In this document: in pieces, positions 1 through 64,000 of the stretch
Numbering within the stretch: the stretch's first letter is position 1
Layout of the letters: every line of letters begins with the position of its first letter
Assembly: GCA_001632425.1 (NCBI GenBank)
Contig: KV425573.1
Location: 198,460 to 262,459, forward strand
Reading direction: 5' to 3'
Length of the DNA: 64,000 nt
Source of the DNA: Neolentinus lepideus HHB14362 ss-1
Taxonomy: Eukaryota > Basidiomycota > Agaricomycetes > Gloeophyllales > Gloeophyllaceae
Program-made: the position numbers and the translations under genes
The notes under the pieces: model-generated
What the model saw: the letters and a program-made list of their open reading frames with translations, nothing else
What the model was told of the DNA's origin: nothing
The model's database searches: none

Positions 1-58
1 CTTTCTGTCAGACTAACGAGGGGCCATACGAACAGGGAAATTTAGTAACAAGATTTGA

Positions 59-247
59 CGGTCAAAGGCCTCGAGACACTGGAAAGGCCTTTTGTCAGAT
101 GAAAAGGGGGCTGCGTATACCGCATTTGATGATAAGATGATATTTGGCGGGCGGGAACTGAGCAAGGAGACGATTATTCGCAAGGAGGACTATACTCGAC
201 CCACGATCCCGAATGCGTCACGGATCCTGTTGGTGAAAGTTGAATGA
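59..247 (+). CDS. C-terminal fragment of an unidentified protein
   Basis: The plus frame ending at a TGA at 245-247 is open back to a stop at 56-58, so it may be the last exon of a gene that begins outside the window. The encoded tail is hydrophilic and looks protein-like (for example GGRELSKETIIRKEDYTRP, ending LLVKVE). Short GT...AG stretches just upstream could be an intron. I do not recognise the family. It is read in the same direction as RPL37, 220 bases downstream. It could be chance coding potential. Confidence 0.3.
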   Translation, partial: RSKASRHWKGLLSDEKGAAYTAFDDKMIFGGRELSKETIIRKEDYTRPTIPNASRILLVKVE

Positions 248-467
248 GAAGAAAGACCTTACGATATCTATATCCATAGGCTTGTACCGGTGTGCTTGTT
301 GAATCAATACTGTCCGTTGGACGCACGCATGTCGCAGTTCTCCAAAGCGCTACGGATCTACTCAACAGGAGGCCACGCGAGCATATTCACACGCCATTCA
401 AATCCACTGCACCCAATCTCGCGCGGAGGAGCAGCAAAACGACACCCAAAATCCTCAAGACGTCAAG

Positions 468-1354
468 ATGGTGAGTCTGTGCCAGTTTATTCGCCTCTGA
501 ACGCTCTGTAAGAGGGGTGGGATGTGTTGGGGGAGAGGAGGATGGGAGGGAATGGGTGGATGGGGTGGATGGACTTTGGTTGGGTCGGATGACTTGGATG
601 TGGGATTGGGCGTTGTGGGATTGGGTCTCGTTTCCTGTCAAGGTGTATCGTACCCTTCGCAGACGGATGCTGACGACGGTTTTGTTTCGTTTGTTAGACT
701 AAAGGTTCGTTTGGGTGGTCTAAGCGGATGGCCTAAAGGGAACTGATCTTGGGACATGTTCTGTACTGACGCCATATAGGTACCTCGTCTTTCGGGTGCG
801 TTTATACGTTATTTCGCTTGTACTCTGTGTTTCTGACTTCCCTCTGCTCCTATATCTATTGATTCTCCCCGCTCGAACGAACTTCAACATGAACCGGTCC
901 CAATACCTATATTCCCCCGACTACCCTCTCATTACCGACTTTGCTGGTGATCTTATGCTCACAGTAAGCGGCACACAAAGTCGCACACGATCTGCCGCCG
1001 CTGCGGCAACCGCGCCTTCCACAAGCAGCACAAAAGTGCGTTTCTTCCTTCCCTGTTTCCCTCTTGCTCCTTTTCCGTTCCCAAGCTCACATTGGCCTGG
1101 ATATCTGCAGCTTGCGCGCAATGCGGCTACCCCTCCGCCAAGATCCGGTCGTACGAGTGGGGGCAGAAGGCCAAGCGCAGAAAGACGACGGGCTCCGGGC
1201 GGATGCGCTACCTCAAGACCGTCTCCCGGCGGTTCAAGAACGGGTTCCGGTTCGTCTTGGCCGAGACTGTGTATTATACGTGAAGTTTGCTGACGAAAGA
1301 TGCAGGGAGAATACCGTCGCGAAGAAGCGTACGCGGGCGACGACGGAGGCGTAA
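468..1354 (+). CDS. RPL37: 60S ribosomal protein L37 (eL37)
   Basis: Structural zinc-finger protein of the large ribosomal subunit. Six exons join in frame to 94 residues: 468-470, 698-704, 780-795, 965-1035, 1111-1249 and 1306-1354. The product starts MTKGTSSFG and carries the eL37 CxxC pairs ([20 protein letters not shown]) followed by the basic stretch [18 protein letters not shown], which is diagnostic of the family. Length matches the family (about 90-97). Exon 1 is only the ATG and exon 2 only seven bases, so the correct start cannot be found from open frames alone. All introns are GT-AG. The long first intron (471-697) probably carries transcriptional signals, as is usual in fungal ribosomal protein genes. 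Confidence 0.95.
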
Positions 1355-2234
1355 GCTTGCCTGCCCGCGTGTTGTAGCTTATGAGGTCTCGCTGCTGCTG
1401 TGTTTTTACTGCATTTCAGAATACATGATAGTATGCTATGCTATGCCATTACCTCGTACGTGTGAGGGGCGAGTAAGGTTATGTGGCGCGAGCTATGGAA
1501 TGGAAGGGCTTCGTATCTTGGGAGATCATGCGGAACTCTGCACTCATGATCAGTCAAAGTGATGCAGCTCGCAGCTGCTATCATTTGAGGGGTTCTGTAA
1601 AAATTTACAGGATAGTTCGTAGCGGGAGAACGAGCCAGGGGCATGTTCTCTTTTAGGCAGCATTCATATGACTATTGTCTCCCTTCTGGCAGAGATTGAA
1701 GACCATACTTTGGGTGGAAGAGGATACAGAACGATGCCGGCGTCGAAGCCCAAATCAAGTCGCATTGATGGAGGCCATCACGCGCGGGCCAATTTAGTCA
1801 TGGATCTGATCACCGTTGCGGATGTGTACACTGTAGAATACCGTCGTATCAAATGATGTCTCACACAAGCTGAACAGTGCTGGTGGTGTCTGAAGCTTGG
1901 AGATCACTAGCTGCTCAAGTAGTTGTGTAAAAACCATGGATTTTACAGTACCCTTCAATTGATAGTGATAGGCAAGGTGTTCACGTTCATGTACAATGTC
2001 TAGGCCGCTCGCTTGAGGACTGATTGTCGCTCGGTGTTTATGCGGCAATCTGTGCCGTCTGGACGCTAAACCGATTGCGACAGCGGGGTTCTTATAGGGT
2101 ACGGTAAGCGTTAGGGGTGCCGGTGAAGATCAGAGCGGTGTCATGCAATTGGAAAAGATTTGCGAGACTAGTACTGCTGACTCACCTGGGATGGGCCAAG
2201 AATAACTGGATTTCTATTATTTTGAGAATATTGC
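1355..2234. other. intergenic, no gene seen
   Basis: Holds the 3' flank of RPL37 and unremarkable sequence. Open frames here are short and show no family motif. I see no RNA gene. Confidence 0.5.
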
Positions 2235-3113
2235 GATAAGTAATACTGTGCTGCCGGTAACTTGGAAGGGTTGCGGGGCGATAAGATCGCACTCGCGCAG
2301 CGATATCAAGGAGATGGAAGATTCAGAAGAAACGAGTGTCGCGAGATGTGCGCATCGGGCGATAAGATTGCGGGACCAAAGTGAAGTTATCTGTTTCATG
2401 TTCCGGTTTGAATTTTGAAGACAGCGCGGGATTGATCGCGGGTATCATGACTGATGGTGGGAGATGGTGAGACATGTCGCTATGATGATCCTCCGACTGC
2501 GAGGGTGGCTGGGAGATTCGGCATGGACGCCGTTGCAGCCACCCAGGGTCGCGGTGCCTCGTGCCACATTAATGCGAGCTGGAATCGCTGCAGGCACTTA
2601 TCTTATCGTGCGCGGCGGTGATGGCGACAGCGACGGAAACGGAAAATGGAAATGGCAAAACGACATAATTAAATCCGAAAATGGGGCCGTCCAGACGGCA
2701 GAAGTGTCGTTGTGGCACGGCTTGATTGGATAAGAGTGGCTGGTAGCACTGGCAGTAAGAGGTAAGAGGGCCGGAGAAGGGGTGGGTGCGCGGGGGCAGT
2801 ACTGAGAAGTTAGAGTTGGGAGGATGTTTCCTGGTTGTCGGAACGAGTGTGCTTCGCGCGGGAGAGAATTATAATTACTTTTGACTGGGACAGGGTGGCG
2901 CCAATCGCCCGAGACAGGACTACTGACTCGGTTTTGTTCTTTTAGATCCGAAACCTGGACTATAGCCTGTGTTTGCCCAGGACTATGAATGGGCTGTGGA
3001 AATTAAATAACGATAAATATAAAATGATTACCAAGTTATCTGGAAGGTGGGAATTTGAATTATCGCGTGCGTGATTGGCTGGAACGGGCCATCGGGCGTT
3101 ATCTGGTTTTATC
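2235..3113 (+). promoter_or_regulatory. cluster of GATA motifs upstream of the GATA factor gene
   Basis: GATAA/TTATC cores occur at 2235, 2280, 2361, 2387, 2598, 2603, 3012, 3036, 3060, 3099 and 3109, several as GATAAG or TTATCTGG. They lie within 1 kb upstream of the ATG at 3235 of a GATA-binding factor. Fungal iron GATA repressors bind ATCWGATAA-like sites. Autoregulation is therefore an inference; a five-base core is common by chance, and the density is the only unusual point. Confidence 0.45.
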
Positions 3114-3234
3114 TCGTTTGGATTTCCCTCTCGACTCTCTGCGCTTTTCTTTCTGTCTCTTACCAACACGACTCTCGCTCTCCGCCACACCTCGACACCG
3201 TTGGCCCCGCAAAAATAATACAAATAATAATACT

Positions 3235-6200
3235 ATGTCCCCCGTCGTGCTCGAGCCGCCCATTATGAACATGCATCACCCCTCCATGTCACCGCTGTCT
3301 CGTATCCAGTCTCAGTACTCTCCGTCGTCGCCCACTGCCGACCACCAGCGACATCAGCACGACCATTCCTCCCCCGCCGCATCTCCTATTCAGCGGACAG
3401 CGTCGCCGACGGCGTACACCTCTTCTATCCGCATCCTTGACGACTCTGCCGCCAACCACAACCACGCCCACTCCAACGGCCACAGCCACAGCGCGAACGG
3501 TAATTCCAATAATCATAATACGAACGGGACCCAGCAACAGCAGAACAACTCCCCGTCGTGCTCCAATTGCGGTACCACCAACACCCCCCTATGGAGACGC
3601 GACGGCGACGGCAAGCTCATCTGCAACGCCTGCGGTGAGCACTCCTTTCTCTCCGCTCTTGTTTGTCCCTTTTTTGCGGTCCTCCATTCCATCGCACGAG
3701 CGGTCCTATCTCCCGGTCTCTTCTACCCATCCACTGGCGCCCACGTGGCCAAGCAGCAGCCCTTCTTTCATATCACCCTGCCGGATGCCAGCATCTAGCC
3801 TTGTGGCATAGACCACGCAGATCTTCCTTTCCGCTTTTTGTGCACACGCGTCGACAGATATACTGCAGTCCGCGCGCCCTGTTCTCGTACCACTGCATCC
3901 GATCCGGCATGCGGCTAGAGATTTGCTCGTGCGTGCACGCTCAGTCTGTGCATCTGTCGCTTTGCTTGCGCGAATCGGCACTCGGTGTCGACACAAAGGG
4001 ACCGGGCTAGCGATTCACTCTGCATGAGGTCGCAACGAGGCAAGGGATCCTCCTCGCTTCCTCCTGGCCACATCTCTTGGTTGATCCCACTGCGGGCGGG
4101 CAGCATATATATGCCAGAAAAATAGTATCAGATCCTCGTACAAGTGCATGCTGGTCTTGCACTGACAGGCACTCCCGGGCTCCTCATCATTATCCTATTC
4201 ATATAACGAGCTCCTCATTCTCCATTCTCCTCCATCGGCGGACATTATAGAGCACTCACACTGACACGATTCTGTTCTTTATCCTATCTTATTAGGCCTG
4301 TACCTCAAAGCTCGGCATATGCCCCGCCCGCCCTCGCTCGCTCGCACCCCGACGCCGTCCAGGCAGCACGTGATGCAGCAGAAGCGCGCCGATAATCAAG
4401 TCGCCAGCCCCAGGCTGAGCAGCGATAATCAAAATACGAACCAACTCCGAGAAAGCAAGGAGAGGGACAAGGACAAGGAGATTGATGAGGCGAAGAGCCC
4501 CATCGCAGCGCGTTCGGTGGGTCCCGTCGCATTCCTTTGACTTTCGGTGGCTGACGATCGCGCACGCCAGGCGCCCCAGTCGCCCAAACCGACTTTGCCT
4601 GCGAATGCGGACCCGCACCACAGCGGCACCTGCCCCGGCGACGGGCGGTGCGACGGGACGGGGGGCAGCACCGCCTGCTCGGGGTGCCCGACGTACAACA
4701 ACGCGCAGAGCTTGAGCGCGCAGCAGCAGCAGCAACCGCCGCCCCCGCCTGTTCCTGCGCCCCCGCCCAAAGCCCCCAAGGGCCCGGTGGGCGCGCTCGC
4801 GTGCGCGAACTGCGGGACGAGCACGACGCCGCTGTGGAGGAGGGACGATGTGGGGAATAATATTTGTAATGCTTGCGGTGAGTGTTTGTTTTGCTGTGAC
4901 GGTGTTTCTGTTTCGATGTTGTTGGGCGGGGCTTTCTGGTGGCGGGCGGTACGGCCGAGGTTAACGCCTGTTAGTCTACCGGAGGCTGTTGCGCGAGGCA
5001 ATTCTGCCTGTCTTCGCCTTCGCGTCGGGGGCTGTCTGCGCCTGGACCCGACGTGGCTCGGGCGTTTTCGGGATCTGTTGCCTCTTTGCCCATGGACTAC
5101 CTATTTTTGTGGTGGGCGTGCCAGATTTTGCACGGGGTCGGGGTCGAACTCACGTGGCCCTGGGTGCGGAAGCAGATGACGGGGCTGAGTAGAGGTTGCT
5201 GTTGCTATCTTGTCTTATCAGATACCGGAAGTTTTTGGGTTGGATTGTCGTATCCGAGGTTCGGGTCTACGGTTGCTCTGGCATCGGGTGCGGGTTGACT
5301 TGTTAGTCGTTTGCGCTGTTTGGATTTTCCGTTTTGCTTATTCATCCGTGCTGGAACGTGGTTACTGATCATTTGTTTGTTTTGCCTCTTTTTGTGCGTT
5401 CACTGCCTTGTTGGGCGTTATCCTGTTCTGTTATCGCTTCGACCTCGCTGACCGACTTGCGATTACTCGCTGGTGCCTTGCCCAAAAACGCACTGCCAAT
5501 CCTCTGTGCGGAACTCAAAATCGATCTTCTCGCCCACCCTGAAACACGAACACAAACCTCTTTGGGCGCGTGATTCGGAATCTAGGTCTGTACTACAAGC
5601 TCCACGGGACGCATCGCCCCAATTCGATGAAGAAGACGGTGATCAAGAGGCGGAAGCGCGTTCCGGCGGCTGGGCCGAGTACTACCTCCTCGGGAAGACT
5701 CAGCGATCAGGCTGCGGCGGAGGCGCTTGTTAGTGTGGGGAGGCTGCAGACTGGGACGAGTGGTGCCCAATCGGGCGAGCGTGGTATGAGCGGCGGCGAG
5801 GGGGATGAGAGCGAGGAGGAGAGTGAGGCGCCGAAAAAGAAGAGGAGGACTGCTGCGAAGGGCGGGAGTGCGAGAGGGGGGAAGGGGAGGGGCAAGAAGC
5901 TTGAGGAGGGCGCGGTGCCGATGGAGGAGGAGGAGGGAGAGGATGATGTCAGTGGACGCTCGATTAAGAGGCGCAGAGATAGTAGGGAGGCGGGTGCGGG
6001 TGTTGGGCCTGGTGTTGGATGGGAGATGGGGGCCATGGGTATGCCGATGGGGGTTGAGGGGTCTGGTGTGTCGCCACGGATGGGCGAAGCTGGTCGGGGT
6101 CAGAGTCCCAGACAAGGCGAGTTCGACCATGCGCGTGGTACGCCGATGCAGTTTGGTGTTCACCCGTCGAGTGGGCTCGACCTGCCGCCATTGACTCACG

Positions 6201-6805
6201 CTCTGGGCGGACCTCCCTACGGGACGTATCATGGAAGCATGAGCAGCTACCTCCGCTCCGGGTCGACCCCGAGTCGGACGCACAGTCCGCTCTCGCAGGT
6301 GACTACTATGCTGCCGCCGCCGCACAGTCTGGGACTGCCGTCTGGACACTCGTCTATGCATCAACATCCAAGTCAATTCTATTCTGGCCAGCCCGGGAGG
6401 GGCATGTCGGTTTCTCCGCCTGCGGGAACCAGGTCGCCCGCCCCGGGAAATGTGCACCAGCACCATGGCGGCTCGATGAGTCTCAGTGGACCTGCGTCTA
6501 GTGTGCCGAATAACATGAATATGGGAAATATGCCAATGTCTGTTAATATGCCGTTTTCGTCTGCCATCCCGACCGCCGCGGAGCTGGAGGCGCACTATCA
6601 CGAGCTGAGCCAGGAGAGGAGGAGGATCACTGATATGCTGGAGAAGACAGAACGGATGATGGAGAGGGTGAGGAGAGGCATGGAGGAGCAGCGCGCTTCG
6701 GAGCAGAGGCAGGCGCTTGCTGTACCATTGTCGGGGGCGCGGGGAGAGGGCAGGCGGGAATCGATTTGGCCTGTTGTGTCGTCCGAGTCGGCCGCGCGGG
6801 AGTGA
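3235..6805 (+). CDS. two-finger GATA transcription factor of the iron-regulator (Urbs1/SreA/Sre1) type
   Basis: Four exons (3235-3634, 4296-4516, 4571-4877, 5586-6805) give 715 residues. Two type IVa fingers C-x2-C-x17-C-x2-C start at Cys109 and Cys285. Between them lies the Cys-rich box with cysteines at about 228, 234, 243 and 246 ([19 protein letters not shown]), the hallmark of fungal iron-responsive GATA repressors that switch off siderophore and iron-uptake genes when iron is replete. The N-terminus is Ser/His/Asn/Gln rich. A basic stretch ([12 protein letters not shown]) follows finger 2. The C-terminus ends in a coiled coil at about 640-682. Two long introns (661 and 708 bases) cut both fingers at the same residue and phase. 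Orthology to Urbs1/SreA is based on the box plus two fingers; the direct target genes are unknown. Confidence 0.9.
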
Positions 6806-9800
6806 TCAAGTATACCAACCATCCAGGTGATAACGTGTTCGAGTTATGCATGCGGCTCGTGCCTGCCGCCTTCTACGATCTTCAAGTCTTCACGGCAACG
6901 ACGTTTTACGAGTCGCCTTTTTCGCATCAGGCATCCGGACAATCTTTTTTTTCTTGTTCATATGTTCAGCCCATCCGCCCCCTCGAAGTCCTATCCTATC
7001 GCGTTTTATTTGTCGGTTCACGAACTATTCTTCATGAACTGTGTGTTCGCTTTGTTTTGTCTGCGTGTTGTTCGTCTCGATCTCTCTCGCTGGATATCGT
7101 AGCCTGTCTATTTTACTACTTATATACGACGGATGCCTGTGTCCAACAAAATGTGCATAGTACTATTCGGGCTGCTTGTTTATCTTTTGTCATTATTTTA
7201 CTATAGAGATATTCGCGGCTGGTTAGAGTCGGTGTTTATAATAAAATTATATGCCCATCGCTCATTCGTATCTGGACTGATTTCCATCACCAAACGCGTT
7301 CTCATCTTTTTACCCCACGACGATTGGCACCATTTCCTCGTCATCATTCATCTCTCTCCACTACTAAGCACTGGACCCTGTCCCTAGTTGTCGGCATCAG
7401 CAAGAGCCTGGACAGCCTGTGTTCCGCAGACCAGGTCCGTGGCTCACTAACTCTCTGGATCCTCGGACTCGGATATATATTCGGGAATTCCTCAGCGATC
7501 TGATCACCGGTGCTTTTGGAACCTGCTCTCGCATGTTTCGAGGACTGGAAGCTCGAATATATCGATGGTACTGACCAACGTACCGGGGAGATTATCAGTA
7601 CCTCGCGACGAGAAGCTTTAGGCAGCTTTGAATGGAAACTGCAAGCTGCCAGTGATTGTGATAGTCTGTGTTTCCTGCTAGGGATTTCAGGCGTTGTTGC
7701 TTCTGATATCTGATATCCCTGTTTTAGGAGATGATTCTGGGGTCTAGACGAGTTCCGTCTCGCACTAGAAATCTATTTGTCTCGTCCTGGATGCATCTAT
7801 CTGTGTTTCCTGCTCAGGATTTCAGACGCAGGAAGCGGATCTCCTGCTTCCGATATCCCTGTCTTAGGAGATGAAGACAGGCGATGAGTGGCGTATGATC
7901 CATCGTTGGTGCTTAGCTGTTGGTGTTCATAACTCGACATCCGCAAGCATCGCCCCGTATCAATATTTCAATGGCGGCCAACGCCAAGCACCCCGCCGAT
8001 CTAGGCGCTGTGGTAACCAAACTTGTGCCAGGTCTTTCCTTTGCGTTGTTACTTTTGGGTAATATACATCTCTTCTTCCCTGCAGGTACGTATCTCTTCA
8101 CCTCCTGACAAATACTGCCTGCCATTCTGTACGTACGAAAGCCCCACTGTTCACCATCCCGCCTGTCTTCACAGAACGCCGAGTTCGGAGGGCCTAGTCA
8201 GCGTCCGGTGCCGTACAACGCTTGGTCACCTGAACACCACTACCCACGTCCACATCAGATAGCTCGTTCAGGCGCGCGAGCCCTTACGTGCAGTATACCC
8301 GGTTTACTCTAATCACTACGGCATAGCAAACCTGCTGCTCGAACGTATTGATCGGTAAGTCCACTTTGCGCGCAGCTGAAGAAACGCAAAGCCTCCGATT
8401 GACGCCGCCTTATGGTGTCGCTGCGTTCATTACGAGAGATCACTGTTTCATCTCTGCATACTCTCCTCTTTCTTCACCATCTTGCAGCGCGATGCTCCGA
8501 GTCCCCTTCGCCCTAGTTTCCGCCGAGACTTGCGATTAATATTCACGTCGGCTGGTTAATCCTGATTGCGCTCTTTTCGCTTTATCCTCAGAAAAATGAA
8601 CGATCGTTCCTTCCGAAGCGCTCGGAGCTTTCCCAACGTTCGTGTATCCTGTGCTTGCACGACAATATATCAGCTGAGCATGCTCCATACCCTCTGCCAC
8701 AAAATGCAGGATAGCGTTTGTGAGTCGGACGACCCGAAGCAACCCGATCGCTCTCTCACCACATCGGAAGTCACGGTGACTATTCCTTTCTCGTCTTAGA
8801 TGATGATGATCTCAACGTGTCGACTATGCTTGTCTTATCACCGTGCTGTTGGGATCTGTTACATTGTCTCGCATCCATCAGCAGCACTAATGCAACATGG
8901 TGTGGCTCAGTTATCAATTGAGTGCCTGCTGGTCTCAACGAGCCTGCAGGCCACAACTCGCGTCTGCGGGTAAGGCATGATAACAAAAAAGTCAGGCGCA
9001 ATCCCGATTCCGGATGGTCAATCTCCAGCGAGATTGTCACATTGACATAGGCTTTGCATGACCGATCTGACACTCAATTGACAGCACTAGTGATGACAAT
9101 GGCCAACACGCATACCGCTCCACCGTCCTTCAAGTTCGGGCGTTTCAGTGGAGGATGGATGGCGGCCACGACCAATCTCCGGCATCGCAGCCTCAGTATT
9201 CAGATAATCACGACTTCCATCATGCGAAGAACGTGAGACTCACCTACGATCCTGACAAACGAGAGCCCCTTCCGTTACATCGCAAACGCTCGGCGTCAAT
9301 GCATAAAAAGGCGGCAGAAGTTTCTGGATTGCATAGATATTAGATGTGTATGTGGGACAAGAGAGTTAAGATTTAGATCCAAAGAACATGGGTGACAAGG
9401 TGATAGTCGCTTTGAAGATCTCTTGGGATTTAGTGAGCTCCGGTTTGGAATTACACGGGCTGGTAAATGATCCAGATTTATCGAGAACTACGAACATGGA
9501 ACTAGATGCTGTGGCTGACATGGAACCAGGTGCTGTTGAATAGTTTCTTCGGAAACAAAGATCGTGATCGAGGCCTTCCCGGCGGCACGTTCTCGCACCA
9601 GGGAAAGCCGGCATCTTATCAGACAAAGATGAGCAGGGAATCCATGCAGAGAACATGTGAAATCGAATCCGTTGGGGACAAGAAGCGCCTGCAGATAGTC
9701 ATGTGGACAACAGCGCAGCGAACGCGGGGCTGCTTGAGATACGGATATACAGCAGTCGAATATATATACACACCCACACGGTGATTCAAAGAAGCCAGCG

Positions 9801-9948
9801 CTTAACGAACTTACTTACCTTTTATAGGCGATTATGTAGGACACGTGATGTCACAATCACATGCAAGCAGCTTCCCCAACGAAATGTATAGCTACCGCTA
9901 CCGCTGCTCATTCGCGCACATAAACTCGCAGCCACACCTCCCTCCGTG
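6806..9948. other. gene-poor interval, one weak exon candidate
   Basis: About 3.1 kb between the GATA gene and OPI1. A pair of direct repeats lies at 7666-7873. One stretch, 8263-8354, is flanked by an ATAG acceptor and a GTAAGT donor and is open for 30 codons (LVQAREPLRAVYPVYSNHYG...), and a short open piece begins at 7971 (MAANAKHPADLGAVVTKLVP). I could not join them into a gene, so they may be remnants or a poorly resolved small gene. Confidence 0.35.
7666..7873. repeat. diverged direct repeat, two copies
   Basis: The segment 7666-7733 (CTGTGTTTCCTGCTAGGGAT... to GATATCCCTGTTTTAGGAG) recurs at 7801-7873 with small differences, 135 bases apart. Purpose unknown. Confidence 0.6.
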
Positions 9949-12038
9949 ATGTCTCCCGCAGAGTCCATGTCCCTCGAAGACCGCGACGAGTCCGTCAGGA
10001 TTGCCGCGCGCGCTCTCGACGACATGCGATATCGCACAGTGCGCTCTCAGTCCCCGCCATCGACGTCCTACGCCTCTACTTGTACGTGACAGTCTTTTCA
10101 TCGGATCCAGCATTTGATTGGGGTTCCCAGCCTTCCAGCCGACACCGGCACTTAGTGTGGCGTCCTCTTCGAGCAGCCCTTCGACGGAGCAGTCGTCTTT
10201 GCCGGCAGAGGACGTGAATTCACCCGACTTTGTTTCGCGCGTCGCTAGGCTTCCTATTGTTAACACAGCCTTGAGCGCGTACGAGCAGAGCAAAGCTAGC
10301 TCCCGCGTTGTGAAAGTACGTCATTCACTTGATTTCCATGTCGTGGCGTCGACGATGCCTTGGATGTACTAGTTCGGCGCAGAAATGATGGAGTCGTCCG
10401 TCAAATCCATATCACGGCCGGTGATAGACAGATTGCCGGTGAACCAGCTCGACGAGTTTGCGTGCAGGCAGCTTGACAGAGTGAGTCTCCCTCTTATTAT
10501 CTACACCCCACCACCAAGACCACTCTCGTCCTGACAATGATTCGCATAGCTGGGCCGGTATCAGCGCCGCCTCTCCTCTCCCCACCCCGAACGCATGCAA
10601 ACCACCTCCCCCTCGCGCACCCGCAGCCCCGAACGCGGCGTATCCCCGCCCCGGGGACGGCGCCTGGACTCTTGGTCCGCGAGAGACCGGGACGTGTCCA
10701 TGGCAAGAGAATCTCGAAGTCGACAGGGGACCCCGACACAGTCTCACTCTCCCAGACGCGAGGAACGCGAACGCGAAAACGAGACACAGGTGGCGCAGCG
10801 CAGTCGATGGCACACCGTGCTGCTCGAAGCCGGCGGGCTCGGCGCCGCCGTGAGCGAGGAGAGTATGCGGCGGCTGAAATACGTTTTACAATGGCTGATG
10901 GTGCGCTCACTGCATTTCACAATTTTTATCAGCAAAGTCTCGCACTCACATGGCATATCAATCATATTAGTATGCAACCGCGCACATCGACGCGCAAATC
11001 TTGGTGATACGCGATTTCATCGCTTCGTTACAACCCATGGGCAGCGTATCCTCGATCAGCCCACACCACATGAAAACGCTGAACGACGTCAAGCAGGACG
11101 TAGTGCACACCGTCCGGCAGGTCGTCGATGTCGTGCGTTCCCAGCCTCCTATCTCCCACTTACATGTATCTGATCTATCTATCTAGGTCAGCAAATACGC
11201 CGGCGGCGCCCTCCCCGAACCGGCGCGCAATCGCGTGCGTGGGTTCATCCTCACACTCCCTCAGCGGTGGGCGAACGCGACGAACCGGCAGCGGCACGAC
11301 TACCCGCACCCGCACCCGTCCTCCGCCCTATCCTCTGCGAACACCTCCCCTGTCGCGAGCACGTCCGCTTTGCCCCTTCCCCTCCCCTCCCACTCACGCC
11401 GGGGCGCGAAGCCCTACTCCCGCGAGCCCTCGCGCCCAAGCTCGCCGGTCGGCTCTGTGCCCTCGAGCCCCCGCTTATCGAGATCTAGCGTCCACTCGCG
11501 ACAAGGGAGTGGACACAGCGCGACACCAACTGCGGGCTCGGCGACGGCGGCGGCGCAGCGGATACTGACGCTCGCGACGGAGAGCCTGGATATGATGCGC
11601 GGGGTGACCGCGGTGGTGAAGGAGAGTCTCGATCGCGCTGATGCGTACGTCCCCCCTCCCCCCTTTCCCTTGTTTGGTTTTGGTTTTCTGACGTTGTGGT
11701 GGTGTAGGTGGGTGGACCGACTGAGGGTCGTCGGGATCCAGCGGCAGGGCCAGGCTGAGAGCGCTCCTTGGTCGCCGTCGAGCGAAGGGGGTGGTCCGCC
11801 GCCGTTGCCGTCCCCGCTCAACCTTGCGGACACCTATCCGCCGTTCCCCGTACCCGCCGACGCGCCGTCGCACATGGCCTCGTCCTTGGGCGCGCTCTCG
11901 CTGGCCTCTGCGCACTCAACCCCGAAAGTGAGCGTGCGGACGCTGGACGAAGAGAGTCCGAGCCGCTATGACGAAGAGGGTCCGAGTCGCTACGAGGACC
12001 GGGGGCGGACTCGCGGTGATATGGATGTTGACTCGTGA
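9949..12038 (+). CDS. OPI1: Opi1-family transcriptional regulator
   Basis: Seven exons (9949-10081, 10131-10315, 10373-10480, 10550-10900, 10971-11132, 11187-11644, 11708-12038) give 575 residues. The Opi1 domain is recognisable: FGAEMMESSVKSISRPVIDR with LPVNQLDEFACRQLDRLG, then RRLKYVLQWLMYATAHIDAQ and RDFIASLQ, each rebuilt across introns. In yeast Opi1 sits at the ER, senses phosphatidic acid and represses inositol and phospholipid genes with INO2/INO4; the same role is inferred here. The middle and the tail are Ser/Pro/Arg rich, apparently disordered. The last 63-base intron has no in-frame stop, so retained-intron protein is possible. Convergent with the VPS9 gene, stops 242 bases apart. 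Confidence 0.88.
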
Positions 12039-12279
12039 AGGAGCAAGTACGTGTTTTGGTATATATGTATATCATCCTCGGTTCTGGACATCATGCCGGA
12101 CTGTCTTGCGTACCTCGATAATCCATCCGTGTGCTGTATAATATTTATTAGCCGGATGTATTGTTACGAAACCTATCCATGCAATGAGCTCCGAGGGGCA
12201 TAGGCAAGCTCGAATAATTTGTGGGGCGAGGTCATCATAATTCAAAATATGTGTGATGCTAGAAATCTCGACTACGGGC

Positions 12280-15200
12280 CTACTCAAACCCGCCCATCGC
12301 CCTGATACCCTCGACCAATCGCCTGTAGTCCCGCAATAGTTCAGCAACTTCAGAGAGCTTGAGGTCGTCCTCCGCGCATTCCATGAAACGCTGCTTCGGA
12401 GGTGCCAAGCGGCCGGGACCTGGCCCCGGCGACGTTGGGCGAGAGGAGACGGGTGTATCGAACCGAGTTGGCGCCGAGGGAAGTAGAGAGGAGCGTCTCG
12501 ACGGCGGTGGCGACGTCTACGATACACTGCTTGAGCACCGACGACAAGACAAATATGTTGCAGACGTACCTTGGCTTTCGACGCGAGAGATGACGACTCT
12601 GCTTCTCCTGCATGACCCAATCTCGATAATCCGGGGACCTGTGCCAAACGGTCTGCTAGACTCCTCCTGCCTGGCTGAGCCTTCTTTCTCCTTTCACTCA
12701 TCATACTCTCGAAGCTCCGTATACTGCGTGTGTCGTGCTCGACTTCCAGTTCCTCCTCCCCCTCCCCTTCACTCTCATCGTCAGTTCCCGTTTCTGACGT
12801 GCCCGACTCCGAGCCGTCGTCATTGACATAGAGCGATCGCACCGAACCAGGTCGACTCGACACTTCGACCATCTGCTGTCCCTTTTCCTCGTCAGGAGAA
12901 GTCACCGACCTTGCTCTACTCCTCGGCAAACTTGCAGCTAGACTCGCAATCGAAAACCCGCTCTCCCGTCTAAGCAGACCGAACCCAGGTCTGTTCCATG
13001 GCGCCGCCTCTTGTAAGGAATTCGTCGGAGAAGGTAGCGGCTGTTCCGACCCTCCAGGGAGTAGAGAACGAAGAACGCCAAAGGACGTGTCGACGGAGTT
13101 GACGACGCCAGAGAGCATCCTGTTCGCAGAGCCAGTGATGGCGTCTACTTGCTGCTCCACACGCCCGCGCAGGTTCGCGCCCAGCTGTTGCTGCGGCAAC
13201 GTGGGCGAGTTGCCAAGAGCGTCGCGTGCAACAGGGATGGGTTTGAGGTCTGCGGCACTGAAAACACCATTAACGGCAGCTCAGATACCAAATACGAGGG
13301 GATGTACCTAAGAACCTTCTTCTCATCCTCCTTGAGACCCAAGGCTCCAAGGTCGACGTTTTCCAGAAATTCCGCTACGGCCATGAGGTTGATTAGACAG
13401 TAACTCTCCTCGCCACCGACGCTGTGATTCCTGAACCGCTGTGTATATAGCAGATGGGACACCAGACGAGGTGGGTTAGCTTTCACAACAGCATATATTA
13501 TGAGTGGCAAAAGGACGTCTCCGCTGACAGGCGTAGGTTTCTCTGCCTCAGGTGGGGGCGAGATGGTGAGAATGGGGGAAGCAGGCGGCTCAGCCAGGGT
13601 GGCTGACTTCGCAGAGTCTGCCGCCCCATCCTCGGCCGGAAACTCGACTGTGGGCACTGGCTCAGGTGATGGAACTAGCTGGGAAGATGTTGAATCGACC
13701 GCTGTTGATGCAGACGACGTAGGAGGCTCAACCGCCGTTGTCACCGTTGATGTCGTTGAGAATTTGAGCACGTCGTCCTCGTCCTCTTCCTCTTCCTCGT
13801 CCTCGTCGTCTGCAGTTCTCTGATGCCCAAATGTTGACACTCGCGGGGTCTTCTGGTCCTCAATCTCCTCTTCCGACTTGAGATGTATTGGGGGAAGTCT
13901 CGACAATCCATCTACAACCATCCAGACGTAAGGTTAGATGACGCTGTAGAGCGACCAGAAAAGATAGACATACCAACGACCATCTTATGCGCCGCAACTA
14001 AAACCGCAGCCTTGTTCGCAGGACTGCGGCAACCCGAGAGCTCCAGGCCCGACAGTGCTGGCAATGTCAAATATAAGCCCCATCAGCATCACCCTTGCTG
14101 ACTCGCGCAAAAGCATACAATTACTCACTTTCGCCACAGGCCTTGACAATGACATGAACATCTGCGCTGCCTCCACCTGCGTCAACCCCAAGATGTTCTA
14201 GGCCGAGATCTAACATATTGAGCGCGGCGATCCGACTTGACAGAGCTTCGTCGTGCTGTGCGTCGTCGGAGTTTGGTTGGCGGAACAACCTGCAAGCCCA
14301 CTTTCAGCACGCTGTTCTCCTGTTTGAGAGTAATCCTGACCTGTCATAAAAGACCTCGCAAATTGTCCGCTCGACAGCCTCCATGATCTCCCGCCTCCTT
14401 GCCTCGTTCAAACCCTTCCCTTTCTCCTTCTCGTTCTCATCTTCCTCACCACCCGCCTCTCTCTCCTTGTCGGCCTTCTTACGCCCCATCGCTCTCAGAT
14501 CCTCCTCCAACGCATCATAGAAGTCCTGCAACCTTGCCGCTATATCCTCGGGCGTCTCGCCCTCCTTCCCGCCACTCACCAGGTAAGGAAGACTCGTTGT
14601 ACTCGTGTTCGGACTCGGTATAGTAGCAGACTTTCTAGTAGACTTGGTCAGTGGGTACCACTCCGCCGTGAAGTTATGCACACGGGTGGTCACCCAGCCT
14701 GGGGCGTTAGCGACAGCCAGCGTTTCCTCCACCTCGGACTTGACCGCCTTCGTGAGCGCTCTGCCGAGGTCCTTACGGTCGATCCGGCGGTCGATCGTGA
14801 ATGTAGGAACTTCAATGACATGTTCACTTTCCGCTGCAGGGGGGATTACGGAGGTCGGAGAACTGGTGAGAGGGGAGGAGACAGGTGGACTAGACGGTGC
14901 GGTCGTCTTGCCAAACAGTGAGGCGAAGGGAATGCTGAGTCTGGAGGTCGCAGCGCCAGACACAGTGCGGGCGCCTGGACGAGGTGGGAGGGCCGGTTTG
15001 GAGGGGGCGGCGGCGCGAGGTGGAATAGGGAGGGCGGGTGCATAGGACGGGACGGAGAAGGATGGGTAGAAGATGCTAGGGGAGGAGGGGAACGCAGGGA
15101 GGGGTGGAAGAGAAGAGAGGGCGGAGGAACGAGAGGAGGGGTCGAGGATTGATTGGAAGGGTTGTGAGGTTGGTGTAAGGGAAGAGCGAATGGTCAGGGT

Positions 15201-15922
15201 TTCGCTGTTAATAGAGTCACGCGGTTTGGATGAGGACTTATAATATGATTGAGTTGAGCATACTCTGTGAGGGTCCCGCGGAGACCGGATAGGAAAACTA
15301 TGGGTGCATCGTTTCGGGAAGGGCCTTCACAGAGGACAATGTGGTCTTTGATTAGGTCGACAGTTATGGGATCATGATTCGAAGTTTGCTCAAGAGGGAG
15401 GAGGAGGGTAGCCTACGTTTATCCACTTAGACACTGATGCAAGCGTACTTGAGTACAACACACCTTGCCGGTGGAAACGGCACTCCAGATCTCGTTCCAT
15501 TCCGTGTCGCCATCGTTTAAACTCTCTAACTTCTCTAGAATAGCCCATCCAACACTTACACCATCCAGACCAATGTTCTGAGCGGCTGCTTTCAGATTCA
15601 TGAGCTGCAACTTCGTGGTCGCGCCGCCCTGGCTCGGTTGCTGAGGGGGTACAGGGTGCATAGTTGCTCCAGTCGTCGCAGATGTCGGAGCTACTCGTTG
15701 CCTTGGAGTATATGGCACATATCGAGGGGCGGTATTGCTCAGCTGACCACCGGCGGGCAGTTCTAAAGATGAACTGGATGGTGACGGTGAATGATGCTTC
15801 GGGGAGTTAGGAGAAAGAAGGGGATGCGCTGTGAGGCTCTCATGGGATGGTATGCGTTGGATGTGTAGACCTTGCCCTCGTCCGATAGAGGCTGAAGGGA
15901 AGAGGGGGTCTCTGCTCGACAT
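12280..15922 (-). CDS. VPS9-domain protein, probable Rab5-type guanine nucleotide exchange factor
   Basis: Minus-strand gene starting MSSRDPLFPSASIGRG at 15922 and ending GIRAMGGFE at 12280, with about seven short introns. The VPS9 core is seen around 13350-13520 (LLPLIIYAVVKANPPRLVSH and ESYCLINLMAVAEFLENVD), the segment that binds Rab5-class GTPases and catalyses nucleotide exchange on endosomes. Upstream is a helical region with an acidic/basic stretch (about 14300-14960); downstream is a long Ser/Glu-rich linker and a C-terminal helix. The last intron runs from a GTACGT donor near 12570 to an acceptor near 12524, so the longer read-through frame ending at 12072 is not the true C-terminus. 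Related to Vps9/Muk1/GAPVD1-type GEFs; which subgroup is not certain. Confidence 0.82.
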
Positions 15923-16662
15923 GTTTCCCTCTGGCTGCTAGTGAGCTCAGTGAGATCAGCAATAGTTTTACTAACAAATACCAATATTACACCGCGACAA
16001 ATAAGATCACTGTCTCCTTGCAGCCACGTCTCTGGAACGGAATGATATTCTTGATGAGCGCCGTATGGGATCCTGATGCTGTATTATTACAGGATGCTCT
16101 TGGGCGCTAGGCACATGCGACACAACTGAAGGCTGGGGTTTCACGAGTGGTGAAGGCAGAGATGCATGTATTGAAGTCTAGCGGATGAATGTGCAGGCGG
16201 TGGTAGTCGCCGTCAGTAAGCTGAAGTAGAACACGGCGATTGTGGCGGAAGCCGAAATGCGGACGCGTTCTTGCTCTCTTGCCACTTGCTTGCCACAGGA
16301 GCTGCTCCACATGTTACAGTATTCTCTCCTGGGTGGTCCTTACTCAAAATCAGGCTAGTGACAGGCTTCAGAAGTCAGGCGCAGAAGGGATGTTGATGCT
16401 TGGTCATGCAACTTCCAAGTTCAGCCTGAATGACGCAGATTCTGTCCTTGTCTGTGGATGCATTCATAAAAAATATGGATGATCATTGCCGCGCAACGGG
16501 AATTAGTCCATGGAGTCCATTCGATGCGGAAGATCTGTGGCTGGCAATAGTCCGAGTTTCAATGCCAGCCGCAGTGACATCTGGACCATTTAAGGCGGGC
16601 TCCTCACCGAAAGTATCCTCATCGCATTCTCTCCTCCATATCACATCCTCAGAACATTCGAG
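15923..16662. other. divergent intergenic region
   Basis: Shared upstream region of the VPS9-domain gene (minus) and the first aspartic protease (plus). No gene or RNA seen. Confidence 0.5.
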
Positions 16663-18297
16663 ATGCATCTGCCTATTAACGCTATCCTGGAACTTCTACC
16701 CTTACTTGCGGCGGCGTCCCCCGCCCCAAGTAATGGTTACCGGATTCCTCTGAAGAAGCGATCAACAATGACGAACCCAGACGGCACAGTCAACGCGCCT
16801 GCGCTTCGTAGAGGGGTAGACGATTCCATGGCGTGCGTAGCATGCCGTCTTAGCGAAACCTATTTTGTTGGCGGAACTGATCCTCTTGTGCAGGAAAATG
16901 AAGAGAGGCTTCGCCGCATACGAAAAGAACACGGGAATGAAGCATCCTCTAGACACCGCCACTGACAGCCATTCGAAGCGCAAGACAGGTTCGGTTCGTC
17001 TTACAGATTATGATCAAGGTTTGTGCTCCCCCAAGCTTGCACGAACAGAGTTCTAATTACCCGTCCTCTTCAGAGCTATGGTACGGTCAGATCAGCGTGG
17101 GAACGCCTCCCAAGACCTATACCGGTCAGCTTCTCTTGTATTCTTTCACTCTTTACATTCTAAACTTCGCTTCTGTCATATTTAGTGGACTTTGACACCG
17201 GTAGTAGCGACCTGTTTCTCCCCGGTCCAAACTGTGACGACACGAATTGCGCAGGCCACAAGGTGTACAATCCAAGCCAGAGTTCCACATCGGTGGACGT
17301 GCACGAGACGTTCAGCTTGATGTATGGTGATGGCTCGTCCGTGTCTGGCGAGCAGTATAATGACACGGTGACTATTGCTGGTTTGACTGTAAGATTCCGC
17401 CTATGTCATGCCTGCCATGTTTATTGATACATATTATCTCTAGGCTAAGCAGCAGAGGCTGGGCGCTGCCTCGACCTATTCCTCAGGTTTCTCGAAGGAT
17501 AATTTCCCAGCGGATGGGCTCATGGGTATGGGCTACAAGAGCATCTCCGAATACGACGCCGACCCCGTCTTCGCGTCGTTGGTCGCCCAAGGCCAAACCA
17601 CTGAGCCGGTCTTCGCTTTCAACCTCGCAAGTACCGGCTCCGAACTGTTCATCGGCGGTACGGACGGGAGTAAGTATACCGGGGGCCTCACTTATACTCC
17701 CGTCACGAATCAGGTAGATTATAGCTACGACTATCTTCTGGATATCTTCTCACTTCGCAAAGGGTTACTGGCAGGTGAACTTGCAGAGCGTGGAGTTCAG
17801 GGGGCGGCAAGTGCTTGGCCAGATCGACTCTATCATCGACACCGGTACGACCTTGATCGTCGGCGACGAAGGGCGCGTGCGCGAGTTGTACGACGCCATT
17901 CCAGGCTCTCAGGACGCAACGCTTCAAGTGGGCATGGGATTCTTCACTGGTGGGTACATATTTTCTGTCACACAGGCTCAGGCCACTGATGGAGGTCTGA
18001 TAGTTCCTTGCAACGCCATCCCAACTATTGGGCTGACATTTGGGGGCCGTACGTTCGACATCTCGCCAGAGACATTCAACTTGGGTCCCGTCGAATCAGG
18101 ATCTAACCGATGCGTAGGCGGAGTTGTAGGTCAATCTAGCCTAGACAGTAAGCCATGCCCCAACCATGTTCTCACAGGCCGCTAACTGAGTTCTTCGGTA
18201 TGTAGACTTCTGGATCGTTGGTGATGTCTTCCTGCGAAACGTCTACACTGCGTTTGATATGGGGCAGAACCAGGTTGGGTTCGCGAAGCTGTCATAG
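16663..18297 (+). CDS. secreted pepsin-like aspartic protease (A1), copy 1
   Basis: Endopeptidase with a signal peptide ([20 protein letters not shown]), a basic propeptide ([14 protein letters not shown], later KRKTG) and the mature A1 fold. Both catalytic motifs are present: DTGSS after VDF, and DTGTT in [13 protein letters not shown]. The flap YGDGSS, a G-L-M-G-M-G loop, and the C-terminal hydrophobic motif [17 protein letters not shown] are intact. Several 50-60 base introns break the frame; one removes the stretch after MGFFT. It is closely related, exon for exon, to the gene at 61251. Expected to be secreted for nutrient or wood/soil protein digestion, by family. Confidence 0.9.
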
Positions 18298-18589
18298 ACT
18301 TCACGTAGTGTGTTAGCTGCACATCTATTATCATCTATTATTGCACAATACATATACTATTCCATGCGCAGTCGGTCAAGTACGTTACTCCTGATCCTAC
18401 AGACTTCAACCATCCTAGGTATGTAGAAGGTCTCAGGAGTACATTGAATTAGCGCTACATTTTCGCCCATGCTGATGCTCTGCAGTACAGCTGGAGAAGG
18501 ACGAAACCATATACAAAAAGGGTATAAAGAGGGAAGTATAAAAATACAATCGTATACTCTAAAATGTAAGCGATAATCTATATTAATGC

Positions 18590-21500
18590 TCATTGGTGCG
18601 ACTGAGCTGAAGATTTCCTTGCTCTACGGTGATCGTCCTTACTATTCTGCATCCCTCGTCGCACTCTCGCCATCATCTTCTCCGTCTTCTGTAACATTTC
18701 CTCTAGTCTCCGCTTCTCCTCTTCTAGCTGGTAGTGGTGTTTCTTCAGCTCCTTATAGCTGGGCCAGTCTTTGCCGCCTTGTCGCATCGACGACAAAAAC
18801 TTGGCCAGGTGGAAGTAGTCGATCGGCTTCGCGGGCCAGCCAGCATACACGCAGTCCTTCTCTGCGATCTCACCCGAAGTTAAAAGTGTATGCTCCAGAA
18901 GCATCGAGTTCGCTTCCATGGACGCTCCGGACAGTAGACGGGAGCCAGAACGCATGGCACACCTTCAGGCGTACTTAAGTAAACGATCAAGAATTAGGAG
19001 GAAATGCGAAACTTACGAGTCAGCGATCTTCAAGCGATTGAGAGAAAAGTTCCCGCGAGAGTTGATGTGCGCCACCACAGAGCAATCATCAAGACAAACA
19101 CGATCTCCGAGTTCGACCAAGTCTGGCTCAGTCATCAAGCCGACACGTCCACCAGCAAAGAGCGCGACGTCCTTCCCGATTTTCGCTCCTTGCGCCCGGT
19201 AGAACCATACGATATAGGCCGAGCCCGTCAGGTTCCCAAGGACCCCTCCATTGCCATAGCTGCGATGGAGGACGCGAGATAGCACGAGATGGAGTTGCCA
19301 GCGCTGGCAATAGCTGCTCTTGTCCCAGTCGTATTGTCCCTCCTTCCTCCTACCGATGACGAGCCACTTGGTCAAGATAACCCATGACAAGGCTATGTAT
19401 GCCTGGATGTTCAGCGCCAGAACGAAGAACATGCTGATCATGCCGAATAGCACGAAGAACCGGTACCATGTATCCGCAAAAAGCCGTGTGTGGTGAAAGT
19501 GAATCCGCAGCTGATTAAGTGCCTGCGTGACAGCGATCGCACCCATGGACCAGAATCCAGCGCATATACCGGCAATAAGCAGATTGATCAGGAGTAGCAT
19601 CAGATATGGAAACACAAAAAACGGCGCTTCGCGCTTGTAGAAGGCCCTTCCGAAGGGAGTCATCGTATCCCCGCTCATATCCTTGTTACCTTTGCCGAAA
19701 CACACAGCCTCTCCGCGGTCGCAACCCATCCACACCGATCCATCCTCGTAGGTGCCGTTTCGTCTCCCTAGCGCTCCGGAACCCATGATGGCGCGTCGTC
19801 CAACTGTCGTCCCAGGCAGCAATACGACCCGATCCGCGATCATAGCGCCGCTCTTAATGATAATCTTCTCGGAGCTGATGCAATCTGACGTAAAAAGCTC
19901 CGAACGCGAGCCAAATACCACATCATCCCCAACTTCCAGCAGTTCCGGGTCCGGACAGTACACACCTGACCCGGGCCAGTACACCCGACGGCCAATCTTG
20001 GCACCCATCGCGCGGTACACGCAAGATGTCATCTCGTAGTGAGTACCCAATATATCAAAGGCTCGACTGAGGTCACGCTGCGACAGAAGTGCATGGTTGA
20101 TGTGCCACCGCGCCAACGCCCACTGAGAAGCAGTCTTCATCGGACCCCCTCTATTTAATCCCATGAGGCGCTTGAGAGCGATTCCAAGGACGAGCTGGAT
20201 TACTGGAGGGAAGACAACACGAATTATACGAGCAAGGGTATGCCACATAATCCGTCGAGGAGAGGCAAACCATAGGATGACAAGTTCGAGCGGGTTTAAA
20301 CCTGGGGCGTGGAGAGTCTGAGAAAGAAGCGCAACCAACGCGGCGAACCACGGCACGTAGCAGACAAACTTGACGAGAGCAATTAACGGATTGCAGAAGA
20401 ACCACTGCAGCGCCCAATGCGGCTTGCGCAACATGGTCCGGTTGGAATTTGCATTACTGTCCGCTGCAGCCTCCTCGTGTGACGAAGCATGAGGTCCATA
20501 GACTGCGCCAGCGGGTATCTGGGCACCAGGCGAAATCTGGGTGTACGTGTTAATCACGGCACCCTCTCCAATGACAATCCTGTCTAAGCGGAAAAACCCG
20601 TCGCGTTCGACGCAGAACCCACGGATGAGCGCCTTGTCGATGCGGCACCCGCGATGCAATGTGATCAGATCGTACTCGCCCAGTTTTGCCATCTTGTCTA
20701 TCTTCACATCCCACCCTATATGCGCACCGAGTAAGCGGTAGTAAAGTATCTCGAGGGAAGGGTGCATAGCAAAGATTCCGCGGCCCCCAATGCGCAAGCT
20801 CTGGTTGACAATCCACCACCGTAGGTGGTACGATCCCCACATTGGATACGTTCCAGGCTTATACCTGCCAATCACAACCCATTTGAACAAAATAGCCGCC
20901 ACGGGACACAAGACACGGGCGGAAAGCCTGGCAACAACTATCGCGCAGAGCAGGCATCCCAGTCGCACCCAATACTCGGTGTTGGCAATACCTCCCAATA
21001 CGGAGAGTACGAATACGATGATTGTCCACGTCCAGGCAGCTTTGAGTGGGTAGAAGAAGATGAGCGGGAGAGCCTGGACAATCAATGGGATGGGGTGTGT
21101 CTGACTCCTACGCGATCGCGAATTGCCGTAAGAGAGCGATTCAAGGTCTATACTGCCGCCGTCGCTGCCATCATCCTCGTACTTTCTTTTCTTGTCCCCA
21201 GCGACGGATGCCTGTGCTGAGTTGAGCGTCGTCTTGGACATGTTTGCCTCCTCTTCTTCTATGAGGCTGGTGATACCTCGCACAGTGCTGTTCGTGAAGA
21301 TACCAGAAACTTGGATCAATATGCCTGTTTCCTTCCGCAAGTGATGAGCAAGGCGGCCGAGGAGCAGCGAGTTACCGCCAAGGAGGAAGAAATCCGAGTC
21401 GTATGTGATGACACCTGGTTCGATATCAAGGAGGTGGGCAATAGTATCGCGCACGACCAGAGCCGTGCTGGAGAGTGCGGAGGCATTGCGCTTTTGGATC

Positions 21501-23721
21501 TCGTCCTCCATGCGGTCGAAGTCTACGTTACCCTCCGCAGTTTTCGAGAGCGCCTCAGACAGAACGTACAGAGGGCTGGGGACACAGTAGCCATCTACTG
21601 TGTCGAGGAGAGAAGTTGTAAGGACGGTGCTCTCAAGTCCCGATTCGGGAGCAACAGATACGAATGCCTCGAGCATGCCATCTTTTTTGACCCTAACAGC
21701 TACTTCCAGGACACCGATCATGTTATGGAGGACTTGTTCGACGCGGGACAGCTCAAGCGACACTCTCGTGCAGGAGATCGGTTCCGACAAGGGAACGTTT
21801 TTGTCCGGGGCAATTGCCTCGTAGTGACGCATCAGGATAGGAGTATCGTCGGTAAAGCAGCCAAGGCCCAGTCGCTGAGCAAGCTTGATCCGCAAAGGCT
21901 TGCCGGCGTTGTTCTTGGGCAGATCGTCCATGTAGACCACAGCAAATGGCCACTTTGACGGATGCAAGTTTGATTTGAGATGATCTTGCAGTTCCGCAAG
22001 GCTGATGCGAGGTCTTCCTGGAACTGGTATGATGACGACGGCGATGGTTTCCTGGAGCACATCATGTTCGGCTGAAAAAGCGAGGGTAGCCTGGACCTTG
22101 TCCTTCGCCACAGACATGATAGCTTCCTCGATCTCGAACGGCGAAATAACCTCGCCTCCCTTGTTGATGATCTCCTTGGAGCGTCCATTGATGAACAAGT
22201 AGCCATCCTCGTCCATATAGCCCATGTCTCCCGAGTCGAACCATCCTTCGCTCGAGAACGAGGAAGTGTCCAACGGCTTGTCTGGATCGACCTCATATCC
22301 CTGGAAAGTAGGCAATCCACGGACACAGACAGCGCCTGTGGATCCGCGGGCCAACTCTCTCTCAAGATTAGATGGGTCGCGAATGGAAAGATACGGTCCG
22401 CACGCGACACCGGAGCAGCCGGGCCGGTCGAGTTGGTACGTGGTTGGGGGTGATGCGATGGGCATACATTCGGTCATCCCGTATGACGGCAGGATCGCAG
22501 CACCAAACGTCTCCTTCAGCTCAGTAGCGAGAGTGGGGAGGAGACCTCCTGCGGCGTTGGCAATCATGCGCATGCGAGTGTCCCGCGATGGAACTACCGT
22601 TTCTGGTCGGGACGACAGGATGGCATGGTGCATTGTCGGGGCGGCATAATACCTATCAATTCAATAAAATAGTATGTGGTGTGAGTAGTTATGATGATTC
22701 ATTATCAAGGATACCGACCATGTCGCCCCTCGCTCCACGATTACGTTCCAAAACGCGGAGGCGTCGAATCCCGCACACATGATCGCACTGCCTCCAGAGA
22801 ACATCGGTGCCCAGAGGTTGCGAATAATGCCACCGACGTGGAACAGTGGCATCATGTTCACTAGACGGTGAGTGCGTCAGCTCCGTTCGACAGATGTGCG
22901 GATCGCGAGAAGAACTGTACTTACTATTGACATCTTCCGGCTGGAGATCCCAAGACTTGATCACAGCGCACGTCCCGATTATGAGCGACTTGAGTGTGTA
23001 CGGAACGACCTAGGAAATGTTTCATCCTCATTAAGACATACTTAGGAGAGCAGCTTTCGCTTACCTTTTTCTTTCCACTCGTACCAGAGGTGTGCAAGAC
23101 GAGCGAATAATCTTCGAGCCCATGTAGCCTCGATGCAGTGTTCCTCCGTTGCTCCACCACATCCCAGCTTCGATCCTCATTACTCTCGTCCATCACCGAC
23201 ATATCGAACATCCCCGCCGGTCCCCCGGTCCGCGCATGCACGAAAACGATCTCGCAACCCAGCTCGGCCCGCAAAGTTTTTAGCTCCAGCCGATCCGCTG
23301 CATCAGGAGTTGTAATAACAGCCTTTGCCCTGAGCCGCTTGGCGTCTTCACTCAACTCGGCGGCAGTGCAGCTCGAGTTGACCGGAGCGCAGGTGTGGTA
23401 GCTAGCGACGGCTAGCAGCGCCAGTGCGTTTTCAGGACCGGTGGGCAGCACTACCATAACCCGGTCGTTTGGGTTGAGCTGTGGATGCAGCCCCGACGTC
23501 GGTAATGTAAAATTGGAGACGAACTTATGCAATTCGCGGTGGGGGAGGGCCGGGCGGGAGGTATCGGGGGACCATAGTGCAGGGCTCTCCGTACTGCAGA
23601 GACAGTCGAGGAGGGTGTGGTACGTGCCATGCTCTACGATTCTTACTGCTAGCTGATCACCGAGCGAGGTCCCCTGGGCCGGGGCGGGCAGCGTGTTCAA
23701 GAAAGCCAACGGAATGGACAT
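18590..23721 (-). CDS. Pls-like single-module synthetase: adenylation, carrier and three membrane/beta-helix modules
   Basis: Five exons (23721-23065, 23009-22925, 22860-22719, 22652-19017, 18962-18590) sum to 1631 codons. Residues 1-560 form an AMP-binding domain with HTSGTSGKKK (A3), YGMTEC (A5), WFDSGDMGYMDEDGYLFINGR-type A7/A8 and NAGKPLR (A10 lysine). A carrier domain follows with DFFLLGGNSLLL (phosphopantetheine serine near 725). The rest alternates hydrophobic helices with three hexapeptide-repeat (left-handed beta-helix, acyltransferase-like) segments, each opening with a GAKIG or GAHIG motif. This is the order of bacterial epsilon-poly-L-lysine synthetase (Pls) and fungal relatives such as Epichloe VibA. 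It ends in a coiled coil at about 1578-1612 resembling that of the GATA factor. The substrate is unknown; an isopeptide homopolymer of a basic amino acid is an inference. Confidence 0.85.
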
Positions 23722-26700
23722 GGCCGTTAAGAACGCAGCGAGAAATAAGTCAGAGAGGGACGAATAAAGCTCCCTTGACTAGAGAGCTAGAGTATGAGCT
23801 AGAATGCTCAGTGAAGAGTAACATTCGGGCGTCGCATGGAACCCTTTTAAAACCGGCTACTCACTCAGAGCCACATGCACCGGTTCTACCCTAGACTCGG
23901 GCTATATGGACAGGAATAGCATCTCAATAAGCGATCAGTCCGCAGAGGAGGGGACATAACCGCTGACAGGGATGGGTCGCGAATCTTCCGCACACAAGAC
24001 AGTGGAGATTGCCAGATGGTATCTGTTCAACAATGGAGGAAAAGGTTACGAAGGCAGGCGTGAGCTTGGTCCCAGAGACGTCGGCATGATAAGCCCTCCG
24101 AAGGTATAGTTCATGTGTCGCTATCATGGATCCCTGTTCTGGGGTCAGGTTCGAATACTGCCAGAAGACCTCCCTGTCAACATATCCGACATTCCGCCTT
24201 GGATTGCGCGATGCCTTGATCCAGCAGCACACGTCTGCCTGTAACCTTTCCGCCCTAATGAGTATCTGCATGATTTATGAACCAGCAACGGATACAAATG
24301 TTTGTCCATACGGAGAAGGGCTCCTCCTAAATCGAGTGGATCTTGAGCAGTGCTTCGCGAAGGGCTTGGCGCTCGGGAATCCGCGTGCGTCGATGGTGGC
24401 CACGGGCACAGCCACAGGGCCCGATCAGCTTGGCACGCGGTTCGTTGGGTTGGATATTGTCCGATGGCGACATTTAACTGCGTGAGTCCTGGGATTATTA
24501 TTGTTCGTTATCGTCGCAGCACACACGACTGATACCTTAATTAACTGCATTTAGTGTTGTTGTCAGACAATCCACGAGCTGCAATGGGTAACCGTACCTC
24601 CCACCCAAGCCCAACCACCTTGGATTACCGGTAGCCAAATTTTAAGCTTGCGGCCGTGACGGGTACAGCCTCGTGCCGACGCTTAAATTGTTAGATGTAT
24701 AACAAACAACGCTGTCCGAACGGGAACAGAGCGCTCACCTACATAGGAAATTGACCGCTGGCAACTGACGAACGTTGATAACGCCGTTCCCACTTTCAGA
24801 TAGCGATATTCTCACCTATCACAACAAATGGCGATACACCAGGTACGAGCTACCTCTTCACGAGGTGACGCCTAAATCGGCCCTCACGATTCTGACCAGA
24901 CGTCAGCGCCGCGTTGGTCGTACATCTTGGATCCAGCGCCTTGTGATAATTAGGTGTTCCAGAAGCCATGAGCGTATCTTCGTGGGTACCATCCGCTTAC
25001 CCCTTCTCACTCGAGCTCGGAGTCATCAAAATTGTTATTTCGAGCGCAACCTAGAGCCCAGCCGCGAGTTACCTCCCTGAGTGGCAAACAGCCTTTTGTA
25101 GGATTGTTCCGAAACGTCAAGACCGCCATCACGGAGAATGCACCGATGAACCCGAGGTCAGTACGTAGCTCGCAGAAATTAATGCTGGTATTGGTATTCT
25201 ACTCACCAAGTCGATGTTTGATGTCGAAGACGGACAGGCAACCTTCACGTAAAAATTCGTCATTCATCGCCACCCCCTTGTTTGTTTCAATGACCGGCCC
25301 TCCAGCCAGCTTCCTCGTACCTCTATACTATATCACGACCACACGGATCTATCAGTTCAAGTTGAAATCTACAAATTAACACATCCGACGACATCGGCTC
25401 GCCATTTTTACTCACCGGAGAATGTCCCCTGCGAACGTGCATAGAGCACAATGATACTTTAATTATCAACACATACGAAAATGGTAAGCGAAACCAAATG
25501 ACTTGGCTCTATGTTTGAACTTCTACGCAGATGAGAGTTCGTCACTTCTCTCCCATTCGATTGGGAGTTTGTCTCGGGAAAGAAGAGCTTCCGGTGGCCA
25601 ATGGCCGGCAAAGAGCTGACTGACCATTTGGACGGCGCGCAGTGGTTGCTATCTGCGATGTGCTTTACGGTCAAGGTGGCAAAGAACTTGACCTCACATG
25701 CCTGAGGCTCCGGGGTATCCGAACCGAGATCGATGCTGCCCTGAGTATAGAGACGGTAGCACGAGGTATGATAGCGGCCGTGTGGTCACGAAGGTGTCGC
25801 GGTATCCTTCTAGACTGGAACAAAGCTGAAGAGACAGGTGAAAGATAAGGCAGCGAACGTCTGACGGTGCCAGCAATGCCAGTTCAAAATGGATATGTTC
25901 AAAATGGATACATCACGCAAAGATCGATAGGTGGGTGTTCCCTCGAATTAGCTCGGTTAGTTCGTAAGGGATCGTGAGATAAATCATGATATGACTCACG
26001 CTGAATTGTCGCGCTTCCGACTCATTCCAAATCCTAATTTGTAAGCCAAACAAGCCATAGACATTGCACTTGATCTATACGACTTCTACCAGATTCCCAG
26101 GCTTCCGAGACGCCAGCGCAATAACGCAACAGCAGGATCGACGAGAACCGTCGAATGATAGACGTATGTCCATCAAAGGTACTGACATTTGGAATGGTGC
26201 TATAACAATCTCAGTAGTGTCTAGTTGATCTAATCTGATGAATTATTATTGGGCACACGCAACGCAGAGAAACCAAATAAAAGCATGCACTGACGTCAAA
26301 CGAGATGAAGCCACAACATAGGCCACTTCTGGTATGAATCATCTCCTCTCCTCGGTAACCGATTGCTCTGCTTGCCGAGAAACCCGGAGACGCGCGATTG
26401 GCAGAGTTCCACTTCCACCAATGATGAGGGTCCATTCTTGAGAACGCGATGCGGAAGCCCGGTCGACAATGCGATGCTCCAAGCAAGACACTTCATCATC
26501 TCGAAAAACTCTGATAGCAAGTGAGTTTAATTCAGGCCTCCCACAATACCCTGAGATGGTTCCTAAGAGGACGACAGACGGTTCCTGAGAGTAGGACAAA
26601 CTGTTCCTGAAAGTCTAAGCCACAGTATGAGAACTATCTCTCCCACTGGAAACGCTGGGGACATCGTACGAGAGGCCACATGCGAATGAGAACGTGGGTC

Positions 26701-27233
26701 CATATCTTCATGAGGTCCATTCGGAGGGCAAGAGCGTGAGTTGAACAGAAACTGATGCAATAAACGGGGTTCAAGCTGCAAGATTCCCAACACGACATCG
26801 GCACCGGCGTTAAGAACCGTGTTCTCAGAAGTCCAAGATCCAACATGTGTGCCTTATGCACGTCCAGCCAGAATGACAGGATACTGTGCGTTGGTGGAGC
26901 CGTTGCGAAATCTACGTCTTGTCATGACTGACGAAAACAAAAGCCCTTTCTCACAGACAAGGCGGTCCAGATAGGCCCGGTCATTCAGACGAGGGGAAGA
27001 ACAGGCCGTATGGCCATAGTGTAGCGTCAGACCCCGCTATATGCGCAAGACAAGAAGAGCAGCGACTGAGGACGGCATCGAAAGTCAGGTCAAAGAGTGG
27101 TAGAGCGTCCGACGCCACGCGCTCGCCCAAATCCGGTTGTAGGTGACTTCACGTAACACGTCACATCCCCGACACCCCAAGCGCAGGACTCAAGGATCTC
27201 ATCGACTCGGGGACGCATTCAAGACCGACTAAC
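23722..27233. other. gene-poor interval of 3.5 kb
   Basis: No family-level gene was found. A minus frame at 24271-23924 (115 codons, with RNPRRNVGYVDREVFWQYSN and a CxxC-like LHCLVCGRF) has protein-like composition but no recognised motif. GC-AG or GT-AG joins to other exons were not evident. The rest is low-information sequence, possibly old transposon debris. Confidence 0.4.
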
Positions 27234-27826
27234 ATGGGATCAACAAGGTGAGTATCCTTCGTACGGATGTCCTAGAATGCACCGGGTACGACTTTGTGGT
27301 GGATGGAGGGTATATAGAGGATGGATGCCTAGAAATGGGGTTGGATGACGAGACTTGGGTGGCGATGGACATTCCACAATGCGCAGTGTGCTCACTACTA
27401 TTCTGAATGCAGATTATACAGCAAGGGCCGTGTCCTTGGGCACAAACGCGGCAAGCGCAACACCCACCCCAACACCACTCTTCTCCAGATTGAGGGCGTC
27501 GGCTCGAAGGAGGATGCCCAGTTCTACCTTGGGAAGCGGGTTGCGTATGTCTACCGGGCAAAGACTGAGCGTCTAGGTTCTAAGGTCCGGGTGATCTGGG
27601 GGTACGTCTCAATCTGAGTTGTCACTCGTTCATAGAGGCTGAACTTGTGTCCAATAGCCGCGTGTCTCGCCCGCACGGCAACTCCGGTGTTGTCAAGGCA
27701 AAATTCAGGCATAACATGCCCCCTCACGCTTTCGGTGCGAGCGTCCGCGTCGTGCGTACCTATTTTCCTTCTTTCCTCGTAATTGTATTCACGCTTCTCC
27801 AGATGCTCTACCCCTCCAATATCTAA
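27234..27826 (+). CDS. RPL33: 60S ribosomal protein L33 (eL33, L35a)
   Basis: Four exons (27234-27247, 27413-27601, 27658-27751, 27803-27826) give 106 residues, the normal length. The exon 1 product is MGSTR; exon 2 gives [20 protein letters not shown] and [13 protein letters not shown]; exon 3 gives [19 protein letters not shown]; exon 4 the terminal MLYPSNI. These are the conserved eL33 blocks. All introns are GT-AG. Convergent with APN2, whose 3' end lies 287 bases away. Confidence 0.95.
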
Positions 27827-28112
27827 TTGTACCATGACATCACGGCGCGCTTTTTTTTCGCATCGTAACCCTACCACCTACGTCTCCATCCATACTACGT
27901 CGTTATTGCAAATATGACATGGCCTATTGCTGTATGCCCACTAGATTCGCAGGTCTTTCGTGCGTCTCAATGCTTTGAGGCAGCCGGACGGATTGGTGTG
28001 CTTCAATGACGATGGTATTCCAGCGAAAGTGTATTATGTGACTGATAGCAGAACGACACAACAGGACGACATATTATACAATGATATACAGATAAATATG
28101 CGACAATCCCAT

Positions 28113-30182
28113 CTATCCAAACGAACGTGTCCGACCCGGCGAATCCTTCGAACTCGACTGACGCAGCGTCTCCCTCTTCAACTCGCCTGCCCATTTGAAA
28201 AAATTACATCGATATTGGTGGTCTACCTCATCTCGCGGACGGGCTCCCTTCCCCTTATCATAGCCTGGTCCGACGGGTCTACAGTCGAGTGAGTGATGAT
28301 ACATTCTATGCGCAGGACAGGGACGTACCGAGAGCAGATGAAGAACGTTTTCCCCTTGTTTGGTCCAGGTTTGTTGACCGTGAACATCTTTGCTGGCTCC
28401 TGATGGATCGTACACTTCGGCGCTTCAATACGAGCAAAGAGCTGCGACCATGCTTCTTTTTCCTTCCCTTTCCCCTTCCCCTTCTCCGAAACAGCCTCAC
28501 TTTGCTCGACCAAGTCCTGCTGTGATCCGGATAGTTCGCACGCTAGGAGGTAATCAGCCTCCACCTGATTCTGCTTCGTGGCATCGTTATCATCCCCTAT
28601 AACTACCACCGCCGGTGTCGGTTTGCCAGCGGGTCTGACGAAGAAACTTGAGAGCTTTGCTTGGCCTGGCTTCAAGCGCTTCTTAGTTCGCGAAGCATCC
28701 ACTGCCTCCTCAGAGTTTCTTTTGGTCACGTTTGATGGTGCTAGTTTTCTGGATGGTTGCGAGGTAGACGGGGATGAAGCGGACTTTGTGCGATTACTGA
28801 CCGCAGAGACTGCGTCCGATGGAGCGGGAAAAACAGGAGACAAGGACTGAGTATTTTCTGCCGTCATCTTTGGCGGGCTTGGAGACTTGGCCACTGCTGT
28901 GCCGTTGGCACCCTTGGCGAAAAAAGATGAAAGTAGTTTCTGTTTCCCTGAGTACTCGGGCCAGAACCTTGAAGCCAGACGTGGAGGGTCCTTTCTCGTC
29001 CCGAACTGCATGGCGTCGTGCAACGTCACGACTTCACCTGAGTCCCGTGTGATTTCTTCATGCAGGTCGATGTACAGAGGACAATGATCAGAGCCTTTGA
29101 CAGATGGAAGTGTATCACCGTGTTTCAGCCATTTTGCGAGTCCAGGAGTAGTGAGAATGTAGTCAACACGCGTTCCGTAATTCGTCTCGCGTGCACAAAG
29201 CTTCATATTCCAACCTAGAACGCATGAGCGCGACGTAACCCGAGTCGGAGGAAACGCCTACATGTATACATCCCATCCCTATCTGGCCAAAACTTACGGA
29301 CTGCATCTATCATAGGACCGATGGGCTCCAGCCAATCTCTGAACCACCGCCGCGCAGGATGATCGTAGAACATACTTGCGTGGCTGGGCAGATGTCCGTC
29401 GCAGTGGTCTAATGGCGTCGCACAGATATTCATGTCCCCGAGCACGATAACTTCCCTACCATCACTGATCAATTTCGCTACGCGCTCTTGCAGCATAAGG
29501 TGATAGTTCATTTTGAAGGGCAGACGGGCATCGCTCGTCTCGTTGGGACAATAGACATTAATGAGCACGAACAGCCCGAAGTCAAGCACGAGAGCGCGGC
29601 CTTCTGAGTCCAGAGGCAGCAAGTCCGAGGGCGTGTTCTCTTGTTCGTCCGGTACAAGTTCCATCTCGTGAGCCTGAGGATAGGTTGAGGAGATGCGTTC
29701 CTCCACGGACAAGGGCGGTTTGGGCTGGATACGGCCTGACAAGCCCTCTTCCGCTTTCAAGGGTATGACAGTACGCGAGTCAGTGTAGACTGCTACACCG
29801 CTGTAGCCGCCTTTGTGAACAGGGAAGGAGAAGAACGCGTCAAAGTGGCCCGGGATCGCGGCTGTCTGCTGGATAGCAGTGCGCGAGGTCTTCATTTCTG
29901 AAAATTCGCGTTGTTGAACGGGACGTAAGTAGAGGAATGGCACACTCACCCTGAAAACATATAATATCCGCCTTTAGCTCCTCCAGCACCCCCTCAAAGG
30001 TCTTGAACGTGTTCCATCTGGAGCACTCTGCTAAGCGAAATTGTGTGGCTCGCAAGGACGCCAGATACGCACGGGTGATATTGTGGTAATGTCCTGACGC
30101 CGTTCTGTCGTGTCCCGATGTCACGACAGAAATGATTGTGGATAACAACAGGACTCACAATATTCCAAGATAATATACGCAT
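28113..30182 (-). CDS. APN2: AP endonuclease 2 with PIP boxes and GRF zinc finger
   Basis: Exonuclease III-family abasic-site endonuclease/3' exonuclease. Start MRILSWNI at 30182 (an alternative ATG lies at 30191). Motifs in order: IICFQ then EMKTSR (metal-binding Glu), GYSGVAVYT, LINVYCPNE, VLGDMNICATPLDHCD (catalytic Asp-x-Asn), RVDYILTTP, and KGSDHCPLYIDL (terminal Asp-His). The C-terminal tail holds two PCNA-binding PIP-like motifs, QKLLSSFF and QAKLSSFF, a KGKGKGK stretch, and a GRF zinc finger (PKCTIH, FFICSRPVG, YRCNFFKW) completed by an intron near 28308. Acts in the nucleus in base-excision repair and PCNA-linked checkpoint functions by family. The gene is intact; a short exon 1 is followed by introns near 30150 and 29950. 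Confidence 0.92.
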
Positions 30183-30387
30183 ATCCCCCACAATTATAAT
30201 CAGTTGTATATCGCATTCACAAAAGTCAAGCGATAGAAATTTTCATCAACGTCAGGCTCAGCAGGGTCGACTTTCGTCCGCGAAGTGTGGCGGAAGCGAT
30301 GGCAAACAACCGGTAAACAGAATGATTACCGGAAAGCCGGGGTCCTTGGATTCCCTCACTCACTGGAATAAAAAAGACGCGAGTACT

Positions 30388-30875
30388 TCAGGTCAAGACG
30401 ACAGCCGTCGCTCTTTCCAAGAAGTATTCGAATTCTCCAGTTGGCTTTTGTCGGAAGAGAACAAGATCTTGGGGACTGTATACTGCACCAATATATGCGG
30501 GTGCTAAGGTCACTTTCTCCACGACACCAGCTTCGGATGCCCCATCGTTCGAAAACGCAGCCATTGCGAGGTGTTTTATATCGGTGTAATTGAGTAACAT
30601 GTTCTTTTCGAGCTGATGCTATAGCTTTTGCCTGATGGACTTCCAACCGGCTGGCTTGGGTTTCTGCTAGACATTAGCTATAGCACTCACCTTACGACTT
30701 CGGGCTTCTCGGGTCTTACTTTAACTCGTATGTCCCTCTTTGAATGATAATCACAAGTCGACGGACTGATCACAAGCCACGTAGATATGCGGATTTGCTC
30801 CACATTATCTTGCAAGAGCTGTGTCTCCAAACCGTCATATACTGTGAATGTACCAGTTACTCCAACCATTCTCAA
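30388..30875 (-). CDS. possible small hypothetical protein
   Basis: Two protein-like minus-strand stretches lie head to tail between APN2 and the next gene: 30875-30687 (MRMVGVTGTFTVYDGLETQL...) ending at a GTGAGT donor, and 30600-30388 (ATG-initiated, with VEKVTLAPAYIGAVYSPQDL and ending ATAVVLT). A CATCAG acceptor precedes the second, but I could not join the frames with certainty, and an internal exon may be missing. No family recognised. Could be two exons of one gene or chance. Confidence 0.3.
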
Positions 30876-31047
30876 CGTAGGATAGAGTCGCCGCTACGGC
30901 GTGTGATGGACAGGTCCTCAACGTCCAAATGGTATTTATTGCTCTCCCATATAAAGGACAAAAAATTCAAACTACTATTCATCCACAGAACAGCAGTCAC
31001 TCTGAACTATCAGTATTACCTATTTCAATCTACTCCGCTCCATAACA

Positions 31048-31645
31048 ATGGCACCCTCTATGACGTTCGCCGTTGTCTACCAGCCCGGCAACAATGCTCT
31101 CGTCTTGAGCGACGACCACTCCGTCGCCACGCAGACGAAGAAGATGGACCTGTTTAAGGTCTCTGCATGCGTGATCTGCCACAGTGACGTCTTTCTGCTT
31201 TGCGGCGCGTTCCCACTCCCTAACTCGTTATACTTGGCCATGAGATTGTGGGCGTTCTCGCAGAGTGAGTTATCTACCATCATATTGTTGTTGCATGAGC
31301 ATGGCTTGATAGCTGTCCTATATAGTCTTATGCCCGAAGTAACAGACATCGGGAAGGGTATGCTCTATGCTGTCTGGGTGGTTGACACATGCGTAGCAAG
31401 AGCAGTGGGGAATGTCAACACTGAGTCGACCAACCAGAACGGTGAATTTTCCAAGTATGTGCCGGTCGACGAGTCTCAGCTCCTTCCGGTGGTGAGTTTT
31501 TAGTATTGATTATTCGACATTTCCATTCTGATCTCGTCGCTAGCGGAATGTGCTCAAACTCGAAGTCGCAGCACTCGCAGTCGACTCCATGATCATTGCC
31601 TATAACGCAATTCACAAAGCGTCGGGTGTGGCCGTCCCTACATAA
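31048..31645 (+). CDS. hypothetical protein of 132 residues
   Basis: Four exons join in frame: 31048-31158, a 20-base micro-exon 31245-31264, 31326-31491 and 31544-31645. The product starts MAPSMTFAVVYQPGNNALVL and ends HKASGVAVPT. It is soluble in appearance, with no signal peptide or membrane helix, and contains DIGKGMLYAVWVVDTCVARA and a C-terminal helix. I do not recognise it. The micro-exon is inferred because the direct join runs into a stop. The stop codon lies only six bases before the left arm of the inverted duplication, so the original 3' region may have been replaced. Confidence 0.55.
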
Positions 31646-31957
31646 AATATCTCGAAAGTGAGAGGATGCGGCAGGTGCGATGTGGTTAGAGGCAAGAGTA
31701 AGCAATTGTAGCCACCGCTTAAATATACCCGTGATTTCCTACGCGCGACTCGCGTCGACACGTCCCTCGTGACCGTGTCGCGTCCGGCCACGCGCGACCT
31801 TGTTCTCTTTCTGGCGGACCCATTGTCCTCCGTTACCACAGCCGGAAGTTTTCCGGTACTCAGGACTTTGCATTTCTCTTTTATCTGCAGCCACACTCAA
31901 CTTCGACGTTCACTACCACTCTCCTACCTTCGTCTACGCCCACCACCTACACCAACA

Positions 31958-32733
31958 ATGGCCTGCACCAAGCAAACCGCCTGCATGCCCACCGGTGGTA
32001 TGCTTCTTTTATCCTCTCGACCTCCCCTTTCTGCTCACTTGCCTCGCTAATCTGTTCTTTCTTTTTACAGGCAGGCCTCCTCGCAAACACGTCGCGACCA
32101 AGTTTGCTGGGAAGTCCAGCAAGGTATTTACTTCCCTCTTCCTTCTTCCCTCTTCCCTCCACCCCTCTAACCCATTCTCTCGTCATTGTAGGCCGCGATT
32201 GGCAATGTCAAGAAACCTCACCGCTTCCGGCCTGGAAGGGTGGCCCTACGCCAAACTCGACGTTACCAGAGATCAATTGAACTATTGATTAGCAGACTTC
32301 CCTTCCGGCCGCTAGTGAGGCTGACTGCCCGGGATGTCACGGTGAGCTCATGGGATCATCATTTTTCCATCTTCCTTCCTGCTATTGCTCTACCCTCGCT
32401 TCTCTCGCTTTCGCTTTTTCTTGCTCTAACTTGAGTTGTGACCTGATGCTGACAGCACATGTTGAATAGGTGGATCCCCGTCGCCGAGCCTCTGCCATTG
32501 CCCACTTCCAAAAAGCTGATGAGGCGTGGCTCGACTGGCTCTTCGAAACCGACAATCTTGCCTCCCTCCACGCAAAGCGTGCGGCTAGGGGATGTACAGT
32601 CATCAACCGGCGGTTTACACGCCGAATCTTCGATCATCTCTGGAGAGTACAAGAAACAACTAAATTCCAAACTTTTTTCGCTCAATGGAAGATACATATG
32701 CCTAGTTCATTCAGACAAAATTATGGACAATAA
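31958..32733 (+). pseudogene. truncated divergent histone H3 copy (left arm)
   Basis: Exons matching the intact copy at 53928-54606: [31 protein letters not shown], the [20 protein letters not shown] block, and [20 protein letters not shown]. Compared with canonical H3 it has R2C, R8C, K9M and S10P. After the HAKR of helix 2/loop 2 the remaining 18 codons are deleted, and the frame runs about 40 codons into unrelated and insertion-derived sequence before stopping near 32733. Splice signals are intact, so it may still be transcribed, but the histone fold lacks helix 3. Confidence 0.8.
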
Positions 32734-33367
32734 CATTGTGTCGTCGTTGTGCTATAATAAAATCTTTTTGGCAGATGGGTGAGTGGCTGAATGTGTCCTT
32801 TACACAGCAATGTTACACAGGATCATGCCTGCCCTACCATAGTCAGATGTCATAGACTGTAGCAGTAGAGTCAAAGATATCTAGGAATGCTCCAATTACC
32901 AGTACACCCCCGAAGCACCAATATATTCACAATCAAATCCAAGTGGTTGTGTAGCAAAGCCTCACGGGGTGGGACTTGCCTTATTTGGATGCCTGCCTTC
33001 CTACCGTGTAAGAGTGTATTTGGATGATAACTCATCAATGACTGAACGGATTCCTTTCATTCCTTATTTGAAGCTAAAGATAAAAACATGTAGAATTCAT
33101 TGAGCCCAACCACTTTCAGCTGTGTTCCATGTGCTTTGCACTAGCCCATGTTCAAGTTTCAGTGGCTCTTTCCATGCAGCACAAACTCGTGTCACATAAC
33201 ACAGAACTTGAGTTAAACCATGCTATTTAAAGCAAATAATGTACATAGGTATTCTGTCTAATAAATGAGCACAAAAGGAGCAGAAACCGAGCAGCAGAAA
33301 CCGAGCAGCAGAAACCGAGCAACAGTCAAGTGTGTAAACGAGTGGTCACGTGTAATAGAGCGGTTGA
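32597..33367. mobile_element. 771-base insertion with imperfect terminal inverted repeats
   Basis: The right arm reads GGGGATGTA directly into AAGTATTGTATTG, while the left arm has 771 extra bases between them. Near its ends, 32603-32621 (TCAACCGGCGGTTTACACG) and the reverse complement of 33349-33367 (TCAACCGCTCTATTACACG) match at 14 of 19 positions. There is no coding frame, so it resembles a non-autonomous DNA transposon. I see no clear target-site duplication. A triple repeat of GCAGAAACCGA lies inside at 33285-33322. Confidence 0.55.
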
Positions 33368-34118
33368 AAGTATTGTATTGTAGCTTTGTTCGTTGTCTTT
33401 CTAGCATCTTGTATCTGTTTACAATTGTAATTTGTTCGAAGCCCCGTCTGTCCAGTAGCCGTGTAAATGGGCAATTGTGGACGTAAGGCATATTGTGGCT
33501 GAGGATGTGGTGATGCTACAATGATCAGATGTGGCAATGGCGCCGCTGAGCTTCTGGAACGCTGGCGCTGAGAATTCGAGAAGTACTGCTATACTACTAG
33601 TACTACTATAGTACAGCAGGCATCGAGACACTGATGAGGCTCTTCCACCTTCGGCCTGCAGTATACCAATCCTCTTAATTTACTGGTCTTCATGGTCGAG
33701 GTTGTCTTCCGATGCATCATACAGTACTTAGCTGTCTGGGATGTTACTGTCTTCCGATCAAATTTAGTAGGCTTCTGACGCGGCTCTAGGACATTACCTT
33801 AGCCCATCCAATCTGATTATGTTCATGTCTGCTGTGGCTCAAGCGCTCACGGACAAGTATATGTTGCTCACGTAGATGGTGAATGTCGAGCGATAGAAAG
33901 TACCCCTGGCCGCGGAGAATCCAATACTTACTCGCGTTCTGTTGTTCCCATCCCAGTGAGTGGTTTTCTGGACAGAAGTTAATCTACTCTGAGAAGTGGG
34001 CTGTGCGTTAGGAAACTTCACTCGGCGGCTGACACCGAGTGTCTACCCTCCGGTCAGCCTCCCGATCGCAGACGGTCATCGAAGCTCATGCCGCCCCGCC
34101 GAGTGCGTTTGAACTCCG

Positions 34119-35448
34119 ATGCCAGCCACCCTTCCAGGAGGATATAAACCATCCACAGCTCACCGTACGCTCTCACCACTCCTCTTCCCGCTTTACCTCT
34201 CATCTCTTCCACTTTCTTCTGCGTTGACTCTAACCCTCGCTGCAACAGTACTGAACTTGAGGTGGTCAGACGTCGAACACAGTATCAGAGCTACAAGTAC
34301 CAGTGGCAGTCCACTACAAGGCAAGTGCAGTCTCCGAACCTATGATCCGAAAAAACCACCCCTGTGTGTACCCCTTCGGTTGCGTGGGCTAGTGCCCTGT
34401 CACGTCAAGAAGGCCACAAGACCTCGTGATTCATCACAAAAGCCGTTTCAGAAGCGAGGGTCGGGGGCAGGTGGTCAGAATTCAGTGGCTGACACTTGCA
34501 TTATGTTAGGTTTCTCCTCGATGGCCTTGAGGTGGTCAGCCGTCGAACACAGTATCAGACAGTATCAGAACTACAAGTACCGTTGGCAGTGGTTAGTCAA
34601 CTACAAGGCAAGTGCAGTCTCCGAACCTATGATCCGAAAAAACCACCCCTGTGTGTACCCCTTCGGTTGCGTGGGCTAGTGCCCTGTCACGTCAAGAAGG
34701 CCACAAGACCTCGTGATTCATCACAAAAGCCGTTTCAGAAGCGAGGGTCGGGGGCAGGTGGTCAGAATTCAGCGGCTGACACTTGCATTATTTTAGGTTT
34801 TCTCATCGATGACTAAAGTTCAAGATGACCTCAAACGCAACGGACGGTATTCACTCTGCTATGAGTTAATGAAGGAAACAAACGCAAGTGCAGCTTCAGA
34901 CTTGGTCCTTCTTTGACGAAGATGGCTGGCGTTGGTGTGCCATATAATTGCAGGAGCCGCCTCGAGTGAACTGATCCCTCGCTCTCTTTAACGAAGATGG
35001 CTGGCAATGTATGGCATTATCCCAATCGCCAAAGCCCCCTCAGAGAGGATCAGGTTGTGACAGAGATGGTCGAGGCTGACACCTGCTTGCTTCCAGGTCT
35101 TTGCATTCACATCCGACAATATGGTCTCCTTTTGGAATGTATGGTCTCGCAGTTGGTGTCAGGGTGAAAGAGAGAAGGGACAGAAGGCAAGTGCAGCTTC
35201 ACACCTACTCTCCCTTCAACGTAGAAGGCCGTTGTTATGATGCACCATATGATCATGGAAGCTGCCGTAGAGCTCAGAGGAAATGGCTGGCGGTGTTAAG
35301 GTGCTATCATTTCATCCATTTCGTCGGTATCTCTATAGAGGGAGGTTAGGTCGTGACACGGATAGTCAAGGCTGACACTTACTTCTTTCAGGTCCTGTGC
35401 GTTTGTGCTCGACAACGGTGGGACTTCACAGAGGATGGCCAACTGTAA
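34119..35448 (+). CDS. candidate gene of tandem-duplicated exons with GC-AG-type introns (left arm)
   Basis: Five exon-like blocks at 34119-34320, 34510-34607, 34797-34883, 35097-35186 and 35392-35448 join in one frame to 177 codons. Every donor is GCAAGT (usually AAG|GCAAGTGCAG) and every acceptor is preceded by GGCTGACAC, a branch-site match. Exons 2-4 are 87-98 bases and the introns 189-213, giving a unit of about 280 bases. The peptide LRWSDVEHSIR of exon 1 recurs as LRWSAVEHSIR in exon 2; exons 2 and 3 begin FSSM. A hydrophobic stretch (PLLFPLYLSSLPLSSALTL) lies near the N-terminus. If transcription starts after the TATAAA at 34143, the first ATG would be 34521 and the product 106 residues. 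No family recognised; it could be a spliced non-coding RNA. Confidence 0.4.
34257..34800 (+). repeat. nearly identical tandem duplication of one exon-intron unit
   Basis: The block from GAGGTGGTCAGACGTCG through TTCAGTGGCTGACACTTGCA is present twice, with a period near 286 bases from donor to donor (34321, 34608). The intron part is almost identical between copies; the right arm has only one copy, so the duplication happened after, or was lost since, the inverted duplication. Confidence 0.8.
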
Positions 35449-36094
35449 GGCAAGTTCACATATGATCTGTTAGCGATGGTACCTTTCGGCGCGGTTGAAA
35501 TTCTTCGTGATTCGGGAATGGGTAAGTCAATATTTGTCTCTGGACGTCCTATACGGTGGTTATCGGAATAAGTAAAGCGCTTCTGTCTACGATGCTTAGA
35601 GACTAGTCCGCTTATCGAGCTTCCAGGGGTAGGGTTACAGGCCATGACCATACAGTAGATTATAGGGCATGTTGTGCCGCCCGAAATGCTACCATGCGCT
35701 GTAATAAATATATACAGCAAGCACCGAGACACTCCCCCTTCATGTCGGTCTAGCAGCATACCGGTCTACTTGATGCATCTGATGTACCATTGTCGAGGCC
35801 GCTTGTCCCGGAAAGCTTGGACTGCAGGTCAAAGCATATCACTGATCTCTCCCACAATTGAGTTTGATGTATAAGATAGGCGGTTGTCGCAGCAAGTAAT
35901 ACATATGTATAGGTGACCACCGACAGAAAGTCTGACCAGATACTGATGTCGTTGAAGACAAGCACAAAGTTCAACGTTCGACATTCAAATGACAAGGCAT
36001 AATTCAGATAATTTTCTTATACCACTACGAAATACGCGGTATCTCATCACTACCCTCTTCCGTATCCCTCCATTCTCTTCATTACAACTTCGTT
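35449..36094. other. intergenic, no gene seen
   Basis: Between the left arm and the F-box gene. A few short phrases resemble sequence near 33600-33900 in the arm (ACAGCAAGCACCGAGACACT), possibly an older copy, but I could not align a full repeat. Confidence 0.4.
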
Positions 36095-37648
36095 TCAGCA
36101 AGTGTCTGGTCTAACAGGACGAGCCACAGATGCCCACCAAATCCTACCATCCCGTCCCTTGATGCTAGCCATTCTCCGAATGCCTCCAATATCAACGAAA
36201 CCATACCGCCAGGTGCGACAATCCTTTTGACCACCATCGTTTATACAGAACTTCGCTAAACGCACAGATGAAATGCTGGCCAGTAAGTCTACGTATCTGT
36301 GAGAGAAGTATTGCTCATCGTCCGGCTTGAATCCGGTTCTGACGGAAATGCAGAGACAGACGGCTTTGAGACCTTTCAAACCGGAGCATAGGGTGCGCTG
36401 GGCCGCGATCAGTAAGAGCTGTGGATGGGGCGTATAATGTATGCCTACCATAGCACTGTCCACTTCATCTCTGGACAAAAGTGCATTACCCTGTTTGTAA
36501 AGTCCATTAACGACGTACTTCTCTGGAACCAAAGATATTGTCAAGGAGGCGAGGATGGGAAGAGCAGCGGCAGTCTTCTCGAAAAAAGACACAGGCGCCG
36601 ACGCGGGGGCGACGAAACACAACTGCACAGGACATGCCAACCGAAAGCTAGAGAGCAAGGCGTGTTCCTCCATTTCTGCTGTAAGAGGGAACGGTCGCTC
36701 AGCAGAACCAGATTGCCGGAGCTCTAGGCGCCACACGTGACTGATGATTTCCTGCGTGCATATCGTCATGGCATCGGAGTAGAGATAGTCAAGGTACTTC
36801 CAAGAGAAGCCCTCGCGGTCCATCGCCGCATGTTCGGTATGGTGGAAAGAGCGTCCGAATCGCCAGAAGAGTCGGCGAACATTGGGGAATGCTTTCGTCA
36901 GATATACAGCAGGCACGGAGACGCCAATCAGCTTAAGCTCCTCCACTTCTGGCCAGCAATGCGAGAGCCCGGGGGAAGCAGATATTGACTTGAGCATCTG
37001 CTTTAGTCTACAACTTGAAGCGTGCCGTTGGTCTCGTCGAGAGCTGAGGTTGATGGAGAAAGATATGAGATGTGGCAGCTGTCGTAGCAAACGCAAGGAC
37101 GGCCCATCCGTATCGCCGATGGACAGTCTGACAAGGCGTCGACATGATTGTACAAGAATGTTAGAAATCCGTGGCTCAGTCTTCAACAGGATGCTCATAT
37201 CAGAGACTTCTAGAGTGTGCAGGTTGACCGCCTTGAACAACACGGTGGCGAGCCTGGATAATGCTAGTGGACGCTTGCTGTCACAAGCGAGCGGTCCCGG
37301 GAGCTTGAGGATGCGTAAGTGGATACAACGAGATTCCGAGTTGGGGCCTCCTAGAGCGAGCATGAAGTAGCAGAAACTGAATATATTCTCTATAATGTTT
37401 TCTCCTCTGAGGCAGGCTTCGGACGCGAAGAACGGTGTGGCTATCTCCTTCGCACTCTTGGAACAGAACCTGAACCGTGCGAGGTCGGCTGTCGATAGAT
37501 ATTGAAAGATCTCGTGATGTATGTCGTAGTAGACGGTAAAGAGTCCAGCCCTCTTCTTCTCCGTCATGTATCGCATTCGGCCTGCCAAATGTAATAATGT
37601 ACTGGTAGGTGTGGTTGAGAGCAACTTGAAAGCCTTTGTCAATGTCAC
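36095..37648 (-). CDS. F-box domain protein
   Basis: Single open frame of up to 517 residues. After about 40 residues comes an F-box-like segment (YYDIHHEIFQYLSTADLARF followed by RFCSKSAKEIATPFF). The rest contains leucine-rich, LRR-like stretches (LATVLFKAVNLHTLEVSD, LVRLSIGDTDGPSLRLLRQL), the usual build of the large, variable basidiomycete F-box family. F-box proteins link substrates to SCF ubiquitin ligases through Skp1; the substrate is unknown. An internal ATG (about 37576) gives a start closer to the F-box and may be the real one. Lies inside the loop of the inverted duplication, convergent with nothing and 131 bases from the glycerol kinase 3' end. Confidence 0.7.
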   Translation of the reverse strand: MTLTKAFKLLSTTPTSTLLHLAGRMRYMTEKKRAGLFTVYYDIHHEIFQYLSTADLARFRFCSKSAKEIATPFFASEACLRGENIIENIFSFCYFMLALGGPNSESRCIHLRILKLPGPLACDSKRPLALSRLATVLFKAVNLHTLEVSDMSILLKTEPRISNILVQSCRRLVRLSIGDTDGPSLRLLRQLPHLISFSINLSSRRDQRHASSCRLKQMLKSISASPGLSHCWPEVEELKLIGVSVPAVYLTKAFPNVRRLFWRFGRSFHHTEHAAMDREGFSWKYLDYLYSDAMTICTQEIISHVWRLELRQSGSAERPFPLTAEMEEHALLSSFRLACPVQLCFVAPASAPVSFFEKTAAALPILASLTISLVPEKYVVNGLYKQGNALLSRDEVDSAMVGIHYTPHPQLLLIAAQRTLCSGLKGLKAVCLCISVRTGFKPDDEQYFSHRYVDLLASISSVRLAKFCINDGGQKDCRTWRYGFVDIGGIRRMASIKGRDGRIWWASVARPVRPDTC

Positions 37649-37779
37649 GGCATAACGTGATCTGAGGAGTCACGTGAAGATAGGTTTTGCCCAATAGGGT
37701 ATACGACTAAAAATACAATCGGGGTAGATAAATATACGTCGGTAAATTACAGGCTGAAGAATGCGGGTAAATCGCTTCT

Positions 37780-39884
<2,105 letters not shown>

Positions 39885-42882
39885 TGCAAAGGCAGAGTAG
39901 CGTCGACTAGAGCAAAATGCGAAGGGGAGAAAGGAGGAAAGTCAGCGCCGATTGTCGAAGGGTTATGTATTTATTCGTACGATGATGTTGATAGCGCTGC
40001 CGCCGCAGGTACTGATTTTTGTACCGGTCCGAGTCTCCTGTTTGTCAGATGACGCAGTGCACTCGACGGACTACCCCGGACCGGCACGGAAAAGACTATT
40101 GCACGATAGCAGGAAAGGAGGACCATACGTTTAATCGGGGGTAGACGCCGAGCGGAGCGGCTAGATACTAATGTAGCAGACCTCACAGAATAAAATAAAA
40201 CTGGGAGCCAATTGGAACAGGCTACCAGGTACCGAAAGTCCCCGAATATTTACCCGGCCGGTCGCGATTTTGCTAGTGTGTTGCTGGTGTTCATATATCC
40301 TTCAGTTTCTTGCAAACGTTATCCATTTACACAAATTGAAAGACGTCTGATGTGGTTGTCGCTACCAATATTTCATGCCAGCGTACATATTTGGCACTCA
40401 GCCATAGATGTAGTCCCCGACTTCAAGCTTCAGGTGCTGCCACATTAATTCTGTTGTGGAATCCACAATTTCATGGCGAAGACTCAATTATACACATATG
40501 TCACAACATTACACTTCGGGGGTTCCACTAGAGCTTTGAGGACCTGTAATATGTTGATCCCCCAGCACATCGTATGGTTCGATCACACGATCGCAGAGCT
40601 GAAAGGCCTCCGGGACAACTTGAGTGAGCAGGATTTGCGGGGTTGGTCCGGGGTGCGGCACAGGTACCCACTCGTTTTTCGAATTCGAAACATACCCAGT
40701 TCGATCGTTTGATCCGGCCGAAGCCACAAAGTCCGGTCGCCAATGAATATTGAATACCGAGTACCGGAGATTCAAGTCTCTCGGACCCACGAAACCAAAT
40801 TTAAAGGGCCGCTACATGGCCATAAGAACGATATTCCGGCATGGCCAGGCTGAGGTCGAGATTATCTGGTGAGTCGAATGTCATTACCTATATACCTCTG
40901 GGTTGGCAAAACATGGAGTTATTGATAAATTGCAGCTTACTGACCTCATAATGACATCTTGGGTAGGCAGCCCACTCCTGCTGAAGTAGCGCATCAGATT
41001 CGTAGCCTCATGAAATACGGGACAACAACGAGAAATTGACTGGTTTAAGTAACTGACCTACCAGAAAAGAACTAGACCACGGCTAGCTATAGCCACATCC
41101 GAAAGCCACGGCAGAGCCGACGTCCACTCCACACGCGCACGAGAGGTGGGGCAGGATCACGGCTACTGCATCCCCATCGAACTCTTTCTCTCTTGATTCC
41201 ATGTTCCGCTAAGTTCGTCCCTCCTACTTACGGTGCTTGCAATCATATCCTCGAAGCTTGAGGAGAATGGACATCGATGCTGACATGGACAACTTCCTGG
41301 GACGTGGACTCTGTCTTCTGCCTCTGCTTCTCGACTTCGCAAAATATCATTGTACCACCACACTGGCAATGAAACGACCACGTTTCCTTCAATATGTCTC
41401 ATAGCCTGTCAACACCGCAAGGGGACACATAGTCTTGAACCCGTTTGCTTCTAACTCGACTACGGATTCAAGTTGGCCACCAAAATGCATTGCTTACGTA
41501 TGGGAGCAGCTATCAAATTTAGCGCACTGTAGGATCTCTGTCCCGAGTTCCCATATTCTTATGTCCGCATCGAGTTGTAGATAAGCAGTGATCCATATCA
41601 GTGGATGATGCATATGGTATGCTACGTTCTACTCTCTTCTACTCTCAGATTTCACTGATGAAGCGATCTAGCCTTGCTGCGACATCTGCCGAATCTTATA
41701 GATCAATCGTTCGCCAAACCAACATTTGCAACGCAAAATAACGCATACGCTCATGTTGATGGCCAAGTCCTCCCTATGTACAGGCCAGCAAAACACTTCG
41801 GAAAGGAAGCAAGTTCTGTATACTCTTCTAGGACTCGTGCGCGTTCCTGGCTGAAAGTCGGGGAGCTCACATTCGTCAATGTCTCGGTTCCTGCTGTACA
41901 TCTGTTGGGAAAGGATCTCCTCTCTACCGACGTCGTGACCAGTCTGGATCAGGGAAGAGTATATACTAAATATGCCCCGAAGGATATTTTTGAGTTCGCT
42001 GATGTTTTGTCCTAGCCGCTCGGGGTCTGTGTCATCTCTGGAAGAAGCGGCCGCTGCTCTTCGTAATCTCTCGTGCATAGCGATACCTCTAGTCTCCGAT
42101 GAGGTCATCATCAAAGGTCGACAACCAAGGATTCCCCCACCCGTCAGAAGAGGAGGTTGACGACGTCAGTGTTTCTCTCTTCAGCGTAAAGGTCTCAGTG
42201 GTCTACAAGCGGGCACACTGCATAAGGACTGGATTCGAACAGTCCGAAGACGACTCAGCGCACTACTCTGACGTATTTGTGAAGCAACTGGCCGGCTTCC
42301 CGTCCCTGTTTTACGCAAAATTCATTCATAAATGGCAGGGAGGGAAAATGCCGTCTACTAACTCGCGGTATATTTCCCATGGCATTGGTTATTCGACCTG
42401 TGTTGACTGCTAAAGTGCAGAAAGATAGGCGATGGTGGAAAGCAAGGTGTTAAGGTGTTGAATTTCGGGATTTCAAGAGGGGAGGGCTTGAGCCGGAGGT
42501 GCCTGCATATCGGGATAAATATTACCGATAAGAAAAAGTATTTAAGACCTGTATCTACTTGTTGTACAGTACGCGATTGCCTAGAGCAAGCGCGCTCAAT
42601 CATACCGTCTGAGTTTATTTCAACGTAAGCTGCTACAATGTACTGCCTCTGCGTGAAACAGATTGTGGCTGAATCCACTTCAATCCAGGCACGTCGGCGT
42701 CTTACTAAGTTACCGCTAATTAGCTATAGTGGCCTCTTTAATAGCGCTCACCACTTGGCAGCGAGTCGGCACCTCTCTTGTGGCCTGCTACGTGTCAGGT
42801 TAACCTGGCGGGTGCTGCTCACTGTTTCAACTATAAGTCTCTTAGGAAATTAGTTCTGAGAATCTTAAACCCAAACTTCGAG
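39885..42882. other. gene-poor interval of 3 kb
   Basis: No recognisable gene. A minus frame 42114-41668 (148 codons, with MHERLRRAAAASSRDDTDPE and a helix ERLGQNISELKNILRGIFS) has protein-like composition in its N-terminal half and might be a small gene or a relic. The rest is AT/GC-balanced sequence without motifs. Confidence 0.4.
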
Positions 42883-43564
42883 ATGGCTGAACGCGTACCT
42901 CTGAAGTCGCGTCCTTTGGATCTGGTGTACTTCTTGTTCTTCCTGGTAAGGATGCTCTCGTATTTTTCCAAACCTCTTGCGCCTATTGAAATGAACCGAA
43001 ACAAGATGCATATACCAGCAACTCTGCTTATTGACCTGCAAGCCATCTACCCTACGGCAATGGTTCCCAAAGTCATCGCCCAGCTACCCATTTTATACGT
43101 GCAGATGTCCGGCGACCCTCTGATCGGCGGTGGTATGGGATACTTTGGAACCGAAGAGACATCTGTGTGGTTCAAGACCTTCTTATTTCTTGAAGCGTGA
43201 GTCCTACGTAGTTCATCCCCATGTCCGAGGATCTCACCTCCGATCCAGGATCTTCCAACTCCCCACATTCGTCCTCGGCGCACGTGCTCTCTACAACAAC
43301 AGTCACTCCATCTACCCGCTCCTCCTCGTATACGCCGCATCCACAACTACCACCACTCTGCCATGTCTCTCGGTCATCCTCGCGACGCCGCTCGCCCCCA
43401 TCGCGGCCGTGGGCGCAATCACGTCCGCTCAACGGCTACTTCTTCTGTCTAGCTACCTCCCGTTTTTCTTGCTTCCCCTTGCGATGACAGTGGACATGGC
43501 CACCCGCGTGTCCGCGCTGATCAAGGCTGGGGTGAGCGCTGAAGATCAGAAAAAAAGCAAGTAA
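42883..43564 (+). CDS. TMEM97/sigma-2 receptor-like EXPERA-domain membrane protein
   Basis: Three exons (42883-42945, 43006-43196, 43249-43564) give about 189 residues. Four hydrophobic segments: LDLVYFLFFL..HIPATLLID, an intervening WFKTFLFLEAIFQLPTFVLG, YPLLLVYAASTTTTTLPCLS, and LLLLSSYLPFFLLPLAMTVD. Characteristic phrases of the TMEM97/EXPERA family (HIPATLLIDLQAIYP, VQMSGDPLI, FQLPTFVLGARAL) are present. It ends in a lysine-rich tail (DQKKSK), an ER-retrieval-like signal. Family members sit in the ER membrane and affect sterol handling. A decayed second copy follows at 44036. Confidence 0.8.
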
Positions 43565-44035
43565 CGTGTCGCATCCTCGCTTTGCTGCAGTCGATGCCTG
43601 AATATATTGCTTTCTTGGTTGCCTGCCGAGGATCCTCGTGCTCTACAAGTCACGCCATATACTTCTTGCATAGTAACAATATCCTCTGTGGGTAACGAAA
43701 TCGTATAACACGTTTATCATTCGGTGAGCTACAACACGATTGGTCGTAAACAAGGGAGACAGCAAGCAAGAATACAATGCTGATAAGCGACAATTTCGTG
43801 TTGCGGCGCAGATACACGAGTACTGTCTCGTCAATTCTGTTGACTGGCTTCTCAGTCTATCCTTGTGGCCTCCTAAACTTCTCTCAATTCTAGTACAGAC
43901 GTAACATGTTTCCTCTTTTTCCCTTGCTCGCCAAGTGTCGCCTGCAGCTGCAAGGTGGTGAAAGGTGTCTTCCACTACTATAGTTGCTCCTGTTGGAATT
44001 CGCACCTAGAAGCTGCCTTTGATAGGACACTATTT

Positions 44036-44336
44036 CTGAATACGTACCTCTCAAGTCGCATCCTCTGCACTTTGTACATTTCTTATTTTTACTGTTAAGT
44101 ATCCGCTGCTTTATTCTCTTGACTCTTCTTGTCCTTCGTCGTCTAATATATCACAGGTGCATATACTCTTGACGTTCTTCGCCGTCGTACAAGCCTTCTA
44201 TCCCGCGACCATCGTCCCAGAACACATTGCCCATCTGCCGGTACTCTGTGTGCAAATGTTCAGAGCTCCGTCGCGGAAAAATGGGAGGGGCGGTTCATAC
44301 TACCTGTAACCCAAGACCTTGTTATTCTTCGAAGGG
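44036..44336 (+). pseudogene. decayed tandem copy of the TMEM97-like gene
   Basis: Translating in pieces gives YVPLKSHPLHFVHFLFLL, then after an intron VHILLTFFAVVQAFYPATIV and HIAHLPVLCVQM, matching RVPLKSRPLDLVYFLFFL, HIPATLLIDLQAIYPTAMV and VIAQLPILYVQM of the gene at 42883. The segment ends at a diverged copy of the exon 2 end (AAGACCTTGTTATTCTTCGAAG). No open frame covers it and the third exon is missing. Confidence 0.7.
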
Positions 44337-44872
44337 TATGCCTTACTTGATCGGGAGCTAGCTTGAGCATCTGTTTTGTTTCTGAATTCGATGCAGTATA
44401 TTGCAGGTGCCCGTGTTTATCACGGGTGTGTGCGGTCTCTACAAGAGTAGCAGCATTATCTATGTCCCACATGACCATGCACTTGTCCCGCCGACCAAAA
44501 GGCCCAAGAGAACCGTAAACAGCTCTTCTAAAGTTGTGTGCACTTGATTACTGGATTCAGGTCATATCCTGTTCTTGATTTCTTGGTTGCTGAGAACCAC
44601 TATCTTTCAGAGCCTTCAGACCTTCCACATGCATCTTCGACATTATCAACGTTTCATTCGTAACAACGTATCCTACAACACGTCCATCTTTCTAGCACGC
44701 GAGCTACAACGCGCATGTACGGATCGATATCGTAAACAAATGGCGACAGCAAACAAGCATATAGGAAGGCAATACAGTGCGTAGCAAGAGTCCATGATAG
44801 GTGAAGGGCGAAGCGGATAAGATAGACCCGAAAGGTAAGGACAATGGGAGAGGTAGGATTAAGAAGAGGCTA

Positions 44873-46383
44873 TTACGCCCATTTTCCGAGGAGAGCCATG
44901 ATCCCGCATCCGAAGCACATGCAGATGATCGAGTACGCAAGCTTCCCCTTGGACGCGTTTGCCATCTCGCGGTTGAACAGGAACTCGTGCGCCAAAAGCT
45001 GCCACCAATCTAGTATCAGTCTCACGTCCTCAGGAAATAGAGTCCGAGATGAAAGCGCACCTCAACAAGACCAGTGTAGATCAAGATGCCTGCACTGATC
45101 GCGTCCATGACGCCCGACACGATACTCGCGCGGGGCGTGTTGGGGTTGTACGTGCTGCGGATACCGAGGCCAGCGGCGATACCGATGGGCGTGGTGAGCC
45201 CGTACAGGCAACCACCGACAACGGGGACGTAATTAAGGCTCGAGGGGAGGCGCATGTAGGCGAGACGCGAGCCGAGACCGAGGCCCTCAAAGAGCTCTAT
45301 AAAGTGTATCAGGTGAGTAGGTGTAGAGAGATAATAGGAGCAAGGGGACGCACGGTGGAAGATGATCACGACGAACAAGATCTTGAACGACGGGTCGACC
45401 GCAAGGGTCATGCCGATTAGAACACTGTGTACCGCACCAGAATCAGCTCGTCGTCCGGACTATAATAATCTTGAAACGAACCTGTGCAGGATGATACCAA
45501 ACTCAAGGATCGCGATGCCGATAATCTGCGACGCGGGTGTGTCGAGGACATTGTTCCTCGCGGCACTGGCCTTCAAACCCTCTTTGTAATCCGCGTCGAC
45601 GTCGGAGAGTTGCGACTCGCTGTCGGAGGGCCGCGTGGCCTCTTCGTTCGCTTTTTCGTCTTCGTGCGTGTGCGTGTGCCCAGGACCGCCAAAGCCGTGG
45701 CTGTGCATGTCTGTGGATTTGGTGTGAGGTAGGGGGTATGAGAGGGAGGGAAAGGGAAAGAACGCACCAGTAGGGATACCGAGCTCGGCAAGCTTGGCGC
45801 TGCCCCAGCGGAAGGCGACGAGCTCGACGACGAAGATGGAGAAGATGCTGACGAGACAGAAAGCGAGGGCGTAGGGCTGGAAGGAGGATGACTTCGGTGA
45901 ACGGTGTAAGGAGTGAGATGTCACTCACATATTCACCCCAGCTCGAAGGCAGACAAGGGTTTCCGAGCTCAGCCATGGCGGGGTCCAGTAGGTGAATAAA
46001 TGCAGTAGCAATCTGCACGGCGGATAGAATTAGATTTATTGGACTCTGAGTTGAATGACTGCACTCACAATGACACCCGAACCGAAATACTTGGCAAATC
46101 TGGAAAGAAACGCGTTCATACCTCGACCCCAACACCCAACGCGTCCAACTCACTCAAATGCCGGCTTCGGGATGTTCAACCACTTTGTTCTCCTCGCGAG
46201 CACCGGGAAAAGCGCGCCGAACGTCGAACAAGCCATAATGATGAACACCGACGCGATCCTCAGGCCGAAGTACGTGTTGGCGCCCCCGCCAGAACCACAG
46301 TAGGTCCCATCAGCAGCATACGTTCCCGACGGCGAAGGCGTCGTCGACGACGTGGGCGTCGCTGAAGAGACGGTCGAAGACAT
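44873..46383 (-). CDS. ZIP-family zinc/iron transporter
   Basis: Plasma-membrane or internal metal-uptake permease. Starts MSSTVSSATPTSSTTPSPSG at 46383 and ends GIMALLGKWA at 44873. Membrane helices include LRIASVFIIMACSTFGALFP, FAKYFGSGVIIATAFIHLLD (TM2-3), YALAFCLVSIFSIFVVELVA, the metal-binding helix IIGIAILEFGIILHSVLIGM with His and Glu, and IIFHQ-like/LFEGLGLGSRLA (HxxxE motif). The cytosolic loop has a histidine cluster (HSHGFGGPGHTHTHEDE), typical of Zrt1/Zrt2-type ZIPs. About six introns. Fungal members are induced by low zinc or iron; regulation by the iron GATA factor in this window is possible but not shown. Confidence 0.88.
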
Positions 46384-47439
46384 TTTGGCTTGGGCGCAGA
46401 AAAGACTTGGTGCTACTCGATTAAACGGGACCTGAACCGGAGCGCTGAACCAGAAAGCGACCGGGACGGAAAGGGCATATATACGGGACGGCGCAAATCA
46501 AAAAAGACGGTGGAAAAAGCATCCGTCATCGCACATTCCGTGGCGACTGGTGCGGTACCCCGCAAAAATAATTCATCAATTATCTTGCGGTTCCTTTTCT
46601 CCGACACTGCGATGCATTTCAGGATGTCCAAGAGATTCGCTGTAGCCTCAGCTGTTGAAGGAAATTGGCAGGAAATAGGCAGCCAACAATGCCAGCAACA
46701 GTGGCAGCGTACGTATTTTTGAGCATTTTGCAGCACGTAAAAGCCAACGGGACGCCCAGATATGGTAAGTATGATACAGCCAATCACAGGTCGTGAGAAA
46801 GTGGCAATCAGGCAGAGTACCCTCGCGGTCGGCTAGAATAGTAATCCGGTTTGACAGCGCGAGAGGAAGCCGCCACACACAAGGTACGTTTGGTAGTTTG
46901 GGACACTTTCATAGCACTAGATCTAGTCCTATGCAGCTACAAGTATACGGCATTTATACCAGAATTGACACGACACCAGGAACAGCGTGCAGGATAGGCA
47001 ATGACCACCCTCATTTATCTCGAGCATCGCCTCTCAATTCGAAGGCAACTGGCACTGAAATATTTGCTCCGAGGCGTTCCTCCTCGAATAAGATGCCACA
47101 ATTATGTATCTAGGTGGCAGCGAGGAGGCCCGACTGAGCTTGTGGCAGACACCACACGGAGACACCCGACGCAGACCAATACTTGACATCAGGACCACCG
47201 CACTCCGTCGGGCCCGACTGCGAAGGTACCTACCGACGTCTCACTAGGCGCCTCTGCGTTCTATACTTGAAACCGCCAGGAGAAGATATCTGTCAATTTG
47301 ACAACAATGAGAAGGACTTTTGAAAGTCTAATCATGACAAAGGCACAGGTAATGAGCAGCGTTGAAATGCAGCTGCTGAGAGCACATGCACGCGACATAG
47401 AAATTAATAGACAGTAACTCACCATCGATACATCAGACC
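46384..47439. other. intergenic, no gene seen
   Basis: Upstream region of the ZIP gene plus the 3' flank of the ZNHIT2-like gene. Only short frames without motifs. Confidence 0.5.
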
Positions 47440-49130
47440 CTATTCTAAGTGCCGCAGCTCCTCGATCAATGGTCCCCCACCACCGTTTCTCTTCACTTCA
47501 TTGCTGGCCGCAGGCACCGGGGCGGATATCTTTTCAATCTCCCGTCTGGGAGCATCACCAGCACCAGGTGGCACATCATCGGTGTCCATCGCCCTAGCCC
47601 TGAGCATTGCCTCGTTCGCGAGCGCATCCAGCACGAACAAAGGAGTGGATATTACATGCGCGGTGTAGAACGTAAGTTTGTGTGCGATATGGTTAGGTTT
47701 TAGCTTCCTCTGCGAATTTCGACTTGAGGATCTACTCGTATTTGCGTTGGCTTCGAACACCTGTGATATATCAGAAAACACACGGAACAAGTCCATATTT
47801 GGGTGTGACTCCAGATCGATTTCCAAATCCTCGGTGTCATCGGAATGCTGAATTTGCAGTCGTGTCTGTGTTTGGATCTCGACCACCCTGTTCGGTCGTA
47901 TGAGTCTGACAGCGTCCCGGAGAAGTAACCCGAACAGCTGAGGTGTCGTTCGTTCCTGGATCAAAAATATGACAAGACGTAGTCAGCCCCGAGATAGAAC
48001 GCAAACCGTTATCCTTTTAATTTCTGCTGAATGCATGATCCGACAACTCACCGGGCTGATGCGAGACCACAGATCCGTGACGACATTACTCAGGTTTGGG
48101 TACACCACCGTCGACCTGCGTTCGACGAGGAAGGGGATGAGGGCAGAAAGGACGTCAGCGGCGTCAAAGGGTGAGCCGGAGAGCGGAGAGACGGCAAGGT
48201 GGCGTGTGGTGTACGCGTAGGCAACGCTGGATATTGCAGTAGTAAGTTCAGATAAACAGATCCCAATTTTATCAAGATGACTAACCACAATGCACACGCG
48301 TTATACAGAAGCGAGGAGCTAGAGCTGGGGATGGGCTTGACCATGCTAGAGGGTACGTGGATGGTTATCGCTGGTTTCTTGCCGTACCGCTTCTGCAAGC
48401 GGTCGAAGACGCTCCCAGGGACACTCGAGTCTTCGTGACCGACAGAGGCCTCAGGATTGTCCCACCACGGTCCAGTCCGCACTTTATCGAGTTCTTCACT
48501 GGCGAGGAGTTGCTGCGCAAGACCACTATTGGGATCGTCCAATGTCTTGATGAACTTCTCGCGCTCCTCCGGGGTCAGCATCGACCACAACTCATCAGGA
48601 GAAACAGAGTCTGCAAGAACCTTCAGCTTAAGCGTGGAAAGCCACGTAAGACCTACGGTGCACTGACCAAGATCAACATTTCCCAACCTGTTCGCAAGAT
48701 CGTGTTCCTCTTCTTGTCCATCTTCACCGGCGAGCTCCTTCACGATATCCGCCTCATCATCCAAAGAATTTTCCTCAAACCGCTTGAGCAGCTCCATCAT
48801 CTTCAACCTTTCCTCAGCTGTCTTGGACGGCGTGGATTTGATGTCGCTCTCGACCTCCTTACGGTAGAAGGACTCCGAGCAGTCTGTATGGGCCTAGTTT
48901 TGCCTTTCATAAACTCTGCCACCGAGAATGATGAAGATCAAACCTCTGAGCGGAAGCAAGTTAGCGAGCAGTAGGGCATGTTGCATTTAGGGCAGAGGTA
49001 TTTCGAGAACTGTCTCCGACAGCTATGGTGTTCAGTAAATACTCTGTCGATGCTATGTGATTTGCACATACATTCCGCAAGGCATTTGACTGAGCGGTTC
49101 AGCAGGGCCGGGCGTGCTTGAAGAGGCCAT
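47440..49130 (-). CDS. HIT-type zinc finger protein, ZNHIT2-like
   Basis: Starts MASSSTPGPAEPLSQMPCGI at 49130; a GTATGT intron early in exon 1 completes the zinc finger: CGIC, then KYLCPKCNMPYCSLTCF and a following Cys/His pair, the zf-HIT pattern. Then ERLKMMELLKRFEENSLDDE, LWSMLTPEEREKFIKTLDDP (a ZNHIT2-type helix), PWWDNPEAS, and a helical C-terminal half ending IEELRHLE. Family members work with the R2TP/RUVBL chaperones in assembling snoRNP and U5 snRNP complexes. Divergent from DBP9 with only 191 bases between start codons. About four introns; the exact exon edges near 48290 and 47980 are approximate. Confidence 0.8.
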
Positions 49131-49321
49131 CCTTTGGCAGTGCTTATTCCGCTTGATGCTGGTATTTCGAAAAGTCTGCAGCAGCAGAGGATGCGCAAAG
49201 GATTCGAAGGTTCGTCTCACTGATCTGAGATCGACTCGATCAAAGCGTGAATTCAAAGTCCGACGAAATTTCGCCTTCGCTGTGTCCGACGACTTCCAAA
49301 GCATTCCCGACGCAGCGCACG
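49131..49321. promoter_or_regulatory. compact bidirectional promoter, ZNHIT2-like/DBP9
   Basis: The two start codons face away from each other with 191 bases between. Both genes act in nucleolar RNP or ribosome assembly, so shared regulation is plausible. No TATA box is evident. Confidence 0.5.
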
Positions 49322-51714
49322 ATGGTCGAGGGCCGCCTTGTTGACAATAAAGCTACATTCGCTCAGTTCTCTCACCTTCTCGATGCCCGCCTTCTCCGCG
49401 CTCTCGCTGACATGGGTTTCGCCCGCCCGACTTTAGTGCAGGCCAAGGCGATCCCTCTTGCCCTCGAGAGTCGCGACATTCTTGCGCGAGCGCGCACGGG
49501 CAGTGGCAAGACTGCAGCGTACTGTTTACCGGTGGTGCAAAAGATCCTAAACGCTAAAGCTGTAGGTACGTCTCTCGTGCTGTAAGGCCGACCTTGTGTT
49601 GACTTGGGTTTGACGCGCAGAATTTGGGAGCAGAGGATGAGAGCAGGCAGGCTACGAGGGCTATGATGTGCGTGCCGACGAGGGAGCTTGCAGAGCAGGT
49701 GTCGGCGTATCTGAGGAATTTGCTTGTGTACTGCGAGAGCGATGTTGTCATCGTGAATGTAGCGGGAGGAACTACGACGCATTTACAACGGTATGTTTCG
49801 TCACTTGCCTCGTGAAAATAACCGCACTATATCATGAACATTGCAGAACGTTACTTGCCGACCGACCCGACATTGTCATTGGTACTCCTTCCCGTGTACT
49901 GAGTTTACTTCAATCTAAAGTGAGCACATGGGCTAGCTCATGATACCACACATTGTCCTGACCCGATATCCAGACCCTGATCCTCAATTTTCTGGAATCT
50001 CTAGTCATCGATGAGGCTGATCTCGTCCTGTCTTACGGCCATGACGAAGATGTCCAACAAATATTTTCGGGAGGGTATCTTCCTAAAGTCTTCCAGTCAT
50101 ATCTAATGAGTGCGACTATGACGGAAGACGTCGAGACCTTGAAAGGACTTGCACTTACAAATCCTGTGCGCACCTTCCCGATTGTTTCAGTTACTCGTCT
50201 CATTCCATTCGTAGGCCATCCTTAAGCTCGAGGAGGATGAAGACGAAGCGGCTACCTTGAGCCAGTACTCCGTCAGGCGTGTCTCAACGTGTCTCATAAG
50301 CAGGGTTAGACATTCTGACACAGCCATAGATGTTCCGAAGTGGACAAATTCCTCCTAACATACATCATCCTCAAGCTGAAGCTCATCAAAGGAAAATGCA
50401 TCATCTTTGTGAATGATGTCGACCGGTGTTATCGGCTCAAACTGTTCCTGGAACAGTTTTCAATAAAGAGTTGTGTTCTAAACTCGGAACTGCCATTGAA
50501 CTCGAGGTCCGCTTGTTTTCATTCGATACTGCGGTCTCCCATTCTTAACTCACATCGCCAGGTATCATACAGTACAGGAATTCAACAAGGGTGTGTACGA
50601 TTATATTATAGCTGCGGATGAAGGAGGGAAAGGAGAACGGGACCCCGATGATGAACAGGAAGATTCCTCAGATCACTCCGGCGCGGAGGAAGACGAAGAC
50701 GAATGTGAGCGTCTACTTCCCATGTCAAATCTCCTTGTGACTCATACATCATCCTATACACAAAGTTATGTCGACCCAACGAGAGGAACAAACCGAAGTT
50801 GTTACCGAGGACGCGGACACTGGACCCATTAACAGCTCTCGCAAACGTAAGCGACTGGGGGGGTCCCCAGCACCTGAATCGTCTTCGTCAAAGGCGCGGA
50901 AGCGCAACAAAATGCGCAAAGGCGGCCGCGACAAAGAATACGGCGTCACGCGCGGCGTGGATTTCATCAACGTCTCCTGCGTGCTCAATTTTGACCTCCC
51001 GGCCTCTGCGCGCTCGTACACGCACCGCGTCGGGCGGACCGCTCGCGCGGGGCGCACGGGCATGGCCCTGTCGTTCGTCGTCCCTAAGGAGCAGTGGGGA
51101 AAGAACAAGGTAGTCGGATGTGTGGAGAGTGCGAAAACCGATGAGAAGGTGTTTGGCCGCATCGAAAAGGAGCAGGGGGCGAGGGGGAGCAAGATTAGAG
51201 ATTATGTATTTGACATGAAGCAGGTGGAGGCGTTTAGGTACCGCATGGAGGATGCGCTCCGAGCGGTGACGAGAAGTGCGGTCAAGGAAGCGAGGATCAA
51301 GGAGCTGAAGTCGGAGATTATGAATTCGGATAAGCTCAAGGTCGGACGTATTCACCTGTCCACAGGGGCGTAGTGCTAACATACCAATAGGCGCATTTCG
51401 AGGATAATCCGTTGGATTTGGAGTATTTGCGCCATGACAAGCCACTCCACCCGACGAGAGTGCAGACGCATATGAAGCACGTGCCGAAATATCTCCTCCC
51501 GAGAATAGCACCTGTTTCTGGAGCGGAGGTTGAGCCCGCTGCAGCCACGAATGAAAGCGCAGGGAAGGATGCAGCTCCCGGATTTGTTCCATTCAAGAAG
51601 GATGCTGGGAGGGTCCGGGGAAGGGGAAGGGGAAGGGGAAGGGGAAGAGGACGGGGTGGATTCGGTAGAGGTGGGAAGAAAAAGTCGGACCCGCTGAGGA
51701 AGTTCGGGCGGTAG
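49322..51714 (+). CDS. DBP9: DEAD-box RNA helicase DBP9 (DDX56-like)
   Basis: ATP-dependent RNA helicase of 60S subunit biogenesis in the nucleolus. Motifs: Q-motif region ([18 protein letters not shown]), I ARTGSGKT, Ia [11 protein letters not shown], Ib GTPSR, II DEAD ([14 protein letters not shown]), III SAT, then [59 protein letters not shown] and [15 protein letters not shown]. As in Dbp9, an acidic/basic insert ([15 protein letters not shown] and KRKRLGG) splits the second RecA domain between motif IV and V. The C-terminus is an RGRGRG tract plus FGRGGKKK. About nine introns. Intact. Confidence 0.93.
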
Positions 51715-52224
51715 TCCTCTTCCTTCGTCGACCGTGTGTATCTTCCACTGTCTATATATGCGTTTATGGTACTTCATGTAAGCAGGATCACGCAGATTGA
51801 ATATTCAGAGCTCGCGCGATCTGCTCGTCGTATCGCCTGATTACGTATGTGGACCACTAGGTAGTTGATACTGGGCAAAGACAGTAGATTTAGGTACGCG
51901 TGATGAATATTATTACTACTATTCTATTCGAGTGGATAGACTGCGAGAGGCATCATCAATCCATTACAATCCAATGATCGGTCGCGGCCTATAGCCTTAT
52001 CCTCTCTAGACATGTGGATATAGGTACCCCCTTGTTCCGGCAAGCTACTGCACGGGACTTTTCAGAGAATAATGTTGACTCACCAACACGAGCACAGCAA
52101 ACTATCATCGCTTACAGTTGCACTCACCTGGAAGCTAGTCTATCAAGTTCATCCGCTGCCGAACGCAGATGCAGGGAACCTGAAACCAAACAAGTTTCAG
52201 CCTTTGACTCACAACCAGATGCCT
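51715..52224. other. intergenic, no gene seen
   Basis: 3' flank of DBP9 up to the inner edge of the right duplication arm. Confidence 0.5.
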
Positions 52225-53134
52225 TCGTTAAAATGATCGCACCTTACAACGCGAACGATTTCCTCTGAATGTGATCGAGTTCTGAGGCAGCTTCTACGAT
52301 CATATGGTGCATCATAACAACGGCCATCTGCGTTGAAGGGAGAGTAGGTGCGAAGCTGCACTTGCCTTTTGTACCTTCTGTCTTTCACTTCAACACCGAC
52401 TACGAGACCATATTGGGGTATGCGAATGAATGCAAAGACCTGGAAGCAAGCAGGTGTCAGCCTCGACCATCTGTGTAAACAACCTGATCCTCTCTGAAGG
52501 AGCTTCGGCGATTGTGATAGTGTCATGCATTGCCCGCCACCTCCTTTAAAGAGAGCGAGGGATCAGTTCACCACGAGGCGGCTCCTGCGATTATATGTTA
52601 CACCAACGCCAGCCATCTTCGTCAAAGAAGGTCCAAGTCTGAAGCTGCACTTGCCTTTGTTTCCTTCATTACCATTCATGGGAGAGTAAATACCGTCCGT
52701 TGCGTTTAAGGTCGTCTTGGACTTCATCCATCGATGAGAAAACCTAACATAATGCAAGTGTCAGCCACTGAATTCTGACCACCTGCCCCCGACCCTCGCT
52801 CCTGAAACGGCTTCTGTGATGAATCACGAGGTCTTGTGGCCTTCTTGACGTGACAGGGCACTAGCCCACGCAACCGAAGGGGTACACACAGGGGTGGTTT
52901 TTTCGGATCATAGGTTCGGAGACTGCACTTGCCTTGTAGTGGACTGCCACTGGTACTTGTAGCTCTGATACTGTGTTCGACGTCTGACCACCTCAAGTTC
53001 AGTACTGTTGCAGCGAGGGTTAGAGTCAACGCAGAAGAAAGTGGAAGAGATGAGAGGTAAAGCGGGAAGAGGAGTGGTGAGAGCGTACGGTGAGCTGTGG
53101 ATGGTTTATATCCTCCTGGAAGGGTGGCTAGCAT
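52225..53134 (-). pseudogene. frame-broken copy of the tandem-exon unit (right arm)
   Basis: Minus-strand counterpart of 34119-35335, starting MLATLPGGYKPSTAHRTLSP at 53134. The GC donor and GGCTGACAC acceptor signals are preserved. Because one 286-base unit is missing, the first exon now joins the FSSM exon out of phase and stops after GFLIDG; the next exon (VFAFIRIPQYGLVVGVEVKD) is open but no longer in register. May still be transcribed. Confidence 0.45.
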
Positions 53135-53927
53135 CGGAGTTCAAATGCGCTCGGCGGGGCGGCATGAGCTTCGATGACCGTCTGCGATCGGGAGGCTGAC
53201 CGAGGGTAGACACTCGGTGTCAGCCGCCGAGTGAAGTTTCCTGACGCACAGCCCACTTCTCAGAGTAGATTCATAACTTATGTCCAGAAAACCACTCACT
53301 GGGATGGGAACAACAGAACGCGAGTAAGTATTGGATTCTCCGCGGCCAGGGGTACTTTCTATCGCTCGACATTCACCGTCTACGTGAACAACATATACTT
53401 GTCCGTGAGCCACAGCAGACATGAACATAGTCAGATTGGATGTGCTAAGGTAATGTAACAGAGCCGCGTCAGAAGCCTGCTAAATTTGATCGGAAGACAG
53501 CAACATCGCAGACAGCTAGGTACTGCATGATGCATCGGCAGACAACCTCGACCATGAAGACCAGTAAATTAAGAGGATTGGTATACTGCAGGCCGAAGAT
53601 GGAAAAGCCTCATCAGTGTCTCGATGCCTGCTGTACTATAGTAGTGTAGTAGTAGAGCAGTACTTCTCGAATTCTCAGCGCTAGTCAGCCAATGAACGTT
53701 CCAGAAGCTCAGCGGCGCCATTGCCACATCTGATCATTGTAGCATCACCACATCCTCAGCCACAATATGCCTTACGTCCACAATTGCCCATTTACACGGC
53801 TACTGGACAGACGGGGCTTCGAACAAATTACAATTGTAAACAGATACAAGATGCTAGAAAGACAACGAACAAAGCTACAATACAATACTTTACATCCCCT
53901 AGCCGAAAGTGTATGTGGAATCGCCGT

Positions 53928-54606
53928 CTATGCCCGCTCGCCGCGCAACCGCTTTGCGAGGGCACGATCTTCGGATCGGATGACACGCTTTGCGTGGAGG
54001 GAGGCAATATTGTTGGTTTCGAAGAGCCAGTCGAGCCACGCCTCATCAGCTTTTTGGAAGTGGGCAATGGCAGAGGCTCGGAGACGGGGATCCACCTATT
54101 CAACATGTGCTGTCAGCATCAGATCACAACTCAAGTTAGAGCAAGGAAAAGCGAAAGCGAGAGAAGCGAGGGTAGAGCAATAGCAGGAAGGAAGATGGAA
54201 AAATGATTATCCCATGAGCTCACCGTGAAATCGCGGGCAATCAGCCTCACTAGCGGCCGGAAGGGAAGTCTGCTAATCAATAGTTCAATTGATTTCTGGT
54301 AGCGTCGAGTTTGGCGTAGGGCAACCCTTCCAGGCCGGAAGCGGTGAGGTTTCTTTACATCGCCGATCGCGGCCTACAATTGCGAGAGAATGGGTTAGAG
54401 GGGTGGAGGGAAGAAGGAAGAAGGAAGAGAGAAGTAAACACCTTGCTGGACTTCCCAGCAAACTTGGTTGCGAGGTATTTGCGAGGAGGTCTGCCTGTAA
54501 AAAGGAAGAACAGACGAGCGAGGCAAGTGAGCAGAAAGGGAGGTCGAGAGGATAAAAGAAGCATACCACCGGTGGGCATGCGGGCGGTTCGCTTGGTGCG
54601 TGCCAT
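53928..54606 (-). CDS. divergent histone H3 variant with Met at position 9
   Basis: Four exons (54606-54567, 54494-54442, 54373-54224, 54095-53928) give exactly 136 residues, the length of H3. N-tail: [20 protein letters not shown]. The core keeps [55 protein letters not shown] and the C-terminal RLRGERA. Against canonical H3: Q5R, K9M, S10P, K14R, R26G and K79T, with K4, K27, K36 and K56 kept; T118 is Ile. One residue is inserted before VKKPH and one missing in the last loop. There is no CENP-A-like loop 1 expansion. The intact frame, GT-AG introns and conserved length argue for a functional gene. Effects on H3K9 methylation are inferred from other systems, where H3K9M is a dominant inhibitor. 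Confidence 0.85.
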
Positions 54607-54887
54607 TGTTGGTGTAGGTGGTGGGCGTAGACGAAGGTAGTAGAGTGGTAGTGAACGTCGAAGTTGAGTGTGGCTGCAGATAAAAGAGAAATGCAAAGTC
54701 CTGAGTACCGGAAAACTTCCGGCTGTGGTAATGGAGGACAATGGGTTCGCCAGAAAGAGAACAAGGTCGCGCGTGGCCGGACGCGACACGGTCACGGGGA
54801 CGCGTCGACGCGAGCCACGGATATATTTAAGCGGTGACTGCAATCGCCTCCTCTTGCCTCTCACCACATCGCACCTCTCACTTTCGA

Positions 54888-54917
54888 CATCCATCCATCC
54901 ATCCATCCATCCATCCA
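54888..54917. repeat. CATC microsatellite
   Basis: Seven perfect CATC units at the outer boundary of the right duplication arm. Confidence 0.9.
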
Positions 54918-54967
54918 CTGTCTCAACACGCCTATCACTCACCAGCCATGGGTGATCTATCCATCCA

Positions 54968-55345
54968 GTGATCCATTCGTCGAGGAGCTCGCCAGACTCG
55001 TCGGCAGGATGCACAGCAGGCACTAACGTCACCTTGGCCAGCGTGTTAGAAGCCGCCAGGCAGCTGTCACTCACCGATGACGCTTCTGGCAACGACAATA
55101 TTAGTAACATTGACACTGGCTTCAACGAGCAGGAAGACTTATCCCCTCTTCCCCATCGTCAGAGGCAAGCCGGAGTTGCCATGCGTTCCATTTACCTTCA
55201 AGGACTAACAATGTCGATGGCACCACCAAGTTCAGTGTCGGGAACAGCAGTAATAGCGGTGTCGTCACCGCAAATACCGGTGACCCCATGACCGAGATCG
55301 GTGCTGCCATCAGCACTGTGCTGGACACTGTCAACTTCGATTAGG
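54968..55345 (+). pseudogene. possible gene remnant next to the tandem array
   Basis: A plus frame (TNVTLASVLEAARQLSLTDD, then NIDTGFNEQEDLSPLPHRQR) runs to 55291, and an overlapping frame (TNVDGTTKFSVGNSSNSGVV, MTEIGAAISTVLDTVNFD) stops at about 55345. Both read like protein, but they are in different frames and no splice join was convincing. Family unknown. Confidence 0.3.
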
Positions 55346-55489
55346 AGGACACATGGGAAGAAATAGAAGACCTCCCCGCATAGGAGCAGCTCTAGACGCT
55401 GTGGAAGGTGATGGCACTTGACGATGTCTTGACGACACTGCGAGCATATGGAACCATGCAAGAGGACCATGGGCCAGCCTGGTACGACT

Positions 55490-56335
55490 ATACTGGCAGG
55501 ACAAGTGCGCCAAGGACTGGGATGGGGTATTTGGGAGCTGAACATTGAGAAAAAAGGTACCGGGGTGGTTGGTAGTGTACACTGCTATGCTGACGCCGCG
55601 TCAGGTTCTCGTGAAGTTCTGCCACCCGTTGGAGGTAGCACTGGCGGTACAAGTGCACCAAAGGCTCGGATGGGATCTTTAGCAGCTGAACATTGAGAAA
55701 AAGGTGCCTGGGGTTGTTGGTAGTGTACCCTGCTGGACTGACACCGCATTAGGTTCTCGTGAAGTTCTGCCACCCGTTGGGAGTTAGCACTCGCGGTACA
55801 AGTGCGCCAAAGGCGCGGATGGGATCTTTGGGAGCTGAACATCGAGAAAAAAGGTGCCGGGGGTGGTCGGTAGTGTACACTGCTGGACTGACGCCGCATT
55901 AGGTTCTCGTAAAGTTCTGGCGCCACTGGCGGGACAATACTGGGATGGGGTCTTTGAGAGCTGAACATCGAGAAAAAAGGTGCGGGGGTTGTTGGTAGTG
56001 TACACTGCTAAACTGACGCCACATTAGATTCTCGTGAAGTTCTGGCGCCCGTCGGAGTTAGCACTGGCGGGACAAGACTCGGATGGGGTCTTTGGGAGCT
56101 GAACATTGAACAAGAAGGTTGGGGGGTCTCTGATAGTGTTCACTGTTGGGCTGACACCGCATTAGGTTCTCTCTGGCGCCCGTCGGAGCTGCCACTGGCG
56201 GGACAAGACTCGGATGGGGTCTTTGGGAGCTGAACATTGATCAAGAAGGTTTGGGGGTCTCTGATAGTGTTCACTGTTGGGCTGACACCGCATTAGGTTC
56301 TCGTGAAGTTCTGGCGCCCATTGGAGATGGCACGT
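55490..56335 (+). repeat. tandem array of six exon-intron-like units
   Basis: About six units, period 127-150 bases. Each has a block ending GGGAGCTGAACATTGAGAAA, then AAG|GT, a roughly 50-base intron-like stretch ending in CTGAC(A/G)CC...ATTAG, then GTTCTCGTGAAGTTCTG. Anchor copies of GCTGAACAT start near 55537, 55685, 55836, 55960, 56098 and 56229. Several exon-like blocks are open (for example TSAPKARMGSLGAEHREK in the third) while others carry stops, so this looks like a decaying gene made of repeated exons. A long minus frame (55968-55585) across the units is a by-product of the repeat. Confidence 0.75.
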
Positions 56336-58047
56336 CAATCGTACTATGAGCAAGGAAGAAGGTCGGCATATGCTTGTCGATTATGGAGTCGACGCAGACG
56401 TTGATACTTACCTTAGCTGCCAGCTCAGTCGTGTTACCGTCCACTTGTTTGCTGTACCACGGACATGTGTAGCACCCTCGTAAGCACGACCCTTTCCTAG
56501 ATGTTGACTGTGCACTTACCTCCTTGTCCTCCACCTCCGCAGCCCTCCTAGTTATAACTATTCCACGCTACCAGATGCTCCTCTTAATCTCTCCCTGATC
56601 ACATTCTTTCTCCAAGCTCACACTGTCCCTGCCCTCTCTTCCTTTCAACTGTCCTCACTACGTCTTGGTCTCCCGCATACCCCCAGCTCATCATATGCTC
56701 ATCCAGTTTTTTTTTTCGCTTTTTTGTCTTTCTGCTTTCCGAGCCTTGTCTTATCCACCGCCCGCACCCCATCCACTCTTCAAGTTCCTTCTGTTCCTTT
56801 CGCTTGCGTCATGTACATGTCCCTTGCCAACCCAAAAGTCTTGAGCAATTACTTCGCACCTCTGCCGTCATGGCATTGTCGTTTCGTCGGCAAGTGATCA
56901 ATGATCTGACGATAACCAGACATCCAGGATAATAGTGCGGTTTCTTCGTAGACTTCGAGCACCATTGCACTCCTCGGTTAAGCACGTTAAACTGGGAGAC
57001 TGGAGCGCAGCCCAGGGGTTACGGTATATATCGCCAAGCGTCCATGTCCACGACAGAAGTATTCTAAGCAGTCTTCCCGCAGACGCGGTCACAGCGGCCC
57101 GATCGTGGCGCCACAACGCATTCTCTCAGACATCTCACCGTTACATGTAATTACATAACTATCCTATTCAACGCCCAAAGGCGCACTTACGAATCCCGCC
57201 AACGTTCAAGAGTATTGAGCACTCAAACAATTCATCGATAATATCCGTCATTTGCTGGGGCTAGGGGACACTTGAGTGTGTAGCTGATATATGTCATTTT
57301 AATTTACAGAGAACGTCCGACCCGAAGAGGGCGAGCCAGAGGAAGCATGTGCCTTGTGAAGGCTCTCGTAGAAAGTCCCCTAGGATAGGACACCTGATGA
57401 TTTAGGTTACGACACTTGAGTGTTATTTCCTGTCGGACGTCCGACTTCAAATGCAGGGATCACTGTCGTAGAGTTCTCACTATCTATCTGCGAGACCAGA
57501 AAGGTCGTGGGCTCTTGAAAAAAGTGATATTCCCAGTAGTCAATCACTCTAAGCGTACTATAGTACCCCGGGCAACTGCACGATGCCTGCCAAAAAGAAT
57601 TTCAAGCATCCGAGAGCAATGATTGCGATGGAGGCCATCTGGAAGGACACCTACCCGCCTTCTTCGACCTTGAAAGCTGGGGAAAACTTTACGAAAGGCA
57701 AAAGGCCGTCATAGAAACTCAGGATGCGGTCCGACTCATACAGACGAGGAGGGAGAAACCGAGGAAGCCGAGCCTACACAGTAAATACGCTTCGCGTCGT
57801 ACCAGTGTTCTTCGGGGACACATTTGCTCCGGCAATTCGTGCCAATGAGCCATAATTACCAGCATTGTCGACTGCACCATCGATGAACGTAAAGAAGTAC
57901 GTGAACGTTGTTCGCGTCACTACATTCAAATATCATAACAGAGAAGATTCATCTGCGCTTAAGATAAGCAAATCAAAGAACCGTATCATTTCAAGGAAGC
58001 CAGTAGCTCTCTTGGCTGCAGGTTTCGATGAGTATTTATATCCCGTT
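56336..58047. other. gene-poor interval with a pyrimidine-rich stretch
   Basis: A CT-rich tract at about 56540-56800 resembles a fungal promoter/5' leader and leads to an ATG at 56811, but the frame (MYMSLANPKVLSNYFAPLPS) stops after 27 codons. No gene could be built. The remainder is unremarkable. Confidence 0.4.
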
Positions 58048-60412
58048 TCAGATCAACTCCATAAACGAACCTTCGTTCACTGTGTGCGCCCCATTGTAGC
58101 AGTCGCGGGAATCTTGATGACCGTACCGGAAGATGTGTCTTGTCAAGTTCCAGTAGTGCCTCGTGTCTACTGGGTGTCAGCTAATTTAATTATGGCACGC
58201 GAGCAAACTCACCAGTATTTCCTGCCGGACGTGTGAGTTGTTCAAATCATCTGGTTTTCAAAGGCTGCATGCTACTCACCCAGAGACAAACCTGGAGCAA
58301 CCACTGCTCTCATCTTTGACTCCCGCTCCCTGAAAGAGCGTTTAAGAGTGGCGAGAATGGTGCCAGATATGAACTCATAGGCATCTCCGCTTGTGGGAGT
58401 GACCGGAGCAGGATTGAGAGCATTCCCGAATGCATCTGATAACTGGACGTGGCCAGCAGCTGCAGACTTGTCGCCATACAACGTGCCAAAGGCATCTAAC
58501 GAAAGGTTGAAATGCTCCGCCACCGGCCAGACCACGTCGGCAAAGTGCGCCTGAAGTTCCTTCACCGAGCTATTCGAATTCCTGGGTTCAAAGCGATTCA
58601 AGGCTGCACCTGATTTCACGCACCTGTAGTCAGCAATTCTGTGGTTAACAATGACATGCGCCTGCTCTGGCAGTGCGTTCACTTTGACACCGCCTGCTAT
58701 GACATCCACGGCTTGCGTTGTCCCTGCAATGTGCTTGAACGCTGGCAGCGACGCAATCAGCTCAGTCTCCAGCTGTTTTAGCGCGACGTCGTTCTCTCTG
58801 GCTTCTTTAATTATGCGGCGCATAGTTGCAGGCAACTGAGAGTCGTGTTCAGCGTGGCATTGCAGCTGCTTATAATACGTCCCGTCGCGATAGAGGTGCG
58901 GGATGTGCGGGTTAGCTTCGAGTTCGGTGATCAAGGATGCGAGGATGCCTATGCCCTGGAAACAAAACGCGCAGATGTGACCATGATGCGTCTAAAGCTT
59001 TCATGTGGATCAAATGCTTACAGTATGTGCCGGGGGTCTGCTAGAGTGGCCTCCGGGGGTGTCAACCTCCATCCGGACGTTTAGTTGGCCTTTCTCGGCC
59101 ACGGCGGGCTGGGACCATATTATTCCATTCTCCTCGCCATACCCACCTGAGTATCGCGGGGTAGGAAAACCTCATTCAGAGAATAAGTAAGGTACACTGA
59201 CCGCCCTCGTCCACAAGGAGGGAGAAAGAATCGGGACCGTAGGCAGATAACAGGTGGTCTCGAATAGCAGTAGCTCCCTACAGATGGTTAGACAATGAAA
59301 CAGACAGTAATCGTCGCATTGCTCACTTCGATACCGCCTCGTTCTTCGTCAATGCCATATGCGAGCACGAATGATCTGGTCGGCTCGAAGCCCTGCTCGA
59401 GCAGAGCCTCAACAGCGGTTCTTGGAGCCACATATACTAAACACTTCGAGCAGTTAAATCGATATGGCCTTGCACTCACAGACTACCGATGAGACCCGAT
59501 TTATCATCGCAAGAGCCCCTGCCCCAAATCCATTCGCCTGTATCCCTTGTCACTAATCATCCAAAAACTGCAGAAATTTGGCACGGTACCGTCAAAATAG
59601 CCGGAGAAAGGAGGCTGAACCCATTGGTCAAGTGTCAATGGCTCGACTGGTACAACATCTGCGCATTGGGAAATAAGTTACAATGTCTGGAAAAGCACAT
59701 AAGAGGGTAGGTATTTTACGAAAGGGTATAAACCTTGGTGCGCCGTGAGAAGAACCGGTTTCAAAGACGCATCCTTTCCCTTCCAGGAGTATACAAGGGC
59801 ATAATGGTTCACGACTGTCTTACTGAGTTTGGCGTGTCTGGTGGCAGAGATAAGTGTACTCGTTCCCTCTGCACATTCTGCTACGTCGGACGCACACGAA
59901 CGGGAAACGGCTCTCGAGATATTCGTGTAGTTTTCCAAGAACATCCCATCGGGAATCCTCCCCAGGACGGCCGTAATCATCCCAGGTCTGTGTTCTGTTT
60001 ATACGGAGATAAGTGTATTAACTCATAATAATACAAAGCAAGCTTACGGGATTCTGATGGCCCCACCAAGGGACTCATATGCCTTCAGCTGGAAGTCTCG
60101 CGTAGCAAAGATGTCGTCCAGGTCCTCCAGTAGTCCCTTGTTCTTGGATGGTGTTATCGGAGCAGCTTGCTGACACAAGAATTCATCCGCTTGGGACTCC
60201 AAGATTTTGGAAGGGGGGGACGTGTACAAGCGCAATCCCAGGTAAAGCAAGGCGAAGGTCACAATGACCAGATGGAGTATCCAGCGTGTACCCTCATTTA
60301 CTCTCGAGCTCTTATCGCACCGACATGCCCCATGCTCACCCTTCTCAGTGACGTTGTAAGAGTCGGCCGTCTTGCATGTGCAGGTGACGTCTTGAGCACT
60401 GTGCCAAGTCAT
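58048..60412 (-). CDS. CPS1: vacuolar carboxypeptidase S (M20 metallopeptidase)
   Basis: Zinc carboxypeptidase of the yeast Cps1 type. An N-terminal membrane anchor (WILHLVIVTFALLYLGLRLY) is followed by the M20 motifs: LKPVLLTAHQD (zinc His), GYFDG, EWIWGRGSCDDKSGLIG (bridging Asp), YGIDEERGG (catalytic Glu-Glu), VDEGG, MEVDTPGGHSSRPPAHTGIG, and the C-terminal block TRHYWNLTRHIFRY with NGAHTVNEGSFMELI (last His ligand). The final exon needs the acceptor at about 58187; an earlier AG gives an in-frame stop. It ends at a TGA at 58048-58050. About ten introns. The start at 60412 precedes a Cys-rich stretch and is less certain than the rest. Type II membrane protein of the vacuole by family. Confidence 0.88.
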
Positions 60413-61169
60413 TTGGCGTACAGCTGTAGCATATGCTACTCAGCAGATGAGGCTGTTCGAAGAACGGAATATTTCCTCATTCCTAGTAATGCACCGAGGT
60501 AAGTGCATTCTAAACTTAGGACGGGTTTACCCGGCGCGTGGCTGAGGAGTATCGGCAAGCGTTGCACTTGAACTGCTTTACTTCGTTGACGAGTCCCGGG
60601 CCCCGGCGTTGGCTGAAGCTGAAGCTGAGCGCTGAAGATTGAAGTCCTGCGTGTTGACATATGTCAAGCCGAAGAACTTCAATCTCCGTCAATATGCTAC
60701 GGCCGTACAATAGAAACGCGTACATACTTGTAATGAACTGGCTTCTGGTCTTCATGCCCGTTGTGTCTCAGGCGCTGTTGCAGTGAGCTTAGAACGGCTC
60801 TGCAGCGGGTGTACCCATCCTCGATCATCACCGGTTAATGATGATCTTGACAACAGCAGGTGTCATATGTTGTTCTCGCATCTTCGCAAGACTTCTTTAT
60901 CAATCATCAGCATCTCCGAAAAGCGCTTGAACTACCCGCCTGCCGCTGGATGACCGGAATGCCTCGCTTCTCGCTGGCTTCCATTCCCCAGGCGAGTGTA
61001 ATCTGCACCTTCGTTGTCGAGACAAACTTCGATATCTTAAAAATAACAGCACCCTCAGCATGATTCTTAAAGCTGTACGTTACGCCTACCACACGCGCAG
61101 GCTCCACAACTCACATGCGTGCTTTTCATTCCGGACACGAGACTGCCCGGCTCACTGGCCATGTTCACA
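60413..61169. other. divergent intergenic region, no gene seen
   Basis: Between CPS1 and the second aspartic protease. A minus frame at 60755-60516 has a CNAC motif but no family match. Confidence 0.4.
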
Positions 61170-61177
61170 ATATAAAG
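61170..61177 (+). promoter_or_regulatory. TATA box of the second aspartic protease
   Basis: ATATAAAG at 61170-61177 lies 80 bases before the start codon at 61251, followed by a CT-rich leader. Confidence 0.55.
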
Positions 61178-61250
61178 GACAGGACGAAGAGCACTATTGT
61201 CCTTACCGCTTCCAGGTCTTTCCTCACCTAGCACTCAGGCCATTGCCAAG

Positions 61251-62780
61251 ATGCGCTTCACATCCGCCACCGTTCTCGCTGCTCTGCCCTTTTTGGTTGC
61301 TGCCTCGCCCGTCTCTAACACTCGGATTGGCACGAAGATTCCCATCCAGAAAAGGTCTACTCTCGCTAACCCGGACGGTTCGGTCAACGCCCAGGCACTG
61401 CGCTCGCAACTGGCCTACGCTACTGGGTTAGCCTCATGATTTTGCTACGGTCACTGTGGCTTGTTACTGAATACTTCGCTATAGGAAAATTGAACGCGGT
61501 TTCGCCGCTTACCTGAAGAATACCGGTTCCCCTCACCCTCTAGCCTCCAAGAGTGGTGCTAGCAAGCGCGCCACCGGAAGCGACGCGCTTACTGATGACA
61601 ACTCAGAGCTGTGGTACGGTTCCATCGAGGTCGGCACCCCGGCCAAGAAGTTCACTGGTAAGCTCCCATGACCAATTGCATTGTTTAATACCGCGTCGCT
61701 CACTGTGTTGTGTCATGCGATGTAGTGGACTTTGACACTGGAAGCAGCGACTTGTTCCTGCCCGGGCCCGATTGCTCTGAGAACTGCGATGGACATACGG
61801 CGTACGACCCCAGCTCCAGCTCGACCTCCTCGGATGTTGGCAAAACGTTCTCGCTGCAATACGGCGATGGCTCGACAGTCTCTGGTGAACAATACACTGA
61901 CACCGTGTCGATCGCTGGTCTCACTGTACGTCTCGTCTTCTTTCATGTGCACTACGCGGCTGACGTCGGATACAGGCAAAGAAGCAGACCCTGGGTGCCG
62001 CCAAACAGTACTCCTCTGGGTTCTCGTCCTCCAACTTCCCCGCTGACGGGCTGATGGGCATGGCATTCAAGTCACTCTCCGAGTACAACGCCAACCCCGT
62101 GTTCCAAACCCTCGCGTCAGACGGACAAACTTCCGACTCAGTTTTCGCTTTCCAGCTCTCGTCGTCCGGTGCTGAGCTCTACCTTGGTGGTACCGACTCT
62201 TCCAAATACTCCGGCGACTTTACGTACGTCCCAGTCACCCAGGAGGGGTACTGGCAGGTCGACTTGGACTCAGTGAACGTTAACGGCAAGGCAGCGGTCA
62301 ACAGCCTCTCTGCGATCATTGACACCGGTACCACCCTCATCGTTGGTGACTCAGACTCCGTCTCGCAGCTGTACGGCTCGATAGACGGCGCGAAGGACGC
62401 GTCGAGTTCCGTTGGGCAGGGTTACTACACCGGTGCATAGAGCTCGTCACTTGTCTATTAGCGTCACTGACTGTACATGATGTAGTTCCATGCGACTCGA
62501 TCCCGAAGATCAGCCTGACCTTCGGCGGCAAGTCGTTCGACGTCTCGTCTGACACGTTCAATCTCGGCCCCGAATCCTCTGGTTCATCGTCGTGCGTCGG
62601 TGGTATCGTTGCTCAGGACGATGCTGGTAAGCCGAAATTGTCTGGATTTTTCCTTAATAGCACCTTGCTTATGGCTTCTTTCTCGTAGATTTCTGGATCG
62701 TCGGCGATGTCTTCTTGCAAAATGTCTACACTGCGTTCGACGTTGGCAATACCCAGGTGGGATTCGCTACCTTGGCTTGA
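61251..62780 (+). CDS. secreted pepsin-like aspartic protease (A1), copy 2
   Basis: Paralogue of the gene at 16663 with the same exon layout. Signal peptide MRFTSATVLAALPFLVAASP, propeptide with KRSTLANPDGSVNAQALRSQ and a KR site before ATGSDALTDDNSELWYGS. Catalytic DTGSS in [15 protein letters not shown] and DTGTT in [13 protein letters not shown]; flap YGDGST; terminal [20 protein letters not shown]. It ends at TGA 62778-62780. Five or more short introns; one removes the sequence after QGYYT. The mature part is intact, about 400 residues total. Role in external protein digestion by family. Confidence 0.92.
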
Positions 62781-63168
62781 GTGAAGAAGTAGAGGGTGGT
62801 GTAACTTTATTTGTAACTCCTAAGTTATTGGCTTGCCTGTTCTCCACTGGACTTGTTCGTCGGGTCTGTAGATCTGTAGATCAGTGCAATGTCCTCTACG
62901 TCTGCAATGCGGATCTTCACGTCGTTTACGCATCCTTGAAAGCACAGCGGTGTGGCATCAATAATGGTGAAGTGAATCGGAACGTACGTTCACGCATTTT
63001 TCACTGTAGATCATAAAATGGCATGTAGTACGGATGAGATTGGGTGGCGTGTACAGGAATACAAAGTTCAGTGCGATGAACCACGGATAGGACATGATGT
63101 TGCAAGTTGATTATAACACAATGCTGAGGATTCGGAACAAACCAAAACGAGAAACAGTGGCACTCATA
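62781..63168. other. convergent 3' region
   Basis: Shared 3' flank of the protease (plus) and MMS2 (minus). No gene seen. Confidence 0.5.
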
Positions 63169-63749
63169 TCAGAACTCGCTGCCTTCAGGAGGCTGCGGGA
63201 GCTTCCTGTTGTTGAAGGACGCCATCTCCCTATGGAGATTATATCAGTGCGCGCGCGCGAGGATGGTGATTGAGACGGAACGCACTTCCTGATCTCGACC
63301 AAGACAGTCTCGATGCTGTTATTCCGGCTCCAATGCGCAAGAACGGGCAACTTGGACGCTTCAACTGTGCCATCGGTCTGGTTGACGAAAGGCAGGTTCA
63401 CGCGCGAGACAAATTGGACGGTGGGCGGGCGCTCGGGGTATTCGTCGCCACAGTGGATCTTGAGGCTGTATATCCGGTTCTCGTGCACAGTCTAACGACG
63501 ATCGGAGTCAATTATCATTAGATGCAAGTGATGAGACGACATACGTGGCCTGGCCCAATAATGGTGCCTCTCCAGTTGCTCATCAGTATATCGTCGCCAT
63601 CCTCAAGCCCGTAGGAGCAAGACCCATCGCCGATGCCCTTCTCGCCCTTCTCGAGCTCCTCCAGAAGGCGGAAGTTGCGAGGTACTAGACAGAAGTAATA
63701 AACATCGAGTACATTATTAGTTGGTAGGAACTACTTCACCCTTGGCCAT
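63169..63749 (-). CDS. MMS2: ubiquitin-conjugating enzyme variant MMS2 (UEV)
   Basis: Short exon 1 (MAK) at 63749 joins [20 protein letters not shown], then [59 protein letters not shown] and the C-terminal [17 protein letters not shown]. About 137 residues, the normal UEV length. The position of the E2 active-site cysteine is not a Cys, as expected for a UEV. Mms2 pairs with Ubc13 to make K63-linked ubiquitin chains in DNA damage tolerance. Four short introns. Intact. Confidence 0.92.
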
Positions 63750-63907
63750 GGGAGCGGACTTGTAAACGTAAAGGAAAGTGACCAATGTCCTCGGGCACTG
63801 CAATATCTGGATCTGAGCGCGTAACGAGCTCGGCATTCGCCGCAGTACAGCCATGACGCGCAGCGATTCTCGACACCTCTTGTATCCCACCAAGCACGTC
63901 GCTGACG

Positions 63908-63950
63908 ATGTTCAAGGCAGGCCAGTCGAACCCTTACGACGACATAGTCG
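63908..63950 (+). CDS. HSE1: probable first exon of HSE1 (ESCRT-0), cut by the window edge
   Basis: ATG at 63908 opens MFKAGQSNPYDDIV and ends at a strong GTAAGT donor (63951). Fungal Hse1 proteins begin with an MF...NPYDDIV-type sequence, followed by KATDEN of the VHS domain, in the next exon. The VHS sequence itself is outside the window, so the call rests on 14 codons, the splice donor and divergent spacing from MMS2 (158 bases). Confidence 0.4.
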
Positions 63951-64000
63951 GTAAGTGACGGACGCTGATACATCAAAGGGCAGACACTGACAGAGAATCT

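What the first reader, a model, noticed from the sequence alone, without database searches (positions are those of the whole stretch)
53928..54606. Intact histone H3 variant with a natural K9M/S10P tail
Four well-formed exons encode exactly 136 residues ending in the H3 signature RGERA, yet Lys9 is Met (codon 54577-54579), Ser10 is Pro, Lys14 is Arg and Lys79 is Thr, while K4, K27, K36 and K56 remain. H3K9M is known from engineered and disease alleles as a dominant block of H3K9 methyltransferases, and T118I is a known nucleosome-loosening (Sin) change; Ile is seen at that place here. A gene-encoded version could act as a built-in anti-heterochromatin histone. Both arms carry M at this place, so it predates the duplication. 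That it is expressed and incorporated is inference.
Basis: partly seen in the sequence, partly recalled or inferred. Interest (0 to 1): 0.88.

Follow-up and report, generated by a model that had tools for sequence, protein, structure and literature searches.

The report
Fungal histone H3 family with K9M
A wood-rotting fungus carries several intact histone H3 genes whose key silencing residue, lysine 9, is replaced by methionine, the change that in laboratory strains blocks gene silencing; the copy first noticed is a much-changed cousin of two nearly normal ones.

Summary
The gene is real: four GT-AG exons at 54606-53928 (-) encode 136 residues with Met9 and Pro10, identical to a database protein of Neolentinus lepideus HHB14362 ss-1. 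'T118I' is wrong: T118 is deleted and the Ile is I119. The window copy (VR) is highly diverged. The better finding lies outside the window: the same genome has two near-canonical H3 genes, M1 and M2, with K9M, Ser10 kept, and 130 of 137 residues identical to a canonical H3; a third protein, P0051, is on a short contig of the same named strain. Three H3 genes keep K9. M1 and M2 differ by dS 0.40, dN 0.015; in their ends, which stay distinct from canonical H3, by 6 silent and 0 replacement changes. The core looks homogenised with canonical H3. A Clr4/DIM-5-like methyltransferase candidate is present. Most likely this is a retained H3K9M family that can limit H3K9 methylation dose-dependently. 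Expression, incorporation and conservation in sister species are untested. VR itself (M9-P10) is probably a poor trap.

The parts
53928..54606 (-). VR: intact divergent H3K9M gene, 4 exons, 136 aa (M9, P10)
   Evidence: identical to P0191
54577..54579 (-). Met9 codon (ATG)
54567..54606 (-). exon 1 of VR
54442..54494 (-). exon 2 of VR
54224..54373 (-). exon 3 of VR
53928..54095 (-). exon 4 of VR with stop
54607..54846 (-). upstream flank of VR, alignable with M1 and M2 in parts (M1 against VR 81-86% in three of the four 60-nt blocks -240 to -1, 40% in the fourth; limits approximate) but not with canonical copy A
53712..53927 (-). 3' flank of VR, alignable with M1 and M2; with A only over about the first 20 bases
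31958..32581 (+). VL: left-arm K9M copy, C-terminus lost by a deletion next to an insertion; broken
   Evidence: P0192 is its partial gene model
32600..33366 (+). stretch seen only in the left arm; one match (itself) in the held genome; limits approximate
31765..35275 (+). left arm of the inverted duplication
52277..54799 (-). right arm of the inverted duplication

Best explanation
VR is the divergent but still open member of an H3K9M paralogue family in the fungus Neolentinus lepideus. The main members (M1, M2 and the protein P0051) are near-canonical H3 with Met at position 9 and Ser10 kept; M1 and M2 have flanks of their own and no H4 gene beside them in the sequence held. Shown: the genes, features shared by the K9M copies that point to one origin, purifying selection on M1/M2 including the tail, a mosaic pattern in which the core tracks canonical H3 while the K9M tail and C-terminus stay distinct, and a Clr4/DIM-5-like methyltransferase candidate in the same genome. 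Inferred: the proteins are made and enter chromatin through their nearly unchanged histone fold; nucleosomes carrying them cannot be methylated at position 9; and Met9 occupies the methyltransferase's lysine pocket and holds the enzyme in a SAM-dependent way, as H3K9M does in fission yeast, so that expression level or timing sets how far H3K9 methylation spreads. VR, with P10 and no T118, is probably a weak or non-trapping side branch.
For: Family and K9M. Third member P0051 (annotated as partial). Shared features besides M9: the RSKD stretch (RSED in VR) and the C-terminal Ala; among 218 fetched database H3s with a RVTI..[KR]D motif, RSKD occurs once, and P0051 has it; D22 was found only in P0051. 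Selection: M1-M2 dS 0.398, dN 0.015, ratio 0.037; ends only, 0 replacement: 6 silent, P 3.4e-4. Mosaic: sites where M1=M2 differ from A are 16 of 22 variable sites in the ends and 6 of 37 in the middle, Fisher P 2.2e-5; flanks of M1 match VR but not A. Canonical A and B lie divergently beside an H4 gene; no H4 match lies beside M1 or M2. Methyltransferase: Pre-SET match and a downstream NHSCAPN motif on C5. [quoted passage not shown]).
Against: No RNA or protein evidence of expression. No sister species could be searched; all members of the family seen carry the name of this one strain. Four other K9M proteins (P0157, P0159, P0176, P0186) lack D22 and RSKD and show that isolated M9 entries turn up in databases. 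Exchange with conserved canonical donors may itself lower the M1-M2 ratio (A-M1 dS 0.342 is below M1-M2 dS 0.398, A-M2 0.505); the ends-only test rests on 6 changes and on a division chosen after the identity profile. M9 may persist because exchange tracts do not reach the ends. A strong constitutive K9M would be expected to be costly, so an effect must be dose- or stage-limited. Only about 660 bases upstream of M1 and M2 are readable before a gap or contig end, so an H4 partner further off is not excluded. No HP1 was identified (one search is uninformative).
Confidence: 0.45

Rival explanations
1. The K9M genes are expressed H3 variants, but Met9 only removes a methylation site locally (a K9me-refractory H3 for active or stage-specific chromatin) and does not trap the enzyme at physiological dose.
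For: No H4 gene beside M1 or M2 and flanks unlike A's, as expected of a variant under separate control. Dose matters in fission yeast: diploids with one copy of hht3-K9M kept normal H3K9me2.
Against: The same diploids lost about half of H3K9me3 and were partly desilenced. Met is the residue shown to bind the lysine pocket tightly, and the M1/M2 tail equals the crystallised peptide.
Confidence: 0.3
2. The whole K9M branch is a set of poorly expressed relics; M1 and M2 look conserved only because exchange with canonical H3 keeps refreshing their cores, and K9M is a neutral hitch-hiker.
For: The core mosaic; VR is highly diverged and VL is broken; lack of stops in VR is not significant by itself (neutral probability 0.08-0.22).
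Against: Ends outside the exchanged core show 0 replacement: 6 silent changes between M1 and M2 (P 3.4e-4); both genes model with open frames and GT-AG introns; VR branch 3:5 (P 0.028).
Confidence: 0.2
3. Assembly artefact: M1 and M2 are chimeras of canonical and K9M reads near a gap and a contig end.
For: M1's upstream flank runs into an N gap and M2's into the contig end at the matching place, with 93-100% identity in all but the last 60 nt of the 600 nt upstream.
Against: M1 and M2 cores differ from A and from each other at many silent sites, so they are not patched from the held copies; P0051 is on another contig; M9 itself also occurs in VR and VL.
Confidence: 0.05

Closest known systems
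Engineered H3K9M in fission yeast (hht3-K9M, PMC5030085) and other K-to-M oncohistones
   Same: Same residue change; residues 1-15 of M1/M2 identical to the G9a-bound peptide; carried by some of the H3 genes beside normal H3
   Different: Natural, several copies, with further changes (D22, R120, S121, A135) and purifying selection; no demonstrated dominance
EZHIP (mammalian K27M-like inhibitor of PRC2; PMC6513997, start of abstract in listing only)
   Same: A natural protein using a K-to-M-like mimic against a histone methyltransferase
   Different: EZHIP targets PRC2 and is not an H3 (recalled); here the methionine sits in H3 itself at K9
Canonical H3 of this genome (copies A, B, C)
   Same: M1/M2 core nearly identical; A has the same two introns at residues 14 and 81 (B and C have more)
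   Different: K9M, D22, RSKD, C-terminal Ala; flanks unlike A's; no H4 beside them as A and B have
CENP-A (CenH3-like copy on C71 in this genome, named by eye)
   Same: Divergent H3 in the same genome
   Different: The C71 copy has a glycine-rich stretch before the core; VR keeps an H3-type tail and the C-terminal RGERA and has no loop-1 insertion

Membership tests
Histone H3 (non-centromeric) | N-tail ARTKxTAR.. and H3 core with RLRGER end | tested here: met
   exon 3 of VR over the Pfam PF00125 cut-off
H3K9M-type (lysine-to-methionine) histone | Met at position 9 in an otherwise H3 tail | tested here: met
   VR, VL, M1, M2, P0051
H3K9M-type (lysine-to-methionine) histone | Ser10 context compatible with methyltransferase binding | tested here: inconclusive
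   Ser10 kept in M1, M2, P0051; Pro in VR and VL; effect of Pro10 not known from any call
H3K9M-type (lysine-to-methionine) histone | Dominant loss of H3K9 methylation in vivo | not testable with these tools
   needs bench work
H3K9M-type (lysine-to-methionine) histone | Target enzyme encoded in the genome | tested here: met
   Pre-SET 66.8 bits on C5 and NHSCAPN motif downstream; gene not fully modelled, substrate not tested
Functional gene rather than pseudogene | dN/dS well below 1 with open frame | tested here: met
   M1-M2 0.037, ends 0N:6S; VR branch about 0.20 from 3N:5S; VL fails (about 1.5, truncated)
Functional gene rather than pseudogene | Transcript and protein | not testable with these tools
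   no RNA or proteome data on hand
CENP-A | Longer loop 1 and divergent tail (recalled) | tested here: not met
   no loop-1 insertion in VR (alignment); a separate CENP-A-like gene is on C71
Sin-type H3 (T118I) | Ile in place of T118 | tested here: not met
   T118 deleted, Ile is I119

The most novel reading that the evidence does not exclude
A eukaryote has made a K-to-M 'oncohistone' a normal part of its histone set: a multi-copy, selectively maintained H3K9M variant that limits or re-sets H3K9 heterochromatin in a fungus, perhaps at a stage such as fruiting or mating, with its tail held distinct while its core exchanges with canonical H3.
Probability: 0.4. Interest if true: 0.93.

Novelty: new variant of a known kind. 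Interest (0 to 1): 0.78.

Why it matters
H3K9M is known from engineered cells as a dominant block of H3K9 methylation (PMC5030085). A species that keeps near-canonical H3K9M genes under purifying selection beside normal H3 and a candidate H3K9 methyltransferase would be a natural test of how a cell lives with, or uses, a K-to-M histone. No paper on a natural H3K9M showed in the listings of searches (3 papers; 0; 2; 0; 4; 4) of an open-licence library; one search held 2,361 papers, of which 30 were listed, because its term also matches H3K9me, so it says little. Apart from PMC5030085 these papers were seen as listings only.

Tried and rejected
Rejected: the T118I/Sin reading (deletion); a second species with K9M (P0051 first looked like one, and my note speaks of a clade in Gloeophyllales, but one search showed that the window is from the same named strain); lack of stop codons in VR as proof of function (neutral simulation 0.08-0.22); third-position G+C as a sign of expression (0.54-0.74 in canonical copies, 0.61-0.68 in M1, M2, VR and VL: uninformative); a CENP-A identity for VR; the left-arm insertion as a dispersed repeat (only itself found); the stretch 56.4-57.2 kb that resembles C23:328-1059 as a linked gene (no clear protein by eye); an HP1 search (chromo-shadow found nothing and its controls found nothing either; of 36 chromodomain matches five were looked at, the best reads like a CHD remodeller and one looks like a retroelement end by eye, none was settled as HP1). 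Structure prediction was not run: a single-chain model would not say whether VR enters nucleosomes. A PDB sequence search with the K9M tail gave nothing of use (136 matches, 60 shown, the two alignments read were K9 tails).

Limits: 168 contigs are held; P0051's 6530-base contig does not appear among the matches, so the count of K9M genes is a lower bound. The protein collection is clustered at 90% and 120 rows are shown per search (7988, 7285 and 371 proteins passed), so K9M members in related fungi may be hidden. No eukaryotic genome of another species could be searched.

Full report
What is there. The window lies at C23:198460-262459 of a 33.8-Mb genome held in 168 contigs. VR's 136-residue protein equals database protein P0191, named for Neolentinus lepideus HHB14362 ss-1, on a contig of 460875 bases, the length of C23. 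So the organism is named by that record; that it is a wood-decay (brown-rot) Agaricomycete, and that 'ss-1' means a single-spore isolate, are recalled. VR runs from ATG 54606 to stop 53928 on the minus strand with three GT-AG introns. It has M9, P10, R14, T at K79, and keeps K4, K27, K36 and K56. T118 is deleted: VR reads RV-IRSED where M1/M2 read RVTIRSKD, so the claimed T118I is an alignment slip. VL, the left-arm copy, also has M9 but loses its C-terminus after LHAKR.

The larger finding. A search of the own genome with canonical H3 gave 19 exon-level matches. Eighteen of them fall into eight H3-type loci: three with K9 (A at C23:3438, B at C23:47859, C at C11:73274), two near-canonical with M9 and S10 (M1 at C23:9441-9968, M2 at C60:207297-207822), VR, VL and a CENP-A-like gene on C71; the other match, at C23:343677 (E 0.61), was not followed. 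A degenerate pattern for the first ten codons that demands M9 finds four places, M1, M2, VR and VL; its backward control finds none. A further K9M protein, P0051, annotated as partial, comes from a 6530-base contig of the same named strain. M1 and M2 each share 130 of 137 residues with A, and VR 86 of 136.

How unusual. Of 267 proteins fetched in three searches, 255 have a readable tail motif: K9 in 245, M in 6, F in 2, L in 1, R in 1; 12 have none. The six M are P0051, P0191 (VR) and four proteins without D22 or RSKD (P0157, P0159, P0176, P0186), of which two are short for H3 (124 and 113 residues). In the search with VR, 117 of 119 readable rows of the 120 shown have K9; the two M are both N. 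lepideus. P0192, the left copy's model, was unreadable because it starts after exon 1. The collections are clustered and the lists cut at 120 rows, so this is no proof of absence elsewhere.

History. M1/M2 share with VR parts of the upstream flank, the 3' flank, M9, and the RS(K/E)D..RGERA end; A's flanks do not align with either beyond about 20 bases. Yet the middle of M1/M2 matches A far better than VR, and A, M1 and M2 lack the intron near residue 31 that VR, VL, B and C have. Among 59 variable nucleotide sites between A, M1 and M2, M1=M2 differing from A is 16 of 22 in residues 1-28 and 116-136 but 6 of 37 in the middle (Fisher P 2.2e-5; the division was chosen). The simplest account is exchange of the core with an A-like gene while the ends stayed K9M-specific. 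The direction is not proven.

Selection. M1-M2: 32.5 silent and 4.5 replacement differences, dS 0.398, dN 0.015 (Nei-Gojobori); A-M1 dS is 0.342 and A-M2 0.505, so exchange with A blurs dating. In the ends alone: 6 silent, 0 replacement, P 3.4e-4. After the VR/VL split, outside the broken end and with the ancestral base taken as the majority of the five other H3 genes: VR 3 replacement, 5 silent (P of 3 or fewer 0.028); VL 9 and 2; one silent site unassigned; VR against VL one-sided P 0.067. VR-VL pairwise ratio 0.40. VR's open frame alone is not significant. So M1/M2 are under clear constraint, VR perhaps, VL not.

Mechanism. The genome holds one Pre-SET match with a downstream NHSCAPN motif, a Clr4/DIM-5-type candidate by recalled motif, and five cytosine-methylase matches over the cut-off. 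In fission yeast K9M in one of three H3 genes blocks H3K9 methylation dominantly and dose-dependently, with SAM-dependent trapping of Clr4; phosphorylated S10 weakens binding and S10D in cis restores normal heterochromatin (PMC5030085: abstract, passages and section 12). M1/M2 carry exactly the peptide used in the G9a structure; P0051 differs from it at residue 15. VR has P10, so trapping by VR is doubtful (inference). A and B each lie divergently beside one of four H4 loci; no H4 match lies beside M1 or M2, though only about 660 bases upstream of each can be read. That fits separate control (inference).

Verdict. Main gaps: expression, and conservation outside this strain.

Noticed in passing
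C23:9969-10625 and C60:207823-208485 (outside window): Upstream flanks of M1 and M2 are mostly 93-100% identical, more than their coding regions, and both run into a gap or contig end at the matching place; recent exchange or assembly collapse.
   Followed up: partly
C71:46408-46858 (outside window): CENP-A-like gene with a long glycine run before its core.
   Followed up: no
window 56439-57239: Resembles C23:328-1059 and C23:12162-12841, stretches on either side of the M1 gene; no clear protein by eye.
   Followed up: partly
window 34308-34513 and 34595-34800: 206-nt direct repeat, 99% identical, inside the left arm.
   Followed up: no
window 19013-23721 (-): AMP-binding, carrier and hexapeptide domains: an NRPS-like synthetase left of the left arm.
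   Followed up: no
database proteins P0157, P0159, P0176, P0186 (M9), P0184, P0185 (F9), P0122 (L9), P0136 (R9): Isolated H3-like proteins with a residue other than K at position 9; quality unknown.
   Followed up: no
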